Assembly (NCBI RefSeq): GCF_001423965.1
Contig: NZ_LMPV01000010.1
Span: 62,001-126,000, forward strand
DNA: 64,000 nt
Reading direction: 5' to 3'
DNA from: Exiguobacterium sp. Leaf196
GTDB lineage: Bacteria > Bacillota > Bacilli > Exiguobacteriales > Exiguobacteriaceae
The translations under genes and the position numbers were made by a program. Position 1 is the first letter of the stretch; each line of letters begins with the position of its first letter. Shown in pieces: positions 1 through 64,000 of the stretch. Below the pieces are notes generated by a model. That model did no database searches, was not told where the DNA came from, and saw only the letters and a program-made list of their open reading frames with translations.

Positions 1-1
1 C

Positions 2-916
2 TTTAGCGGTGCCGGGAAAAGTTCATTGCTCCGCTGCGTCAACCTGTTAGAACGACCGACGTCAGGAACAGTGACGGTCGACGGAGAAGATTTAACACAA
101 CTATCACCAAAAAAATTACGCCAAGCGAAACAGCGGATCGGGATGATCTTTCAACACTTCAATCTATTGAATGCAAACACGGTCTTTACGAACGTTGCGA
201 AACCACTCGTTCTCGCAGGTGTCAAGAAAGACGAGATTCGTCGCCGGGTGACGGAATTACTCGAATTCGTCGATCTCGCAGACAAGGCGGATCATTACCC
301 GGATCAATTATCCGGCGGACAAAAGCAACGTGTCGGCATCGCCCGGGCACTAGCGACGCAACCATCCGTCCTCTTATGTGACGAAGCGACGTCAGCACTC
401 GATCCTCAGACGACACATCATATTCTCCAGTTATTAAAACGCATCAATGCGGAATACGGGATTACGATTCTCTTGATCACCCATGAGATGGGTGTCATCC
501 GGGAGATTTGTGACCGGGTCGCCGTCATCGAAGCCGGGAAGCTGATCGAGTCAGGAACAGTCTTTGATGTCTTTTCGAATCCGCAGACCGAGACAGCGAA
601 AAACTTCGTCCGCTCCGTCATGCATGATGAAATTCCGGCATCAATTCGTCAGTTGATCGAGTCACGGAATGCGCATCCGATCTATAAGATTCATTTTCTC
701 GGACATCACACCGGGCAACCACTCTTGTCGCAAGTCGCAAAACGCTTCGACGTCGATGTTAACATCCTGCACGGTAGCATCACGGAGTTACAGGAAACAC
801 CGTTCGGTACATTACTTGTTGAACTGATCGGTGAAACGATCGAAGTAAAACGGGCCTTACAGTACATCGATCAGGCACAGGTGACCGTCGAGGAGGTGCT
901 TGCTGATGCTAGTTAA
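2..916 (+). CDS. metN: Methionine ABC transporter ATP-binding protein MetN (5' partial)
   Basis: Powers import of methionine through MetI with the binding protein MetQ, at the cytoplasmic face of the membrane. The reading frame is open at the window edge and begins inside the Walker A motif (SGAGKSS), so roughly 35-40 N-terminal residues are missing; 304 codons are visible. Signature LSGGQKQR, Walker B (VLLCDEATSALD) and H-loop (LLITHE) follow in order. The last ~80 residues look like the NIL regulatory domain that distinguishes MetN from other importers' ATPases. The stop lies 11 bases inside metI. The promoter (often an S-box in Bacillales) would be outside the window. Confidence 0.96.
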   Translation, partial: FSGAGKSSLLRCVNLLERPTSGTVTVDGEDLTQLSPKKLRQAKQRIGMIFQHFNLLNANTVFTNVAKPLVLAGVKKDEIRRRVTELLEFVDLADKADHYPDQLSGGQKQRVGIARALATQPSVLLCDEATSALDPQTTHHILQLLKRINAEYGITILLITHEMGVIREICDRVAVIEAGKLIESGTVFDVFSNPQTETAKNFVRSVMHDEIPASIRQLIESRNAHPIYKIHFLGHHTGQPLLSQVAKRFDVDVNILHGSITELQETPFGTLLVELIGETIEVKRALQYIDQAQVTVEEVLADAS

Positions 917-1556
917 CTACAGTGATATCTGGACAGCATTTTTGCAGACGATGACGATGGTGTCAGTGTCGTTATTATTTTCGACTTTGATCGGTTTACC
1001 ACTCGGCATCCTGCTCGTCGTCACCCGAAAAGGGGCATTGCTCGAGAACGTCCCGCTGTTCACATTCTTCAACAGTATCGTCAATATCTTCCGTTCAATT
1101 CCGTTCATCATCTTACTTGTTGCGATCATCCCGTTGACACGGTTGATCGTCCAGACGTCGATCGGAACAGAAGCCGCCATCGTTCCACTCGTCTTTTATG
1201 CCGCCCCTTATATGGCACGGCTGATCGAGAGTTCCTTACTTGAAGTCGACAAAGGTGTCCTTGAGGCAGCAGAAGCGATGGGGGCGACGCCATTCCAAAC
1301 GATTTTCCGCTTCCTTCTGCCGGAAGCACTCGGTTCACTAATCCTTAATTTAACGATTGCAACAGTTGGCTTGATCGGGGCATCAGCGATGGCAGGTGCC
1401 ATCGGTGGTGGTGGACTGGGTGACTTAGCAATTACGTACGGTTATCAACGGTTCGACACGAAAGTCATGATCATCACGGTCGGGATTCTCGTTATCTTAG
1501 TCCAAGGCTTACAGACGACAGGCAACATCGTCGCACGAAAAATCAGAAGACATTAA
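906..1556 (+). CDS. metI: Methionine ABC transporter permease MetI
   Basis: Membrane channel of the methionine importer, 216 residues, with about five hydrophobic segments. The EAA loop that contacts MetN is visible (EAAEAMGATPFQTIFRFLLP). The ATG at 906 is chosen because GAGGAGG at 889-895 sits ~10 bases upstream; an in-frame TTG at 900 is too close to that site. The gene overlaps the end of metN, so the two are translationally coupled. Length is normal for the family. Confidence 0.96.
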   Translation: MLVNYSDIWTAFLQTMTMVSVSLLFSTLIGLPLGILLVVTRKGALLENVPLFTFFNSIVNIFRSIPFIILLVAIIPLTRLIVQTSIGTEAAIVPLVFYAAPYMARLIESSLLEVDKGVLEAAEAMGATPFQTIFRFLLPEALGSLILNLTIATVGLIGASAMAGAIGGGGLGDLAITYGYQRFDTKVMIITVGILVILVQGLQTTGNIVARKIRRH

Positions 1557-1575
1557 TCAAGGGAGCGATTCAGCC

Positions 1576-2394
1576 ATGAAAAAAGCAGTAGCGATTGGGG
1601 CAACATTAACGACGATTTTATTTGCCGGGTGCTCAGCATCAGGAGAAGAAGAAAAGACGATCAAGCTCGGGGTCAGTGGTTCAGACACTCAAGTGTGGGA
1701 TTACGTCGCGAAAAAAGCGGAAAAGGAGGGCATCAAAATCGAGCTCGTCAAGTTCTCCGATTATGTCCAGCCGAACATGGCACTGGCTGAGGGTGAGATC
1801 GACGCCAATGCTTTCCAGACGATTTCCTACTTCAACGCCTTCAAGAAGGAACATAATTTGAAGCTGTCGCCGATTGCGACGACCGTCATTGCACCGATGG
1901 GCATTTACTCAGATAAATATAAGGACGTCAAAGATATTCCAGTCGGTGGCAAAATCGCTGTTCCGAACGAAGCGACGAACATGGGACGTGCCTTCTTGTT
2001 ACTACAAGAAGCAGGTTTGATCAAATTACCGGACGACTTCGACGGCAATGGATCGGTCGATAAGATCGTTGAAAATCCGAAGAAACTGAAAATCGTTCCG
2101 ATCGTCGCTGGACAAACGCCACGCGTCTTACCGGACGTCGCTGCATCGATCATCAATAACGGTATTGCTGTTGACGCAGGACTAAATCCGATCAAGGACT
2201 CGATCGTCCATGAGAACGAGACAGCAAAACCATACATCAACATCATCGCGACACGGACGGAAGACAAGAACAAAAAAGAACTAAAAAAGATCGCGTCGCT
2301 TTACCAACAAAAAGATGTCGCGGCTTTCATCAAAAAAGAATATAAAGGTAGCTCGATCCCGACGTTCGTTCCACTAAGCGAAATCGGCGAATAA
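1576..2394 (+). CDS. metQ: Methionine-binding lipoprotein MetQ
   Basis: Extracellular substrate-binding lipoprotein of the methionine importer (NLPA family), 272 residues. The N-terminus is a lipoprotein signal peptide with lipobox LFAGC, giving a lipid-anchored Cys at residue 19. The body shows typical NLPA features: VWDYVAKKAEKEGI, and a central region with FQTISYFNAFKKEHN. It lies 19 bases after metI with a GGGAG ribosome site, completing a metNIQ operon. Substrate could include related amino acids (D-methionine, other sulfur compounds); methionine is inferred from family and from the NIL domain of MetN. Confidence 0.95.
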   Translation: MKKAVAIGATLTTILFAGCSASGEEEKTIKLGVSGSDTQVWDYVAKKAEKEGIKIELVKFSDYVQPNMALAEGEIDANAFQTISYFNAFKKEHNLKLSPIATTVIAPMGIYSDKYKDVKDIPVGGKIAVPNEATNMGRAFLLLQEAGLIKLPDDFDGNGSVDKIVENPKKLKIVPIVAGQTPRVLPDVAASIINNGIAVDAGLNPIKDSIVHENETAKPYINIIATRTEDKNKKELKKIASLYQQKDVAAFIKKEYKGSSIPTFVPLSEIGE

Positions 2395-2416
2395 ATTCTA
2401 AAGGAGAGTGGATAGC

Positions 2417-3622
2417 ATGACGACACCAGTACGCACGACATGGGTAGAGACGATTGAGCAGGACATCGAACAAAAACGGGAATCGTATCTTGAGACGAGC
2501 CACCGGATTCATGCGACGCCGGAAATCGGTAACGAGGAATTCTTTGCTTCGCGACTACATGCAGAGCGTTTGACGGCAGAAGGCTTTACAGTAGAACTCG
2601 GCGTCGCAGGGCACGAGACCGCATTCTTCGCGAAGAAGTCAAGCGACCGACCTGGCGCGACAATTGCCTTTCTCGCTGAGTACGATGCGTTGCCGGGCAT
2701 CGGACACGCATGCGGTCATAATATCATCGGAACGACGAGTGTCGCAGCGGCGATTGCGCTCAGCAAAGTGCTTGATGAAGTCGGTGGGAGTGTCGTCGTG
2801 CTTGGAACGCCAGCCGAAGAAGGTGGGCCGAACGGAAGTGCGAAAGGCAGTTTCGTCAAACACCAGTTGCTTGAAGGAATCGATGCGGCCTTGATGGTCC
2901 ACCCGTCCGGACAAACGCGGATCACGGGGTCCTCGCTTGCGGTCGATCCGCTCGATTTTGCCTTTACGGGTCGTCCCGCGCACGCAGCGGCGACACCGGA
3001 AGAAGGTATCAACGCTCTCGACGCTGTCATTCAGCTCTTCAATGGAATCAACGCCTTACGTCAGCAGTTACCGGACGATGTCCGGATCCACGGGATCATC
3101 ACGCATGGTGGCGATGCGCCGAACATCATTCCGGAATACGCAAAAGCACGTTTCTTCATTCGGGCGACGACACGGGAACGGCTGAATGCCGTCACGGAGA
3201 AAGTCAAAGCGGTCGCGCAAGGTGCGGCACTTGCGACCGGGGCGACGCTTGACGTCATCGCTTTCCAAAATGAAGTCGACAATCTTGTCTTCAACCGGAC
3301 GTTTGATCGTCTCTTCCAAGAAGAAGCAGAGGCGCTTGGGCAAATCGTGCACCTCGACGAACGACCGGGTCTTGGATCGACGGACGCGGGTAACATCAGT
3401 CAAGTCATCCCGACAATCCATCCGTATATCAAGATTGGTTCGGACGATCTCGTCGCCCATACAGAAGCATTCAAAGAAGCAGCCCGTTCGGAAGCGGGGG
3501 ATGAAGCGTTGATCGCAGGCGCTAAAATCCTCGCACGGACAGCACTTCGCGTCCTCGCTGATGAACGGACACGCGGAGCGATTGCCCAAGAATTCCACGA
3601 CCGGAAGAACGGGTATTTGTAA
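2417..3622 (+). CDS. M20 family amidohydrolase/peptidase
   Basis: A 401-residue zinc-dependent amidohydrolase of the M20 (AbgB/YxeP-like) group, predicted cytoplasmic. Metal-site motifs are GHACGHN and EEGG; a lid/dimerisation domain follows (residues ~175-290, starting near DFAFTGRPAHAAATP). The ATG at 2417 is preferred over an in-frame GTG at 2408 because AAGGAGAG at 2401-2408 overlaps the latter. It starts 22 bases after metQ and shares its terminator, so it is likely the last gene of the met operon. A role in releasing methionine or another amino acid from an N-acyl or dipeptide form fits the context, but the substrate cannot be read from the sequence. Confidence 0.9.
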   Translation: MTTPVRTTWVETIEQDIEQKRESYLETSHRIHATPEIGNEEFFASRLHAERLTAEGFTVELGVAGHETAFFAKKSSDRPGATIAFLAEYDALPGIGHACGHNIIGTTSVAAAIALSKVLDEVGGSVVVLGTPAEEGGPNGSAKGSFVKHQLLEGIDAALMVHPSGQTRITGSSLAVDPLDFAFTGRPAHAAATPEEGINALDAVIQLFNGINALRQQLPDDVRIHGIITHGGDAPNIIPEYAKARFFIRATTRERLNAVTEKVKAVAQGAALATGATLDVIAFQNEVDNLVFNRTFDRLFQEEAEALGQIVHLDERPGLGSTDAGNISQVIPTIHPYIKIGSDDLVAHTEAFKEAARSEAGDEALIAGAKILARTALRVLADERTRGAIAQEFHDRKNGYL

Positions 3623-3631
3623 CCGGAACAC

Positions 3632-3672
3632 AATGACTGGACGCACTGATATCAGGTGCTCCAGTCATTTTT
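3632..3672 (+). terminator. Terminator of the met operon
   Basis: Ten-base stem AATGACTGGA / TCCAGTCATT (3632-3641 with 3660-3669), with further pairing inside the loop, followed by TTTT. It lies 10 bases after the M20 amidohydrolase stop codon. Confidence 0.9.
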
Positions 3673-3755
3673 AGTATCCAATAGATCACGAATTGGGGAG
3701 GGGTAACAGAAGTGGAACGAAATCATAAAAGAGCCAATACCGAAACATTTGCGCT

Positions 3756-3784
3756 TTGTTTTCTTGAAAAAGATATGCTAGGCT
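3756..3784 (+). promoter_or_regulatory. Candidate sigma-A promoter of the rib operon
   Basis: TTGTTT at 3756-3761 and TAGGCT at 3779-3784 with 17-base spacing; TG at 3776-3777 makes it an extended -10. It sits ~25 bases before the FMN riboswitch. Confidence 0.5.
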
Positions 3785-3808
3785 AAAGTTGTATAACTCA
3801 ATAATCCA

Positions 3809-3947
3809 GTTCTTCGGGGTAGGGTGAAAATCCCAACCGGCGGTGATGCGATCGATCGATCGACGAGCCCGCGACCCGTGATGTACGCATCATGGCTGAC
3901 TTGGTGAGATTCCAGGGCCGACGGTAAAGTCCGGATGGGAGAAGAAC
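3809..3947 (+). promoter_or_regulatory. FMN riboswitch (RFN element)
   Basis: Aptamer that binds flavin mononucleotide and represses riboflavin genes. The closing P1 helix is GTTCTTC (3809-3815) with GAAGAAC (3941-3947). Highly conserved RFN blocks are recognisable: GGGGTAGGGTGAAAATCCC, AACCGGCGGT, GAGCCCGCGACCC, and GATTCCAGGGCCGACGGTAA followed by AGTCCGGATGGGAGAAG. The variable arm contains a short GATC repeat (3851-3864). It is followed by an intrinsic terminator before ribD, indicating control by premature termination. Confidence 0.97.
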
Positions 3948-4057
3948 GAAACGACGCGATTCAAGCTGTTTTCTGAAAAAATGTTTTCAGGAGATGGTCT
4001 CTTTCTGCATGCGAAAAAGCAGAAGGCGAACCGTGTATTTCGTGAACCCTTCTATAC

Positions 4058-4090
4058 AGACGCCCCTTTTTCAAGGGGCGTCTTTTTTAT
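4058..4090 (+). terminator. Riboswitch-controlled attenuator of the rib operon
   Basis: Eleven-base perfect stem AGACGCCCCTT / AAGGGGCGTCT (4058-4068, 4073-4083) followed by a T-rich tract. It lies between the FMN aptamer and the ribD ribosome site, so it is the likely expression platform: FMN binding favours termination here. Confidence 0.93.
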
Positions 4091-4108
4091 TTGAAAGGAG
4101 TGAACGCG

Positions 4109-5149
4109 ATGTCACAGATGATGAGTTATGCCATGCAATTAGCACATATGTTAAACGGACAAACAAGTCCGAATCCAAGTGTCGGCTGTGTCATCGTCAA
4201 ACAAGGACGCATCATCGGTTTTGGTGCGCACCGGTTTGCCGGTGGTCCGCACGCGGAAGTCGAAGCCTTGCGAATGGCAGGAGAGGCCGCCCGTGGTGCT
4301 GATCTCTACGTGACGCTTGAGCCATGCAACCATCATGGTAAGACACCACCATGTACGGAAGCGATTCTACAAGCCGGGATCAAACGGGTTTTCGTCGCAA
4401 CGGAAGACAAACATGCGATTGTCGCTGGTTCAGGGATCAAACGGCTTCAAGACGCGGGAATCGAAGTCGAAGTCGGCTTGTTACGGCATGAAGCGGAAGT
4501 CCTCTACGAGACATTTTGGAAAACGATCGAACGGAAACGTCCGACCGTGACCGTCAAAATCGCTCAGACGATGAACGGGATCGCGGCAACGGGGGAACAG
4601 CGCTGGATCACGTCAGAAGAAGCACGCGCGAATGGTCGCGCCCTGCGTGGTCGCCATGATGCGATCCTCGTCGGAAGTGAAACGGTGCTCGTCGATGATC
4701 CAGCACTGACTTTACGCGCAGTGTCAGGCATCGAGCCGATTCGAGTAATCGTCGATCGCCGTGGTCGGGTGCCAGAGACCGCGCAAGTCTTTTGCGATGG
4801 GAAAAATCCAACGTACTGGCTGACGAGTGTTCCTCGGATAAGTCATGATCAAGTGACGGTGCTCGTCGGTGAATATGAGACGCCGGAAGCGATTCTTAAA
4901 CGCTTATACGAACAAGACATCCGCAGCGTTTTGATTGAAGGTGGACCGACGATTCAAGCCACATTCTTTGAAGCAGATCTCGTCGATCGGATTGAAGTCT
5001 ACCAAGCCCCGTCGATTTTTGAAGGGACTGCCTGGAACGGACGACATGATATCGAAGAACGTTTTCAAATCGATCAGATTGAAATGGTCGGACCGGATCT
5101 CCATCTGACGTACATCCGAAAGGAGGAGACGATATGTTCACCGGATTGA
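4109..5149 (+). CDS. ribD: Bifunctional riboflavin biosynthesis deaminase/reductase RibD
   Basis: Carries out deamination and side-chain reduction of the pyrimidine intermediate in riboflavin synthesis; 346 residues. The N-terminal cytidine-deaminase-like domain has zinc-site motifs HAEVEAL and TLEPCNHHGKTPPC. The C-terminal reductase domain begins near TVKIAQTMNG and has the LVGSETVLVDDPALT segment. The ATG at 4109 is chosen for AAGGAG at 4095-4100; an in-frame TTG at 4091 overlaps that site. First gene of ribD-ribE-ribBA-ribH, controlled by the upstream FMN riboswitch. Confidence 0.97.
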   Translation: MSQMMSYAMQLAHMLNGQTSPNPSVGCVIVKQGRIIGFGAHRFAGGPHAEVEALRMAGEAARGADLYVTLEPCNHHGKTPPCTEAILQAGIKRVFVATEDKHAIVAGSGIKRLQDAGIEVEVGLLRHEAEVLYETFWKTIERKRPTVTVKIAQTMNGIAATGEQRWITSEEARANGRALRGRHDAILVGSETVLVDDPALTLRAVSGIEPIRVIVDRRGRVPETAQVFCDGKNPTYWLTSVPRISHDQVTVLVGEYETPEAILKRLYEQDIRSVLIEGGPTIQATFFEADLVDRIEVYQAPSIFEGTAWNGRHDIEERFQIDQIEMVGPDLHLTYIRKEETICSPD

Positions 5150-5760
5150 TTGAAGAAGTCGGGACCTTAAAACGAAAGATTCCGCGACCGAATGGATTAG
5201 CACTTGAAATTGAAGCGCACCGGGTGCTCGAAGGAACGAAGATTGGTGACAGCATCGCCGTCGACGGGATTTGTTTGACGGTCACGTCAATGAGCCCAAC
5301 CGGTTTTACGGCGGATGCTGTCCATGACACGATTCGTTCGACAGCACTCGGCACGTACCGGGTCGGAAACCCGTTGCAACTCGAACGGGCGATGCCGGCA
5401 GACGGTCGGTTCGGTGGACATTTCGTCAGTGGGCATATCGACGGGACGGCACGACTAATCAGTCGGCGACCGGACGGAGAAGCGATGGTGTATACGTTTG
5501 ATGTCGGATCGTGGCAAAAGTATTGCATTCCAAAAGGATCAATCGCGATCAACGGCACGAGCCTGACCTTGCAACGCGTCACCTCGGAAACGATCTCGAT
5601 TTCATTGATTCCGCATTCCCGTCAAGTGACGACGTTTGATCGATTGGCAAGCGGCGCAGTCGTCAATATCGAGTGTGACATGATGGCGAAACATCTCTAT
5701 CATTTCACGCAACATGAGAAACAGACGGACTGGGCAGCATTCTTAGGAGGCGACATGTAA
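5134..5760 (+). CDS. ribE: Riboflavin synthase alpha chain
   Basis: Dismutates two 6,7-dimethyl-8-ribityllumazine molecules into riboflavin plus the pyrimidine precursor. The 208-residue protein has two homologous lumazine-binding halves, opening with [10 protein letters not shown] and [11 protein letters not shown]. It overlaps ribD by 16 bases and has AAAGGAGGAG upstream. Named ribE in Bacillus usage (ribC in E. coli). Length is normal. Confidence 0.97.
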
Positions 5761-6950
5761 TGAACGGATTCGACTTGATTGAAGACGCGATAGAAGATTT
5801 GAAGAACGGACGACCGATTATCGTCTGTGATGACGAGGATCGTGAGAATGAGGGCGATCTCGTCATGCTCGCAGAACACGCGACACCAGAAAACATCAAC
5901 TTCATGATTACGTATGGAAAAGGACTCGTCTGTGTTCCGGTTAGTCCACATGTGGCAGAGCGATTACATCTCTCGCCGATGACGGACAATAATACGGACC
6001 CGCACGGTACGGCATTCACGCTCAGCATTGATCATGAAGAAGCGAAGACCGGTATCAGTGCCGAAGAGCGTTCGCTGACGATCCAGCGGATGCTGACGGA
6101 TGGACCGGAGCGCTTCAAACGACCGGGTCACATCTTCCCGTTGATCGCAAAAGAGGGCGGTGTTCGGGAACGACGCGGACATACGGAAGCAGGTGTTGAC
6201 CTTGCCCGTCTTGCCGGTAGCGATGAGATTGCCGTCATTTGTGAAATCATCAAGGAAGATGGCACGATGGCACGGGTGGATGATTTGCTTCTCTATAAGG
6301 AAGAACACGACTTAAAACTGATCACGATCGAGGCACTCGTCGCGTATCTCGAGCGTCCATTGACTCGGGAAGCGGAAGTGTTGCTTCCGACGACATTCGG
6401 AGCCTTTCGGATGGTCGGCTATACGACGCAAGATAAAAAAGAACATGTCGCCGTCTTATCCGGTGAAGCGCACGATGGGATGCTCGTCCGTCTGCACTCG
6501 GAATGTCTGACAGGGGATGTCTTCGGTTCGAAACGTTGCGATTGTGGTCCACAACTCGATGCGGCACTTGAGCGAATCGAACGAGAAGGTGGAGCCGTCT
6601 TGTATCTACGTCAGGAAGGACGCGGCATCGGTCTGATGGCGAAGTTGAAAGCGTACGAGTTGCAGGAACAAGGACTCGATACAGTCGAAGCGAACCATGC
6701 ACTCGGTTATCCGACAGACATGCGTGATTATACGGTCGCGGCCAACATGTTGCGTGATCTTGGCGTGACGAAGATTCGCTTGATGACGAACAATCCAGAC
6801 AAACAACGGGTGCTCGAGCAAGAGGGGATTGAAGTCATCGAACGTATTCCCCATCAAGTACCCGTTGAACCGGAAAATCAGCGTTATCTGAAAACAAAAC
6901 AAACGAAACTCGGGCACTGGCTCGATATCCAAGGAGGACACACATCATGA
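5760..6950 (+). CDS. ribBA: Bifunctional DHBP synthase / GTP cyclohydrolase II RibBA
   Basis: Supplies both riboflavin precursors: 3,4-dihydroxy-2-butanone 4-phosphate from ribulose 5-phosphate, and the pyrimidine from GTP; 396 residues. The N-terminal RibB half contains the acidic loop [10 protein letters not shown] and [16 protein letters not shown]. The C-terminal RibA half has the zinc-binding [11 protein letters not shown] and [10 protein letters not shown]. The start ATG overlaps the ribE stop (TAATG), so the genes are translationally coupled. Confidence 0.97.
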
Positions 6951-7405
6951 TTTACGAAGGTTTCTTAACAGGAGAAGGACTACGCGTCGCAATCGTCGCA
7001 GCACGTTTTAATGAATTGATCACATCAAAACTCGTCGGAGGAGCAAACGACGCGTTCCGTCGTCACGGTGTTGCGGCGGATGCTGTGGATACAGCATGGG
7101 TTCCTGGAGCATTTGAAATTCCACTCGTTGCGGAAAAGTTAGCGAAAAGCGGTAAGTATGATGCGGTCATCACACTGGGTGCCGTCATCCGCGGAGCAAC
7201 ATCACACTATGACTATGTCTGTAACGAAGTCGCGAAAGGTGTCGCGAGTGCGTCGCGTGATACAGGCGTACCCATCATCTTCGGTGTCCTGACGACGGAT
7301 TCGATCGAGCAAGCGGTCGAACGTGCCGGTACGAAAGCTGGAAATAAAGGCTACGAAGCTGCCGTTTCCGCGATTGAGATGGCGAATCTTTTACGCACGA
7401 TCTAA
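6947..7405 (+). CDS. ribH: 6,7-dimethyl-8-ribityllumazine synthase
   Basis: Condenses the pyrimidine and butanone precursors to lumazine; 152 residues, normal length. Motifs: [44 protein letters not shown], and [20 protein letters not shown]. The ATG overlaps the ribBA stop (ATGA). Last gene of the operon, with its own terminator. Confidence 0.97.
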
Positions 7406-7413
7406 CGAAATAA

Positions 7414-7451
7414 GGATAGGGTGACGGAAGTTTCCGTCATCCTATTTTTTT
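7414..7451 (+). terminator. Terminator of the rib operon
   Basis: Stem ATAGGGTGACGGAA paired with TTCCGTCATCCTAT (one mismatch), followed by seven T residues, directly after ribH. Confidence 0.92.
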
Positions 7452-7521
7452 GTGGACATTTTGCAGGTGATAAATCAAATTTCAAAAAAAGAATAGTAGA
7501 TTTGAAATATGAGGATTTGTT

Positions 7522-7577
7522 TTGAAGAAGAACGGTAATGAGGTAATAAAGAAACTTTGAAACATTTTCCAATGTTT
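7522..7577 (+). promoter_or_regulatory. Weak candidate promoter and leader hairpin upstream of lipoprotein gene
   Basis: TTGAAG at 7522-7527 and TAATAA at 7544-7549 (16-base spacing) form a plausible promoter. A seven-base hairpin AAACATT/AATGTTT followed by TTT lies in the leader (7560-7577). No stronger signal is seen in the 200 bases before the gene. Confidence 0.3.
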
Positions 7578-7617
7578 TTCGTAAATCAGGGTAACGCGTA
7601 TAAAGGAGGAAATGAAT

Positions 7618-8439
7618 ATGAAGAAAACAAGGTGGGTAGCAGCTGGAATCGTCGCAGCATCGATTGGACTAGCTGGATGTCAAGATGGGCAGACGGATTC
7701 GGGTAGTGGCAGTGGGTCTGGTTCGACGAAGTCGGGGGAACTCTCGAATACGGAATTACTGAATAAAGCGACAGCCGCTCAAAAAGATATTAAATCGTTC
7801 CACATGGAAGGGACAGTCAATTCAAAAGCAGGTGAGATGGCAGTGGATCAGAAGGTATCAGCCGATATCATCCAGAAGCCGCTTACGATGCATCAGACGA
7901 TGACGATGAAAAATCCACAGGACGGTAAGGACATGTCGATCGAGAGCTATATCGTCGACGATAAGATGTATCTATCGCAAAACGGACAATGGCTCGTTCA
8001 AGATGTCTCGGAGCTAGGTGATATGGTTGAGGCGATGGAGTCATCGGCATCGACGGATCAAAATCTCAAGCTACTGAAAAAGTACAAAGACAACTGGACC
8101 GCCAAAAAAGAGGGTGACGTTTATCAAATCGACGTCAAACTAAAAGGGGACGACCTCAAAGCATTCATGAAGGATTCGCTCGAGCAGACAGGACAGATGG
8201 CACAGATGAAAGATGCGATGGACAGCATCGATTACAAGAAAATGAATTACACGATGACGTATGATGCGAAAACATTCTATCCGAAATCACTCGATATGGA
8301 CATGGTGTTTGCGATTGAAAAAGATACCGAGTTCAATATGAAGAACGAGTCGACGTTCTCGAAATTCAATGAGATCAGCGAAATCAAATTACCTGCGGAA
8401 GCAAAAGATGCACAACCGCTCACAGGTGCAGCACAATAA
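7618..8439 (+). CDS. Secreted lipoprotein, DUF6612-like
   Basis: A 273-residue exported lipoprotein: signal peptide with lipobox LAGC (SIGLAGCQDG), then a Gly/Ser-rich linker (residues ~27-42). The globular domain opens NKATAAQKDIKSFHMEGTV and has alternating beta strands, resembling the LolA/LppX-like DUF6612 lipoproteins of Firmicutes. The function of that family is unknown; a lipid or hydrophobic ligand role is only a fold-based guess. The ATG at 7618 is favoured because AAAGGAGG (7602-7609) is too close to the ATG at 7612. Monocistronic, with a terminator right after it. Confidence 0.85.
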   Translation: MKKTRWVAAGIVAASIGLAGCQDGQTDSGSGSGSGSTKSGELSNTELLNKATAAQKDIKSFHMEGTVNSKAGEMAVDQKVSADIIQKPLTMHQTMTMKNPQDGKDMSIESYIVDDKMYLSQNGQWLVQDVSELGDMVEAMESSASTDQNLKLLKKYKDNWTAKKEGDVYQIDVKLKGDDLKAFMKDSLEQTGQMAQMKDAMDSIDYKKMNYTMTYDAKTFYPKSLDMDMVFAIEKDTEFNMKNESTFSKFNEISEIKLPAEAKDAQPLTGAAQ

Positions 8440-8445
8440 ACATCG

Positions 8446-8481
8446 AAGTCCCCTCTCTTCCATGAAGATAAGGGGACTTTT
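8446..8481 (+). terminator. Terminator after lipoprotein gene
   Basis: AAGTCCCCT...AGGGGACTT stem (8446-8479 region) followed by TTTTTT. Confidence 0.9.
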
Positions 8482-8730
8482 TTGAGACTTGGAACTGACG
8501 AAGAACTTCTTTTGGTGCTTCCGTCTGTTTTTGACTGACGGAAATCTGTTCGTGCATATCGCGGAATGCTTGAGCGTCATTCTAGTATTGAATCGAGATA
8601 GCTTCGAATAAATCATTGTCATTGACGACTTTCGTATCGATGAAGGACAGCACCTCACCGGACGCGGCATTCAAATGTTCGATCGTCTTGAGTGGCAAGT
8701 TCGTAGGTTTTGCCTGCAGTTGGCGAAGAG
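8475..8730 (-). pseudogene. Decayed gene remnant (minus strand)
   Basis: Read on the minus strand, one frame gives protein-like sequence of ~50 residues (for example LKTIEHLNAASGEVLSFID), then an in-frame TAG, then another ~35 residues (QAFRDMHEQISVSQKQTEAP) in the same frame. The frame has no start codon with a ribosome site and runs into the neighbour's terminator. A shorter open frame on the same strand (8389-8670) has less protein-like composition. I read this as a 5'-truncated, stop-interrupted gene; the family is not recognised. Confidence 0.4.
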
Positions 8731-8870
8731 GACCGAAGATCGATTATAAAATCAAGATAATAAAGATTACACTGAACACTCCAGTTTCATAAAAAAATAG
8801 TTTGACAATTATCAGTAAATTCTGAAAAAATGGTAAAGAACTACATATTTCATAAAGGGAGGTAACATGA
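8731..8870 (+). other. Promoter-containing gap before symporter gene
   Basis: AT-rich stretch with TTGACA at 8802-8807, the only clear -35-like element; no good -10 at 16-18 bases is visible, so the promoter is not assigned exactly. A GGGAGGT ribosome site at 8857-8863 precedes the symporter. Confidence 0.35.
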
Positions 8871-10229
8871 ATGGGAAATTCATTTAGTGACTGGATCAGT
8901 ACGGTGTCCAATCTTGTTTGGGGACCACCGTTACTTATTCTGTTGGTCGGTACGGGGATTTACTTGACGATTCGCTTAGGATTCATTCAAATTACCAAAC
9001 TACCGTATGCGCTGAAGCTCGCGTTTTCAAAGCATCAGGACGATAAGTCGGAAGGCGACATCAGTCACTTTCAAGCATTGATGACGGCACTGGCTGCGAC
9101 CGTCGGTACGGGGAATATCGTTGGTGTCGCAACCGCCGTCGTCCTCGGCGGACCGGGTGCGATCGTTTGGATGTGGTTGTCCGGTCTATTCGGGATGGCG
9201 ACGAAGTATGCGGAAGCAATCCTTGCCGTCAAGTACCGTGTCGTTGATGAAAATGGACAGATGGCAGGGGGGCCAATGTATTATCTCGAGCGTGGGCTGA
9301 AGCAGAAATGGCTGGGTGTCTTGTTTGCCGCATTCGCTTCAATCGCTGCGTTCGGGATCGGGAACGGGGTCCAGACGAATTCGGTCGCCCTCGCGATGAA
9401 ATCAACGTTCGATGTGCCACTTTACGTGACGGGGATCGTATTGATGGTACTGACAGGCGTCGTCATTCTTGGTGGGGTCAAATCAATCGGAAAAGTTGTC
9501 AGTTTGTTTGTTCCGTTTATGATTTTCTTCTATGTTGGAAGTGGATTACTGATTCTCGTCATGAACTATGACTTGATTCCAGGTGCGATTTCGACGATCT
9601 TCAGCAGCACGTTCTCAAGCGAAGCAATTACGGGTGGCGCGATCGGGGCGGCGATTCGTTATGGTGTCGCGCGTGGTGTCTTCTCAAATGAAGCGGGTCT
9701 TGGTTCAGCACCGATTGCAGCCGCTGCAGCGAAAACGGACTTCCCAGGACGTCAAGCGCTCGTTTCGATGACGCAGGTGTTTTTAGATACATTGGTCGTC
9801 TGTTCGATCACAGGTTTGACGCTCGTCATGGGAGGACAACTTGATACGAAGTTACAAGGCGTTGAATTGACGACAGCAAGCTTCGAGGTCTTCCTCGGTC
9901 CTGCCGGAAAATACATCGTCACGATTGGACTCGTCATGTTTGCTTATTCGACTGTTCTTGGCTGGTCGTATTATGGCGAAAAATCAATCTATTATCTATT
10001 CGGTCAAAAATCGATTCTCCCATACCGTATCCTGTTCGTCTTAGTCGCCGGAGCGGGTGCGATGACGACGAACTTGAACATGGTCTGGGCGATTTCCGAT
10101 GTCTTCAATGGATTGATGGCGATTCCGAACTTAATCGGTTTGATTGGATTGTCCGGTGTCGTCATTGCTGAGACACGACTGTTCCGCGAACAGTTGAGAC
10201 GAGAAGAAGCGAATCGGAAAGTTTCGTAG
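8871..10229 (+). CDS. Sodium:alanine/glycine symporter family protein (AGCS)
   Basis: Predicted sodium-coupled amino acid importer of the alanine/glycine:cation symporter family (AlsT/GlnT-like), 452 residues with ~10-11 membrane segments. Family motifs: GTGNIVGVATAVVLGGPGAIVWMW, and the GGPMYYLERGL loop; a later ARGVFSNEAGLGSAPIAAAAA segment is typical. The substrate may be alanine, glycine or glutamine and cannot be resolved by eye. The GGGAGGT site is 7 bases before the ATG at 8871. Single-gene unit; the downstream gene is convergent. Confidence 0.93.
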   Translation: MGNSFSDWISTVSNLVWGPPLLILLVGTGIYLTIRLGFIQITKLPYALKLAFSKHQDDKSEGDISHFQALMTALAATVGTGNIVGVATAVVLGGPGAIVWMWLSGLFGMATKYAEAILAVKYRVVDENGQMAGGPMYYLERGLKQKWLGVLFAAFASIAAFGIGNGVQTNSVALAMKSTFDVPLYVTGIVLMVLTGVVILGGVKSIGKVVSLFVPFMIFFYVGSGLLILVMNYDLIPGAISTIFSSTFSSEAITGGAIGAAIRYGVARGVFSNEAGLGSAPIAAAAAKTDFPGRQALVSMTQVFLDTLVVCSITGLTLVMGGQLDTKLQGVELTTASFEVFLGPAGKYIVTIGLVMFAYSTVLGWSYYGEKSIYYLFGQKSILPYRILFVLVAGAGAMTTNLNMVWAISDVFNGLMAIPNLIGLIGLSGVVIAETRLFREQLRREEANRKVS

Positions 10230-10296
10230 AACATGCGAAAATGAAAGACTCGGAAGGAACTAGTGCTTAAAAATCATTTTTGAAAACGAATGACTT

Positions 10297-10367
10297 TGCC
10301 ATCCTCGCTTTCCCTGACAAAAGAATGTACCATGCTTTCTTTTCCTGTAGGAGTCGAGGAATAGGCA
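10297..10367. repeat. Structured intergenic repeat, short copy
   Basis: Shares the 3' core CTTTTCCTGTAGGAGTCG (10339-10356) with copies at ~31.9 and ~43.2 kb but lacks their central hairpin. Arms TGCC..CCTCG (10297-10307) and CGAGG..GGCA (10355-10367) are complementary to each other yet unlike the arms of the other copies. An inner AAAAGAA/TTCTTTT pairing replaces the larger internal stems. It lies between convergent genes. Confidence 0.65.
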
Positions 10368-10391
10368 TTCACATTCTATATCTATTCAACG

Positions 10392-10444
10392 AAAGAGAAG
10401 ATTGGTTTCTAGGGTATCCCTTGGAAACCAACCTTCTCTTTTTT
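10392..10444. terminator. Bidirectional terminator between symporter and treA
   Basis: AAAGAGAAGATTGGTTTC (10392-10409) pairs with GGAAACCAACCTTCTCTTT (10423-10441) with one bulge, followed by T residues on the plus strand; A/T-rich flank also gives a usable tail on the minus strand. It separates two convergent genes. Confidence 0.85.
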
Positions 10445-10466
10445 GCGTGTGCTCCGTCTCATTCAA

Positions 10467-12107
10467 TCACTTTTTACGATAAAGCATCAGTGATTCATAA
10501 GGTCGTAACGTTAAAGTGTACCCCTCTGTCTGCATCTGCTGATAATTATGAAGCAACACCGTATAGTCCGATCCGTCATGAGGTAACGTGAACGTCGTGT
10601 CCGTTCCGTAGAAATTCGAGACGACGAGTAATTCTTCTTCACTCGTTGCGCGTTCGTACGCCCAGAGTGATGGATCGTCCGGTGTCAACAGCCGGTATGA
10701 ACCGTTCGTGAGCACGTCATACTGTTTGCGGAGTTGAATCAACCGTTTGTAATGATGATAGACTGAATTAGGGTCTGCGACAGCAGCCTCGACATTGATT
10801 TGATCGTACGTCGGCGAGACCGGGATCCATGGCTCACTTGTACTAAAGCCACCGTTGACGGCGTCCGACCAAGGCATCGGTGTCCGCGCGTTATCGCGTG
10901 ATTTTTGACGGATCGCAGCGAGAATTGCTTCTTCCGATACGCCGTTGGTCCGTGCTTCTTGATAGGCATTCAATGTCTCGACATCACGGTAGTCGGACAG
11001 ATTCGTGAAGTCCGGATTCGGCATTCCGATCTCTTCTCCTTGGTAAATATACGGTGTACCTTGCAAGCCATGAAGCGTTGTCGCGAGCATCTTTGCACTC
11101 TCAACACGATACGCGACGTCGTCACCAAACCGGCTGACGACGCGGGGTTGGTCATGGTTACACCAAAAAATCGCGTTCCATGCTTGTCCGTTCATGCCAG
11201 TTTGCCAGTCGGAGAAAATTTGTTTCAACTGCTTGAAGTCAAACGGTGCAGCCGTCCATTTCTCACCGTTCGGATAATCGACCTTCAAGTGATGGAAGTT
11301 GAACGTCATCTTCAGTTCTTGATTTTCGAGCGAAGAATATTGAAGACAATGTTCAAGCGACGTCGACGACATCTCACCGACCGTCAAGAGATCGTGTCCG
11401 GCAAAAACGGATGCGTTCATCTCTTGCAAGTAGTCATGAATGTTTGGTCCGTCCGTATAGTACGCACGTCCGTCTCCCTCGGGATCATTGGGAAGCCCTG
11501 GCGTCTTCGAGATCAAGTTAATGACGTCGAGTCGGAAGCCGCTGACCCCTTTATCGCGCCAAAAGCGCATCATCGCGTAAACGTCTTCCCGGAGTCGGGG
11601 ATTTTCCCAGTTCAGGTCCGCTTGCGTCTTGTCGAACAGGTGCAAGTAGTACTTACCAGCTACCTCATCAAATGACCAAGCAGGACCGCCGAACTTCGAT
11701 ACCCAGTCGTTCGGCGTCTCGCGCCAAATGAAGTAATCGTGATAGGAACTGTCTGGATGACGTCCTTCTTCAAACCAAATATGTGACGTCGAGCAGTGAT
11801 TGACGACGATATCCATCATGACCGACAGACCACGTCGTTTTGTTTCTGCGAGTAACATCTCGAAATCATCCATCGTTCCATACGAGGGATCGATTGCGTA
11901 ATAGTCACTGACATCATATCCATTATCGTTTTGCGGTGAGGCATAGACCGGCGTCAACCACAGGTAATCGACACCAAGATCCGCCAGATAATCGAGTTTG
12001 GCCGTGACCCCGCGCAATGTACCGGTCGCTTTGCCCTCCGGACTATAAAAACTCTTCGGATAGATTTGATAAACGGCGGATTTGCGCCAATCGGTTGTCG
12101 TGATCAT
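10467..12107 (-). CDS. treA: Trehalose-6-phosphate hydrolase (alpha,alpha-phosphotrehalase)
   Basis: Cytoplasmic GH13 enzyme that splits trehalose 6-phosphate into glucose and glucose 6-phosphate; 546 residues. The conserved GH13 regions are visible: DIVVNHCS, GFRLDVINLI (nucleophile Asp), TVGEMSS (acid Glu), and FWCNHDQPR. The ATG at 12107 follows AAAGGTG with 8-base spacing; a GTG at 12116 lies within that site. It begins 21 bases after treP and is cotranscribed with it. Other GH13 oligo-1,6-glucosidases look similar, but the treP/treR context supports trehalose. Confidence 0.95.
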   Translation of the reverse strand: MITTTDWRKSAVYQIYPKSFYSPEGKATGTLRGVTAKLDYLADLGVDYLWLTPVYASPQNDNGYDVSDYYAIDPSYGTMDDFEMLLAETKRRGLSVMMDIVVNHCSTSHIWFEEGRHPDSSYHDYFIWRETPNDWVSKFGGPAWSFDEVAGKYYLHLFDKTQADLNWENPRLREDVYAMMRFWRDKGVSGFRLDVINLISKTPGLPNDPEGDGRAYYTDGPNIHDYLQEMNASVFAGHDLLTVGEMSSTSLEHCLQYSSLENQELKMTFNFHHLKVDYPNGEKWTAAPFDFKQLKQIFSDWQTGMNGQAWNAIFWCNHDQPRVVSRFGDDVAYRVESAKMLATTLHGLQGTPYIYQGEEIGMPNPDFTNLSDYRDVETLNAYQEARTNGVSEEAILAAIRQKSRDNARTPMPWSDAVNGGFSTSEPWIPVSPTYDQINVEAAVADPNSVYHHYKRLIQLRKQYDVLTNGSYRLLTPDDPSLWAYERATSEEELLVVSNFYGTDTTFTLPHDGSDYTVLLHNYQQMQTEGYTLTLRPYESLMLYRKK

Positions 12108-12128
12108 CAGATACACACCTTTCTGAAA

Positions 12129-13568
12129 TTACGCCGCTTTGTTCAGTGCGGCTTTTTTTGCGCGTTTCGTTGAGACATAGTGGAACAGGAACGTACAGGC
12201 AATAGGAACGATAATTGCGATTACCATGCCGACAATGAACGATAGAATCGACCCAGGTACGATCGAGATGAAAGCAGGTAAGCCACCGACACCGATTGCA
12301 GGAGCAAGGACACCGCTGACTGCGATGAAGGCAGACGCGATTGCTGATCCGACGAGTGCCGCATAAAACGGATATTTGAATCGAAGATTAACCCCGAACA
12401 TCGCTGGTTCCGTGATCCCAAAGTAAGCGGATAGGGCCGACGTCGACGCCATGTTCTTATCGTTGACGTTTTTCGCGAGGAAAAGCATCGCAAGCGTTGC
12501 TGAACCTTGGGCGATGTTCGAGATCGCGATCATCGGCCAGATAAACGTCGTTCCGCTTTGTCCGATCAACTGTAAGTCGACGGCGATGAACATGTGATGC
12601 ATGCCGGTGATGACGAGCGGTGCGTAGAGTGCACCGAATAATAAGGCACCGAGTAACGGAACAGCTTCGAACGTATTGACGACACCAATCGTGATCCAGT
12701 CACCGACTTGACGTGTGACCGGTCCGATGACGGCAAGGGCAAGGAAGCCCGTTAATGTGATCGTCGTAATCGGTACGACGAGTAATTGGATGGCGTTCGG
12801 TACGCGTTTTTTGAGCCAGCGTTCAATCGTACTAAGGACATAAGCGGCTGCGAGCACCGGGAGAATTTGTCCTTGATAGCCGACTTTTTCGATTTCAAAC
12901 AGACCGAGGATGTTGAACGTCGGAATTTCACCTTTTAAAGCGCTCTGTCCGTAATTCCAAGCGTTTAAGAGATCAGGGTGAACAAGCATTAGACCCATGA
13001 CGATTCCGAGGATCTCACTTCCACCGAAGCGTTTCGTTGCCGACCAGCCGACGAGTGCCGGGAGGAAGACGAAAGCGGTATTTGCCATCATATTGATCAG
13101 GTCCCATAATCCTTGTAGATTCGGATAACGATCAATCATCGTCTTGCCACCGAATTCGATACCAAACAGGTTATTGATCCCCATTAAGAGACCAGCGACG
13201 ATGATCGCCGGGATGATGGGCATGAAGACGTCGGAAAAGACTTTGATCAACTTTTGGAACGGGTTCATTTTCGCCGCTCCTGACGATTTAACATCTGCAA
13301 TCGTTGTCGCCTGCAAACCAGTCAGTTGAATGAATTCAGCATAGACCCGGTCGACATCACCGGCACCAATGACGATTTGATAGACGCCTGCGTTCAAGAA
13401 CGCGCCTTTGACGAGCGGAACTTCAAGTAAGGCTTCTTGGTCGACAAGCTCTTGATTTTTAAGCGTTAAGCGAAGACGGGTGACACAGTGAGCTGCCTGC
13501 TCAACGTTCTCCTTGCCTCCGATTTTCTCAATGATTTGCTCTGCAATCTGACGATAGTTTGGTTTCAT
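12129..13568 (-). CDS. treP: PTS trehalose-specific EIIBC component
   Basis: Membrane permease that imports and phosphorylates trehalose; 479 residues. The N-terminal EIIB domain (residues ~1-85) carries the phosphorylated Cys in the AAHCVTRLRLTL motif; EIIC (from ~105) has about ten membrane segments. No EIIA domain is fused, so a general EIIA must serve it. The ATG at 13568 is preceded by AAAGGAGC; an upstream in-frame start at 13640 would lie on the cre site and is rejected. First gene of treP-treA. Confidence 0.95.
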   Translation of the reverse strand: MKPNYRQIAEQIIEKIGGKENVEQAAHCVTRLRLTLKNQELVDQEALLEVPLVKGAFLNAGVYQIVIGAGDVDRVYAEFIQLTGLQATTIADVKSSGAAKMNPFQKLIKVFSDVFMPIIPAIIVAGLLMGINNLFGIEFGGKTMIDRYPNLQGLWDLINMMANTAFVFLPALVGWSATKRFGGSEILGIVMGLMLVHPDLLNAWNYGQSALKGEIPTFNILGLFEIEKVGYQGQILPVLAAAYVLSTIERWLKKRVPNAIQLLVVPITTITLTGFLALAVIGPVTRQVGDWITIGVVNTFEAVPLLGALLFGALYAPLVITGMHHMFIAVDLQLIGQSGTTFIWPMIAISNIAQGSATLAMLFLAKNVNDKNMASTSALSAYFGITEPAMFGVNLRFKYPFYAALVGSAIASAFIAVSGVLAPAIGVGGLPAFISIVPGSILSFIVGMVIAIIVPIACTFLFHYVSTKRAKKAALNKAA

Positions 13569-13613
13569 CTCGATGCTCCTTTTTGGAAGTGACGTACTCG
13601 ACCACTTTTGAAA

Positions 13614-13627
13614 TGAAAACGTTTTCT
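13614..13627 (-). promoter_or_regulatory. cre site (CcpA operator) of treP
   Basis: TGAAAACGTTTTCT, one mismatch from the catabolite-responsive element consensus. It lies ~10-20 bases downstream of the predicted transcription start, a position suited to CcpA roadblock or repression. Confidence 0.8.
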
Positions 13628-13642
13628 TATCTGCGCACACTT

Positions 13643-13671
13643 ATCTTAACTTATCTATATAAGTTGGTCAA
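13643..13671 (-). promoter_or_regulatory. treP promoter
   Basis: Read on the minus strand: TTGACC (13666-13671) and TAAGAT (13643-13648) separated by exactly 17 bases. The spacer is one arm of the TreR-type operator. Confidence 0.8.
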
Positions 13672-13690
13672 GAACTTATATAGATAAGTT
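13648..13690. promoter_or_regulatory. Tandem operator (probable TreR binding sites)
   Basis: Perfect 18-base inverted repeat: AACTTATCTATATAAGTT (13648-13665) and its exact reverse complement (13673-13690), 7 bases apart. Each arm is itself a near-palindrome of the ACTTATA..TATAAGT type, so two repressor dimers could bind. One arm fills the -10/-35 spacer and the other lies just upstream of -35. Assignment to TreR is by position next to treR. Confidence 0.8.
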
Positions 13691-13699
13691 GAAATGGTT

Positions 13700-13733
13700 A
13701 AAAAAGAGAGAACCCGTCATGTACGGATTCCCT
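13700..13733 (-). terminator. Terminator of treR
   Basis: On the minus strand GAGGGAATCCGT pairs with ACGGGTTCTCTC (with G-U pairs), followed by six T residues. Confidence 0.8.
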
Positions 13734-13750
13734 CATGGATCATCATCTAT

Positions 13751-14458
13751 TCAACGCCGTGCGATATCGGTGAATTGAAATTTATCGAGGCGGTGACGTG
13801 ATTCCGTTCGCTCGAAATGTTGTCCTTCATAGAAGTACGTATCGTTCGTGACGACGATGACGTGTGTCATGTCGTGAAGATCAAGTCGTTCTTGGTCTTC
13901 CCGTGTCGCAGGGCGCGCTTCAATCTTTCGTTTCGCATAGCTGATCTGCCGTCCGAGTGTCTCTTCGATGTAATGATAGATGGACCCTTTAGCAATGTCA
14001 GCGGTTAGGTCGGGCACAAGTGCGGTTACGAAATGATTAATGTCACGGATGACGCGTTCGCCATCAATCTGACGAATCCGCTCAATACGGGTTACGTCTG
14101 TTCCTTGTGCCACATGCAATAACGAAGCGAGCTCAGGAGAGGCGGAGAGCACTTCGCATGATAGCACATCCGTCTCGACAGCATGTCGACCCATCCGGCG
14201 ATGCGCCTCCGAAAAGCTGACGATTCCGTTGAACTGAAACTCGATCGCTTCTTGCGACAGAACGAAGACACCCTTTCCTTGGTGTTTGCGGACGAAGCCT
14301 TTCTCTTGCAGGGCATCGATCGCTTTTCGGACCGTTCCACGACTCGCCTCGAATTCATGCATCAATTCTGTCTCAGAAGGTAATTTCATGTCAGCTGGAA
14401 GCGTTCCTTCTTGAATCCGTTGTGCGAGTTGATGATAAATGGTTAAGTATTTCGGCAT
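13751..14458 (-). CDS. treR: Trehalose operon repressor, GntR/UTRA family
   Basis: A 235-residue transcription factor: winged-helix GntR domain at residues ~1-70 (LPSETELMHEFEASRGTVRKAID, then GFVRKHQGKGVFV) and a UTRA effector domain at ~95-230 (VTRIERIRQIDGERVIRDINHFV). In B. subtilis TreR senses trehalose 6-phosphate. It is upstream of treP on the same strand but separated by its own terminator. The ATG at 14458 follows AAAGGAC; an upstream GTG at 14476 overlaps that site. The adjacent 43-base operator is its likely target. Confidence 0.93.
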   Translation of the reverse strand: MPKYLTIYHQLAQRIQEGTLPADMKLPSETELMHEFEASRGTVRKAIDALQEKGFVRKHQGKGVFVLSQEAIEFQFNGIVSFSEAHRRMGRHAVETDVLSCEVLSASPELASLLHVAQGTDVTRIERIRQIDGERVIRDINHFVTALVPDLTADIAKGSIYHYIEETLGRQISYAKRKIEARPATREDQERLDLHDMTHVIVVTNDTYFYEGQHFERTESRHRLDKFQFTDIARR

Positions 14459-14491
14459 ACAATCCGTCCTTTGCACTCAAATAGTGCTTTT

Positions 14492-14521
14492 AGTGTAGCA
14501 TGGAACGAATACAGGCATCAA
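14492..14521 (-). promoter_or_regulatory. treR promoter
   Basis: Minus strand: TTGATG (14516-14521), 18-base spacer, TACACT (14492-14497). The -35 touches the terminator tail of the upstream lipoprotein gene. Confidence 0.6.
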
Positions 14522-14567
14522 AATAGCTCCACCTATGGTCCGGGTACAACCGGAAAACAGATGGAGC
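14519..14567 (-). terminator. Terminator of phoA-lipoprotein operon
   Basis: Minus-strand stem GCTCCATCT/AGGTGGAGC (14559-14567 with 14526-14534, one mismatch), a long inner loop, and a short ATTTT tail. Confidence 0.5.
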
Positions 14568-14586
14568 GCAAAAGTGTGAAGGGTAG

Positions 14587-15234
14587 TTAACGAAGGGATG
14601 TCGAATACGTCGTACCCTTTTGGAGGACCGCTTGTTTTTCATCGAGTACGTCACTCGTCAAGAGTTCGATTGATGTGACCGGGCGTTCCAAGATGAATCC
14701 AAAGTTACCACTATGAGTTTCGGACGGAGCATATGTCTTTGCCAGGGATTCGAGATAGACATCGTCTTCAAGTGTCTTTTCCGCTTCGTCATCCAGTTTG
14801 AAATGAGCAACGGGATTAAAGGTGACGGGTGCGTCACTCGTGTTTGTGATCGTGACACGTATCTTAATCAGATCAAAGGACTCATCGTGCGTATAACCAT
14901 GGAAGAAATCGATCATGCCGTAGCTTGGACGGGCGTGAAAGACTTTGATTTCTTCGATCGTCATCTTGATTGGACCAATCTTCCGCGTTTCATTCACTGG
15001 TTTGAACTGTTTTAACGTCAGGTCGCCTTTGTCGTCCGTCACGGTTTGATCGATTTTCGTCAGCTGACGATCATCTGGAAGTTGTGGGTTCGGGACATAG
15101 GCGCTTGTTTTTTCAAGCAGTACCGGCTGCTCTTGTTTCGCAGACGATGGTTCTTTCGGTGTGTCTTGTGATGCGGAAGTGCTACAACCAGCGAGCACTG
15201 TCCCAAGCATCAAAGTAGCAAGGATCTGTTTCAT
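14587..15234 (-). CDS. Exported lipoprotein with DUF4352-like domain
   Basis: A 215-residue lipoprotein: signal peptide with lipobox VLAGC (Cys16), a Ser/Pro/Lys-rich linker, and a beta-rich C-terminal half. The stretch IGPIKMTIEEIKV ... FDLIKIRVTITNTSDAPVTFNP resembles the immunoglobulin-like DUF4352 found in many Firmicute lipoproteins. The gene starts 11 bases after phoA with AAGGAGACG before the ATG and is almost certainly cotranscribed with it. Function unknown; the pairing suggests a role at the surface with the phosphatase or under the same phosphate control. Confidence 0.8.
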   Translation of the reverse strand: MKQILATLMLGTVLAGCSTSASQDTPKEPSSAKQEQPVLLEKTSAYVPNPQLPDDRQLTKIDQTVTDDKGDLTLKQFKPVNETRKIGPIKMTIEEIKVFHARPSYGMIDFFHGYTHDESFDLIKIRVTITNTSDAPVTFNPVAHFKLDDEAEKTLEDDVYLESLAKTYAPSETHSGNFGFILERPVTSIELLTSDVLDEKQAVLQKGTTYSTSLR

Positions 15235-15245
15235 GAGACGTCTCC

Positions 15246-16604
15246 TTATTTCTTCGCCTTCAACAGATCGAAGATGATTTTGGCGTGATCCGTGTTATCG
15301 ACTTGACCAGCGAATCGGTCTTTCGCAGGACCGAACGCATAGACGGGTACGTCTTCACCCGTATGACCACCTGTCGTCCAGCCCGTATGCGAGCGTTCGT
15401 TGAAGATCTCTTCGATGGCATTATCGATGTCGAGTAATGTTTTCGATTCAGCAGCGCGAGAGACGCTGTCGATTTCTTGATCCGTCAAGGCGAGTTTGTC
15501 TTGGTCGATGTACTTCATTAACGTTTTCCGTACGTCCGCGCCTTCGACGATTTGCTGCGCCATGAAGTCAGGTGTCTTCTTCGCTGCTTTGATTGGCTCA
15601 GCGAACCAGTTGTAAATGCCATCTGCACCAATCGAGTAACCGCCAGTCGAGTGGTCGGCTGTTGCGACGACGAGTGTATGCTTATCTTTCTTCGCGAAAG
15701 CGATCGCGGCTTTAAAAGCACGTTCGAAATCTTCCATCTCACTCATCGCACCGACGATATCATTGTCGTGTCCTGCCCAGTCAATTTGACTGCCTTCGAC
15801 CATCAGGAAGAATCCTTTTTTATTCGAATCAAGTCGCTTGATTGCGGCGTTCGTCATTTGAGCAAGTGACGGGACTGAGTTTTCGCGATCGATTCGTTTA
15901 GGTAATCCACCGTCTGCGAACAATCCGAGCACTTGTTTATTTTTATCCGCTTGCAGCTGATTGAGGTCAGTGACATAGCTATAGCCATCTTTCTTGAACG
16001 CTTTCGTCAAATCGACGTCTGGACGGACGAAGTTCGATTTCCCACCCCCGAGCATGACATCAATCTTATGTTTGCCGTTCACACGTTCTTTGAAATAGTC
16101 ATCTGCAATCGCATTCATGTTTTTACGACTTTCGTCATGCGCACCGAATGAGGCAGGTGTTGCATGCGTGATTTCCGATGTCGCGACGAGTCCCGTTGAC
16201 TTGCCACGTTCTTTGGCTGCTTCAAGGACGGTCTTGACTTCCGATTTATCATTATCGACCGCAATCGCTGCATTGTACGTTTTCACACCAGAGGACATCG
16301 CTGTCGCGGCAGAGGCGGAATCGGTGATATTCTCCTTCGCATCTTCCGGATACGTCATCTGTTGACCGACGAGATAGGGATCAAAGGCTGTTTTTTCAGC
16401 CGTCGTCGTCGAAGGATCGTTCTTTAAGTAACGGTGTGCAGACGTGTATGAGACACCCATGCCGTCACCAATCAGGAAGATGACGTTCCGGATTTCGGGT
16501 GAGTGAGTATGTTTGGCTTTCGCTTCGGCTTCCGGCATCGAAATCATCGTACTCAGGGAAAGGGTCGATAAGGCAAAAATCGGGATCAGACGTTTTAGTT
16601 TCAT
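15246..16604 (-). CDS. phoA: Alkaline phosphatase (PhoA family), secreted
   Basis: Exported phosphomonoesterase that releases phosphate from organic esters outside the cell; 452 residues. A Sec signal peptide ends near AEA (residue ~28). Metal-site IFLIGDGMG precedes the catalytic serine, Ser96 in TDSASAATAMSSG; HTGEDVPVYAFGP near the C-terminus supplies late metal ligands. GAGGAGG lies 8 bases before the ATG. First gene of a two-gene unit with the lipoprotein gene. B. subtilis paralogues are phoA/phoB; I cannot tell which is the orthologue. Confidence 0.94.
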   Translation of the reverse strand: MKLKRLIPIFALSTLSLSTMISMPEAEAKAKHTHSPEIRNVIFLIGDGMGVSYTSAHRYLKNDPSTTTAEKTAFDPYLVGQQMTYPEDAKENITDSASAATAMSSGVKTYNAAIAVDNDKSEVKTVLEAAKERGKSTGLVATSEITHATPASFGAHDESRKNMNAIADDYFKERVNGKHKIDVMLGGGKSNFVRPDVDLTKAFKKDGYSYVTDLNQLQADKNKQVLGLFADGGLPKRIDRENSVPSLAQMTNAAIKRLDSNKKGFFLMVEGSQIDWAGHDNDIVGAMSEMEDFERAFKAAIAFAKKDKHTLVVATADHSTGGYSIGADGIYNWFAEPIKAAKKTPDFMAQQIVEGADVRKTLMKYIDQDKLALTDQEIDSVSRAAESKTLLDIDNAIEEIFNERSHTGWTTGGHTGEDVPVYAFGPAKDRFAGQVDNTDHAKIIFDLLKAKK

Positions 16605-16671
16605 AGGGATTCCTCCTCAAAAGGTAATGGGTTATGGCGCTACGACCTACAAACACAACCTTACGCAGAAA

Positions 16672-16710
16672 ATATGAAATCCATATGGACCGTCTGTAAA
16701 GGTTTGTGAA
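16672..16710 (-). promoter_or_regulatory. phoA promoter with possible PhoP box
   Basis: On the minus strand TTCACA (16705-16710) and TTTACA (16695-16700) form two TT(C/T)ACA-like half-sites 10 bases apart, resembling PhoP boxes; TTTACA can also act as -35 with TCATAT (16672-16677) at 17 bases. Only two repeats are clear. Confidence 0.4.
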
Positions 16711-16729
16711 GAAACGATGACAAACGAAT

Positions 16730-16760
16730 AGCCCTTCTGAAAAATCATCTCAGAAGGGCT
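16730..16760 (-). terminator. Terminator of the ytr-type ABC operon
   Basis: Eleven-base perfect stem AGCCCTTCTGA (16730-16740) / TCAGAAGGGCT (16750-16760) right after the permease gene; T tract on the minus strand is short (ATTCGTTTG). Confidence 0.65.
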
Positions 16761-16773
16761 ACTTGTGTATAGA

Positions 16774-17751
16774 TTAGCGACTCCATCCGATCATCCGACG
16801 GTAGGAACTGAACGTCGGCCATGCGAGAATGACGATCGCGAGCCAGTACAGGAACTGGTTCTCGGATGAAATCAGACCAATGATTCCTGCGAGCAGGATC
16901 GTCGTGTAGATCGAGAACGTGATGATCAGTGCTGGATGTAGTTTCGGGAAAATGGTGAACCGACCGAGTCGTTCGTTCGCTCCGCGGATATATAGGCGGC
17001 TACCAAAGAAGAGTAAGGCAATCGTCAAAGCTAAACAGAACAAGACGGGATATGTTAGATTCAGATCGACATTACTTTCGAAAAAGAGTGCGAAGGGTGT
17101 CGTGATCGTCATCAGGAAACTTGTCGGCTTGTCTAACTCCTCGTAGGTCACGCCAAAACCGAGCAGGGCGACGGCGTAGATGCTGAAATACGTGAAGTAG
17201 TTCAAGAACAAGAAGAACGTGCCGAGCAACAGTTGTCCGATGATATCACCAGCGATTGTTCCGGCGAATAAGAAGATCGTCAAAATCGTCACATCAAATA
17301 GAAGGAAAAGACCAAAATCTTGGAAGAGTGACGACCACGTGACGTAATCAAACGGATTGATACCGCCGAACGCTTGCAACAACAACCAGCTGACGAAGAA
17401 GCCGATGATCGGAAACACGATCAGTGTTACGACGCCAATCGCCCATTTGATCCAGAACAACCAGACCTTCGGAAACGGTAACGCGTGCAAAATCAGGCTG
17501 CGACCACTCCCGCGCTCGGAACCGAGCATCAGGATCGCGAAGACAGCAATGAGAATCGCTGCGAATCCGGCGAAAAAGGGACTGACGAGTACGGTGTTGA
17601 GTAGAGCAGGTTGCTGAGACGCCTCGTATTTCTCGAACTCATTGATGACGGTATAACTGCCGAACCCATAGCTGAAGATCGCAAGCAGAATGAAACAAGC
17701 GAGCGGCCAGATGCCTTGTTTGATATGATAACGGATCAATTGCTTAACCAT
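16774..17751 (-). CDS. ABC transporter permease (YtrC/YtrD-like)
   Basis: Integral membrane partner of the upstream ATPase, 325 residues with about eight hydrophobic segments and few soluble stretches. It resembles the permeases of the B. subtilis ytrABCDEF operon, which is induced by some cell-wall antibiotics, but only one permease and no ytrE/F-like pair is present here. The ATG at 17751 follows GGAGGG; it overlaps the ATPase gene by 8 bases. Substrate unknown. Confidence 0.8.
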   Translation of the reverse strand: MVKQLIRYHIKQGIWPLACFILLAIFSYGFGSYTVINEFEKYEASQQPALLNTVLVSPFFAGFAAILIAVFAILMLGSERGSGRSLILHALPFPKVWLFWIKWAIGVVTLIVFPIIGFFVSWLLLQAFGGINPFDYVTWSSLFQDFGLFLLFDVTILTIFLFAGTIAGDIIGQLLLGTFFLFLNYFTYFSIYAVALLGFGVTYEELDKPTSFLMTITTPFALFFESNVDLNLTYPVLFCLALTIALLFFGSRLYIRGANERLGRFTIFPKLHPALIITFSIYTTILLAGIIGLISSENQFLYWLAIVILAWPTFSSYRRMIGWSR

Positions 17752-18610
17752 GTCGTTTCCCTCCAAATGTCCCTAAGAAGTAATCTTCCATCTGCACTGG
17801 CAAAGCATCTTTTAACAAGGGGTTCGTCGTTTCAAGATACTGCGCGCCTGCATCGGATAAGACGAGCAATGTCACGACCCGACCTGTTTGGGATAAGACG
17901 TGAAGATCAGCGTGTGATAATTCCGGAACGTCCTCATAGACGACTTGCCATTTCTGCATGCTGGCTTTGGCGTCGTCGAGTGCTTTGGGTTCACGGACGA
18001 GATGCTTTTCGATCGTCATGACACGGTCAGCGAGTGAATCAAGCTCTTCGAGTTGGTGTGAGGCGATCAAGACGGCAGTTTGGCGCTCCGCAAGTAACGA
18101 GACAAGCTGCTTTAAGTAATCTCGTTTGTTGATTCGATCGAGTCCGTCTGTTGGTTCATCCAGTAAGAGGACCGGAGCATTCGTCGCGAACGCAAGTTGA
18201 AGAAGGAACAACTGAGCTTGTCCTTTGGATAATGACGTCACGCGACGTCCGCGATCGAGGTTTGACGAACGACAATAGTTTTCGATGTACGTTTTCTCGA
18301 AGTTCGGATAGAACGCATTGTAGAAGTTGATCAGTTCGCCGAGTGTCATCTGGCGATAGACGGAAACAGAATCCGGAACGAGGAAAAGGTGCTCGCGTGT
18401 CTTCGGGACGTGGTGGATCGACTCGCCATTCCATTCAACTTTTCCGCGCGTTGGCTCAAGAGCACCGACAAGTGTTTTCAGTAATGTCGTTTTTCCGGCA
18501 CCATTACGCCCGATCAACGCAGTAATCGTTCCTGCTGGTAGAGTAAAGGATGCATTTTCATAAATCATGGTACGGTCAATTTGTTTCGTTAGATGAGAAA
18601 CGGTCAACAT
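17744..18610 (-). CDS. ytrB: ABC transporter ATP-binding protein (YtrB-like)
   Basis: A 288-residue cytoplasmic ATPase. Walker A GRNGAGKTT (residues ~33-41), signature LSKGQAQ (in place of LSGGQ), Walker B VLLLDEPTDGLD, and switch His in IASHQLEEL. After the ATPase core there is an ~80-residue C-terminal extension, as in YtrB/CcmA-type exporter ATPases. It overlaps ytrA by 7 bases and the permease by 8, so the three genes form one operon. Exporter or antibiotic-response function is inferred from family. Confidence 0.88.
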   Translation of the reverse strand: MLTVSHLTKQIDRTMIYENASFTLPAGTITALIGRNGAGKTTLLKTLVGALEPTRGKVEWNGESIHHVPKTREHLFLVPDSVSVYRQMTLGELINFYNAFYPNFEKTYIENYCRSSNLDRGRRVTSLSKGQAQLFLLQLAFATNAPVLLLDEPTDGLDRINKRDYLKQLVSLLAERQTAVLIASHQLEELDSLADRVMTIEKHLVREPKALDDAKASMQKWQVVYEDVPELSHADLHVLSQTGRVVTLLVLSDAGAQYLETTNPLLKDALPVQMEDYFLGTFGGKRHG

Positions 18611-18972
18611 GAGGAATCCTCCCTAATGTGTAAGATGAGTTGATAGAGTTCTTCGTTTGAAATGGAGAGTTCGTCGGCGACGGAACAAAGACGAATGAGT
18701 GGATCTTGAATGGCGGCTTTCTTGACTTCATGAAGTGGAATATCTGAGATGAAGGATCCTTTGCCGCGCATCGTGACGATGAAGTTGCGGCTCTCGAGTT
18801 CCTGATAGGCGCGGGAGACAGTGTTCGGATTGACAAGAAGTGTACCAGCAAGTTCACGGACGGATGGCATCTGTTCGCCAGAGCGGAGTAGACCACGGGC
18901 AATCGAGCGGATGATTTGAGCGACCAACTGTTCATAGATCGGTAACGGACTTTTCGGATCAACGGTGAACAT
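18604..18972 (-). CDS. ytrA: GntR family regulator, YtrA subfamily
   Basis: A 122-residue repressor: winged helix at residues ~10-75 (MPSVRELAGTLLVNPNTVSRAYQELE, then GKGSFIS) plus a short C-terminal dimerisation helix region, the hallmark of the YtrA subfamily, which lacks a large effector domain. AAGGAGGTG precedes the ATG. It heads the operon and its promoter carries a GTGTA-N13-TACAC palindrome, so autorepression is likely. Confidence 0.92.
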   Translation of the reverse strand: MFTVDPKSPLPIYEQLVAQIIRSIARGLLRSGEQMPSVRELAGTLLVNPNTVSRAYQELESRNFIVTMRGKGSFISDIPLHEVKKAAIQDPLIRLCSVADELSISNEELYQLILHIREDSSC

Positions 18973-18988
18973 TTCTTCACCTCCTTAA

Positions 18989-19011
18989 GTGTACTAATTC
19001 AATTAATACAC
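18989..19011. promoter_or_regulatory. YtrA-type operator
   Basis: GTGTA-N13-TACAC (18989-18993 and 19007-19011), and the inner AATT arms also pair, with one mismatch over the whole palindrome. It sits at the predicted transcription start. GTGTA..TACAC matches the known YtrA-family operator type. Confidence 0.85.
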
Positions 19012-19013
19012 CA

Positions 19014-19042
19014 ATTATAGGAATTTAAAACCCGTCTGTCAA
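19014..19042 (-). promoter_or_regulatory. Consensus sigma-A promoter of the ytr operon
   Basis: Minus strand: TTGACA (19037-19042), 17-base spacer, TATAAT (19014-19019). Both hexamers match the consensus fully, so strong repression by YtrA would be needed. Confidence 0.92.
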
Positions 19043-19085
19043 CGTTTCTTTTCAAGAAGACGATGACGCCATCGATCGCAATATT

Positions 19086-19094
19086 TGCTATACT
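19086..19094 (+). promoter_or_regulatory. Extended -10 promoter of prfA
   Basis: TGCTATACT at 19086-19094, with no good -35; ~35 bases before the prfA start. Confidence 0.55.
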
Positions 19095-19129
19095 GACGAC
19101 AGAAGAATCGCCAGGAAGGATGACCCGAG

Positions 19130-20188
19130 ATGTTGGATCGATTGAGTGCGTTAGAGGACCGTTATGAAAAACTGAATGATATGTTGGCTGATCCAGCCAT
19201 CATCAATGATACGAATCAATTGCGAGAGGTCTCAAAGGAGCAGTCACAACTTGCGCCGACCGTCGAGACGTACCGTGTCTATCGCGAGAAGATGGAAGCT
19301 TATCAAGAGGCACGTCAAATGTTGACGGATCCGGAGATGCGCGACCTTGCGAAGGAAGAAGTCGCGATGCTTGAGCCGGAGATCAAAGAGCTTGAAGCCA
19401 AGCTGAAAGCTTTATTATTACCGAAGGATCCGAATGACGATAAGAACGTCATCGTCGAGATTCGTGGTGCGGCAGGCGGAGACGAGGCAGCCTTATTTGC
19501 GGGTGACCTTTTCAAGATGTACTCGAAGTTTGCTGAGAAACAGAACTGGAAGATCGAAATCATCGACGCGAGCTATACGGAGCTTGGTGGTTATAAGGAA
19601 ATTATCTTTATCGTCAAAGGAACGGGTGCCTACTCGAAGTTAAAATACGAGAACGGAGCACATCGTGTCCAACGTGTTCCGTCAACGGAATCCGGCGGAC
19701 GGATCCATACATCGACCGCAACGGTCGCCGTGTTACCGGAAGCAGAAGACGTTGAAGTCGAAATCCACGATAAGGATGTCCGGGTTGATACGTTCACATC
19801 GAGTGGACCGGGCGGGCAGTCCGTCAATACGACACAGTCCGCTGTCCGTGTCACACACGTGCCGACGGGAATCGTCGCCAGTTGTCAGGACGAGAAGTCG
19901 CAGATCAAGAACAAGGAAAAAGCGATGAAGGTCTTGCGCGCACGTGTCTACGATAAGATTCAACGCGAGCAGCAGGCGGAGTATGATGAAAAACGGAAGT
20001 CGGCTGTCGGTACAGGTGACCGTTCAGAACGGATCCGGACGTATAATTTCGCACAAAACCGAGTGACGGACCACCGAATTGGTTTGACGATCCAGAAGCT
20101 CGACCGGATCCTCCAAGGAGAGATGGATGAGGTCATCGATACGCTCGTCATGGAGTATCAAGCACGGGCATCGGAGGCGGCAAACTGA
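19130..20188 (+). CDS. prfA: Peptide chain release factor 1
   Basis: Terminates translation at UAA and UAG codons; 352 residues, normal length. The catalytic GGQ motif is in [17 protein letters not shown], which is methylated by PrmC. The recognition domain precedes it ([16 protein letters not shown]). AGGAAGGA lies before the ATG at 19130. Its TGA overlaps the prmC start (TGATG), and the two products act together. Confidence 0.97.
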
Positions 20189-21036
20189 TGCGGATCGCAA
20201 AACGTCTAAATGAAGCAAAAACGATGATGGAACAAGCAGGACGCGAGGGTTCGAGTGCCGAATGGTTACTCATGCACGTCTTAGAAGTCGACCGGACGGG
20301 ACTCCTCGTCCGTCTGTCAGATGAATTGACGCCGGAGCAGGATTTACGATTCAGTGAATACTTGCTCGCCCATGTTCACGGTGTGCCCGTGCAACATTTA
20401 ATCGGCTATCAGCCGTTTTATGGACGGAACTTCAGCGTCACACCAGATGTTTTGATTCCGCGACCAGAAACGGAAGAGTTGATCGTCTTCGTGACGGAGC
20501 GCCTCGAACGTGAGTCGTTCACCGCGGGACAGATCGTCGACATCGGAACTGGTAGTGGGGCGATCGGAATCACACTCGCGCTCGAACTCGAGCAACCGGT
20601 CACGACCGTCGATATTTCACCAGCCGCGATTGCGGTCGCGAAGCAGAATCAAGCGACGCTTGGTGGGGACGTGACGTTTCTCGAAGGGGATCTACTGGCA
20701 CCACTTGCGGACGATTCCGTGCGGGTGCTCGTCTCGAACCCTCCTTATATTGAGGAAGAAGAATTGCTCAGTGAGGTCGTATTCGACCATGAACCGCATC
20801 TCGCTCTGTTTGGTGGAAAAGACGGTCTCGTCTTTTACCGACGTCTCGTCGAGGAGAGCGGACGGGTTCTACGCGACGATTTCCGACTGATTGCGTTTGA
20901 AATTGGACACAATCAAGGACCAGAAGTGCAAATGATGTTAAAAGAACGTTATCCAAGTGCGGAAACGGGTATTTTAAAAGATATAAACGGTAAAGACCGT
21001 ATCGTGTATGCGGAACGAAAGGATTGTACAGCGTGA
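20188..21036 (+). CDS. prmC: Peptide chain release factor N5-glutamine methyltransferase
   Basis: Methylates the glutamine of the GGQ motif in release factors using S-adenosylmethionine; 282 residues. An N-terminal helical domain is followed by a Rossmann methyltransferase: SAM loop IVDIGTGSGAIGITLAL and active-site SNPPYIEEEEL. The start overlaps prfA. Its TGA overlaps the GTG of the next gene. In B. subtilis spoIIR follows prmC; it is missing here. Confidence 0.96.
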   Translation: MRIAKRLNEAKTMMEQAGREGSSAEWLLMHVLEVDRTGLLVRLSDELTPEQDLRFSEYLLAHVHGVPVQHLIGYQPFYGRNFSVTPDVLIPRPETEELIVFVTERLERESFTAGQIVDIGTGSGAIGITLALELEQPVTTVDISPAAIAVAKQNQATLGGDVTFLEGDLLAPLADDSVRVLVSNPPYIEEEELLSEVVFDHEPHLALFGGKDGLVFYRRLVEESGRVLRDDFRLIAFEIGHNQGPEVQMMLKERYPSAETGILKDINGKDRIVYAERKDCTA

Positions 21037-22031
21037 AGACGGAAATGATTGATTTACAGACAATGGATGAAGCAGTTCGGTTATTGCAGGAAGGAGAGGT
21101 CGTAGCGATGCCGACCGAGACCGTCTATGGTCTCGCAGGGGACGCAACGAACGAAGCGGCTGTTCGGCGAATCTTCGCCGCGAAGGGTCGACCTTCCGAC
21201 AATCCGCTGATTGTCCATGTCGCATCCGTAGAACAGGCACATCAGTTCGTCACGCACATTCCCGATGTTGCAACACGTTTGATGGAGGCGTTTTGGCCAG
21301 GAGCCTTGACGATCATCCTCGAATCGAACGGCACCGCATCCACACTCGTCACAGCAGGACTAGATACGATCGGATTACGGATGCCAGATCATCCGCTCGC
21401 GCTTCAATTGATTGAAGCGACAGGGCTGGGTCTCGCAGCACCGAGTGCCAACCGTTCTGGAAAACCTTCACCGACGTCATCTGCGCATGTCGCACATGAC
21501 CTCTCGGGACGCATCGCTGCGATCGTCGATGGAGGGGAGACGGGCATCGGGGTCGAATCGACTGTCATCGATTGTACGATGACGCCACCGGCGATTTTAC
21601 GACCGGGTGGCGTGACACGCGAACAAGTCGAGGCAATCATCGGTCCTGTCACACTCGATCCTGCCTTATCGATGAAAGATGTTACACCGAAGGCACCCGG
21701 GATGAAATATACCCATTATGCGCCGGAAGCGACACTGTCCGTCGTCGAAGGGGATCTTTCATTCTTACAGCAACTCATCGATGATGCACGACAAACCGGA
21801 CACAAGACGGGCGTTCTCCTGTTCGATGGAGAGGATGTCGACGCAGATGTTCGCTGCTCCCTTGGTAATTCGATGGAGACGGCGGCACAACGTCTTTACG
21901 ATTGTTTACGGCGATTTGATCAGACGACGGTGGATCAGATTTTTGTACGAGACCTATCAGAAGAAGGGGTGGGGCTTGCGGTCCGCAACCGCCTCCATAA
22001 AGCAGCAGGTGGTCGGGTCATTCGCCCTTGA
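21033..22031 (+). CDS. ywlC: L-threonylcarbamoyladenylate synthase (Sua5/YwlC type)
   Basis: Makes threonylcarbamoyl-AMP for the universal t6A37 tRNA modification; 332 residues. The YrdC-like catalytic domain (residues ~15-205) has PTETVYGLAGDATN, KGRPSDNPLIVHV and SANRSGKPSPTS; the additional C-terminal Sua5 domain (~225-330) distinguishes it from the short TsaC form. GTG at 21033 is taken as start: it forms GTGA with the prmC stop and has AAAGGA upstream. A TTG at 21024 and ATG at 21045 are alternatives. Confidence 0.94.
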   Translation: MKTEMIDLQTMDEAVRLLQEGEVVAMPTETVYGLAGDATNEAAVRRIFAAKGRPSDNPLIVHVASVEQAHQFVTHIPDVATRLMEAFWPGALTIILESNGTASTLVTAGLDTIGLRMPDHPLALQLIEATGLGLAAPSANRSGKPSPTSSAHVAHDLSGRIAAIVDGGETGIGVESTVIDCTMTPPAILRPGGVTREQVEAIIGPVTLDPALSMKDVTPKAPGMKYTHYAPEATLSVVEGDLSFLQQLIDDARQTGHKTGVLLFDGEDVDADVRCSLGNSMETAAQRLYDCLRRFDQTTVDQIFVRDLSEEGVGLAVRNRLHKAAGGRVIRP

Positions 22032-22048
22032 AGAAGGAGGATACGGAG

Positions 22049-22564
22049 ATGAGCACACGTCGCGTTTTATTCATCTGTACAGGAAATACATGCCGTAGCC
22101 CGATGGCGATGGCGTTACTACGCTCGAAAGTCGCTGATCAGGAATTCGATGTCCGTTCAGCAGGACTACGTTCGATGCAAGGATTCGATGCGTCCGAGAA
22201 CGCACTACAAGTGTTACGCGAACGCGGCATCGAACTCGAGCACTATACGCAAGTCTTTGATGATGTACTCGGACGCTGGTCTGACATCATCTTGACGATG
22301 ACGCGTCAGCACAAGCAGGAAGTCGGTGAACGCTATCCGGAACTGAAGGAACGGACGTTCACCTTGTACGAATATGTGACTGGGCTTGAACGGGATATCA
22401 ACGATCCGTACGGCGGATCGATGAACGTCTATCGCCAAGTACGTAATGAACTAGAACCCCTCGTCAATCGTCTTGTGTTAAAATTAACGCAGAACGGAAA
22501 CGGAAGAAAAACTCCGGACACACGGAAGCTTCCGAAAAAACAACCTAAACAAACGGGGGAATAG
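22049..22564 (+). CDS. ywlE: Low-molecular-weight protein phosphatase, YwlE-type (protein-arginine phosphatase)
   Basis: A 171-residue LMW-PTP-fold phosphatase. The P-loop CTGNTCRSPMA gives nucleophile Cys10 and Arg16; Thr14 matches the YwlE threonine that selects phosphoarginine over phosphotyrosine. The acid Asp lies in NDPYGGS. Synteny with ywlC-ywlE-rpiB-ywlG supports YwlE, which reverses McsB arginine phosphorylation and so affects Clp proteolysis and stress response. The ~20-residue basic C-terminal tail (from ~152) is longer than usual. AAGGAGG precedes the ATG at 22049. Confidence 0.9.
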   Translation: MSTRRVLFICTGNTCRSPMAMALLRSKVADQEFDVRSAGLRSMQGFDASENALQVLRERGIELEHYTQVFDDVLGRWSDIILTMTRQHKQEVGERYPELKERTFTLYEYVTGLERDINDPYGGSMNVYRQVRNELEPLVNRLVLKLTQNGNGRKTPDTRKLPKKQPKQTGE

Positions 22565-22569
22565 TAAAG

Positions 22570-23010
22570 ATGAAAGTAGCAATCGGCGCGGATCATGGCG
22601 GTTTTAAGTTAAAGGCAGAAATCAACGATCTCTTGCAAGAGCTCGGCATCGACTATACGGACTTCGGTACGCATTCGTCCGACTCGATCGATTATCCGGA
22701 TGTCGCGATTCCAGTCGCGGAGGCCGTAGCGAACGGAGAATTTGACCGTGGCATCTTGATTTGTGGCACAGGCATTGGGATCGGTATCGCAGCGAACAAG
22801 GTCAAGGGCATCCGAGCAGCGCTCGTCCATGATACGTTCAGTGCGAAAGCGACGCGGCAGCACAACAACTCGAACATCTTGACGATGGGCGAACGCGTTA
22901 TCGGTCCAGGACTGGCTCGTGAGATCGCACAGCTTTGGCTTGAGACGGAATTCGAAGGTGGACGTCATGAGAACCGCGTTTGCAAAATCTCGGATTATGA
23001 GGTGAAGTAA
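22570..23010 (+). CDS. rpiB: Ribose 5-phosphate isomerase B
   Basis: Interconverts ribose 5-phosphate and ribulose 5-phosphate (LacA/RpiB family), 146 residues. Motifs: GADHGGFKLK, GTHSSDSIDYPDVA and GILICGTGIGIGIAANKV with the catalytic Cys. It lies 5 bases after ywlE and its TAA overlaps the next ATG. A LacA-type galactose 6-phosphate role is possible but the synteny matches ywlF. Confidence 0.94.
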   Translation: MKVAIGADHGGFKLKAEINDLLQELGIDYTDFGTHSSDSIDYPDVAIPVAEAVANGEFDRGILICGTGIGIGIAANKVKGIRAALVHDTFSAKATRQHNNSNILTMGERVIGPGLAREIAQLWLETEFEGGRHENRVCKISDYEVK

Positions 23011-23549
23011 TGGACGTGACACGCATCCAGCACGATTTAGAAGAAACACTGAACGCTCTGGATGAACGATTTTCCTTAAAAGGAAAATTGCTCGTGATCG
23101 GCTGTTCGACGAGTGAAGTGATTGGCAAACAAATCGGCAAGGCAGGTTCACCAGAAGTGGCGGACGCCTTGTTCGATGTCTTCGATGCCTTTCGTCGATC
23201 GCATCAAGTCGATCTCGCCTTCCAAGGCTGTGAGCATATCAACCGAGCGCTGACACTTGAGCGGCAAACGGCCGAACGTCTCGGGCTTGATCCGGTGACG
23301 GTCGTTCCCGTTCCAGAAGCGGGTGGATCGATGGCGAGTGCTGCGTACCAGCGCTTCTCGGCACCTGTCGTCGTCGAAGCGATTCAGGCTGATGCCGGAA
23401 TCGATATCGGTGATACATTCATCGGGATGCACTTGAAAGCTGTTGCGATTCCAGTGCGCTTGCCGCATAAGGAAATCGGTGAGGCACACGTGACGGCAGC
23501 CGTGACACGACCAAAATTAATCGGTGGGGCACGTGCTAAATACGAATAA
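23010..23549 (+). CDS. ywlG: UPF0340 / DUF436 family protein YwlG
   Basis: Conserved 179-residue cytoplasmic protein (TIGR01440 type) always found near glyA in Bacillales. Recognisable blocks: LLVIGCSTSEVIGKQIGKAGS, FQGCEHINRALTLER and VVPVPEAGGSMASAAY. The biochemical role is unknown. Start overlaps the rpiB stop (TAATG), so it is coupled to rpiB; a strong terminator follows. Confidence 0.93.
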   Translation: MDVTRIQHDLEETLNALDERFSLKGKLLVIGCSTSEVIGKQIGKAGSPEVADALFDVFDAFRRSHQVDLAFQGCEHINRALTLERQTAERLGLDPVTVVPVPEAGGSMASAAYQRFSAPVVVEAIQADAGIDIGDTFIGMHLKAVAIPVRLPHKEIGEAHVTAAVTRPKLIGGARAKYE

Positions 23550-23554
23550 TTCAT

Positions 23555-23584
23555 GCAAGGGGTTGCGCACCCCTTGCTTTTTTG
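23555..23584 (+). terminator. Terminator after ywlG
   Basis: GCAAGGGGT/ACCCCTTGC stem (23555-23563, 23569-23577) followed by a T tract; ends the prfA-ywlG unit. Confidence 0.95.
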
Positions 23585-23660
23585 ATGTTGTTTTGGGGGA
23601 TGCCGGGAAGGAAACATTCGTGTTAAGATAGGTTTATCGAAATGAAATGGGGGAATTCAG

Positions 23661-24920
23661 ATGGAACAAACACCGCTTACGTATCTGAAACAACAAGATG
23701 AGGCACTCTTTTCGGCAATGCGCCAGGAACTAGGTCGTCAACGGGATAACATCGAATTGATCGCATCCGAGAACTTCGTCTCGCAAGCTGTCATGGAAGC
23801 ACAAGGCAGCGTCTTAACGAACAAGTACGCAGAAGGTTACCCAGGTCGTCGTTATTATGGTGGCTGTGAGTATGTCGATCTCGCTGAGAATCTCGCACGC
23901 GACCGCGCGAAGGAAATCTTCGGGGCAGAGCACGCGAACGTGCAGCCGCACTCCGGTGCACAAGCGAACATGGCGGTCTACTTCACGATTCTCGAACAGG
24001 GCGATACGGTCCTCGGGATGAACCTATCGCACGGTGGCCATCTGACGCACGGTAGTCCCGTCAATTTCTCCGGTGTCCAGTACAACTTCGTGGAATACGG
24101 TGTCGATCAAGAGACAGAGATGATTGATTACGACGTCGTCGCGAAATTAGCAGAAGAGCACAAACCAAAATTAATCGTAGCGGGCGCATCGGCGTATCCG
24201 CGCGTCATCGACTTCAAGCGGTTCCGTGAAATCGCAGACAGCGTCGGTGCTTACTTGATGGTCGACATGGCACACATCGCTGGACTCGTCGCAGCAGGTC
24301 AGCATCCGAACCCAGTCGAGCATGCACACTTCGTCACGACGACGACGCATAAGACGTTGCGTGGTCCACGTGGTGGGATGATTCTCTGTAAAGAAGAGCA
24401 TGCGAAAGCGATTGATAAAGCAATCTTCCCAGGGATCCAAGGTGGTCCACTCATGCATGTCATCGCCGCGAAAGCTGTTGCATTTGGTGAAGCCCTTGCA
24501 CCAGAGTTCAAGGACTACATCGGTCAAGTCGTCACGAACGCCAAAGTACTCGGTGAGGAATTGACGAATCGTGGACTCCGGATCGTTTCAGGCGGAACAG
24601 ACAATCACTTGCTCCTCGTTGACTTGCAACCACTCGGTATCACAGGTAAACTCGCCGAGCATGCGCTTGACGAAGCTGGCATTACGGTCAACAAGAACAC
24701 GATTCCGTTCGACCCAGCGAGCCCGTTCGTCACGAGCGGTATCCGGATCGGAACGGCAGCGATGACATCTCGCGGATTCAAGGAAGCTGAGATGAAAGAA
24801 ATCGCAGAGTTGATCGAACTCGTCTTGAACCACCCAGAAGAAGCAGACGTTCTCGCACAAGCACGTGAGCGTGTCGTTACTTTGACAGGTCGTTTCCCAC
24901 TCTACCCAGAGCGCGGATGA
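23661..24920 (+). CDS. glyA: Serine hydroxymethyltransferase
   Basis: PLP enzyme converting serine and tetrahydrofolate to glycine and methylene-THF; 419 residues, full length. Schiff-base lysine is Lys231 in [24 protein letters not shown] and [15 protein letters not shown] are further signatures. Own transcription unit: TGTTAAGAT (extended -10, ~23621-23629) upstream and terminator downstream. The ribosome site GGGGGAA is less consensus than its neighbours. Confidence 0.97.
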
Positions 24921-24925
24921 TCGTC

Positions 24926-24972
24926 ATCCCCTTCATCCTTTTCATTTTGAGAAGGGGGAAGGGGATTTTTTT
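24926..24972 (+). terminator. Terminator of glyA
   Basis: ATCCCCTTC (24926-24934) / GAAGGGGAT (24958-24966), then seven T residues. Confidence 0.93.
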
Positions 24973-24997
24973 GTTTGTCTAAAAAAGGAGGAGTACG

Positions 24998-25666
24998 ATG
25001 TATATTCTAGTCGCAGAAGATGATCCCCATATCCAAGCCCTTGTCGTGTCAACGTTACAAGCCGACGGGCATTCCATCCGAGCGACAGCAGACGGAAACG
25101 AAGCGCTTGCTTGGATCGAGAAGATGACGTTCGAAGCAGCCGTACTTGATGTCCTGCTCCCCGGACAGACCGGTCTCGTCTTATGCGAGCGATTACGGCA
25201 ACACGGGGACATCCCGATCTTGATGCTGACGGCACTCGGGGAGCTGACAGATAAACGGGACGGTTTCGCAGCAGGTGCCGATGATTACATCACAAAACCG
25301 TTTGATCCGGAAGAGTTAGTATTTCGCCTCCACGCTGTGGCTCGGCGCTATCAAAAAGCGGCGCAACCTGTTTTGCATCTTGGAAATGTCACGATCGATA
25401 AACGTAGTCAGCTCGTGACGATTCAGTCGACCGAGTGGACACTCCCGCGACGTGAATTCGAATTGTTGCATCAGTTGGCGAGTTTCCCGGGACGGGTTTT
25501 CAGCCGCGAGGAGTTGATCGAACACGTTTGGGGACTCGATTTCATGGGGGATGACCGGACGATTGATGTTCACATCAAACGCCTCCGTGGACGCTTAAAG
25601 GAGACGAATCAGGTGAAGATTGAGACGGTCCGCGGACTCGGGTACCGATTGGAGGTCGACGCATGA
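24998..25666 (+). CDS. hssR: Heme-responsive response regulator HssR (OmpR family)
   Basis: A 222-residue regulator: receiver domain (1-115) with acidic pocket EDD and phospho-acceptor Asp51 (VLDVLLPG), then an OmpR winged helix (~125-220: TLPRREFELLHQLAS, DDRTIDVHIKRLRGRLK, IETVRGLGYRLE). The C-terminal half closely resembles staphylococcal HssR as I recall it. Identification as HssR rests on the downstream hrtBA genes and on a GTTCATRTT direct repeat at 27026-27045. AAGGAGGAG precedes the ATG. Its stop overlaps hssS. Confidence 0.88.
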   Translation: MYILVAEDDPHIQALVVSTLQADGHSIRATADGNEALAWIEKMTFEAAVLDVLLPGQTGLVLCERLRQHGDIPILMLTALGELTDKRDGFAAGADDYITKPFDPEELVFRLHAVARRYQKAAQPVLHLGNVTIDKRSQLVTIQSTEWTLPRREFELLHQLASFPGRVFSREELIEHVWGLDFMGDDRTIDVHIKRLRGRLKETNQVKIETVRGLGYRLEVDA

Positions 25667-27018
25667 GATCCCTCTATACGAAAATCGTCGGACTCGTCTG
25701 CGCTGTCTTACTCGTGTCGGCACTACTGGCGCTCCTGATTAGTAATATTGCCTATTATTCCTTTTGGCAGGACAGCTACAGCCAAAAAGTCGAGGAAGCG
25801 GTCGAGACGGCGATCGATTATTATGAAACGCACGGGGACGGAAAGACGGAGTCGTTTTACCGGATGTTACAAGCGACCGGCTTTCAACTTTATGTGCGCA
25901 CGGACGACGCAATCGAGCGTTACGGAAACCCGTTTCGTGATGAAGCGCTCTCGAATCGGGTCGTCGAGCAAGTGAAGAGTGGTCAACCGTATTACGGAAT
26001 GCGTGAATATCCGTTCCATCTCTTCTTGCTCGGTCTGTTCGATAACGAAGTCATCAATACGTACGGCACGTCGGTCAAGACGGCGCAAGGCACGGACGCG
26101 ATCTTCGTCCGACCGGACTTGAGTCGTCAGATCCGTGAGTTGCATCTGTTCGTCGGTCTGTTCCTTGGACTGCTTGTCGTGATCAGTTTCCTTTTGCTTG
26201 TCTTTTCAATCCGCTATCTCGTTCGTCCGATCCGGCGCCTGACAAAAGCGACGGAACAGATGGCAGACGGTGACTACGGAATCCGCGTCGGAACGAAGGC
26301 ACGCGATGAAATTGGTGAGCTGTCCCGGCGGTTTGACGAAATGGCAACGGCAGTCGAAGCGTCTGATACGGAACGGCGCCGATTCGTTGCGAACGTCTCG
26401 CATGAATTCCAGTCGCCGCTGACGACGATTGCTGGTTACGCGGGACAACTCGATGTGACGGGAGAAGACGTCAGGAAACAGACGGTCATCCGTCAAGAGG
26501 CGGAGCGAATGTCGGAGCTGACGCGTCAACTGTTGATCTTAGCGAAGCTCGATGAAGGACGACGCTTCAAACGACAAGCACTTAATCTGCGGACGAATCT
26601 TGAGGCGACACTCACGACACTTGCCTTCCAGCTGGATGAGCAAGGAATCGCTGTTGCACTCGATGTTCCGACGGTGATACAAATACAAGCGGATGTCAGT
26701 GCGTTGGAACATGTCTTCCAAAATATCATCCGAAACGCTGTCTCGGTCTCAAAAGACGGAGCGACGATCCAGATTCAAGCGCAAGAACAAGCGGATCAGA
26801 TCATCATCCGAATCAAGGATGAAGGACCAGGCATGACTGATGAACAGATGAAACATGCCTTCGAACGCTTTTATCAAGGCGATGCATCCCGGACGACGCG
26901 CGGGACGGGTCTTGGTCTAGCGATTGTCAAAGAGACGATGCGTCAACTCGGCGGGGATGCGAGCTTGTCGTCCGCTTCATCGGGTCTAACCGTAACGTTA
27001 ACTTTTTTACGCGCGTGA
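25663..27018 (+). CDS. hssS: Heme sensor histidine kinase HssS
   Basis: A 451-residue membrane kinase: TM1 ~7-29, extracytoplasmic sensor ~30-160, TM2 ~163-185, HAMP ~186-240, HisKA with phospho-His247 (NVSHEFQSPLTT), and HATPase ~345-450 (GPGMTDEQMKHAFERFYQG, GTGLGLAIVKETM). The start ATG overlaps the hssR stop (ATGA). Predicted to sense toxic heme or membrane damage by heme and phosphorylate HssR. Assignment is by operon context and architecture; sensor domains of this class are poorly conserved. Confidence 0.86.
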   Translation: MRSLYTKIVGLVCAVLLVSALLALLISNIAYYSFWQDSYSQKVEEAVETAIDYYETHGDGKTESFYRMLQATGFQLYVRTDDAIERYGNPFRDEALSNRVVEQVKSGQPYYGMREYPFHLFLLGLFDNEVINTYGTSVKTAQGTDAIFVRPDLSRQIRELHLFVGLFLGLLVVISFLLLVFSIRYLVRPIRRLTKATEQMADGDYGIRVGTKARDEIGELSRRFDEMATAVEASDTERRRFVANVSHEFQSPLTTIAGYAGQLDVTGEDVRKQTVIRQEAERMSELTRQLLILAKLDEGRRFKRQALNLRTNLEATLTTLAFQLDEQGIAVALDVPTVIQIQADVSALEHVFQNIIRNAVSVSKDGATIQIQAQEQADQIIIRIKDEGPGMTDEQMKHAFERFYQGDASRTTRGTGLGLAIVKETMRQLGGDASLSSASSGLTVTLTFLRA

Positions 27019-27025
27019 CACCTGC

Positions 27026-27058
27026 GTTCATGTTCCGTTCATATTGCGGCTGTATCAT
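27026..27058 (+). promoter_or_regulatory. HssR-box direct repeat and hrtBA promoter
   Basis: GTTCATGTT, CC, GTTCATATT at 27026-27045: a direct repeat differing by one base from the published staphylococcal HssR site (GTTCATATT-N2-GTTCATATT). The second copy overlaps the -35 position relative to TATCAT (27053-27058), as expected for an activator. It lies in the gap between hssS and hrtB. Confidence 0.88.
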
Positions 27059-27093
27059 CAATCCTGTAGCGAACATACAGGAGGGATCACACA

Positions 27094-28122
27094 ATGAAAC
27101 TAGGATGGAAAGAACTCGTCCGGATGAAAGGGCGATTCAGTTGGATGACGATTGTGACGATGTTGATCGTCTTATTGATCTTGATGATCACCGGTCTTGC
27201 AGATGGACTAGCTTATGACAATGGGGCAGCCGTCCGTAATCTGCCGGTCGAACAGTTTGCGCTAAGTAAAGATGCAGAAGGGCAGCTGACCCGTTCATTC
27301 TTACAGGCGGATGAGACACCAAAGGGCGCGGAAGCACTCGGTGTCCAGAACATGGTGCTTGAGAAGAAGAATAAAACGAAGGACGACGTAACGGTCTTTG
27401 CGTTACCACAGACTACGAAATATGGTCCCAAACAGCTGCAATCGTTGCAAAAAGGGGAGGTACTTGTCGATGCTGCGTATGCGGAGCAACGCGGGACGCG
27501 CGTCGGCGATACGATCACGGATTTTCGAACGAAGGAGACGTTCCAGATTGCCGGTACAGTGAAGGACGGTCGTTATAGTCATGCACCCGTTCTCTGGATG
27601 ACGGATGAATCGTGGCAAGCCTGGCAATCGAAAATGGGCACGTCATACGTATCGGCGTACATCGGTCAGTCGTTGCAAACGGATCAAGCGCTCTTTTTGA
27701 AACAAGCGGTTGTCGAGAACGTTCCGGGTTATGCGGCAGAACAAAACTCCTTTCAGATGATGCGGGTCGCGCTCGTCGTCATCGGAGCATTGATCCTGAC
27801 AGCCTTCTTCTATATTTTGACGATGCAGAAGATGAAACAGCTTGGTGTCTTAAAGGCAATCGGCATCCGGACACGGACGATGGGTGCGAGTCTGCTCGTT
27901 CAAGTCGTCATACTGACGAGTCTTGCCTTTGGTGTCAGTGTCGTCATCACCTATCTAACGAGTCGTTTCCTGCCGACGGATCTTCCCTTCCGATTTAAAT
28001 GGTCGACGAGTCTGATGTACGGTGGCATTCTACTCGTAACGGCGATTCTCGGTGCGCTCGTTCCGTTACGAATGCTCAAGAAACTCGAAGCGGCAGATGC
28101 GATGGGAGGAATGGACGGATGA
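27094..28122 (+). CDS. hrtB: Heme efflux ABC transporter permease HrtB
   Basis: A 342-residue FtsX/MacB-type permease: one N-terminal membrane helix (~17-40), a large extracytoplasmic domain (~41-225), then three helices (~226-335). The conserved block FFYILTMQKMKQLGVLKAIGI and C-terminal DAMGGMDG match HrtB/DevC proteins. Together with HrtA it relieves heme toxicity in staphylococci by removing heme from the membrane. CAGGAGGG precedes the ATG at 27094. Stop overlaps hrtA. Confidence 0.9.
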   Translation: MKLGWKELVRMKGRFSWMTIVTMLIVLLILMITGLADGLAYDNGAAVRNLPVEQFALSKDAEGQLTRSFLQADETPKGAEALGVQNMVLEKKNKTKDDVTVFALPQTTKYGPKQLQSLQKGEVLVDAAYAEQRGTRVGDTITDFRTKETFQIAGTVKDGRYSHAPVLWMTDESWQAWQSKMGTSYVSAYIGQSLQTDQALFLKQAVVENVPGYAAEQNSFQMMRVALVVIGALILTAFFYILTMQKMKQLGVLKAIGIRTRTMGASLLVQVVILTSLAFGVSVVITYLTSRFLPTDLPFRFKWSTSLMYGGILLVTAILGALVPLRMLKKLEAADAMGGMDG

Positions 28123-28787
28123 TTCGATTAGAACAGATTGAGCAAAGTTATGGTGAGATGACGGTACTGTATGACATCAACTTACAAGCAGAAGCGGGCG
28201 AGTTGATTGCTCTTGTCGGACCGAGCGGTAGTGGGAAAAGTACACTGCTCCAGCTGCTTGGATTGTTACAGACACCAACGAATGGTGCCGTCTACTTTGA
28301 TCATACGTGTGTTAGTGAAGCAGTGGACGAAGAACGCCGTCGCTTACGTCTCGAAGAAGTCGGATTCACCTTTCAAGAATCACATCTCGTGCCGTTTTTG
28401 ACGGCAGGTGAGCAACTGGAGCTAGTCGCGAAGGAAGCCGGTCGATCGGTTGACGCGACGGCGGCACTCGCTGTGTTTGGACTCGAGCACCGAAAAGACC
28501 ATTTGCCGCACGCCTTATCGGGTGGGGAACGTCAACGTGTCGCAATTGCCCGGGCTTTCGTCAATGACCCACGACTTGTACTCGCGGATGAACCGACGGC
28601 GAGTCTCGATTACCCAAATGGACGCCGGGTGATGGAGTTATTGCAACAGCAAGCGCATGATGCGAACAAGACCGTCATCGTCATCACCCATGACGAACGG
28701 ATGCTAGATGTCTGTGACCGGATTTGGCGAATTGAAGACGGACGGATTACGGAAGCGACAGCATCCCGGTCCTATTCTCATAGTTAA
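28119..28787 (+). CDS. hrtA: Heme efflux ABC transporter ATP-binding protein HrtA
   Basis: A 222-residue ATPase of the MacB/LolD class: Walker A GPSGSGKST (residues ~36-44), signature LSGGERQRVAIARA, Walker B VLADEPTASLD, switch His in VITHDERM. The start at 28119 forms ATGA with the hrtB stop; a longer upstream frame is out of register with any ribosome site. Gene order hssRS-hrtBA is collinear here, whereas in S. aureus hssRS and hrtAB are divergent. Confidence 0.92.
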   Translation: MIRLEQIEQSYGEMTVLYDINLQAEAGELIALVGPSGSGKSTLLQLLGLLQTPTNGAVYFDHTCVSEAVDEERRRLRLEEVGFTFQESHLVPFLTAGEQLELVAKEAGRSVDATAALAVFGLEHRKDHLPHALSGGERQRVAIARAFVNDPRLVLADEPTASLDYPNGRRVMELLQQQAHDANKTVIVITHDERMLDVCDRIWRIEDGRITEATASRSYSHS

Positions 28788-28795
28788 ACGAGTTT

Positions 28796-28843
28796 CCCTT
28801 TTGTTTTCGTGCCTCAGTGCATGTGAAAACAAAAGGGTTTTTT
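28796..28843 (+). terminator. Terminator of hssRS-hrtBA
   Basis: Thirteen-base stem CCCTTTTGTTTTC (28796-28808) / GAAAACAAAAGGG (28825-28837), followed by TTTTTT. Confidence 0.96.
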
Positions 28844-28896
28844 GCTGATTCGTCACGAAGATAGGGGAAACGGACCATTTGCGGAAGCGTTATCTT

Positions 28897-28905
28897 TGAT
28901 ATACT
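28897..28905 (+). promoter_or_regulatory. Extended -10 promoter
   Basis: TGATATACT at 28897-28905 with TTGCGG 15 bases before the hexamer; precedes the coiled-coil membrane protein gene. Confidence 0.5.
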
Positions 28906-28941
28906 TAACCGTAGTAAAAAAAGATAAGGGTGGAAATAAAT

Positions 28942-29898
28942 GTGAATTTAACAACCTTGATTCAAAGCGAATTACAAGCCATTCAGACTGAGCGACTAAC
29001 GGAATGGTTTACACATAAAAGCCACGAGCGCCGGGAATATCAACGGATGCTCGAAGATTTCAAAGCAATCGTCATCATGCAACAGGCCGGATTTTATGAA
29101 CAAGCGGATGCTCGTTTTGAACAGTGGAAGACGTTACCGATGCCGGCAGAGGTTTATCGTTACCGCCTAGCGATCGCAGGAAAAGCAGGCGGGAAACGTC
29201 TTGTTCAGAAACGACTGGCATCGTTTCCTATGACCGTTCAGAATCATCCACAGCTGAAAAACTGGAAGCGAATCGGAAAACTAAACCCGTGGTGGCTCGG
29301 TGGAGCTGTAGCTGTCGTTTGTCTCGGTCTAATCTGGACACAGTTGGACGATGAACCGGCAACACCGGTCGCGACGAAACAGACAGAGGTCGAGCAACAA
29401 CTCGCAGCGCTGCAAACAGAAGTCGAACAGTTAAAAGAAAAAAACGAACAGTTGGCAAGTGAGCAAGAGAGAGCGAAAGCGATCAAGCCAGAGAAGAAGG
29501 AAACAAAAACGGAAACGCAGAAGCCGAAAGTGTCTGCGAAAGAATCGCTCGAGCAAGGGGTCGCTGCCGTTCAGGCGAAGGACTACAAACGAGCAGACAG
29601 TATCTTGAACGGATCCGTCTTGACGAACAAAGAGACAGCAGGCATGGCACGCTTTTATAAGTTGATTGCGGCCGGAAAGTTGAAGAACACGACACAAGCA
29701 GATTACATCGCCTATCGGGAAGATTTTCCGAAGTCCGGTTACATAAGTGATGTCCTCTGGATGCAAGCCGTTTATGAACAAAAATATAAAAAAGGCGACT
29801 ATCGAGCGACCTTACAAGAACTCGCGAAACAACCGGAAAATGAATGGTCTTACGCGGCAAAAGCGATTCTATCGGGTAAGAGTACGCTCGGGAACTGA
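28942..29898 (+). CDS. Membrane-anchored coiled-coil/helical-repeat protein, unknown function
   Basis: A 318-residue protein: soluble N-terminal helical segment (~1-112), one membrane helix near WWLGGAVAVVCLGLIW (~117-134), a coiled coil (EVEQQLAALQTEVEQLKEK, ~145-180), a Lys/Glu/Thr-rich linker, and a C-terminal TPR-like domain (LEQGVAAVQAKDYKRADSIL...). Likely N-in, C-out. GTG at 28942 is chosen: AAGGGTGG sits 8 bases upstream, while a GTG at 28930 lies within that site. I do not recognise a named family. Own promoter; an 8-base stem overlaps its stop (29890-29914). Confidence 0.75.
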   Translation: MNLTTLIQSELQAIQTERLTEWFTHKSHERREYQRMLEDFKAIVIMQQAGFYEQADARFEQWKTLPMPAEVYRYRLAIAGKAGGKRLVQKRLASFPMTVQNHPQLKNWKRIGKLNPWWLGGAVAVVCLGLIWTQLDDEPATPVATKQTEVEQQLAALQTEVEQLKEKNEQLASEQERAKAIKPEKKETKTETQKPKVSAKESLEQGVAAVQAKDYKRADSILNGSVLTNKETAGMARFYKLIAAGKLKNTTQADYIAYREDFPKSGYISDVLWMQAVYEQKYKKGDYRATLQELAKQPENEWSYAAKAILSGKSTLGN

Positions 29899-29970
29899 CG
29901 AAAAAACAGTTCCCAAGCAGTACGCTTATAGAGTACAATGCGAAAAGAGAATGGAGAGGAGATGCAAACA

Positions 29971-30600
29971 ATGAGTAAAGTACATGTATTTGATCACCCA
30001 TTGATTCAGCACAAGATGACGATCATGCGTAAAGTCGAAACAGGAACGAAACAATTCCGGGAACTTGTCGACGAGGTGGCTTCATTGATGGCATATGAAA
30101 TCACACGTGACCTTCCACTCACAGATGTCGCGATCGAGACACCGGTCACGAAGACGACGCAGAAGATGATCGAAGGCAAGAAACTCGGGATCGTCCCGAT
30201 TCTCCGCGCCGGTCTCGGTATGGTCGACGGCATGCTCCGCATGATGCCGAACGTCAAAGTCGGTCACATCGGTTTGTACCGTGATCCGGAGACACTCGAG
30301 CCAACGGAATACTACCTCAAGCTCCCAACAGACGTCGCAGAACGTGATTTCGTCGTCGTTGACCCGATGCTTGCGACAGGTGGTTCGGCGGCAGACGCCA
30401 TCTCCTCCTTAAAGAAACAAGGGGCGAAGAGCATCAAGCTCGCATGTCTCTGTGCAGCACCTGAAGGCGTTAAACGCGTTCAAGAAGAACACCCAGACGT
30501 CGACATCTATCTCGCGGCACTCGACGAGAAGTTGAACGACCATGGATACATCGTCCCAGGACTCGGTGATGCAGGAGACCGTCTCTTCGGAACGAAGTAA
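29971..30600 (+). CDS. upp: Uracil phosphoribosyltransferase
   Basis: Salvages uracil to UMP with PRPP; 209 residues, normal length. PRPP-binding loop [17 protein letters not shown] and C-terminal [18 protein letters not shown] are diagnostic. The ATG at 29971 follows GGAGAGGAG; in-frame ATG at 29962 lies too close to it. TACAAT (29934-29939) is a possible -10. Position between glyA and the atp operon is conserved in Bacillales. Confidence 0.97.
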
Positions 30601-30618
30601 AAAACAGCAAGATATACG

Positions 30619-30652
30619 AAAAGACCGCAGACGATGATCTGCGGTCTTTTCG
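30619..30652 (+). terminator. Terminator of upp
   Basis: AAAAGACCGCAGA / TCTGCGGTCTTTT stem with a six-base loop and T-rich end. Confidence 0.93.
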
Positions 30653-30725
30653 TTGCTATTTCGTAAACTGCGCAAGATTGCTGAAATATGCTTTAATGAA
30701 AAAAGGAAAAAAGGAGGAAGTCACC

Positions 30726-31859
30726 ATGCCGATTACAGTCATGCCGATTTTCGGGACACGACCGGAAGCCATCAAGATGGCACCGCTCGTCAACGCCCTA
30801 AAGCAACACCCTGCTTTTGATGTTCATGTTACGATCACTGCCCAACACCGCGAGATGCTCGATCAAGTGCTCGATCTGTTTAAAATCGAACCGGATCATG
30901 ATTTGAATATCATGAAGCAACGTCAAACACTCGTCGACATTACGACGCGTGGTCTTGAAGGACTTGATGCCATCATGAAGGACATCAAACCGGATCTCGT
31001 CCTCGTCCATGGGGACACGACGACGACGTTCGTTGGAAGCCTGGCTGCCTATTACAATCAGATCGCGGTCGGTCACGTCGAGGCGGGACTGCGGACCTAT
31101 AATAAGTACTCTCCGTTCCCAGAAGAGGTCAATCGTCAGTTGACGTCGACGCTCGCGGACTTACATTTCGCTCCGACAGCGCAAGCGGCAGCGAATCTCG
31201 CATCCGAAAATCGTCACGCCGGTGTTTACATTACAGGAAACACGGCAATCGATGCCCTGCAAACGACCGTCCAATCGGATTACGTCCACCCGATGCTCGA
31301 GACGGTCGGGGACCGGAAGTTGATCTTGATGACAGCGCACCGTCGTGAGAACCAAGGCGAGAAAATGCACCAAATGTTCCGGGCGATTCGTCGCCTCGTC
31401 GATGCGTTCCCGGAGACGCACGTCGTCTATCCGGTCCACCTCAATCCAGTCGTTCAAGAAGCAGCGAAGAAGGTTTTTGAAGGGCATGATCGGATTTCGT
31501 TGATTGCTCCACTCGACGTCTTCGATTTTCATAACTTCGCGAGCCGTGCCCATTTGATCTTAACTGACTCGGGTGGCGTACAAGAAGAAGCACCATCACT
31601 CGGTGTTCCTGTTCTTGTCTTACGCGATACGACGGAACGTCCGGAAGGGATTACTGCCGGAACGTTGAAGCTTGCCGGAACGGAAGAAGAGACGATCTAT
31701 CAGATGGCAACAGAACTCTTGACGAACAAAACACTTTATCAGGAGATGGCGCATGCTTCAAACCCGTATGGAGACGGTCACGCGTCCGAACGCATCGTCC
31801 AAGCGATTCTGCATCACTTCGGTCAAGGAGAAGCACCGGCACCGTTACTCACGCAATAA
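30726..31859 (+). CDS. mnaA: UDP-N-acetylglucosamine 2-epimerase (non-hydrolysing)
   Basis: Interconverts UDP-GlcNAc and UDP-ManNAc, precursor for wall teichoic acid linkage units and surface polysaccharides; 377 residues. Motifs: FGTRPEAIKMAPLV, VHGDTTTT, GHVEAGLRTY, TAHRRENQG, and LTDSGGVQEEAPSLGVPVLVLRDTTERPE. AAGGAGG precedes the ATG at 30726; an upstream in-frame start at 30678 has no ribosome site. No ordinary terminator follows; the structured repeat at 31875 may serve as one. Confidence 0.96.
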   Translation: MPITVMPIFGTRPEAIKMAPLVNALKQHPAFDVHVTITAQHREMLDQVLDLFKIEPDHDLNIMKQRQTLVDITTRGLEGLDAIMKDIKPDLVLVHGDTTTTFVGSLAAYYNQIAVGHVEAGLRTYNKYSPFPEEVNRQLTSTLADLHFAPTAQAAANLASENRHAGVYITGNTAIDALQTTVQSDYVHPMLETVGDRKLILMTAHRRENQGEKMHQMFRAIRRLVDAFPETHVVYPVHLNPVVQEAAKKVFEGHDRISLIAPLDVFDFHNFASRAHLILTDSGGVQEEAPSLGVPVLVLRDTTERPEGITAGTLKLAGTEEETIYQMATELLTNKTLYQEMAHASNPYGDGHASERIVQAILHHFGQGEAPAPLLTQ

Positions 31860-31874
31860 AAAACGATCATCCTC

Positions 31875-32019
31875 GAATCGCTTGCATTCACTTGCTTTCC
31901 TCAAGCGAGACGTGAGCCGCGCCTCCTTCGTCTTTAGACGAGGAGTCGGATCTCACTTGTCTCTGACAGCACGAAAACTCGTGCTTTTTCCTGTAGGAGT
32001 CGCGTGATGTGAGCGATTC
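31875..32019. repeat. Structured intergenic repeat, full copy 1
   Basis: About 145 bases that can fold on themselves end to end. Outer arms begin GAATCGCT (31875) and end AGCGATTC (32019). Inside are GAGAC/GTCTC with CCTCCTTCGTC/GACGAGGAG, then AGCACGA/TCGTGCT (31968-31974, 31979-31985), and the core TTTTTCCTGTAGGAGTCG. The core and TGTCTCTGAC are shared with the copy at 43.2 kb; the arms and central stem are not. Confidence 0.75.
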
Positions 32020-32159
32020 TTTGTTATGTCTTGAATTTCGTGTAATCGCAATAGTTGATTTAGGAGGATAATATCTTTAAATCTTACCATTTCCACTAAA
32101 ATCAGCCCATTTGTTTAGAAAATGTAAAACCAGATGACCTTGAAACTGGAAAGGAAACG

Positions 32160-32342
32160 ATGACGATTCAAGCTGTGACGTACCGCACGATTGAAAAAAT
32201 GGAAATCGCTGAAATGTATTGTTACAAACAGATGTCAGAGCTGTTTTTATGTCCCGATTCGGAAGCGTTTTCAATTGTGAACAAAAAATGTTTTTTCACA
32301 AAATCGACACAAATCAATTTTAGAGGTCTTGTTTCGCTTTAA
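32160..32342 (+). CDS. Small open frame of uncertain reality (60 codons)
   Basis: ATG at 32160 preceded by GGAAAGGA (spacing ~5). The first ~40 codons look coding in composition (for example RTIEKMEIAEMYCYKQMSEL), while the rest is AT-rich and runs into a hairpin. No family recognised. It could be the 5' fragment of a decayed gene rather than a functional small protein. Confidence 0.25.
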   Translation: MTIQAVTYRTIEKMEIAEMYCYKQMSELFLCPDSEAFSIVNKKCFFTKSTQINFRGLVSL

Positions 32343-32632
32343 TGGGCACGATATAACGTTACTGTTCAACGGTTTTGTTCACCATATGAACAATCTCTTT
32401 AACCGTTGATAGCACTACATATTTTCTTCACATCTTCGTGAAATGACTTGCACGAATGACATCTGTGAAAACCTTATCAATCGTTGATATGTATAGGTTT
32501 TTCGGCTCTGTTTTTATTGTGAATTCATTTGACTATGAAAGCTGCTTCATTGTATTCTTGACTAGTATGAAAATCCGCAAATTGTGGGAAAGAAAAAGAA
32601 CTCACAATTGGGAAAAAAGGGGGTCGTCTCTA

Positions 32633-32851
32633 GTGCGCCAAAGTGGGCTCGCGAAGAGTATGGTCATGGCCTCGCAAATTTCGACGGCACTGGCTGCACC
32701 GATCGTCATTGGCTTTTTGGTTGGGAACTATGGGGAACAACAACAATGGTGGGAAAAAATGGGTGCAACGTTCGCCGTGTTCATCGGGATTTTCATCGGC
32801 ATTCTTTGCATGATCGCCATGATCAGGCACTTGTTAGGGGAGAAGACATGA
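32633..32851 (+). CDS. atpZ: AtpZ/AtpI-type membrane protein (F0F1-ATPase gene1 family)
   Basis: A 72-residue protein with two membrane helices (SQISTALAAPIVIGFLVG and GATFAVFIGIFIGILCMIAM), typical of the AtpZ family encoded at the head of many atp operons; proposed to aid assembly or Mg2+ supply of the synthase. GTG at 32633 is chosen because AAGGGGGT is 8 bases upstream; a longer upstream frame (from 32456) has no site and poor composition. Its TGA overlaps the atpI ATG. Confidence 0.85.
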   Translation: MRQSGLAKSMVMASQISTALAAPIVIGFLVGNYGEQQQWWEKMGATFAVFIGIFIGILCMIAMIRHLLGEKT

Positions 32852-33234
32852 ACATCATCCTTCAAGATGCGTTGTATCGTGCGTACTTACGATGGTTTGG
32901 ACTCTTTTACGGGATCCTGGCTATCCTGCTGCTCATCGGACGCTCGAGTGAATCGGTCATTTATGGACTGGCGCTTGGTGGAACTGGCAGCTTTCTGATC
33001 TTGACGCTTCAACGACTCAGCGTCGATCGGATGTATCGTGTAATCGAGACGGGGCGTAAGCCGGTGTCTCGTGGGACCGTTTCACGCATGGCGGTCGCGG
33101 TACTTTGTGTGATGATTGGTTTGAAATATCAAACTGAATTGTCATTAACTGCGGTGGTAATAGGCCTTCTCGCCGGCCACGTCATACAATTTTGTGAGTT
33201 CTTGACTCACGAACTCAAGCGGGAAAAGAGGTGA
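32848..33234 (+). CDS. atpI: ATP synthase subunit I (AtpI)
   Basis: A 128-residue membrane protein with four hydrophobic segments (WFGLFYGILAILLLIG, VIYGLALGGTGSFLIL, MAVAVLCVMIGL, LTAVVIGLLAGHVIQF). It matches the poorly conserved AtpI proteins that assist c-ring assembly. Start overlaps atpZ (ATGA). A minus-or-plus alternative is excluded by the operon arrangement. Confidence 0.85.
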   Translation: MNIILQDALYRAYLRWFGLFYGILAILLLIGRSSESVIYGLALGGTGSFLILTLQRLSVDRMYRVIETGRKPVSRGTVSRMAVAVLCVMIGLKYQTELSLTAVVIGLLAGHVIQFCEFLTHELKREKR

Positions 33235-33242
33235 ATAGTCAA

Positions 33243-33986
33243 ATGAACCACGAAATGCCACTTTACGAAATCCCACTCTGGGGTGACTTCGTTCTGTACG
33301 GTAGCTGGACGAACTTGATCACAGTATTGATTGCTGCTGCTCTCGTCTTCTTGATTGCCGTGGCCGGTACGCGACGTCTTGTGATGAAGCCAACCGGTGC
33401 TCAAAACGTGATGGAGATGTTCCTCGAATTCGTTCGCGGTATCATCAGCAGCACGATGGACTGGAAAACAGGGGGTCGCTTCCTTACGTTCGGAATGACA
33501 TTATTCCTGTTCATCCTTGTGTCCAACCTCATGGGTCTTCCATTCAACGTCGTGACGGGACACTACATTTGGTTCAACTCACCAACTGCAGATCCTTACG
33601 TGACACTGGCACTTTCATCTATGGTAGTGGTCATGAGCCATTACTACGGTGTGAAGATGCGCGGCTTCGGTGCTTATGCGAAAACATTCATGACGCCGAT
33701 GTTTATCATTACCATCATCGAGGAGTTTGCAAACACGTTGACACTCGGTCTTCGTCTTTACGGAAATATCTTCGCTGGTGAGATCATGATCGGAATCATT
33801 CTTTCGATCGGTATCGTCTCTGGTACGAACGATTTCCAATTCCTCGGACCAATCGGCGCGATCATCTCGGGTATCCCGATGTTGATCTGGCAAGGATTCT
33901 CACTCTTCATCGGTGGTATCCAAGCGTACATCTTCCTTATCCTAACGATGGTTTACATCGGACATAAGGCAGCGCACGACCATTAA
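33243..33986 (+). CDS. atpB: ATP synthase F0 subunit a
   Basis: Proton half-channel of F0; 247 residues and five to six membrane helices. The essential Arg lies in the conserved block EFANTLTLGLRLYGNIFAGE, and IQAYIFLILTMVYIGHKA closes the protein. The ATG at 33243 has AGAGGTGA upstream; a GTG at 33231 that overlaps the atpI stop is the alternative. Operon member. Confidence 0.96.
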   Translation: MNHEMPLYEIPLWGDFVLYGSWTNLITVLIAAALVFLIAVAGTRRLVMKPTGAQNVMEMFLEFVRGIISSTMDWKTGGRFLTFGMTLFLFILVSNLMGLPFNVVTGHYIWFNSPTADPYVTLALSSMVVVMSHYYGVKMRGFGAYAKTFMTPMFIITIIEEFANTLTLGLRLYGNIFAGEIMIGIILSIGIVSGTNDFQFLGPIGAIISGIPMLIWQGFSLFIGGIQAYIFLILTMVYIGHKAAHDH

Positions 33987-34274
<288 letters not shown>

Positions 34275-34338
34275 TCCACGATTAACGAGAACGGACTACA
34301 TAGGGCGCTATTCGTTCAACGTTTGAGTGAACCGTCAC

Positions 34339-34358
34339 GGGAGCTTAGGCTCCCTTAT
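34339..34358 (+). promoter_or_regulatory. Hairpin between atpE and atpF
   Basis: GGGAGC/GCTCCC stem with TTAG loop (34339-34354), preceded by GTTCA/TGAAC (34315-34332). No long T tract. It could stabilise or process the mRNA so that subunit c is made in excess; that function is inference. Confidence 0.55.
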
Positions 34359-34401
34359 GTAGATATTGAAGTTGAACCAACCACGAGGGGAGTGTAATCG
34401 A

Positions 34402-34934
34402 ATGAATCTAACGTATCTTGCGGCTGAAGGAGTAGCGGAATCAAACCATCCTCTTATCGCCAACATGATCGTCACGATCGTCGTTTTCCTCTTGCTCCTC
34501 ATCCTCTTGAAGAAATTCGCATGGGGCCCGCTCGTCAACATGATGAAAGCGCGGGAAGAGCATGTGGCTAGCGAGATCAACTCGGCTGAAAAGAGCCGTA
34601 AAGACGCTGAAGTCTACGTAGAACAACAACGCGAAGAATTAAACAAGGCGCGTACGGAAGCACGCGATCTTTTAGAAGCATCACGCCGTCAGGCAGAAGC
34701 AGAGCAAGCACGTGCGATGGAGCAGGCACGTCTTGAATCCGAAATGAGTAAGGAAGAAGCTCGCCGTGCGATCGAACGTGAACGCGCTGAAGCACAAGCT
34801 GCTTTGAAGAACGATGTCGCTCTTCAAGCAATCGCTGCAGCACGCCACGTCATGAAAACACAGCTTGCGACGGACGAAGTCGCTCAAAAGGCACTCGTCG
34901 ATCAATTCCTTGCTGATACTAAGGGCACGAACTA

Positions 34935-34935
<1 letters not shown>
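34402..34935 (+). CDS. atpF: ATP synthase F0 subunit b
   Basis: Peripheral stalk; 177 residues. One N-terminal membrane helix (NMIVTIVVFLLLLILLKKFAW, ~20-40) followed by a long charged coiled coil to the end. The ATG at 34402 follows GAGGGGAGTG; an upstream in-frame start at 34366 is not supported. Stop overlaps atpH (TAATG). Confidence 0.95.
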
Positions 34936-36996
<2,061 letters not shown>

Positions 36997-37032
36997 TCCG
37001 GCGGAACGCTCTTGATACTAACAAGGTGGTGA

Positions 37033-37890
<858 letters not shown>

Positions 37891-37911
37891 TCCCGACTGG
37901 CGTAACGATAG

Positions 37912-39345
<1,434 letters not shown>

Positions 39346-39371
39346 GTGACAAAGCATAAGGGGGACTTGAG

Positions 39372-39785
39372 ATGAACACACTTCATGTCAATATCGTCAC
39401 CCCGGATGGCGAAGTGTATGATGGCGATATCCGTATGGTCGTTGCGAAGACGATTTCTGGTGAGATCGGGGTTCTCCCGCACCACGTCCCACTCGTGACA
39501 CCACTCGATATCAGCATCTTGAAGTTGCGCCACGAAGATGGCGGACGCACGTTGATCGCTATCAGCGGTGGCTTTATGGAAGTGCGCCAGGATACTGTAA
39601 CGGTTCTTGCGGAAACTGCGGAGCAAGCAGACAAGGTCGATTACGACCGGGCTGCAGCTGCGAAGGTTCGCGCAGAACGTCGTCTCCAGGACACGAAACT
39701 ATCAGAACTCGAATTCAAACGCGCAGAGCTTTCATTGAAACGGGCAATCAACCGTCTCAGCTTGAAAGACTACGGTCGCGATTGA
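39372..39785 (+). CDS. atpC: ATP synthase F1 subunit epsilon
   Basis: Regulatory/rotor subunit; 137 residues: N-terminal beta sandwich ([13 protein letters not shown] ... [16 protein letters not shown]) and C-terminal two-helix hairpin (~90-135) that can inhibit hydrolysis. Last gene of the operon with a terminator 10 bases later. Confidence 0.96.
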
Positions 39786-39792
39786 TTCGACC

Positions 39793-39832
39793 AAAGACCC
39801 GAATTCCTTTGCGGAATCGGGTCTTTTTTTGT
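39793..39832 (+). terminator. Terminator of the atp operon
   Basis: AAAGACCCGAATTCC / GGAATCGGGTCTTT with a short loop, followed by a T7 tract. Confidence 0.96.
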
Positions 39833-40102
39833 ACGATACGTCAATGATTTTTCTAAAGGCAAACGTTTTCGCAAGAGGGGGGACGATACAGGTTTAAAAC
39901 ACCGTAAAAATGTAAAAGTACATTATATGCCTCGTCTTCACAATTTCTTCAACATTTTTTCTTTGGAAGACTAAATTTATCTTCAATAAATATATTTTAT
40001 ACGCTAAAATTAATTCAGCGTGTTCTTTTTTGTTTGCGCAATCATTCATTTTATGAAATCATAGTAAAGTTGGAGAAACTATGAAGAAGAGGTGCAACGA
40101 AA
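39833..40102 (+). other. AT-rich gap between atpC and ywzB
   Basis: No gene seen. TTCAAT (39982-39987) and TAAAAT (40005-40010) at 17 bases form the best promoter candidate, and CGCT/AGCG arms (40002-40005, 40017-40020) make an imperfect palindrome across its -10. Confidence 0.4.
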
Positions 40103-40336
40103 GTGACATCTATTGGTGTGAGTGCGTTAGTTAGTATGCTGGTCTACATCGTAGCGATTCTACTCGCTTGGTGGTCCTTATTACCAGTCAAATGGGAGAA
40201 AATCCTGCAACATCCTAAAGGACCGCATGCGGTAGCCTTGCGAACGATTCTAGCCATTGCACTCGGATCGATCGTCGCTCGCTTTTTATTGGATTATGCC
40301 GGTTTTGCACAGCGTCTTCAGTTTTTAATTGGGTGA
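40103..40336 (+). CDS. ywzB: DUF1146 membrane protein YwzB
   Basis: A 77-residue protein of the DUF1146 family, found directly after atp operons in Bacillales; two membrane helices (VSMLVYIVAILLAWWSL and TILAIALGSIVARFLLDY) joined by the conserved loop VKWEKILQHPKGP. Function unknown. GTG start at 40103 with AAGAGGTG upstream. Confidence 0.88.
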   Translation: MTSIGVSALVSMLVYIVAILLAWWSLLPVKWEKILQHPKGPHAVALRTILAIALGSIVARFLLDYAGFAQRLQFLIG

Positions 40337-40587
40337 ACTTGTAACTGCATTGTAAACCCTGAAATGGTAATTTGTTTTAACATGGAACAGGACACTGCTC
40401 TTTCAATGAAGGAACACAGTCATTTAGCAATCATCTAACATTACAATCGAAACGTCGTATTGGCTTTGGAGTAAGAGATCAACTATAGGGAAGTTTCTTT
40501 TCTAACATTCGTTGAATTCCAACTATGATCCTCACCAATCACGAATTGAACATACTAGAACAGAAACGAAGCAGAGGAGTAGGGAGA

Positions 40588-41892
40588 ATGGAAAAAATCG
40601 TTGTCCGTGGCGGACGTAAATTAGCTGGAACAGTCAAAGTAGAAGGTGCAAAGAACGCGGTCTTAAAAACACTCGTCGCGACATTGCTTGCATCAGAGGG
40701 CCAATCGGTTCTTCAAAACGTACCACGTCTAGCAGACGTCTATACAATCAATAACGTCTTACGCAACTTGAATGCGGAAGTCGAGTTCGACGCTGAAGCA
40801 AATACGGTGACGGTCAATGCCGAACCGAATCTCAAAGATGAAGCGCCACTCGAATACGTCCGTAAGATGCGGGCTTCGATCCTCGTCATGGGTCCATTAC
40901 TTGCACGTCTCGGTCGCGCACGTGTCGCGATGCCAGGTGGCTGTGCGATTGGTTCACGTCCAATCGATCTTCACTTAAAAGGCTTCGAAGCGATGGGCGC
41001 GAAGACGATCATCGGAAACGGATTCGTCGAAGCACATGTTGACGGTCGTCTCAAAGGTGCGAAAATCTACCTCGACTTCCCATCAGTCGGTGCGACAGAA
41101 AACATCATGATGGCTGCGACACTCGCAGAAGGAACGACAGTTATTGAGAACGTCGCAAAAGAACCAGAAATCGTTGATCTTGCGAACTTCTTGAACGCAA
41201 TGGGCGCAAAAGTCCGCGGTGCAGGTACAGAAACGATCCGCATCGAAGGCGTCGAGAAATTACACGGTGCAACACACTACGTCATCCCAGACCGGATTGA
41301 AGCAGGTACGTTCATGATCGCAGCAGCAATCACAGAAGGTGACGTCGAAGTCATCGGTGCAGAGCGTGAACACCTTCGTCCACTCATCTCGAAGATGGAA
41401 GAAATGGGCGTTAAGATCACGGATACAGAAGAAGGTCTCCGTGTCGTTGGTCCAGAAAAACTCGAAGCAGTCGACGTCAAGACGATGCCACATCCAGGGT
41501 TCCCGACAGATGTTCAAGCACAAATGATGGCACTTGTTCTCAAAGCAGGCGGCACATCGGTCATCACGGAAACAGTTTTCGAGAACCGCTTCATGCACGT
41601 CGAAGAATTCCGTCGTATGAACGCAGATATCAAAATCGAAGGTCGTTCATCGATCATCAATGGTGGCGTTCAATTACAAGGTGCAGAAGTGCTCTCAACA
41701 GACCTTCGCTCAGGTGCGGCACTCGTCACAGCAGGATTGATTGCTGAAGGCGAAACGCGCGTTGGCGCACTTCACCACATCGACCGTGGATACGTCGACT
41801 TCCACTTGAAGTTACAAGCACTTGGTGCAGACGTAGAACGTGTGACAGAAGAAGCGGCAGTCGTTGAAGAAACAGCTGCAACAAAACTTTAA
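40588..41892 (+). CDS. murA: UDP-N-acetylglucosamine 1-carboxyvinyltransferase (MurA)
   Basis: First committed step of peptidoglycan synthesis; the fosfomycin target. 434 residues; active-site Cys119 in [17 protein letters not shown]. The ATG at 40588 follows GAGGAGTAGGGAG; an upstream in-frame start at 40525 has no ribosome site. Downstream of ywzB as in B. subtilis murAA. The C-terminus has a short Glu/Val-rich tail beyond the usual end. Confidence 0.97.
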
Positions 41893-41902
41893 GCACTCAT
41901 TC

Positions 41903-41940
41903 AAGAGCATTCTCTCGTTTCTGGGAGGATGCTCTTTTTG
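41903..41940 (+). terminator. Terminator of murA
   Basis: AAGAGCAT...ATGCTCTT stem (41903-41910 with 41929-41936 region), then TTTTG. Confidence 0.85.
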
Positions 41941-42010
41941 TCGTCTTTTCAAAAAGATGACAATGAAATCAGAAAAGCCGAAAAAGAAAGTCGTTTCACG
42001 ATGAGGCATA

Positions 42011-42038
42011 TGCTAGAATTGAAAGGTATGTATACATA
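42011..42038 (+). promoter_or_regulatory. mbl promoter and downstream palindrome
   Basis: TGCTAGAAT (42011-42019) is an extended -10. A 12-base perfect palindrome TATGTATACATA (42027-42038) lies at or just after the expected start of transcription and may be an operator. Confidence 0.5.
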
Positions 42039-42109
42039 AATGGGTTAGACGTCCAAACGACGTTCTATATTTTGGAAGAATAGCCAGTGGATAAAGGAGA
42101 GCACACGAG

Positions 42110-43090
42110 ATGTTTTCAAGAGATATCGGAATCGACTTAGGGACGGCGAATGTCGTCATTCATGTAAAAGGTAGAGGCATTGTCCTCGATGAGCCATCGG
42201 TCGTCGCGATCGATAAGGCGACAGGCAAGATTCACGCGGTAGGGACAGAAGCACACTTGATGGTGGGCCGGACACCGGGAAACATCGTGGCCATTCGACC
42301 GCTTCAAGACGGCGTCATTGCTGATTTCGAAATGACAGAAGCGATGCTACGCCATTTCATCGATAAGATTGAGGTCCGTAAGATGTTCGGTGGAGTCCGC
42401 ATGTTGATTTGTACACCAGCAAGCATCACAACGGTCGAAGCAAAAGCGATTCGCCAAGCTGGTGAAAAATCAGGTGCGAAGACGGTCTTCCTCGAAGTCG
42501 AGCCGAAGGTCGCAGCAGTCGGTGCCGGTATGGACATTTGGATGCCAGCAGGGCACATGGTCATTGATATCGGTGGCGGAACGACGGATGTTGCTGTACT
42601 TTCAATGGGTGATATCGTTTGCGGTGAAACGATCAAAGTCGCAGGTGACCGGTTTGATCACGATATCATCCGCTCGATCAAGGATACGCATAAGTTGATC
42701 ATCGGGGAACGGACAGCGCAAGCCGTCAAGACGACGGTCGCGACGGTCTCAGAAGACGGACGTCGGGAACAGATGGATATTCGTGGACGTAATCTCGTGA
42801 CGGGCTTACCGCACAACATCACGGTGACATCAGAAGAGATGCATGAGGCACTCGCAGAAGCAGCAATGGAGATCGTCGAAGCAACGAAGCGTGTGCTCGA
42901 GAAGACACCACCAGAGCTTGCAGCGGACATCATCGACCGTGGCATCATCCTGACGGGTGGGGGCGCACTTCTTGACGGAATCGACCAGTTACTTGCAAAA
43001 GAACTCGGCCTACCAGTTCTGATTGCAGAAGATCCGATGTTATGTGTCGCACGCGGTACAGGGATCATGCTCGACAATCTTGGGAAGTAA
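42110..43090 (+). CDS. mbl: MreB-like actin homologue Mbl
   Basis: Cytoskeletal ATPase that guides lateral wall synthesis in rods; 326 residues. Phosphate loops RDIGIDLGTANVVIHVKG and DIGGGTTDVAVLSMGDI and the adenosine motif ILTGGGALLDGIDQLL are clear. AAAGGAGAG precedes the ATG. In B. subtilis spoIID, spoIIQ and spoIIID lie between murAA and mbl; here the two are adjacent. Mbl rather than MreB is chosen from the flhO-flhP neighbourhood. Confidence 0.94.
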   Translation: MFSRDIGIDLGTANVVIHVKGRGIVLDEPSVVAIDKATGKIHAVGTEAHLMVGRTPGNIVAIRPLQDGVIADFEMTEAMLRHFIDKIEVRKMFGGVRMLICTPASITTVEAKAIRQAGEKSGAKTVFLEVEPKVAAVGAGMDIWMPAGHMVIDIGGGTTDVAVLSMGDIVCGETIKVAGDRFDHDIIRSIKDTHKLIIGERTAQAVKTTVATVSEDGRREQMDIRGRNLVTGLPHNITVTSEEMHEALAEAAMEIVEATKRVLEKTPPELAADIIDRGIILTGGGALLDGIDQLLAKELGLPVLIAEDPMLCVARGTGIMLDNLGK

Positions 43091-43113
43091 GAAAATCGTG
43101 ATTGATTAAAAGA

Positions 43114-43152
43114 TGGTTCTTCTCAGTGATGGGAAGGACCACTTTCATTTTT
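43114..43152 (+). terminator. Terminator of mbl
   Basis: TGGTTCTT (43114-43121) / AAGGACCA (43134-43141) with one G-U pair, then a T-rich tract. Confidence 0.75.
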
Positions 43153-43174
43153 TGGACAATGTTGAAGAAAAGAA

Positions 43175-43322
43175 AGGCTTGCCCCATTTGATCCGCTTTT
43201 CTCAGGCAAGACACAAACCCGTGTTCACTGTTCGTATAACAGTGAACACGGGTCTTGTTTGTCTCTGACGGCGCAAAAATTTGCACTTTTCCTGTAGGAG
43301 TCGGATTAATGGTAGCAAGCCT
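43175..43322. repeat. Structured intergenic repeat, full copy 2
   Basis: About 148 bases. Outer arms open with AGGCTTGC (43175-43182) and CCATT..GATCCG and close with CGGAT..AATGG and GCAAGCCT (43315-43322). The centre is a perfect 16-bp stem (43217-43232 with 43238-43253). The shared 3' core TGTCTCTGACGGCGCAAAA...CTTTTCCTGTAGGAGTCG follows. Lies between the convergent mbl and the secreted-protein gene. Confidence 0.78.
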
Positions 43323-43350
43323 CTTGTCATGTCTTCTTTTGAGCCTGTCC

Positions 43351-44220
43351 TTACTGCGTACTACGCATGAAAGCCTGGTAGGCTTCAAAATCATGATAGA
43401 CAATGGCACTTGGTGGCAACGAACTTGCCATCGTCTGATTAACGAGCTGATTTAGTTGCGTCCGTGTTTTGCCGTAGAACGTAATGTCCGGTGTTTCCGG
43501 AAGCTCCGTGAATTCGATAGCATACGATAAACGATATCCGTTACTCGCTGCATACAATGCATCCGTCATCGTGATGGCGCCAAGTCCGTTACCGCCACCG
43601 TAAACGGTCCGGTAACTCATCAACGTGACTTCGTCAGCGAGATCCATCGCCCATTCGCTGATGGAACGCCCACCTGCACCCTGTACGGTATGGAACCAGA
43701 ACGGGAGGAACAGCTGAAGCGGTAATCCTTCAGCAGATGCTTTTTCGCGGAAGGCGAGTAAGATGCGTTCGTAGGAGGCGATGACTCCTGGCTGGTCCGT
43801 CTCCCATTCCGGTAAGGCGTACGGTTCGAGATCGACACTGATACCGTCCGGATGACTGATCGTCTCCTGCTGATAGGTCGAGATCCAGGCTAGCGGATCC
43901 TCGACGTTCGGTCGAGCTGTCGTTCCTTCGTTTGTAATCCAGCGCGGCTGTCCGAACAGAAAGTAGACTTCGATTCCGACAGCATGCGCTTTTTCAACGA
44001 ACGTTCGGTAGAGAGTACGGTCACCCTCGACAGCGACATGCAGATAGACACGTTTCATCTGTCTGTTTGCCAGCTGATTGATCTTCGTTGAAATGGATTT
44101 GGCCTCTGGGATGGACCAGATGACCGTGTGACGAGTGACGGAAACGGCAGCTGAACTCTTGAGCGGTAGTCCGAATTGAAGCAACGATAGGCAGACTACG
44201 CTAATCAAAAAGCGTTTCAT
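43351..44220 (-). CDS. Secreted protein with TIM-barrel glycosidase-like features
   Basis: A 289-residue exported protein; signal peptide ends near SSAA (residue ~24). Alternating strands and helices with VYLHVAVEG, GIEVYFLFGQPRW, and DGISVDLEPYALPEW suggest a (beta/alpha)8 barrel; the D-x-E motif in SVDLEPY resembles a glycosidase or GH18-like active edge. Family not recognised with confidence. AAGGAGTG precedes the ATG. Transcribed divergently from the MFS gene. Its substrate is unknown; a cell-wall or polysaccharide role is a guess. Confidence 0.7.
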   Translation of the reverse strand: MKRFLISVVCLSLLQFGLPLKSSAAVSVTRHTVIWSIPEAKSISTKINQLANRQMKRVYLHVAVEGDRTLYRTFVEKAHAVGIEVYFLFGQPRWITNEGTTARPNVEDPLAWISTYQQETISHPDGISVDLEPYALPEWETDQPGVIASYERILLAFREKASAEGLPLQLFLPFWFHTVQGAGGRSISEWAMDLADEVTLMSYRTVYGGGNGLGAITMTDALYAASNGYRLSYAIEFTELPETPDITFYGKTRTQLNQLVNQTMASSLPPSAIVYHDFEAYQAFMRSTQ

Positions 44221-44320
44221 TTCAATTTCACTCCTTCGTGTGGATTACCTTACTATCGGTCGTTGCGCATTCACTTATATGCATCAAAGGTCCTGTTCTA
44301 CACTTTGACAGTTCAAATCC

Positions 44321-44349
44321 TAGACATTTCACATTGTGAAGTGTATATT
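44321..44349 (+). promoter_or_regulatory. MFS gene promoter with spacer palindrome
   Basis: TAGACA (44321-44326), 17-base spacer, TATATT (44344-44349). The spacer contains a perfect palindrome TTCACATTGTGAA (44328-44340), the position expected for a repressor operator. Confidence 0.72.
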
Positions 44350-44400
44350 AAAAATTGTTACCTTGAAACGAATTGTCAAATAAAAGGAAGTGATGCCACA

Positions 44401-45600
44401 ATGCCATTGTGGAAAAGAAATTTAGTAGTCGTCTGGTTCGGTAGTTTTTTGACTGCCGCCGCTCTTAGTCTCGTTTTACCGTTTTTGCCCTTATTCATTG
44501 AAGAGCTCGGTGTCGACGGCCGACAAGATATTACGACGTGGTCCGGGATCGCCTTTGGTGCTACCTTCCTCGTCGCTGCGATCGTCTCACCGATTTGGGG
44601 ACGTCTTGCCGATCGAAAAGGACGTAAGCTCATGCTACTCCGAGCAAGTCTTGGTATGTCGATCGTCATGTTCTTGATCAGTTTCGTCCAAGATGTGTAT
44701 CAACTTGTATTCTTACGTCTTGTCATGGGAGCCGTCTCCGGATTCATCTCAGCCGGAATTACAATGGTTGCTTCCCAAACCCCAAAAGAGAAAAGTGGCT
44801 GGGCGCTCGGCACCCTGTCGACCGGTGGGATTGCTGGTGGATTGCTAGGACCTCTTATTGGAGGATTCCTCGCCGACGTTGTTGGGCTTCGACCCGTTTT
44901 TCTCTTTACGAGCGTTCCGCTCTTCATGACCTTCCTCGTGACCTACTTCTTCGTCAAAGAAGAATTCGTCCCACTGGAAGTCAAAAAGATGGCGTCTGCG
45001 AAGGAAATCATCCAGTCACTTCGCCATCCGGAACTCATTTTAAGCCTCTTCTTGACGACGTTCCTGATTCAGTTCGCGGCACAATCGATTAGTCCGATTC
45101 TTTCGCTGTACGTCCGGGAACTCAGTCCGGGTACGGAACGACTTGCCTTGTTATCTGGGATTGTTGCCTCGGCACCAGGGATTGCGGCACTGATCGCTGC
45201 ACAACGACTGGGTCGTCTATCCGATAAGATTGGCGCTGAGCGTGTCTTATTCTTTGCGTTACTCATCTTTGCAGCTTTCTTGATTCCGCAAGCATTCGTC
45301 ACGGATACAAGTCAATTGATCGTCTTACGGATGGGGATCGGTTTTGCGACAGCAGCACTGCTGCCATCTGTCCAAACCTTGTTACGGAAGAATACGCCAG
45401 CGAATGCATCGGGACGGATCTTTGGATATAACCAGTCCGCGCAGTTCATGGGGAACTTCCTCGGACCACTCGCAGGTGGACAGATTGCCGGTCACTTTGG
45501 TTTTGAAGCGCTGTTCCTCTTTACTGGCTTGATCGTCATCACGAATGCGGTGCTAGAGCGAACACAAACGGCTGTTTTAAAGAAAAATCCGAATAACTAA
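44401..45600 (+). CDS. MFS multidrug-type exporter
   Basis: A 399-residue major facilitator with 12 predicted helices. Motif A GRLADRKGRKLML follows helix 2, and GAVSGFISAGITMVASQTPKE with GTLSTGGIAGGLLGPLIGG fits the DHA1 drug/H+ antiporter (MdtG/YttB-like) group. The ATG at 44401 has AAAAGGAAGTG upstream; an upstream in-frame start at 44263 lies in the promoter. The substrate is unknown. Promoter carries a palindromic operator, suggesting control by an unlinked repressor. Confidence 0.88.
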   Translation: MPLWKRNLVVVWFGSFLTAAALSLVLPFLPLFIEELGVDGRQDITTWSGIAFGATFLVAAIVSPIWGRLADRKGRKLMLLRASLGMSIVMFLISFVQDVYQLVFLRLVMGAVSGFISAGITMVASQTPKEKSGWALGTLSTGGIAGGLLGPLIGGFLADVVGLRPVFLFTSVPLFMTFLVTYFFVKEEFVPLEVKKMASAKEIIQSLRHPELILSLFLTTFLIQFAAQSISPILSLYVRELSPGTERLALLSGIVASAPGIAALIAAQRLGRLSDKIGAERVLFFALLIFAAFLIPQAFVTDTSQLIVLRMGIGFATAALLPSVQTLLRKNTPANASGRIFGYNQSAQFMGNFLGPLAGGQIAGHFGFEALFLFTGLIVITNAVLERTQTAVLKKNPNN

Positions 45601-45604
45601 TGAG

Positions 45605-45650
45605 AAGCTTCCATTTCCTAGACTGTGTTTGGGGAACGGAAGCTTTTTTC
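45605..45650 (+). terminator. Terminator of MFS gene
   Basis: AAGCTTCC (45605-45612) / GGAAGCTT (45638-45645), followed by T residues. Confidence 0.88.
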
Positions 45651-45805
45651 ATAGGATTGACCTTAAGTATCTTTAAATTATTATCTAAAGTATAACAAAA
45701 TTTGTTAATTTTCAATATGTAAACTATTAAAAAGTGGATTATGGAATTGAGGTAGGTCTTTCGATGCATCTCTGCTGAATATTACCGTTTTGTTCAAAAA
45801 AGCTC

Positions 45806-45831
45806 ATAATTCCTCTTCGGTCGACCGATAT
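45806..45831 (+). promoter_or_regulatory. Candidate sigma-D promoter of flhOP
   Basis: ACCGATAT at 45824-45831 is one base from the sigma-D -10 (GCCGATAT), with ATAA about 14 bases upstream as a poor -35. It is embedded in a 12-bp palindrome TCGGTCGACCGA (45817-45828). Confidence 0.5.
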
Positions 45832-45878
45832 ACTGAAAGGAAAGAATTGAACATGAAGTCAATGAGGAGATGGAACGC

Positions 45879-46667
45879 ATGCTACGAGGAATGTACACGG
45901 CGTCGAATGCGATGCAGGCATTACAACGTCAACAGGAAATGCTCAGTAACAACTTGGCGAATGCGCGGACGCCGGGCTTCCGCGCTGATCAAGCATCACT
46001 CCGGACGTTTCCAGAGATGCTGATCCAGCAAACAGCAAACAATGAACGGACGGGTGTGAGAGGAGTCGCGACGGTCGGGAAACTCGCGACCGGTGTCTTC
46101 ATGCAGGCAGCGACCCCGAACTTCACGCAAGGTTCGATCACGGAGACAGGCAATGCGACCGATCTACAAATCAGTTCACTTGAAGGAGCACCGCTCTTCA
46201 CGATTCGTCACCGGGATCCGTTGACAGAAGAGGAAGAGACGCTTTACACGACGAACGGACAGTTTGCCGTCGGACAAGACGGGTTACTCCGGACGACAGA
46301 AAATGATCTCGTTCTTGATACGAACGGACAACCACTCGACGTCGTCAATGAGGACTTCAAAGTCGACGCGGACGGAGCCGTCACGGATGGAAATGGTCAA
46401 GCGATCGGCAATCTCGGTCTCGTCGTAACGGATCAACCGGAGACGCTCGAGCGGACAGGAAATGGTTTGTTCCGTTCAGCCAATCCATTGAATGCCGGAA
46501 ACGTCCGAGTCGATCAAGGTGTACTCGAACTCGGAAATGTCGAGATTGAACAGACGATGGCGGAGATGAATGCTGGTCTGCGTCAGTTCGAAGCCAATCA
46601 AAAAGTCATTCAAGCGTACGACCGGACAGCGGAAAAAGCTGTTTCCGAAATCGGACGCGTTCGCTAA
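45879..46667 (+). CDS. flhO: Flagellar basal-body rod protein FlhO (FlgF/FlgG type)
   Basis: Distal rod component of the flagellum; 262 residues. N-terminal rod signature YTASNAMQALQRQQEMLSNNLANARTPGFRA and C-terminal block VEIEQTMAEMNAGLRQFEANQKVIQAYD are typical of rod/hook proteins. The ATG at 45879 has GAGGAG 8 bases before; an in-frame ATG at 45870 overlaps that site. Forms a unit with flhP, as next to mbl in B. subtilis. Confidence 0.92.
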   Translation: MLRGMYTASNAMQALQRQQEMLSNNLANARTPGFRADQASLRTFPEMLIQQTANNERTGVRGVATVGKLATGVFMQAATPNFTQGSITETGNATDLQISSLEGAPLFTIRHRDPLTEEEETLYTTNGQFAVGQDGLLRTTENDLVLDTNGQPLDVVNEDFKVDADGAVTDGNGQAIGNLGLVVTDQPETLERTGNGLFRSANPLNAGNVRVDQGVLELGNVEIEQTMAEMNAGLRQFEANQKVIQAYDRTAEKAVSEIGRVR

Positions 46668-46679
46668 TAGGAGGATATG

Positions 46680-47462
46680 ATGCAATCAATCTATACATCC
46701 GCAAGTACGATGGGACAACTGCAAAAACAGCTTGATACGACCGGGCAAAACCTTGCCAATGTGGATACGAACGGCTATAAACGGCGGGATGCTCAGTTCA
46801 ATGAACTGCTCGTCCGTAACATCAATAACCAAGCGACAGGCTTCACGCCAGGTCCCTTGACGACGCCAGAGGGGCTTCGACTCGGCGTTGGTGGTTATGT
46901 CGCGAACGAAGCGACACGTTTTGGCGTCGGAACGTTCCGGACGACGGATCGAAAACTCGATGCGGCACTCGGAAACCCGCACCATTTCTTCGGTGTCATC
47001 GATACGGATGGCGTGACGAAGTTTACGCGGGACGGAAACTTCCAGTTGTCGCCGCAAGCGAACGGACAGGTTCTGTTGACGGACGATGCCGGGCGCTCCG
47101 TCATCAACCAGGCGAATGATCCAATCGTCTTACCGGCGAACGCGACCGAGATTGAACTGAACAAGGACGGCAACATCACCGGCATCTTAAACGGGGATCG
47201 TCGTGTCCTCGCTCGAGTGGGTGTCGCGGACATCCCGAACTACGGAGAGCTGACGGAAGTTGGGGGAGGCTTGTTCACGGCAACCGGACAATACCAGAAT
47301 GCGACAGGGAATCCGTTGACGGTCGGTCGGCTTGAGACATCGAACGTCGATATGGCGCTTGAGATGACGAACTTGACGCAACTCCAGCGGGCGTATCAGT
47401 TTAACTCGAAAGCGTTGATGACGAGTGATCAGATGATGGGGATCGTCACGTCACTGAAATAA
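46680..47462 (+). CDS. flhP: Flagellar basal-body rod protein FlhP (FlgG type)
   Basis: Second rod component; 260 residues. TGQNLANVDTNGYKRRDAQF and the C-terminal ETSNVDMALEMTNLTQLQRAYQFNSKALMTSDQMM are classic FlgG-family ends. Twelve bases after flhO with AGGAGG; ATG at 46680 is preferred to 46677 on spacing. The terminator follows at once. Confidence 0.93.
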   Translation: MQSIYTSASTMGQLQKQLDTTGQNLANVDTNGYKRRDAQFNELLVRNINNQATGFTPGPLTTPEGLRLGVGGYVANEATRFGVGTFRTTDRKLDAALGNPHHFFGVIDTDGVTKFTRDGNFQLSPQANGQVLLTDDAGRSVINQANDPIVLPANATEIELNKDGNITGILNGDRRVLARVGVADIPNYGELTEVGGGLFTATGQYQNATGNPLTVGRLETSNVDMALEMTNLTQLQRAYQFNSKALMTSDQMMGIVTSLK

Positions 47463-47471
47463 AACATCACA

Positions 47472-47512
47472 AAAGGGTGATGCTTCTCGCAAGAGAGGTA
47501 TCACCCTTTTCA
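47472..47512. terminator. Bidirectional terminator between flhP and the dehydrogenase gene
   Basis: AAAAGGGTGAT (47472-47482) / ATCACCCTTTT (47501-47511) with T/A-rich flanks on both sides; it ends two convergent genes. Confidence 0.9.
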
Positions 47513-48361
47513 TTATTTTTCCTGTAACGCAAGATAGATCGCGGCCATGTCCGCGTCGCCGTAAGCGGGTTTCGCATCAGTGTAGCTAGCGTCCGTTGTT
47601 TGCGCAAGTGGTAGCTTAAGCTGTTGTCGTCTCGCTTCTGCCGTGATGAGTCCAAGATCCTTTGCCATCAGACGGAGCGGGAAAGCAGACGGGAAGTCGT
47701 TCTTCCGGTACATGTCACGTTTACCACTGAAGAGCGGAGTGTTCATCCCGGAAGCACTGATCATCTGGAGCAGCTTCTCTTTCTCGAGCCCGGCACCTTC
47801 CCCAAGCAGTAATGTTTCCGCGACTCCTTGACCGACGACAGCGAGCAATAAATTGATGGCGAGCTTCGCCGCACTGCCTGAGCCATGTGGTCCAAAATGA
47901 ATCGTTTCCTTACCAAGTAGGTCAAGATACGGCTGACAAGTCGCGACGACGTTCGCGTCACCGCCGGCAAGCAGGACGAGCTGACCGTTTTCTGCGACCG
48001 GAACGGAGCCCGAGACAGGCGATTCTAGATACGTTCCGTCATTCTTTTCGACGAGACGAGCCATCTCCTTCGTTTCTTCCGGTGAGATTGTACTTAAGTT
48101 AACGATTGTCTTACCTGTGAGGTTCTCTTGGATACTTTCGAGAACGGACGCGACGGCAGGTCCGTCCGCTAACATGACGAAGAGAATGTCGCTCTGACGT
48201 ACCACGTCCTGTACTTCTCTGACAGCTGTTGCTCCTAATTCTGTCAACGGAGCAGTCTTTTCATACGTCCGATTATAGACGAGCAAATCATGACCGCCAT
48301 CAATTAAACGTTTTGCCATCGGTACACCCATATGTCCTAAACCAATCCATCCGAGTTGCAT
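47513..48361 (-). CDS. NAD(P)-binding beta-hydroxyacid dehydrogenase family protein
   Basis: A 282-residue dehydrogenase of the 3-hydroxyisobutyrate/tartronate semialdehyde/6-phosphogluconate-like group. Dinucleotide fold LGWIGLGHMGVPMAKRL at the N-terminus; SPVSGSVPVAENGQL substrate loop; catalytic Lys in GSGSAAKLAINLLL. AAGGAGGAA precedes the ATG. The substrate cannot be assigned; succinic semialdehyde/glyoxylate reductase activity is also seen in this family. A sigma-B-like promoter lies upstream. Confidence 0.88.
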   Translation of the reverse strand: MQLGWIGLGHMGVPMAKRLIDGGHDLLVYNRTYEKTAPLTELGATAVREVQDVVRQSDILFVMLADGPAVASVLESIQENLTGKTIVNLSTISPEETKEMARLVEKNDGTYLESPVSGSVPVAENGQLVLLAGGDANVVATCQPYLDLLGKETIHFGPHGSGSAAKLAINLLLAVVGQGVAETLLLGEGAGLEKEKLLQMISASGMNTPLFSGKRDMYRKNDFPSAFPLRLMAKDLGLITAEARRQQLKLPLAQTTDASYTDAKPAYGDADMAAIYLALQEK

Positions 48362-48395
48362 GTCGATTCCTCCTTATCATGAAGCGCTTTTGACT

Positions 48396-48421
48396 ATACC
48401 CCGCGCGTCGCTGAATCTAAC
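48396..48421 (-). promoter_or_regulatory. Sigma-B-like promoter of the dehydrogenase gene
   Basis: Minus strand: GTTAGA (48416-48421), 14-base spacer, GGGTAT (48396-48401). The -10 matches the sigma-B consensus fully, the -35 four of six. TATAGT overlapping it could serve sigma-A instead. Confidence 0.45.
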
Positions 48422-48424
48422 GAC

Positions 48425-48454
48425 AAAAAAGACCGTCCACATGATGTGAACGGT
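48425..48454 (-). terminator. Terminator of the sensor kinase gene
   Basis: Minus-strand stem GACCGTTCACAT / ATGTGGACGGTC (48443-48454 with 48431-48442), then six T residues. Confidence 0.95.
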
Positions 48455-48461
48455 CGCGTGA

Positions 48462-51002
48462 TTAATCTTCATACGTGAGGATGGTCGAGATGACGGCGAT
48501 TGGGAAACGAATCGTAAAGGTCGATCCGACACCGACGACGGATTCGACGTCAATCGTTCCGTTGTGGTGCTTGACGATCTCCTTACAGATCGATAGACCA
48601 AGACCGGTTCCGCCAATTTTGCGTGTCTCGGAGTTATCGACACGGTAGAACTTATCGAACAATTTGGGAAGGGCGTCTTGCGGAATCCCGATGCCTTCAT
48701 CTTGGATACGGATTTGAGCGAAACCAAGTTCATTTGTAATCCGTATCAAGACGGTACCACCGCTCGGCGAGTATTTGACAGCGTTGCTGAGCAGGTTGTT
48801 CAGCAACTGTTTCATCTTTTCCACATCCCCGTCGATCATGATCGGTCCACGAGCCTCAAAATCAATCGTATGCGTCTCATGCGAGACATCATAGAACTCG
48901 ATCAAGTCCTGAGCGAGTTCGACGACATCAAACGTCGTCATCTCATAACGGTGTTCACTCGACTCCATGCGCTGGACGTCGAGGAAGTCGTTGACGAGTG
49001 TCGTCAGGCGACCAGTCTCGGAGTGGATCGTCTGGAGGTACTTCCGTTGCCGTTCCTCCTCGAACCGTTTGTTGAGCATCAGTTCCGTGAAGCCATAGAT
49101 CGAAGAGAGCGGTGTCCGTAACTCATGCGAGACGGTCGAGACGAACTCCTCCTTCATCCGCTCGGCTTCCGTTTCTTTCGTCACGTCGCGGAGAACGAGC
49201 ATCGTACCGACCCACAGGCCATCGACCTCGATTTTCTCAGCGTAGATCTGGATGTAAGTACTATGCTTGCGGATCGAGACGATCAAGCTGTCTTTTGGTA
49301 AATCGAGTTCGACGATCTGTTCAATGTAGCGTTCGAAAGCTGCCGGTTCGTCAATGATGTCAGCGAGTGCCTGCATCGCTTGCTCGAAGGCAGAGCGTTC
49401 TTCGTCTTCGAACGTTGTTGGAACTTCCGGAAACAACGTCATGAGGGGTTCGTTGACGAGCAACTCATCCGTCTCATGTTCGATGTAGACGACAGCTTCC
49501 CGAATCGAGTTCAACAGTTGCGTCGTCTTGTTCTTCTCGCGGATCATTTCCTCATAGATCCCCATCCGTAGGAGGGAGAGCGACAATTGATGCGAGAACG
49601 ACAAGATGTCGCTCATCTGCTCCGTCGTGAAGGCATCACGATAACGAACGAGATAGATGCAGGCGATCATATGCTCTTTTGACGGATCAAGGACCGGAAC
49701 CGCGACTTCATACATATAGTACGGGTACGGAAGCGGGCTTTCGTGCGCGACCTGTTTCGATGAGTGCACAGGACGCTTCAGAAGACGTGCCCGGTGCAGG
49801 AGTGACTGATCATCAGAGACGAGACGACCGACCATCTCTTCTGTCATCCCGTAATCGATTGTCGAGCGGACTTCCTGTTGATCGAGGAACAAGAGGGCAC
49901 CGATTTCAGAATGCGTGATGGAGACGAGTTTCTCGATGATTTCCGGATAAGCCGTCAACGTCTCACGAGAAGCAAGCGTCTCAGTCAGTTCGTTACGATA
50001 CTTGAGGTGTTGTTCACTCCGAAGTGTGATATCAAGTGCTTCCTCGAGTTCTTCCTGCTGCGCTTGCAATTCTTCTTGCTGCGCGACGAGTTCTTCCTGT
50101 TGCGCTTGGAGTTCTTCGTTCTTCGCGAGCATATGGACCTTATTATCCGCAATCGACGCTGCCATCTGATTGAACGATGCCGTTAGCATATGCAACTCGT
50201 CCTTACGTTTCGGTAACGGAATCGCTTGGATATCTTCTCCTGTCGCAAGTAGCGCACTATCGCGAGACAACGTATTGACCTGCTTCGTGACGCGACTGAT
50301 GAACGGACGCACGAGAGATAAGAGGACGAGAATCAAAACGACGAGATTCGACAGCCAGATGAACTGCGCGACACGCATCTCGCTTAAGAGATCGTTTTTC
50401 GCGTCCACTTCCTTCTTTTCGATCAATGTCAGATAATCTGAAAGCAACGTATCAATCCGTGTCATGTCGACGTCTGCTTCTGATAAGCTGACCGATCCAC
50501 GTAACGTCCCATTTTGGGTGAACAAGTCTTTCCCGTTGGAAAGAGCAGCGAGCGTATTTGGATCAACGAAGTCTTCGTTGATTTTACCGTTTTTCTTTCC
50601 TTCAACATATTCGTTGAGAAGTGGAAGCGATGTGCCGAAATAATCGTCATACAGTTGACGTGTTGCTGTGGCGTATTCCTTCCCTTGCTCGTACACCGCA
50701 TACTTTTCGAACCATGTCGTCAGGCGATTGATCTCCTGTTGATTGGTCTTGACGGCATCGAACGTTTGCTGTGAGCCAGTCAATAAGTAGGATTTGACGT
50801 TACTTTGTGTGACGGTCCACTCATTCGCGAGTGCATTGGCATTCGTTCGTCGTTCGCGTAAGTCATCGAACGTTGTATTCGCTTGATCGATCTTCTGTTC
50901 TGTATAGAAATAAACGATTGCAGACGTGATGCTAAGCGCGACGAACACCATATAGAAGGCGAACATCAATTGGCGTCCGATAGTATGATTGATCCATTTC
51001 AC
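48462..51002 (-). CDS. Orphan multi-domain sensor histidine kinase
   Basis: An 846-residue membrane kinase with no adjacent response regulator. TM1 ~12-32; extracytoplasmic helical sensor ~33-212 (CHASE3-like); TM2 ~213-233; HAMP ~234-288; a Gln/Glu coiled coil of repeated QQEEL units (~289-325); GAF-like domain ~340-490; PAS-like ~495-610; HisKA with His626 (STVSHELRTPLSS); HATPase ~725-840 (DEGIGIPQDALPKLFDKFYR, GTGLGLSICKEIV). GTG start at 51002 after CGGAGGATA. Signal unknown. Partner regulator must be elsewhere. Confidence 0.9.
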   Translation of the reverse strand: MKWINHTIGRQLMFAFYMVFVALSITSAIVYFYTEQKIDQANTTFDDLRERRTNANALANEWTVTQSNVKSYLLTGSQQTFDAVKTNQQEINRLTTWFEKYAVYEQGKEYATATRQLYDDYFGTSLPLLNEYVEGKKNGKINEDFVDPNTLAALSNGKDLFTQNGTLRGSVSLSEADVDMTRIDTLLSDYLTLIEKKEVDAKNDLLSEMRVAQFIWLSNLVVLILVLLSLVRPFISRVTKQVNTLSRDSALLATGEDIQAIPLPKRKDELHMLTASFNQMAASIADNKVHMLAKNEELQAQQEELVAQQEELQAQQEELEEALDITLRSEQHLKYRNELTETLASRETLTAYPEIIEKLVSITHSEIGALLFLDQQEVRSTIDYGMTEEMVGRLVSDDQSLLHRARLLKRPVHSSKQVAHESPLPYPYYMYEVAVPVLDPSKEHMIACIYLVRYRDAFTTEQMSDILSFSHQLSLSLLRMGIYEEMIREKNKTTQLLNSIREAVVYIEHETDELLVNEPLMTLFPEVPTTFEDEERSAFEQAMQALADIIDEPAAFERYIEQIVELDLPKDSLIVSIRKHSTYIQIYAEKIEVDGLWVGTMLVLRDVTKETEAERMKEEFVSTVSHELRTPLSSIYGFTELMLNKRFEEERQRKYLQTIHSETGRLTTLVNDFLDVQRMESSEHRYEMTTFDVVELAQDLIEFYDVSHETHTIDFEARGPIMIDGDVEKMKQLLNNLLSNAVKYSPSGGTVLIRITNELGFAQIRIQDEGIGIPQDALPKLFDKFYRVDNSETRKIGGTGLGLSICKEIVKHHNGTIDVESVVGVGSTFTIRFPIAVISTILTYED

Positions 51003-51253
51003 TAGAGTATCCTCCGTATTCTATTTTTACATGTATAAAAAATATAACTTAAATGCCGAATATATTCATCTTACGCAGATTTCAAGGGTCTCGGCAAATT
51101 TGAATCTGCAAAGTTGACTAAAACTAATATATCATATACAGGTAAAAACGGAATAAGCGATACATTTTTTGAGAATAAGGATTAACAGATGCTGTTTTAA
51201 GGAAAACAATAGAGGATATGGGACTTCATACTTTTAAATAGGGAAGTGGTTAG
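51003..51253. other. Divergent promoter region
   Basis: AT-rich 251 bases between the kinase (minus) and the permease (plus). Plus-strand TTGACT near 51114 with TATACA ~15 bases later, and minus-strand TTGAAA with TATTCG at 17 bases near 51060-51090, are candidates; none is near consensus in both hexamers. Confidence 0.35.
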
Positions 51254-52411
51254 ATGCAAAAAATGTTCGAAAACAAATGGTATCGATTCGCCTGGTGGGT
51301 CATGACATTACTGATTATCGTTTGGATTGGCGATCATGTTACGTTCCTGTTCCGACCGGTCGCAATTCTGCTTCAGATGGTCGTACCGCCACTCGCGATT
51401 GCTGGCATTCTTTATTATGTTTTGCTACCGATCGTCGAGTTGCTCGAGAAAAAGATGAAGCGGCGACCTGCTGTCTTAATCGTGCTCGTCGGTTTAATCG
51501 GTATTTTAACGACACTCGGCTTCATCTTTGGTCCGATGTTGTCGGAGCAGATCACACAGTTCGTCAATTCGATACCGACGCTTGCAACACAGTTCCAGCG
51601 TCAATTGGTCGATGTCCGGGATCAACTCGAAAACAGTGCAGCCTTTTCACGTTTCCTATCAGGACCAGATAACTTGTTCAATAAGTTCTCGGGAAACATC
51701 TCGGAATACGCGTCGACGTTCCTGAAAAACATTGGTACAGGTGTCGGTGGGTTCGTCAGCGTCCTGACGACAGCGGTCGTGACGATCATCATCATTCCGA
51801 TCATGTTGATCTATATGCTGCTTGACGGCGATAAGCTTAAAGGCAATCTCGTTAAGCTGATGCCGTATGAGTACCATAAGGAAACGCAAAAAATCCTCGG
51901 TGATGTCCACGTGACGATCATGAGCTACATCCGCGGACAAGTCATCGTCAGTATCGGTGTCGGGGTCATCGCCTATATCGGATATCTCATCATCGGGATC
52001 GATTATGCGTTGTTACTCGCCTTGTTTGCGACACTGACGAACATCATTCCATTTCTCGGTCCGGTTCTCGGTGTCATTCCAGCATTGATCGTCGGGTTCA
52101 TCCAGGATCCAATCCTTGCGATTTATGCGATCATCGTCATGACGGTCGCGCAACAGATCGATTCGCACATCATGTCACCACTCGTACAAGGGAAGACACT
52201 CGATGTCCATCCGTTGACGATCATCATCGTCTTGCTCGTTGCGGGGAACATCGCCGGTTTCTTCGGAGTCTTGCTAGGTGTACCGTTCTATGCTGTCATG
52301 AAGGTTGTCATCTTAAACATCCGTCGTCTCTATCACCTCCGATCGCAGAAGAAGATGGTCATCACGGAGGAAGAAAAGACGTTCGATACGATCATCACGG
52401 AGCGCGATTGA
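51254..52411 (+). CDS. AI-2E family transporter
   Basis: A 385-residue membrane protein of the AI-2E (PF01594) family: seven to eight helices, with a large loop at ~95-165 (VNSIPTLATQFQRQLVDVRDQL). Conserved end region: TLTNIIPFLGPVLGVIPALIVGF and SPLVQGKTLDVHPLTIIIVLLVAG. Members include the autoinducer-2 exporter TqsA and Na+/H+ antiporters; the substrate here is unknown. B. subtilis relatives are YueF, YtvI and YubA. GGGAAGTGG precedes the ATG. Confidence 0.9.
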   Translation: MQKMFENKWYRFAWWVMTLLIIVWIGDHVTFLFRPVAILLQMVVPPLAIAGILYYVLLPIVELLEKKMKRRPAVLIVLVGLIGILTTLGFIFGPMLSEQITQFVNSIPTLATQFQRQLVDVRDQLENSAAFSRFLSGPDNLFNKFSGNISEYASTFLKNIGTGVGGFVSVLTTAVVTIIIIPIMLIYMLLDGDKLKGNLVKLMPYEYHKETQKILGDVHVTIMSYIRGQVIVSIGVGVIAYIGYLIIGIDYALLLALFATLTNIIPFLGPVLGVIPALIVGFIQDPILAIYAIIVMTVAQQIDSHIMSPLVQGKTLDVHPLTIIIVLLVAGNIAGFFGVLLGVPFYAVMKVVILNIRRLYHLRSQKKMVITEEEKTFDTIITERD

Positions 52412-52477
52412 GTTTTGAAATTCATGTAAAAGTGCGTCATACTGAAGAGGTAGCTAAGAGAAGGGGGCAAGAATCAG

Positions 52478-52801
52478 ATGGATTCACGTCATACCAAAGA
52501 ACAAGCCGATCTACTAGCGTTGCAAAAATTTCAACACAACTTCGAGAACAGTCTCAAGTCGAGTATCATTTATCTCTTGCGTGATGGAGCGTTGACGATC
52601 GGGGAACTCGAGCAACGGATTGATCAGTCACACGGGCAAATCCTCGAGCAACTGCAGGAGCTGATTGAAGATGGTCTCGTCATCCAGCAGATGTCTGAGA
52701 AAGTACACGGACTGGCCTATTATTTGACGGCACCGGCAGAAGACCTCGTTCGACAATTCACGGAATCAATCCGGTGGAGTAAACAGCACATCCGATATTA
52801 A
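52478..52801 (+). CDS. Small winged-helix regulator (HxlR/PadR-like)
   Basis: A 107-residue protein: SSIIYLLRDGALTIGELEQRIDQ..ILEQLQELIEDGLVIQQ forms a winged helix, and YYLTAPAEDLVRQFTESI fits the recognition wing plus C-terminal helix seen in HxlR proteins. It lacks the N-terminal Cys typical of redox-sensing HxlR members. AAGGGGGC precedes the ATG. It follows the AI-2E gene by 66 bases on the same strand; target unknown. Confidence 0.72.
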   Translation: MDSRHTKEQADLLALQKFQHNFENSLKSSIIYLLRDGALTIGELEQRIDQSHGQILEQLQELIEDGLVIQQMSEKVHGLAYYLTAPAEDLVRQFTESIRWSKQHIRY

Positions 52802-52814
52802 ACAGCAGGATTCT

Positions 52815-52848
52815 AGACCTCCGAGCAGCTGCTCGGAGGTCTTTTTTA
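52815..52848 (+). terminator. Terminator after winged-helix gene
   Basis: AGACCTCCGAGCA / TGCTCGGAGGTCT with a two-base loop (52815-52842), then T6. Confidence 0.96.
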
Positions 52849-52979
52849 CGTTTTTTGAAGCGATCCTCCTATAAAAATGGCATGCGCAGGAAAGAATCAG
52901 ATTAAAACAAGGCGATGCATTTTTTCTTCAATAATTCTGAAGGAGTGAACGAACTTGAAGTGTAGCAGATAAAAGTAAA

Positions 52980-53012
52980 GCAGGAACCAGATCATCCGTT
53001 GGTTCCTGCTCT
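52980..53012 (-). terminator. Terminator of the sortase gene
   Basis: AGCAGGAACCA / TGGTTCCTGCT; on the minus strand followed by TTACTTTTATC. Confidence 0.85.
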
Positions 53013-53016
53013 GCTA

Positions 53017-53949
53017 TCATTTTTGGACGGCGCTGAACGCGTCCTCTGATTCGATTCCGGCTTTACTGACGGCTGTGACGATGAAACGACCTGTTGCATC
53101 TTCAGGGAGCGGGAATGCTTTACGCTCGATCGATTCCGTTGTACCGAGTTTTTTGCGTTTTCCGTCCTTCTCTTGATAGATGTTGTATTTGACAACATCC
53201 TCATCTGTTGACGCATACCAGTTGATGAATCCACCACTGACACGGATGTTCGTCGCTGGTTTTGGTGGTGTCTTGATGGGGTCAGATGCTTTCTCGTCAA
53301 GCTCTGTGAAGACGACGAGGCGGTTATCATACGTTCCTTGATTCTGATCGTACGTTCCGATACAGGTGATTAAGTTCAAATTCCGGGTGTCGGCTGGACC
53401 GAAGATTTTCTTCAGTGGTGCTTTTAAGTGATCGTACTGGACGAGCTCTTTGACACGAAAGACGAGCTTACGTCCGGAAGCGTCCGTCACTTCGACCGGA
53501 TCGCCCTTTTTCAGTTCATGCAGTTTATAGAAGATGGCTGGACCAGTCTTCGTATCGGTATGACCGTCAATGACAGCGTTCCCGACATCACCTGGACGCG
53601 GACCGAACTTATACCAACCGGCTTGTTGTTCATTTTTAGGTGTCGCCATGGCACCGTCTTGATCGAGGCCGACTTGTTCGACCTTCGTCTTGATGTCGTG
53701 TTTCGGTATGAAGAGTTGTTTTGGGAGCTCGACCTCCGTGGTCGAGAGATCCTTGAACTCCTTCTTAAAGATTTCTGATGGCTTGAGCGGATCTTCCTTC
53801 GTCTCGGAAGAGGCCGCGGATTCTGTTTTAACATCACCTTGCGTGATGTTCGATGTGTCCGGTTTTGGTTGACCGAATAAGAGGAACAGCAATGTTCCGA
53901 CCGATGCGACCATCAAAAGAATGCTCGCCGGTAATAACCAACGTTTCAT
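53017..53949 (-). CDS. Class F sortase with C-terminal fibronectin-like domain
   Basis: A 310-residue cysteine transpeptidase that would attach surface proteins to the cell wall. N-terminal membrane anchor ~4-25; Ser/Glu/Lys-rich linker; sortase domain ~76-218 with His130 (IDGHTDTKTGPAIFYKL), Cys196 (LITCIGTYD) and Arg210 (DNRLVVF), the class F arrangement. Residues ~228-308 look like a fibronectin type III module (NIRVSGGFINWYAS..VVKYNIYQE), unusual for a sortase. AAAGGAGC precedes the ATG. It lies just downstream of an MPNTG-bearing surface protein, its likely substrate. Confidence 0.9.
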   Translation of the reverse strand: MKRWLLPASILLMVASVGTLLFLLFGQPKPDTSNITQGDVKTESAASSETKEDPLKPSEIFKKEFKDLSTTEVELPKQLFIPKHDIKTKVEQVGLDQDGAMATPKNEQQAGWYKFGPRPGDVGNAVIDGHTDTKTGPAIFYKLHELKKGDPVEVTDASGRKLVFRVKELVQYDHLKAPLKKIFGPADTRNLNLITCIGTYDQNQGTYDNRLVVFTELDEKASDPIKTPPKPATNIRVSGGFINWYASTDEDVVKYNIYQEKDGKRKKLGTTESIERKAFPLPEDATGRFIVTAVSKAGIESEDAFSAVQK

Positions 53950-53989
53950 ATGCGCGTAGCTCCTTTCCGAGAGAAGGGGTTCCCTCTAT

Positions 53990-54026
53990 GTAAAAAAAAA
54001 CAGGATAGCGGATCGCTATCCTGTTA
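53990..54026 (-). terminator. Terminator between surface protein and sortase genes
   Basis: AACAGGATAGCG / CGCTATCCTGTT (53999-54025); on the minus strand it is followed by nine T residues (A9 at 53992-54000). Sortase expression would need readthrough or its own start in the ~40 bases that remain. Confidence 0.95.
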
Positions 54027-54044
54027 TTGAGTATACCCAATTTC

Positions 54045-55415
54045 TTAGGCGTTTTGACGTTTACGTGCGAGGACAAGACCAACTGCTCCGAGTGCAAGAC
54101 CGAATACTGCGATCGCACCAGTTGTTGCAGCTGTGTTGTTGTTATCGCTCATACCACCGTTACCTGTGTTCGGCATTGATCCTGGAGTACCATCCATGAA
54201 TTTCTCTGGTGATTGTTTGACGATGGCATCACCGAGGTTAGCTCCTACGCCGTACATGTAAGCGTAAGACTCACGGAATGTGTCGACAGAACCTTTGTAG
54301 TCGCCTTCAACATACTGCATGAATGTATCTTGGACGTACGTCTCGTGACCTGATACGGCTTCTTGTGCTGCTTTTGTTGGAAGGTTTTCTTCTGTAGCTG
54401 CACCAAGGAATGCGCCGAAGTCGTTCGAGAACATTTTGAGCATATCTTGCGCGTCACCCATCAATTTCTTGTCGTCGTTGACGGCTGCTGTGACAAGGTT
54501 CGCTTGGGCTTCGATGTGATTTTTCGTCCAAACTTGTTCGAATTGATCGGCACCGGCTTGACCGTAGATTGATTTGATGGCTGCTTTGAAGTCAGCTGTG
54601 TGCATATCTTCAGCCCAGTTTGCTGCATCGTAGTCTTTCGCTTGGTCAACGCCAGCAGTCATGCTGAGGTTTGCAAGAGCGACGTGTTCAGCTGCGAGGC
54701 TGTTGAGTGTTGAACGAAGATCAGCTGCTTTTGAGTCAGCTTTCGTGTTGTCGAATTTCTCAGGCATCTGTGTTGTGATTGCGACAGAGAGTGCTTTAGA
54801 GATATCATACATGCGGCTGTATCCTTCGCGGAACGTGTTGTACGATCCTTCGTAGTCACCAGCTGCGTATTGTTGGAAAGTCTTGTAGACGTCTGCTTCG
54901 TGAGCACGGAGAACTTCTTCAGCTGCTGCTTTCGGGAGTTTGCCTTCCGTTGCTGTATCGAGGAAGCTTGAGAGGTCTTGTACGAACTCTTCTGTTTCTT
55001 TCTTCGAAGCGTTGATACCGTCTTGGTCGTCCGCTTTTACGGCTTTAACGAGGTCTGTCGTATATTTGTTGTGAGCAACGAAGATTTTCTCGAATTGTTT
55101 CGCGCCTTCGTCACCGTAGACAGAAGCGATTGCTGGTGTCATGTCGAGTGCGTTTTGTTTAAGTGCTGCTTCGTAGTACTGTGCGTCTTTTGAACCGTCA
55201 TATTGTTTCTTCATGTCCATGACGGCAAGAACGAAGTGCTCAGAGAGTAATTGATCGAGTGTGGCACGAAGGTCAGCGGCTTTCGTTTTGACCGTGACGT
55301 TTTTCGGTGCATCTTGTTTCATGTCTTCTCCGCCACCGGAAGCGAATGCTGCCGTTCCTGGTAGTACGAGTGCTGCTGCCATTGCTGATGCTGCGAATTT
55401 TTTCGTGTGTTTCAT
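54045..55415 (-). CDS. Surface protein with duplicated His-bearing helical domain and MPNTG anchor
   Basis: A 456-residue exported protein. Signal peptide cleaved near AAFA (residue 25). Two ~180-residue all-helical copies (46-221 and 229-406) share LR(A/S)TL..L..EH, GAD/KQFE, and GDY.GS..TFRE.Y..MY. Each has three His at fixed spacing: 60/115/172 and 244/300/357. C-terminus: MPNTG (414-418), a 14-residue spacer, hydrophobic helix, and RKRQNA tail, an LPXTG-like sorting signal. GAGAGGAA precedes the ATG. Function unknown; conserved His suggest metal or cofactor binding (inference). Confidence 0.85.
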   Translation of the reverse strand: MKHTKKFAASAMAAALVLPGTAAFASGGGEDMKQDAPKNVTVKTKAADLRATLDQLLSEHFVLAVMDMKKQYDGSKDAQYYEAALKQNALDMTPAIASVYGDEGAKQFEKIFVAHNKYTTDLVKAVKADDQDGINASKKETEEFVQDLSSFLDTATEGKLPKAAAEEVLRAHEADVYKTFQQYAAGDYEGSYNTFREGYSRMYDISKALSVAITTQMPEKFDNTKADSKAADLRSTLNSLAAEHVALANLSMTAGVDQAKDYDAANWAEDMHTADFKAAIKSIYGQAGADQFEQVWTKNHIEAQANLVTAAVNDDKKLMGDAQDMLKMFSNDFGAFLGAATEENLPTKAAQEAVSGHETYVQDTFMQYVEGDYKGSVDTFRESYAYMYGVGANLGDAIVKQSPEKFMDGTPGSMPNTGNGGMSDNNNTAATTGAIAVFGLALGAVGLVLARKRQNA

Positions 55416-55820
55416 CTGAAATCATTCCTCTCATTTTTTGGTTTATTTGGTAGGTGTTTCTTGCCTGTTCTGAATAGCTTACGCATCACTGGTCGATTTG
55501 GATTGCATGAAGTTTTATTTTTTTCAAAAGACTGTCGAAGTGATGTTTCATGCCATCCGGTGGACCGTTGCTGCGTCGTTCTGGAGAGCTTACGCTGAGC
55601 CGTTCATTTTGGATTTAAAAAAATCGCAAAAATCCGCAGATCGTGGGAAACTGTTTTTCTGCTTCCTTATATACACAAACTAAAATTTTTTAGAGAAATT
55701 GCCTGTCTGGTCGTGTTACACTAGTTGCGGAACACGTTTTGTAGCGAATTTGGAACTATTTAATACCAGGTACTAATATGCTATACTGTTCTCAGACTGA
55801 ATCAATGAAAGGTGATCAAG
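55416..55820. other. Intergenic region with 38-base direct repeats
   Basis: No gene seen. Two 38-base direct repeats at 55467-55504 and 55578-55615 (28 of 38 identical, sharing GTTCTG, GCTTACGC and TTTGGATT) lie 111 bases apart upstream of the surface protein gene. CGTGTT/AACACG form an inverted repeat near 55714-55737. TGCTATACT (55779-55787) is an extended -10 for the plus-strand gene that follows. Confidence 0.6.
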
Positions 55821-56114
55821 ATGGTACAAAACCAAACAGGCACGGATCAGCCAACGCGTGAACGCCTGAAGAAGCAACAGCCTTCGAACCAGGAAACCGG
55901 CAATCCAGAGCACAAATCAGAGCGACGTCTTCGTGCGTACTCGACACGCCGAGTTCCGATCATCGTACGTGTACTGATCGTTCTCGTTCTCATCGTCGTA
56001 GCACTGATCGTCGGCGCAATGGTGGGTTATGCGACGTTTGGTGGTGGCGAGGCAATGGATGTGTTAAAGCTCGACACATGGACCCGCATCACCGATTTTT
56101 GGATGAAATCTTAA
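55821..56114 (+). CDS. EpuA-like small membrane protein ('RNA polymerase subunit beta' family)
   Basis: A 97-residue protein: basic, disordered N-terminus, one membrane helix (IVRVLIVLVLIVVALIVGAMVGYATFG), and a short conserved tail with MDVLKLDTWTRITDF. It matches the EpuA family, often mislabelled as DNA-directed RNA polymerase subunit beta; the true role is unclear. ATG at 55821 is used; GTG at 55812 lies inside the AAAGGTGA site. Adjacent to fabZ. Confidence 0.82.
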   Translation: MVQNQTGTDQPTRERLKKQQPSNQETGNPEHKSERRLRAYSTRRVPIIVRVLIVLVLIVVALIVGAMVGYATFGGGEAMDVLKLDTWTRITDFWMKS

Positions 56115-56142
56115 TTTTAATCAGTGATGGGAGCTGTCGAAT

Positions 56143-56565
56143 ATGTATACAATCGAACAAATCAAGGAAGTCATTCCGCACCGGTATCCGTTTTTACTCG
56201 TTGACCGCATTTTAGAAGTCGAAGAGGGCAAACGTGCCGTTGGAATCAAGAACGTGACGGCGAACGAAGAATTCTTCAATGGTCATTTCCCAGAATACAA
56301 TGTCATGCCTGGCGTCTTGATCGTCGAAGCACTCGCACAAGTTGGTGCCTTCGCTGTGCTGAAGATGGAAGAAAACCAAGGGAAGCTTGCCTTCTTCGCA
56401 GGAATTGAAGGATGTCGCTTCAAACGTCAAGTCGTTCCCGGGGATCAGCTCCGCCTCGAAGTCGAATTGACGAAGGTCCGTGGACCAATTGGTAAAGGTC
56501 GTGCCACAGCAACAGTCGATGGGGAAGTCGCCTGTGTCGCTGAACTGACGTTTGCTATGAAGTGA
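56143..56565 (+). CDS. fabZ: 3-hydroxyacyl-ACP dehydratase FabZ
   Basis: Dehydration step of fatty acid elongation; 140 residues, hot-dog fold. Catalytic His in [42 protein letters not shown] opening is diagnostic. GGGAGC precedes the ATG. The position after mbl-flhO-flhP (with inserted genes) matches ywpB of B. subtilis. Confidence 0.96.
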
Positions 56566-56572
56566 AGCCAAC

Positions 56573-56995
56573 ATGAAACGCTGGCTGATCCCTCTCGCGA
56601 TTTCCTTACTTGTCATTCCGGGTTGTCAGCGCGCGGAACAAGCGAAGACCGCTTCCCCGACGGTCATCGTTGATCCCGTCAAGCGTGCTGGGCAGACCGA
56701 GAACATTTCCGCACAGGTCATGCTGACGGAAAATGATCGGATGCGTCTCGTCATCCGGACAGCGAATGACATTCGGCTCGATGATCAACAGGTCGATATC
56801 CGTCTCGATGTCGCCAATCAATCGATTCCGTTTCCGTTCGTCTCCTTCCAAGCGAAGAAGATGGGGGAAATCCGGACCTATACGTCCGATACGACGATTG
56901 AAAAAGAAGTCTTCGATGACCAGCGTCTTCCGGTCCTCATCATTGATGCAGGAGCAGGGCGTGGGATCGAGATTCCGCTTGAGATCGTTAAATAA
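56573..56995 (+). CDS. Small exported lipoprotein, unknown function
   Basis: A 140-residue protein with a lipoprotein signal peptide (lipobox VIPGC, Cys at residue 18) and a beta-rich domain (~40-140) with RMRLVIRTANDIRLDDQQVDIRLDV, possibly Ig-like. No family recognised. Starts 7 bases after fabZ and shares its terminator, so it is cotranscribed; its ribosome site (GAAGTGAAG region within fabZ's end) is weak. Confidence 0.72.
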   Translation: MKRWLIPLAISLLVIPGCQRAEQAKTASPTVIVDPVKRAGQTENISAQVMLTENDRMRLVIRTANDIRLDDQQVDIRLDVANQSIPFPFVSFQAKKMGEIRTYTSDTTIEKEVFDDQRLPVLIIDAGAGRGIEIPLEIVK

Positions 56996-57038
56996 GACAG
57001 CATGGTGAGCATTTTGCTCCAGATGCTGTCTTATTTTT
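56994..57038 (+). terminator. Terminator after fabZ-lipoprotein unit
   Basis: AAGACAGCAT (56994-57003) / ATGCTGTCTT (57023-57032) with inner GAGC/GCTC, then ATTTTTG. Confidence 0.92.
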
Positions 57039-57091
57039 GTTTTGTTTCAAGTCATCAGGGTAATCAAAACCTATACAAAGGAGGAATCAAT

Positions 57092-57406
57092 ATGGATCAC
57101 GCAGTACAGCAACGACTGACGGATTGTATTCTCGCCTGTAATCATTGTTTTGATGCCTGTCTGAATGAGGAACATGTCGGACATATGGCAGATTGTATTC
57201 GGCTTGATCGCGATTGTGCCGATATCTGTAGCTTATTGCTGCAAGCGATCGCTCGGAACAGCGCAAATGTCGCGGTCCTTGCAAAGGCATGCCAAGAAAT
57301 TTGTGAAGCATGTGCGACTGAATGTAGTAAACATGATCATGACCACTGCCAAGCCTGTGCGAAAGCTTGTACGGAATGTGCAGAAGCGTGTCGCCAGCTT
57401 ATCTAA
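57092..57406 (+). CDS. Cys-rich four-helix-bundle copper-storage-like protein (DUF326)
   Basis: A 104-residue cytoplasmic protein with 16 Cys, mostly as CxxxC or CxxC on amphipathic helices: DCILACNHCFDACL, DCIRLDRDCADIC, ACQEICEACATEC, HCQACAKACTECAEAC. It matches the DUF326/Csp3 family, cytosolic bundles that store many Cu(I) ions; a His-rich loop KHDHDH lies before the last helix. AAAGGAGG precedes the ATG at 57092; an upstream start at 57002 overlaps the previous terminator. No copper pump or chaperone gene is nearby. Confidence 0.88.
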   Translation: MDHAVQQRLTDCILACNHCFDACLNEEHVGHMADCIRLDRDCADICSLLLQAIARNSANVAVLAKACQEICEACATECSKHDHDHCQACAKACTECAEACRQLI

Positions 57407-57407
57407 T

Positions 57408-57436
57408 ACCTTGTCCTTGGACGAGGTTTTTTTATT
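57408..57436 (+). terminator. Terminator of the Cys-rich gene
   Basis: ACCTTGTC (57408-57415) / GACGAGGT (57420-57427), one G-T mismatch, then T7. Confidence 0.85.
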
Positions 57437-57518
57437 ATAAAAAAATAGCAAGAATTCAAGATTTCTTCTGGTTATTTTTGGCGGATTTGTTTACTATTTA
57501 GGGAGGTAATATTAAATC

Positions 57519-57545
57519 ATGATAGGAGCATACATACACTCATGA
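57519..57545 (+). other. Eight-codon upstream open reading frame
   Basis: ATG at 57519, encoding MIGAYIHS, with stop TGA at 57543-57545 overlapping the surface protein ATG (57542) as ATGA. GGGAGG at 57501-57506 precedes it by 12 bases. The main gene has only AGGAG 13 bases upstream, so translation may depend on coupling through this small frame. Confidence 0.4.
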
Positions 57546-59143
57546 AAAAACTTAGCTTACTTTTGATGGCACTCGTTGTTGCATTTGGTCTGAAGTTACC
57601 GGTCTATGCAGAAACAGTCGAGTGGGACGTCACAGGAACGGGCACAGGTCCGTACACGTTGACGTTTGAAGGCACAGGCATCGTCGATATCACGTCTGAG
57701 ACAGCACTTGTCTTTGAAGACGGCGTAACAGGGGAAGATGTCAACATCGAAGAGACACCGGTCGTGACGTTTACGGCAGAGACGGCACCTGTCGTCAAGG
57801 TCGTCTCAGCAGATGGACAGCGGACGGTTCTCGTCCAGTTCGGTAAAGTCGTTACACCAGATGAGCCGACGACAGACGAACCGACAACAGACGAACCGAC
57901 GACAGAGACACCAAAGATGGATGAGCCGGTCACAGAAGATCCAGCGACAGACGAACCCGTCAAGGAAGAACCAACACCGGAAGAGCCTGTGAAAGAAGAT
58001 CCAGTCAAAGAAGAGCCGGTCACGGAAGAACCAACGACCGAAAAACCGGAGACAGGTGATGACGCGACACCGACACCAGTCGAAACACCGACGACGGCAA
58101 CGATCGAAGGAACGATCTGGTTTGATGAGAACGAGGACGGGATCCGTCAAGAGAAGGAAACACGTCTCGATGATATCCTCGTCTCTTTGATGAATCGGAA
58201 CGAAGATGTCATCGATGAAGCCTACACGAAGAACGGCGCATACAGCTTCAAGAATTTGAAGCCAGGAACATATGAAGTGGAAGTCGACGGATATGATATG
58301 GGTTATTACTTCTATTCCGAGCAAAACGTCGGTGACGACCGGACGATCGATTCCGATGTCGACGAAGACATGGGAACGAAGAAAGTCCGTCTTGTTGCAG
58401 GACAAACGGAAGTGATTGATGCAGGAATCTACGGCGACGAAGAGCTCGATGGTATGTTCGAACATTGGTTAGCCGTCGTCAACTTCTTGGATGCGAACGG
58501 CAACCAAAAGCCAGATTATGACGAAGGAACAGTTCCTGCGACATATACGGTGACGGATGCAATCACAGGAAAAGATGTCTATCAAGAGAAGATTTCGAAA
58601 GATGACTTAATGATGATCCAGCTCGATCCAGGAACATACACAGTCAAGACGGAAGTCGCAGAAGGCTACACGGTCAAAGCGATGCACCATCTTGACATGG
58701 ATGACTTAATGATGGATATGGACGAAGAAATGTATGAAGATTATGAGTCATTCGCTCAGCAAGCAAAAGCGATGAAATTGATGGCGAACGATGAAGAAGC
58801 CTTGACGCCAGAAGAACAAGAAATGGTGGATGAGTTGTTGAAGTACTTTGAGCGGAAATCACCGGAAGCGGGTGTGACGATCGAAGAAGGTAGCTTCGGT
58901 ACGATCTTGCTCGCAGAAATTGCGAAAGTAGAACCGGTCGCGAAGCCGACGCCGACGCCAACATCAACACCAACGGCAACAAAAACGCCAGTCAAAGCAG
59001 TCGATGCTGCGGCAAAACAGTCGACGCCAACAACAACGGGAACATTACCACAAGCTGGGGAAGACAAGCCATTCCCATATGCAGCAACAGGAGCAGGTCT
59101 TGCTGTCGTGGGTCTTTGGTTACTCGTACGTCGTGGAGCATAA
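57542..59143 (+). CDS. Cell-wall-anchored surface protein with SdrD-B-like domain and LPQAG signal
   Basis: A 533-residue exported protein. Signal peptide cleaved near VYA (residue 23); N-terminal beta domain ~24-105; Pro/Glu/Thr repeats (EEP, DEPTT units, ~106-180) that likely span the wall; SdrD-B-like domain ~186-305 (ATIEGTIWFDENEDGIRQE, YSFKNLKPGTYEVEVDG); a second domain ~310-480; Pro/Thr stalk; LPQAG (502-506), hydrophobic helix, and RRGA tail. LPQAG is an LPXTG variant with Ala at position 4. The class F sortase at 53 kb is one candidate anchor enzyme. Confidence 0.88.
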   Translation: MKKLSLLLMALVVAFGLKLPVYAETVEWDVTGTGTGPYTLTFEGTGIVDITSETALVFEDGVTGEDVNIEETPVVTFTAETAPVVKVVSADGQRTVLVQFGKVVTPDEPTTDEPTTDEPTTETPKMDEPVTEDPATDEPVKEEPTPEEPVKEDPVKEEPVTEEPTTEKPETGDDATPTPVETPTTATIEGTIWFDENEDGIRQEKETRLDDILVSLMNRNEDVIDEAYTKNGAYSFKNLKPGTYEVEVDGYDMGYYFYSEQNVGDDRTIDSDVDEDMGTKKVRLVAGQTEVIDAGIYGDEELDGMFEHWLAVVNFLDANGNQKPDYDEGTVPATYTVTDAITGKDVYQEKISKDDLMMIQLDPGTYTVKTEVAEGYTVKAMHHLDMDDLMMDMDEEMYEDYESFAQQAKAMKLMANDEEALTPEEQEMVDELLKYFERKSPEAGVTIEEGSFGTILLAEIAKVEPVAKPTPTPTSTPTATKTPVKAVDAAAKQSTPTTTGTLPQAGEDKPFPYAATGAGLAVVGLWLLVRRGA

Positions 59144-59150
59144 TCATTAC

Positions 59151-59186
59151 AGAGGGACCTTCTATAGGAAGGTCTCTTTTTTTTTG
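59151..59186 (+). terminator. Terminator of surface protein gene
   Basis: AGAGGGACCTTC (59151-59162) / GGAAGGTCTCT (59167-59177), then nine T residues. Confidence 0.94.
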
Positions 59187-59199
59187 ATGTGTGTATCCT

Positions 59200-59229
59200 T
59201 TGACACACACGCACACATGTGTGTATAGT
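59200..59229 (+). promoter_or_regulatory. Promoter with palindromic operator of the HTH gene
   Basis: TTGACA (59200-59205), 18-base spacer, TATAGT (59224-59229). The spacer ends in a perfect palindrome CACACATGTGTG (59212-59223); a further GTGTGT (59189-59194) pairs with ACACAC (59203-59208). Likely autoregulatory. Confidence 0.82.
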
Positions 59230-59261
59230 GAAGATACTACTAGAAGAAAAGAGGGATGACG

Positions 59262-59687
59262 ATGTTAACGACAAAACAGATTAGTGAATTGTTGCGCGTC
59301 TCAGAAGAAACGGTCCGTCGCTGGATCCGGACAGGTGAATTACATGCCGAACAGGACGGAAAAGGGTATCTCGTCGATGAGTTAGCGCTGAAGCGTCTCG
59401 TTGATCAGAAGTCACAAATTCCAGGTACAGCGATGAATAAGATTCTCCCGCTCATCCAAGACATGTTCGGACCGGAAGCAGCGCAGTTTGCGAAATCGAA
59501 CCTGTTCGACCCGCTCCGTCAATCGATGGAACAGGCACCCCCGAAACCGGAAGCGTCGACAGAGTCACTCGCGGAAGAACTCGATCGCCTGAAACGGAAA
59601 AAACGTCGTCTTGAACTCGAACATGAACTGAAGTTACTAGAGATTGAAGAAAAAATTGCGGCGATTGAACGGAAAGTTCAATCGTAA
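59262..59687 (+). CDS. Excisionase/MerR-like HTH protein with C-terminal coiled coil
   Basis: A 141-residue DNA-binding protein: helix-turn-helix at residues ~1-50 (TTKQISELLRVSEETVRRWIRTGELHA), a middle helical segment (IPGTAMNKILPLIQDMFGPEA), and a highly charged coiled coil at ~100-140 (EELDRLKRKKRRLELEHELKLLEIEEKI). The HTH resembles excisionase/AlpA or MerR-type domains. ATG at 59262 is favoured over 59256 on spacing to GAGGG. Single gene with a palindrome in its promoter. Not part of a recognisable phage or island. Confidence 0.78.
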   Translation: MLTTKQISELLRVSEETVRRWIRTGELHAEQDGKGYLVDELALKRLVDQKSQIPGTAMNKILPLIQDMFGPEAAQFAKSNLFDPLRQSMEQAPPKPEASTESLAEELDRLKRKKRRLELEHELKLLEIEEKIAAIERKVQS

Positions 59688-59692
59688 ATATA

Positions 59693-59730
59693 AAAAGCGA
59701 TGTCCCTGACCTAGGAGACATCGCTTTTCG
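59693..59730 (+). terminator. Terminator of HTH gene
   Basis: AAAAGCGATGTC (59693-59704) / GACATCGCTTTT (59717-59728). It also ends the convergent minus-strand gene region. Confidence 0.9.
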
Positions 59731-59753
59731 TTTCGCTACAAGAAAAACCCACT

Positions 59754-60014
59754 TCACGAGGCGGAAGGGGTTTTGTCGTTTGCTTGTTTCTTTTTACGTT
59801 GCCAGTACCAGTAGGCAAGTCCCAGTCCAATCGGGATTGCAGCCAGATACGGATTGGCTTCGATGAAGCCGATCATCTCAAAGAGCGCGAACCATCCACT
59901 GAGTAAACCGAGGATGAGTAAAATCGTCCGTAGTGCTTCGGGAAGCTTGCGGATCCGATACGCAATGAGACAGACGAGGCAAAAGATAATGATAGCCACG
60001 AGCATTCCTCCCAT
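59754..60014 (-). CDS. Small membrane protein, unknown function
   Basis: Up to 86 residues with two or three hydrophobic helices (VAIIIFCLVCLIAYRI, TILLILGLLSGWFALFEMIGFI, YLAAIPIGLGLAYWYW) and a basic tail. Start is uncertain: ATG at 60014, ATG at 60005, or GTG at 59999, the last best spaced from GGGAGG. Minus-strand TATACT with TCGAAA at 17 bases upstream is a plausible promoter. No family recognised. Confidence 0.65.
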   Translation of the reverse strand: MGGMLVAIIIFCLVCLIAYRIRKLPEALRTILLILGLLSGWFALFEMIGFIEANPYLAAIPIGLGLAYWYWQRKKKQANDKTPSAS

Positions 60015-60117
60015 TCCCGTAATCCAGTATAGCGTATTCGGAAAGCTTTTTCGATGTTGAATGATGTGAAATGATTCGGATCAGTTCCGAACAATCGAAC
60101 CATTTGACCTGTCATGA

Positions 60118-60150
60118 TAGGTGAGCCCCACGCGGACTCACCTATTTTTT
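60118..60150 (+). terminator. Terminator-like attenuator upstream of the 60170 gene
   Basis: TAGGTGAG (60118-60125) / CTCACCTA (60137-60144) followed by TTTTTT, 20 bases before the start codon. No plus-strand gene ends here, so it may attenuate the following gene. Confidence 0.65.
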
Positions 60151-60169
60151 GATGAAAAGGAGCAGACGA

Positions 60170-60580
60170 ATGGTCATTGATTATTTCGCAGTCTTACCGA
60201 GTGGTAAAAAAGGAGCGCTAGAGCCGCACTGTCTGACGCAAGGTACCTGGTATCAGCGTATCAATGAGGAGTTGTTCCGGGCAATTCATTACGGGGCGGG
60301 CATCATCCGGATACGAGACAAGGGAGCGGAGCTGCGGATTCCGATTGAGTTCGGGTTCGGTTATGTCCTCCAGTACTTGCGCCAGTTCACGGAAGCGGAG
60401 CGACAGGACGGACGAAAGCGTCATGTCTTGCAACGTCAACTTGATTGGATTGGTCGTGGATTACCGATTGAACTCAAACGACGTGGATCAAAAATCGAGA
60501 TGTGGGCCGATGATGTGCATCGGCTACATCGTGAATCATTTCTTCGGGCAATCGAAAAAGCAGATCATTTCATCTCATGA
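60170..60580 (+). CDS. Conserved hypothetical protein, basic, 136 residues
   Basis: Soluble, positively charged protein (VIDYFAVLPSGKKGALEPHCLTQGTWYQ at the start; LDWIGRGLPIELKRRGSKIEMWADDVHRL later). Mixed alpha/beta composition; no motif or family recognised. ATG at 60170 follows AAAAGGAGC; in-frame start at 60149 overlaps the attenuator tail. A terminator-like hairpin lies directly upstream, so expression may be controlled by attenuation. Confidence 0.65.
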   Translation: MVIDYFAVLPSGKKGALEPHCLTQGTWYQRINEELFRAIHYGAGIIRIRDKGAELRIPIEFGFGYVLQYLRQFTEAERQDGRKRHVLQRQLDWIGRGLPIELKRRGSKIEMWADDVHRLHRESFLRAIEKADHFIS

Positions 60581-60630
60581 AATCAAACTTTATTTTAGTA
60601 AAACGAAAACAAGACAAAAACTTAATACTA

Positions 60631-60644
60631 TGTAAGCGTTTTCT
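60631..60644 (+). promoter_or_regulatory. cre-like site
   Basis: TGTAAGCGTTTTCT, one mismatch from the CcpA operator consensus, 13-20 bases before an orphan Shine-Dalgarno. The gene it would control is not apparent. Confidence 0.6.
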
Positions 60645-60986
60645 TTAAGGAGGTAAATCCAAAAATTAATTTCCATGTACAGCCCATATAAATATATTTT
60701 AACTTACTACTATTCACCTATTTTTTACAAAAAATCTATTGTGGCGTCTTTTCTAGTTTTGTATATTTGACGTGTAGCATTCTTACCGATTCTCAAAAAC
60801 GAAACGGTGGTGTGCACGAATCTACAATAAAAATAGCTTTTTGAAGCGGTTTTGGCAGTATCTTTAGTTCATCCCAATCGGATACATATGAATCACGGAT
60901 AGATCGTCTTGATGATAGACGAATGATCGCACGTGAAACAGAACGTACTCCTCCTAAGACGACTAAAGAATTTTTTGACTGCTCTA

Positions 60987-61012
60987 AAGTAAAATATTTC
61001 TATATTTTACTT
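60987..61012 (+). promoter_or_regulatory. Perfect inverted repeat in the S-layer-like gene leader
   Basis: AAGTAAAATAT (60987-60997), four-base loop, ATATTTTACTT (61002-61012); ~65 bases before the start codon. It could be a 5' mRNA stabilising hairpin or an operator. Confidence 0.65.
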
Positions 61013-61077
61013 ATATTGTAGATTTAAAATTGGGATTTTCGCTTTTGATTTGTTAGAAAAGAGGAGGAATAGTAAAC

Positions 61078-64000
61078 ATGGGTTATTCGAAGAAAACGAA
61101 CAAATTGTACGCTGCTGCAGCTGCGCTTGCAGTCACGGCGTCTGTCGTAGCTCCGGTTGCTGCTGATGCAGCATCGAAGGTCTCGGTTAAATACATCTCT
61201 CCAATCTTGATGAAACATGCAGGTGGTTCGAAATACGCAGTCAAGAAATTGACGCTTCCGACGAAAGTCAAAGTCAAACTTTCGAACGGCAAGTATGAGA
61301 TGCGCTCAGTCAAATGGAGCGGTTCTGTCAAATTCGAAAAGAAATACATCAACAAATACCAAGTTCTCTACGGTAAGGTAGCCGGTACGACGAAGAAAGC
61401 AGTTCTTAAAGTCGAACTTCAAAACTATGTCGTAGATATCATCGAACCAGTCCTCGAACCGGTTGCTGTTGGCGGAAAAGTTCAATTGCCAAGCACAATC
61501 AATGTTCAATACAAATCAGGTATCATCGTCAAGCGCCCAATTAGCAAGTTCAACCTCAAAACTCCATCGACTTCAAAAGCAGGCAAATATAAATTAGCTT
61601 ACACGTACAAAGGTGCTAACTCTGTCGTAACAGGTTACATCAACTACGAAGTTAAGGCAGCAAACATCTCGAACGTCATGGGAAGCGTTGACGATCAGAA
61701 GCTTTCAGTCAAAGCAGACGTTATGTACCCAGCAGTGGGCGCGAAGGCAGAACTCTTGATCTACCCAGGAAAAAACATGTCAGCTACACCAATCGTAGCG
61801 AAAGGAACGCTCTCGAAAGGGAAGTTCATGGCATCGCAAGGTGGTATTCCAGAAGGAACACACAGCTATGTCGTCAAAGTCGGCGCTGTCAAATCAGCTG
61901 CGATGGACTTCACGATTGCAAGCACAGTCCTCGCTTCAGCAAAAGCAATCGGCAAAGAGAGAGTCGAAGTTTCATTCTCGCGTGCCGTTGACTCTGTCAC
62001 AGCAGACAACTTCAAAATCGCAGGTGCGACAGTTAAATCCGCGACACTTAGCCCAGACAAGAAATCAGCAGTTCTTAAAGTGGAAGGACTCGAGTATGGC
62101 AAAGACTACTCAGTTGACGCGAAAGGGATCATGGTCGGTGGCGTCGCGAAGGATCTCGGTTCGCTTAGCTTCATGACACAAAGTGTTGAAGATATTTGGA
62201 TGCTAGAAGTATCACCAAAAGCTTCGACAATCGTTGCGAACGGAGCAGATAACACGGAAGTGACATTCGCTCTTAAAAACAAATCGACTGGTGAAGTCGA
62301 TAAAAATGCAGATGATATCGTCTTGAAATTGTCGACATCATTCGGTGCTCTCGCGAAAGATCGTGTCACGATCCAGGACGGTAAAGCGACGGTTCTGTTG
62401 ACGTCTGAATTCAGTAATACAGATATCGAAGCAATCATCAAAGCAGAAATCATTGAAACGGCAGCTGGCGATTACAAAAACCTAATCGGTAAGATTGCTG
62501 GAGAAACGAAAGTCAAATTCAGCACGATCGCTGTGACGCCTGCTCCAATTGAGATGATCAATGTTCTTGCAGCTGAGTCGAACCAAGCAGATCGCGTAAC
62601 GATCTTCCTTGATAAAGCGGTCTCACGTGAACTTCTGCTTAAATCATTTGGACTCGATAAAATCATGCAAGGTCTTCATGAAGAAGATTACCTCGCAAAC
62701 GATAACATCCAAATCGAACAATTTGAGGGAACAAAACGTGTCATCGGTATCAAAGCAGTTCCTTCGAATCCAAAAGCATTCGAGTTGATCTTGGACAAAG
62801 AAACACCACTCCAAGATAACGCAGTCGTTAAGCTGACAGCGAAAATCACGAGCAACACGGATACAGAAGTCAAATCAAAAGCAAGCTTCAAGTTAACAGA
62901 TGCTCGTCAGCCTGAAGTCACTTCTGTTAAGGCTGTAGGGTTGAATCAACTCGAAGTGAAATTCTCTGAATCTGTTGCTACGGCTGATTTCAAAATCGAC
63001 GGTCAGTACGGCGAGAAGTACTTCGACGTCCTCCATTATGGATTTGATAATAAAATGGGTGTCGATCGCCGCGATACAGTCAAAATCACTTTAAAAGATA
63101 ACTATCCAGGTCTTAAACAAGGTTACTTCGCAGCGGGTAAACACTCTCTTCAAGTATCAAGCATTTACGACTATGCAGCGCTTTCTGATGAAACGAATAT
63201 CGGTACGACTCAAAACCTTGACTTCACTGTTGCAGCAGACACGGTTAAACCGACAGCTGGTGTTGTAGTTGAGTCGCCTGAACAATTCCGCATCATGTTC
63301 AGTAAAGGTCTTAAAAAAGCGAACATCTTAGCATTGCTTGATAATGAATTGAAGTTTGAGCGTTACAACTCGAATACGAAGAAATATGAAGACTTCAGCA
63401 AATATGTCGATGTCACGTCGTATAACAAAGAGACTGGCGAAGCAGTCATCGAGTTGATGAAGGACTGGACGGAAATCTATGATACCGTCAATACGAAAGA
63501 AAACTACTACAACGATAAATTCCGCATCACACTCGCGAAAGATGCGATTCAGGCTGAAGCGAATGGAGAGAAGAATGACGCACTCGTACTTGATTTGAAC
63601 TATGATGGGTCTCCTCTTAATTCACCAGATTTGAAGAGTGCTGAGATTAACACGATCGATCGCTTAGCGCCAAGTAATGATTTCGTTGTTATGATGAGTG
63701 AGCCTGTTAAAATCCGCGATCTCGATGAGTACAACACGCCACTCATTAATAGTGATGGTGTAGTCTTACCTCCGAAGACATCTGTTGAATTCATTGGTAA
63801 AAACAAAGACGGAAAAATCGTTACAATCGATGGTTCGGTCCTTAATTACACGGATACAACAGACAAAAACTTCCGCGTCGCAGCAAACGAGAATCTACAA
63901 AAGCTTGTTGACATGGAAGGTTACGGTGAAGAGTGGAAAGTCGTCGTCAAATCACTTTCGGATGATGTCGGCAACACAGTTGCGACAGCGACACATGATT
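61078..64000 (+). CDS. S-layer-like surface protein (3' partial)
   Basis: ATG at 61078 after GAGGAGGAA; 974 codons are open to the window end with no stop. Signal peptide MGYSKKTNKLYAAAAALAVT...AADA, cleaved near residue 31. The protein is Lys/Thr/Val/Ala-rich and built of repeated beta domains; an Ig-like (Big) module is visible at ~45-115 (KVKVKLSNGKYEMRSVKWSG), and later blocks of the KVEVSFS/KVEFSESV type (for example NQLEVKFSESVATADFKIDG) recall the Ig-like repeats of SbsC-type S-layer proteins. No SLH motif is visible in the part present; anchoring modules may lie beyond the edge. Highly biased codons suggest strong expression. Confidence 0.85.
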   Translation, partial: MGYSKKTNKLYAAAAALAVTASVVAPVAADAASKVSVKYISPILMKHAGGSKYAVKKLTLPTKVKVKLSNGKYEMRSVKWSGSVKFEKKYINKYQVLYGKVAGTTKKAVLKVELQNYVVDIIEPVLEPVAVGGKVQLPSTINVQYKSGIIVKRPISKFNLKTPSTSKAGKYKLAYTYKGANSVVTGYINYEVKAANISNVMGSVDDQKLSVKADVMYPAVGAKAELLIYPGKNMSATPIVAKGTLSKGKFMASQGGIPEGTHSYVVKVGAVKSAAMDFTIASTVLASAKAIGKERVEVSFSRAVDSVTADNFKIAGATVKSATLSPDKKSAVLKVEGLEYGKDYSVDAKGIMVGGVAKDLGSLSFMTQSVEDIWMLEVSPKASTIVANGADNTEVTFALKNKSTGEVDKNADDIVLKLSTSFGALAKDRVTIQDGKATVLLTSEFSNTDIEAIIKAEIIETAAGDYKNLIGKIAGETKVKFSTIAVTPAPIEMINVLAAESNQADRVTIFLDKAVSRELLLKSFGLDKIMQGLHEEDYLANDNIQIEQFEGTKRVIGIKAVPSNPKAFELILDKETPLQDNAVVKLTAKITSNTDTEVKSKASFKLTDARQPEVTSVKAVGLNQLEVKFSESVATADFKIDGQYGEKYFDVLHYGFDNKMGVDRRDTVKITLKDNYPGLKQGYFAAGKHSLQVSSIYDYAALSDETNIGTTQNLDFTVAADTVKPTAGVVVESPEQFRIMFSKGLKKANILALLDNELKFERYNSNTKKYEDFSKYVDVTSYNKETGEAVIELMKDWTEIYDTVNTKENYYNDKFRITLAKDAIQAEANGEKNDALVLDLNYDGSPLNSPDLKSAEINTIDRLAPSNDFVVMMSEPVKIRDLDEYNTPLINSDGVVLPPKTSVEFIGKNKDGKIVTIDGSVLNYTDTTDKNFRVAANENLQKLVDMEGYGEEWKVVVKSLSDDVGNTVATATHD

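Follow-up and report, generated by a model that had tools for sequence, protein, structure and literature searches.

The three structured repeats found within the window, i.e., the whole stretch of 64,000 nucleotides of Exiguobacterium sp. Leaf196 DNA analysed here, are members of an extensive family of small DNA hairpins that occurs in Exiguobacterium and other Bacillales. With a probability of roughly 0.6, these repeats are small non-autonomous mobile hairpins that have been inserted by hairpin replacement, a reaction that would be catalysed by a transposase of the IS1182 type. According to the mechanism proposed, a structure-recognising transposase of the IS1182 family, as published for IS1272, would excise a stem-loop already present, typically an intrinsic terminator closing a gene, and the element would take over its position. 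What remains of the old hairpin would be the outer portion of its stem and its A- and T-rich edges, such that the common core would end up inside self-complementary outer arms that are specific to each copy. Because the elements are themselves hairpins, those already resident would be replaceable in turn, in either orientation, and both arms and inner stems would later be reshaped by DNA template switching and short-repeat deletions.

Within the window, an 18-base core was located at positions 10339, 31985 and 43286, each time on the forward strand; the core of the main copy (31985) differs by a single base, with T replacing the first C. Only 0.04 matches are expected in shuffled sequence and three copies were reached in 0 of 100 shuffles, so that the sharing of a 3' core by three copies, which constituted the original prediction from the sequence, is real and beyond chance. 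Its description of two full copies bearing TGTCTCTGAC and a short hairpin likewise applies to those at 31.9 and 43.2 kb. In each copy, the core, bounded by CTTTCC (in the 43 kb copy, CTTTTC) and CCTGTAGGAGT, lies inside mutually pairing arms (Table 1). The two full copies carry both a long hairpin (P3) and a short one (P4) followed by a T-run, and the 10.3 kb copy is without P3. Window-type copies have approximately eight semi-conserved terminal bases, with the consensus TTCACTCG/CGAGTGAA, and no clear terminal repeat beyond these.

Table 1. Positions of the three repeat copies in the window and of the parts of the main copy, with matches to the covariance model R1.
Feature	Position	Strand	R1 match	Context or basis
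Main copy including arms	31875..32019	+	31878-32018, 116.5 bits	3' of UDP-GlcNAc 2-epimerase gene; sequence
Main copy, left outer arm GAATCGCTTGCATTCAC	31875..31891	+		Pairs with 32004-32019; compensatory changes in orthologs
Main copy, right outer arm GTGATGTGAGCGATTC	32004..32019	+		Pairs with left arm; compensatory changes in orthologs
Main copy, conserved core CTTTCC..GGAGT	31895..32000	+		Fold and alignment; contains P2, P3, P4
Main copy, P2	about 31897-31905 with 31990-31999	+		Fold and alignment
Main copy, P3 long hairpin	31907-31963	+		Fold and alignment
Main copy, P4 hairpin AGCACG..CGTGCT + TTTTT	31968..31989 (hairpin 31968-31985)	+		Intrinsic-terminator-like, consensus match only
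Second full copy	43172..43325	+	43179-43319	Between mreB-type gene (42110-43090) and convergent gene (43351-44220)
Short copy without P3	10288..10370	+	10291-10373, 22.7 bits	Between agcS (8871-10229) and convergent treC (10467-12116)

As described originally, the main copy begins 16 bases past mnaA (gene end, 31859; arm start, 31875), which encodes a non-hydrolysing UDP-GlcNAc 2-epimerase (TIGR00236). The accompanying statement that no ordinary terminator is seen there requires amendment, given that the inner P4 hairpin with its five T residues is itself terminator-like; a shuffled 900-base region gives 0.9 such matches on average. The lack of an ordinary terminator after mnaA would fit an element that has taken the place of the terminator, and P4 with its T-run may supply termination in lieu of the one lost. 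A search of the whole window against Rfam at the gathering cut-offs returned no family at the copies and an FMN riboswitch elsewhere as the sole match (3806-3950, forward strand, 117.7 bits; no relation to the repeats); when two of the three copies were searched permissively, every match fell below its own cut-off. No description of these repeats was found in the literature at the level of titles and the beginnings of abstracts.

The further copies that the original prediction implied were recovered in its own genome, among relatives and across the genus. Thirty-eight matches to a 14-base core pattern (up to two mismatches) were obtained in the genome of strain Leaf196 (G000), and 18 of the 30 inspected by eye were copies. 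Fifteen of these copies served to build the covariance model R1, which gave 20 matches in the same genome and at least 721 over the genus; these were found in all 19 Exiguobacterium genomes, with 12 to 130 in each, the high per-genome counts being lower bounds since the scan scored 150 candidates per genome. Two genomes, G010 and G014, are expanded, with at least 130 and 104 matches, respectively, compared to 12-49 in the others. Four copies lie in a row at one locus of G014 (L165:2202-3146), where Tandem Repeats Finder detected a period of 277 bp, 2.7 units and 97% matches, indicating amplification by tandem duplication.

The pattern TTTTCCTGTAGGAGT was present in 17 of the 18 Exiguobacterium genomes examined (none in G007), in 0 of 19 genomes of the sister genus and in 0 of 24 others, with no matches in controls. 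The looser CTTTTCCYGYRGGAGTC, the counts for which represent pattern matches as opposed to checked elements, occurred in 45 of 398 genomes of Bacilli, of which 27, including one from the sister genus, do not belong to Exiguobacterium, and again not in controls. Among the first 120 stretches listed by a separate scan with named genomes were Rossellomorea, Oceanobacillus, Gracilibacillus, Virgibacillus and others. The similarity to palindromes of other bacilli noted in the original prediction is borne out by the Bacillaceae elements CGCTTTCCGCGGG..CCCGCAGGAGTC (loci L196-L327), which by eye have the same ends, a similar P2 layout, a variable inner stem and paired outer arms. They are, however, shorter than the Exiguobacterium type and without P4, and many have outer repeats such as GTTGATT..AATCAAC. 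Copies of this type also exist within Exiguobacterium (L107, L136), beside the Exiguobacterium type. No shorter allele was found among 107 Bacillaceae-type elements, at loci chosen for containing an element. A further type of hairpin element, TTTTCCTGGGACAAGC..CCCTAGGAAGCGATG, was observed at L109:3062-3168, L192 and L193; at the last two, it occupies a site where relatives carry a B element.

Replacement of a hairpin was shown with the A units, a branch of the family in which the core lies within a unit of 186-241 bp with inverted ends AGGCTGACTCAAAA..TTTTGAGTCAGCC; 38 of these units are present in the loci examined, some of them orthologous. For ten A sites, the flanks were used as queries against eight genomes. 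Orthologs without the unit were found for every site, and a hairpin was lost at insertion in all ten cases; the 25 unit-less alleles examined have a hairpin where the unit sits. Measurements on a single allele for each site put the replaced stretch at 21-42 nt; none of its nine-mers recurred in the unit, and both junctions lay within 4 nt of the unit ends at nine of ten sites, the L108- site being 10-13 nt off. The replaced hairpin was clear at nine sites and weak at L123. On manual reading, the replaced hairpin is followed by four or more consecutive T at eight sites, and at L347 and L108- it is instead preceded by a run of four A, which is T on the other strand. For example, G015 has AAAATGACAGGATGGACC-GC-GGTCCATCCTGTCATTTTT where G001 has AAAATGACGAGGCCGACTC...GAGTCAGCTCCGTCATTTTT. 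At the L067 site, both states exist within one species, with the A unit in G061 and the terminator in G000.

Since unit-less A sites carry a hairpin, the flanks beside an A unit are the remains of the old, terminator-like one, with its A- and T-rich edges. Their pairing with their own partner is weak (11.9 versus 10.7 over 38 units, p 0.02), the bulk of the old stem having been lost. The puzzle of arms that differ between copies and yet pair within each is thereby largely solved for the A branch, and selection on structure, which had been one of two explanations offered originally, is not needed to account for them. The other, a mobile element whose flanks match each other, fared better: its notion that the element captures or copies its flanks came close, but the A units replaced an existing hairpin and did not duplicate anything. 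In many A units (e.g., L067, L088), the interval from the core to the right end contains another strong hairpin, AAGGGTGGCAGA..TCTGCCACCCTT.

The loss of the hairpin at A sites matches the stem-loop-replacing transposition published for IS1272 (PMC5678879, PMC4923244). IS1272, of the IS1182 family, is described as replacing stem-loops without target duplication (PMC5678879), and TnSha1 (3022 bp) and IS1272 as integrating into hairpins, five of seven of which were confirmed as terminators by RNA-seq; either orientation is reported possible at one target (PMC4923244). Within Exiguobacterium, an IS1182-family element with terminator-like flanks was found in G016 as 19 copies (L407-L425) of an 1835-bp insertion sequence (IS) with the ends GAGGCTGGGACATAAC. 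Over all 19 copies, the edges average 5.5 A of eight bases on the left and 5.2 T of eight on the right, compared to 2.8 A and 2.7 T per eight farther out, and at least four T residues are among the first eight at 16 of the 19 (exceptions: L416, L418 and L424). The flanks of this IS also pair better with their own partner (15.2 versus 11.8; 0 of 20000 permutations). Its insertion sites were probably terminators. Its transposase and that of an IS in G007 are both of the IS1182 family (NF033551; 413 and 391 bits, respectively, against a cut-off of 270). The one visible end of the G007 IS, GAGGGTGACTCAAAAGT, the other lying beyond the contig edge, matches the ends of the A-like units L172 and L173 of the same genome. 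An IS1182-type transposase may move the A units. Among the matches listed, no pair of A-unit ends at IS-like spacing with a transposase was recognised in G000, G001 or G016; of 19 genomes, 10 gave a match to the DUF772 domain and nine, some of them rich in A units, such as G001, gave none, and it was also unmatched in G061. The helper transposase is now absent, or was missed, in several genomes with A units.

Arms specific to each copy and a position at gene ends are features of the whole family. As counted with a simple ORF caller, 39 of 63 non-A copies lie between convergent genes and three between divergent ones, as against 15 and 59, respectively, of 193 element-free intergenic regions at the same loci. 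Enrichment of A and T just outside the arms is modest (T, p 0.006; A, p 0.018), and runs of at least four T are barely enriched there (9/40 versus 7/40). Turnover was apparent at four sites where relatives carry a different element, or a reversed one whose arms differ: the reversed state was found after mnaA, at 43 kb and at L002, and at the L004 site a B element stands against a D element. With the oppositely oriented copies at the 43 kb site, the tip of P3 is the same and arms and flanks differ; a simple inversion was considered, and either reinsertion or a larger rearrangement would fit.

No clean terminator-only allele was found for a window-type copy, the orthologous sites being occupied by elements, by remnants of deletions or by intergenic DNA that does not align. 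When eight genomes were searched for empty sites of nine non-A copies from G000, most sites were filled, and several of those examined proved to be remnants of deletions or to have a replaced intergenic region; a further nine such copies, from other genomes, gave filled sites, one-flank sites and one ambiguous case, L140, for which G003 has a plain terminator with the same outer stem and is possibly itself a remnant. At the L003 site (B type), the element-free allele in G016, G015 and G012 is not a hairpin. By eye, deletion remnants among orthologs are often joined at short repeats. After mnaA, G012 retains the outer stem, followed by a T-run, and hence elements may decay back into terminator-like hairpins. 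Extension of hairpin replacement to the window copies is nonetheless likely, and they would have arisen in the same way as the A units, given their position at gene ends, their site-specific outer arms, the modest A- and T-richness outside these arms and the swaps of elements at the same spot.

The principal alternative is that the repeats are structured cis-acting RNAs (bidirectional terminators, attenuators or stabilisers of mRNA 3' ends) maintained by selection on their fold, with their spread being secondary. Covariation of the stems is strong, as the original prediction of compensatory arms would have it: in an alignment of 118 R1 matches from 100 sources, 37 of 41 pairs changed on both sides, with a score of 0.398 compared to 0.159 in shuffles (0 of 500), and none of 500 shuffles reached any of the five observed covariation measures, each of which leans toward structure since the alignment was fitted to it. 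Sliding the pairing partner in the alignment destroys the pairing, and orthologs of the main copy after mnaA have both-side changes in arms and P4. For the arms themselves, 116 matches were retained following removal of two partial P3 matches, then thinned by flank similarity to 42, and to 41 after removal of one misaligned copy. Pairing of arms averaged 30.4 within a copy and 15.7 between copies, the own partner being best for 28 of 41, in agreement with the initial description of arms that are paired within and different between copies. Beyond the eight semi-conserved bases, the own partner was best for 21 of 40 (chance, 1/40 each; 0 of 20000 permutations), a set that omits the A representative and includes two A-like copies (L140:636 and L173).

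An RNA function would also be consistent with the terminator-like P4, which keeps its T-run, with the location of copies at gene ends, and with the orientation of non-A copies between tandem genes, which tends to follow the coding direction (15 versus 6). A units in such contexts lean the other way, however (4 versus 9), and their presence varies within a species, as at the L067 site. Selection that keeps an RNA fold would be expected to leave an excess of G-T over A-C mismatches on the core strand. With counts that are not independent, the copies being related, isolated arm mismatches on this strand were G-T in 10 and A-C in 25 cases (116 copies), or 1 and 7 (41 copies), and the corresponding values for the model columns were 54 and 54 in P1, 58 and 101 in P3, and 19 and 20 in P4. 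The exception is P2, with 122 G-T versus 14 A-C, and nearly all of the former reflect one closing T-G pair that is near-invariant (113/116) and may represent plain sequence conservation. Because G-T does not exceed A-C apart from this one conserved pair, the data do not favour selection on a core-strand RNA, and we consider the RNA explanation unlikely.

A second alternative holds that the repeats are old DNA repeats whose compensatory arms derive solely from template switching, with no hairpin-directed insertion of the window type. DNA template switching is described as homogenising arms and inverting spacers (PMC8604942; PMC7202029). In five copies, P3 was made a perfect palindrome by multi-base tracts that depart from the commonest form on either side, i.e., on the left in L115, L124 and the 43 kb copy of the window, the orthologs of which in G001 and G005 are not perfect, and on the right in L098 and L125. 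These tracts look like DNA template switching and not like point-by-point compensation, and the process probably adds to the compensatory changes. As the sole explanation it has still less to recommend it than RNA selection, for it would leave unexplained both the hairpin replacement by A units and the occurrence of different arms in opposite orientation at the same site. Finally, the repeats might be REP-like and mobilised by a Y1 (RAYT/IS200) transposase, or else owe their movement to a reverse transcriptase. They are palindromic, intergenic and sometimes in inverted pairs, and three RVT_1 matches exist in G000, but both enzymes were dropped as movers, this origin being highly improbable when Y1_Tnp (PF01797) was found in nine of 19 genomes, G000 not among them, and RVT_1 in five, whereas element copies are in all 19.

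Among known systems, IS1272 and TnSha1 are, as published, like the A units in their hairpin targets, the whole or partial deletion of the stem-loop, the absence of target duplication and the use of both orientations. Such elements are autonomous, have sizes of about 1.8-3 kb, a range that includes IS1272, and belong to staphylococci, whereas the A units are numerous, 186-241 bp long and without a transposase gene, and possess a conserved branched core. Bacterial MITEs (miniature inverted-repeat transposable elements) resemble the repeats in being short, non-coding and present in many copies with terminal inverted repeats; unlike them, A units replace a hairpin instead of inserting with target duplication, and window copies have no clear terminal repeat. 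REP/RAYT systems and REPINs are multi-copy intergenic palindromes too, but the repeats are larger than the 20-40 bp given for REPs (PMC3733652) and do not depend on a Y1 transposase. Intergenic structured repeats of Bacillus, viz. Bhal-1 of B. halodurans (PMC2267715) and bcr1 of B. cereus, can be set beside these repeats by their descriptions, and from its description Bhal-1 may belong to the same superfamily (PMC2267715). Overall, the original interpretation of the repeats is partly supported.

Paired arms that covary are ordinarily read as strong evidence of RNA function. An element that replaces hairpins gives paired, copy-specific flanks without any RNA function, and it can therefore mislead screens for RNA discovery. 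In a broader and tentative extension of the mobile-hairpin proposal, one that we regard as doubtful, the gene ends of Bacillales would harbour mobile hairpins that compete for terminator slots, with the branched core being recognised by its shape and not by a terminal repeat. Were this the case, any hairpin, whether native terminator or resident element, would constitute a replaceable slot, and terminators themselves would turn over as mobile DNA. The findings suggest that mobile DNA has a standing target in intrinsic terminators and that, within a single species, a gene can trade its terminator for a portable one, the effect of which on read-through is directly testable.
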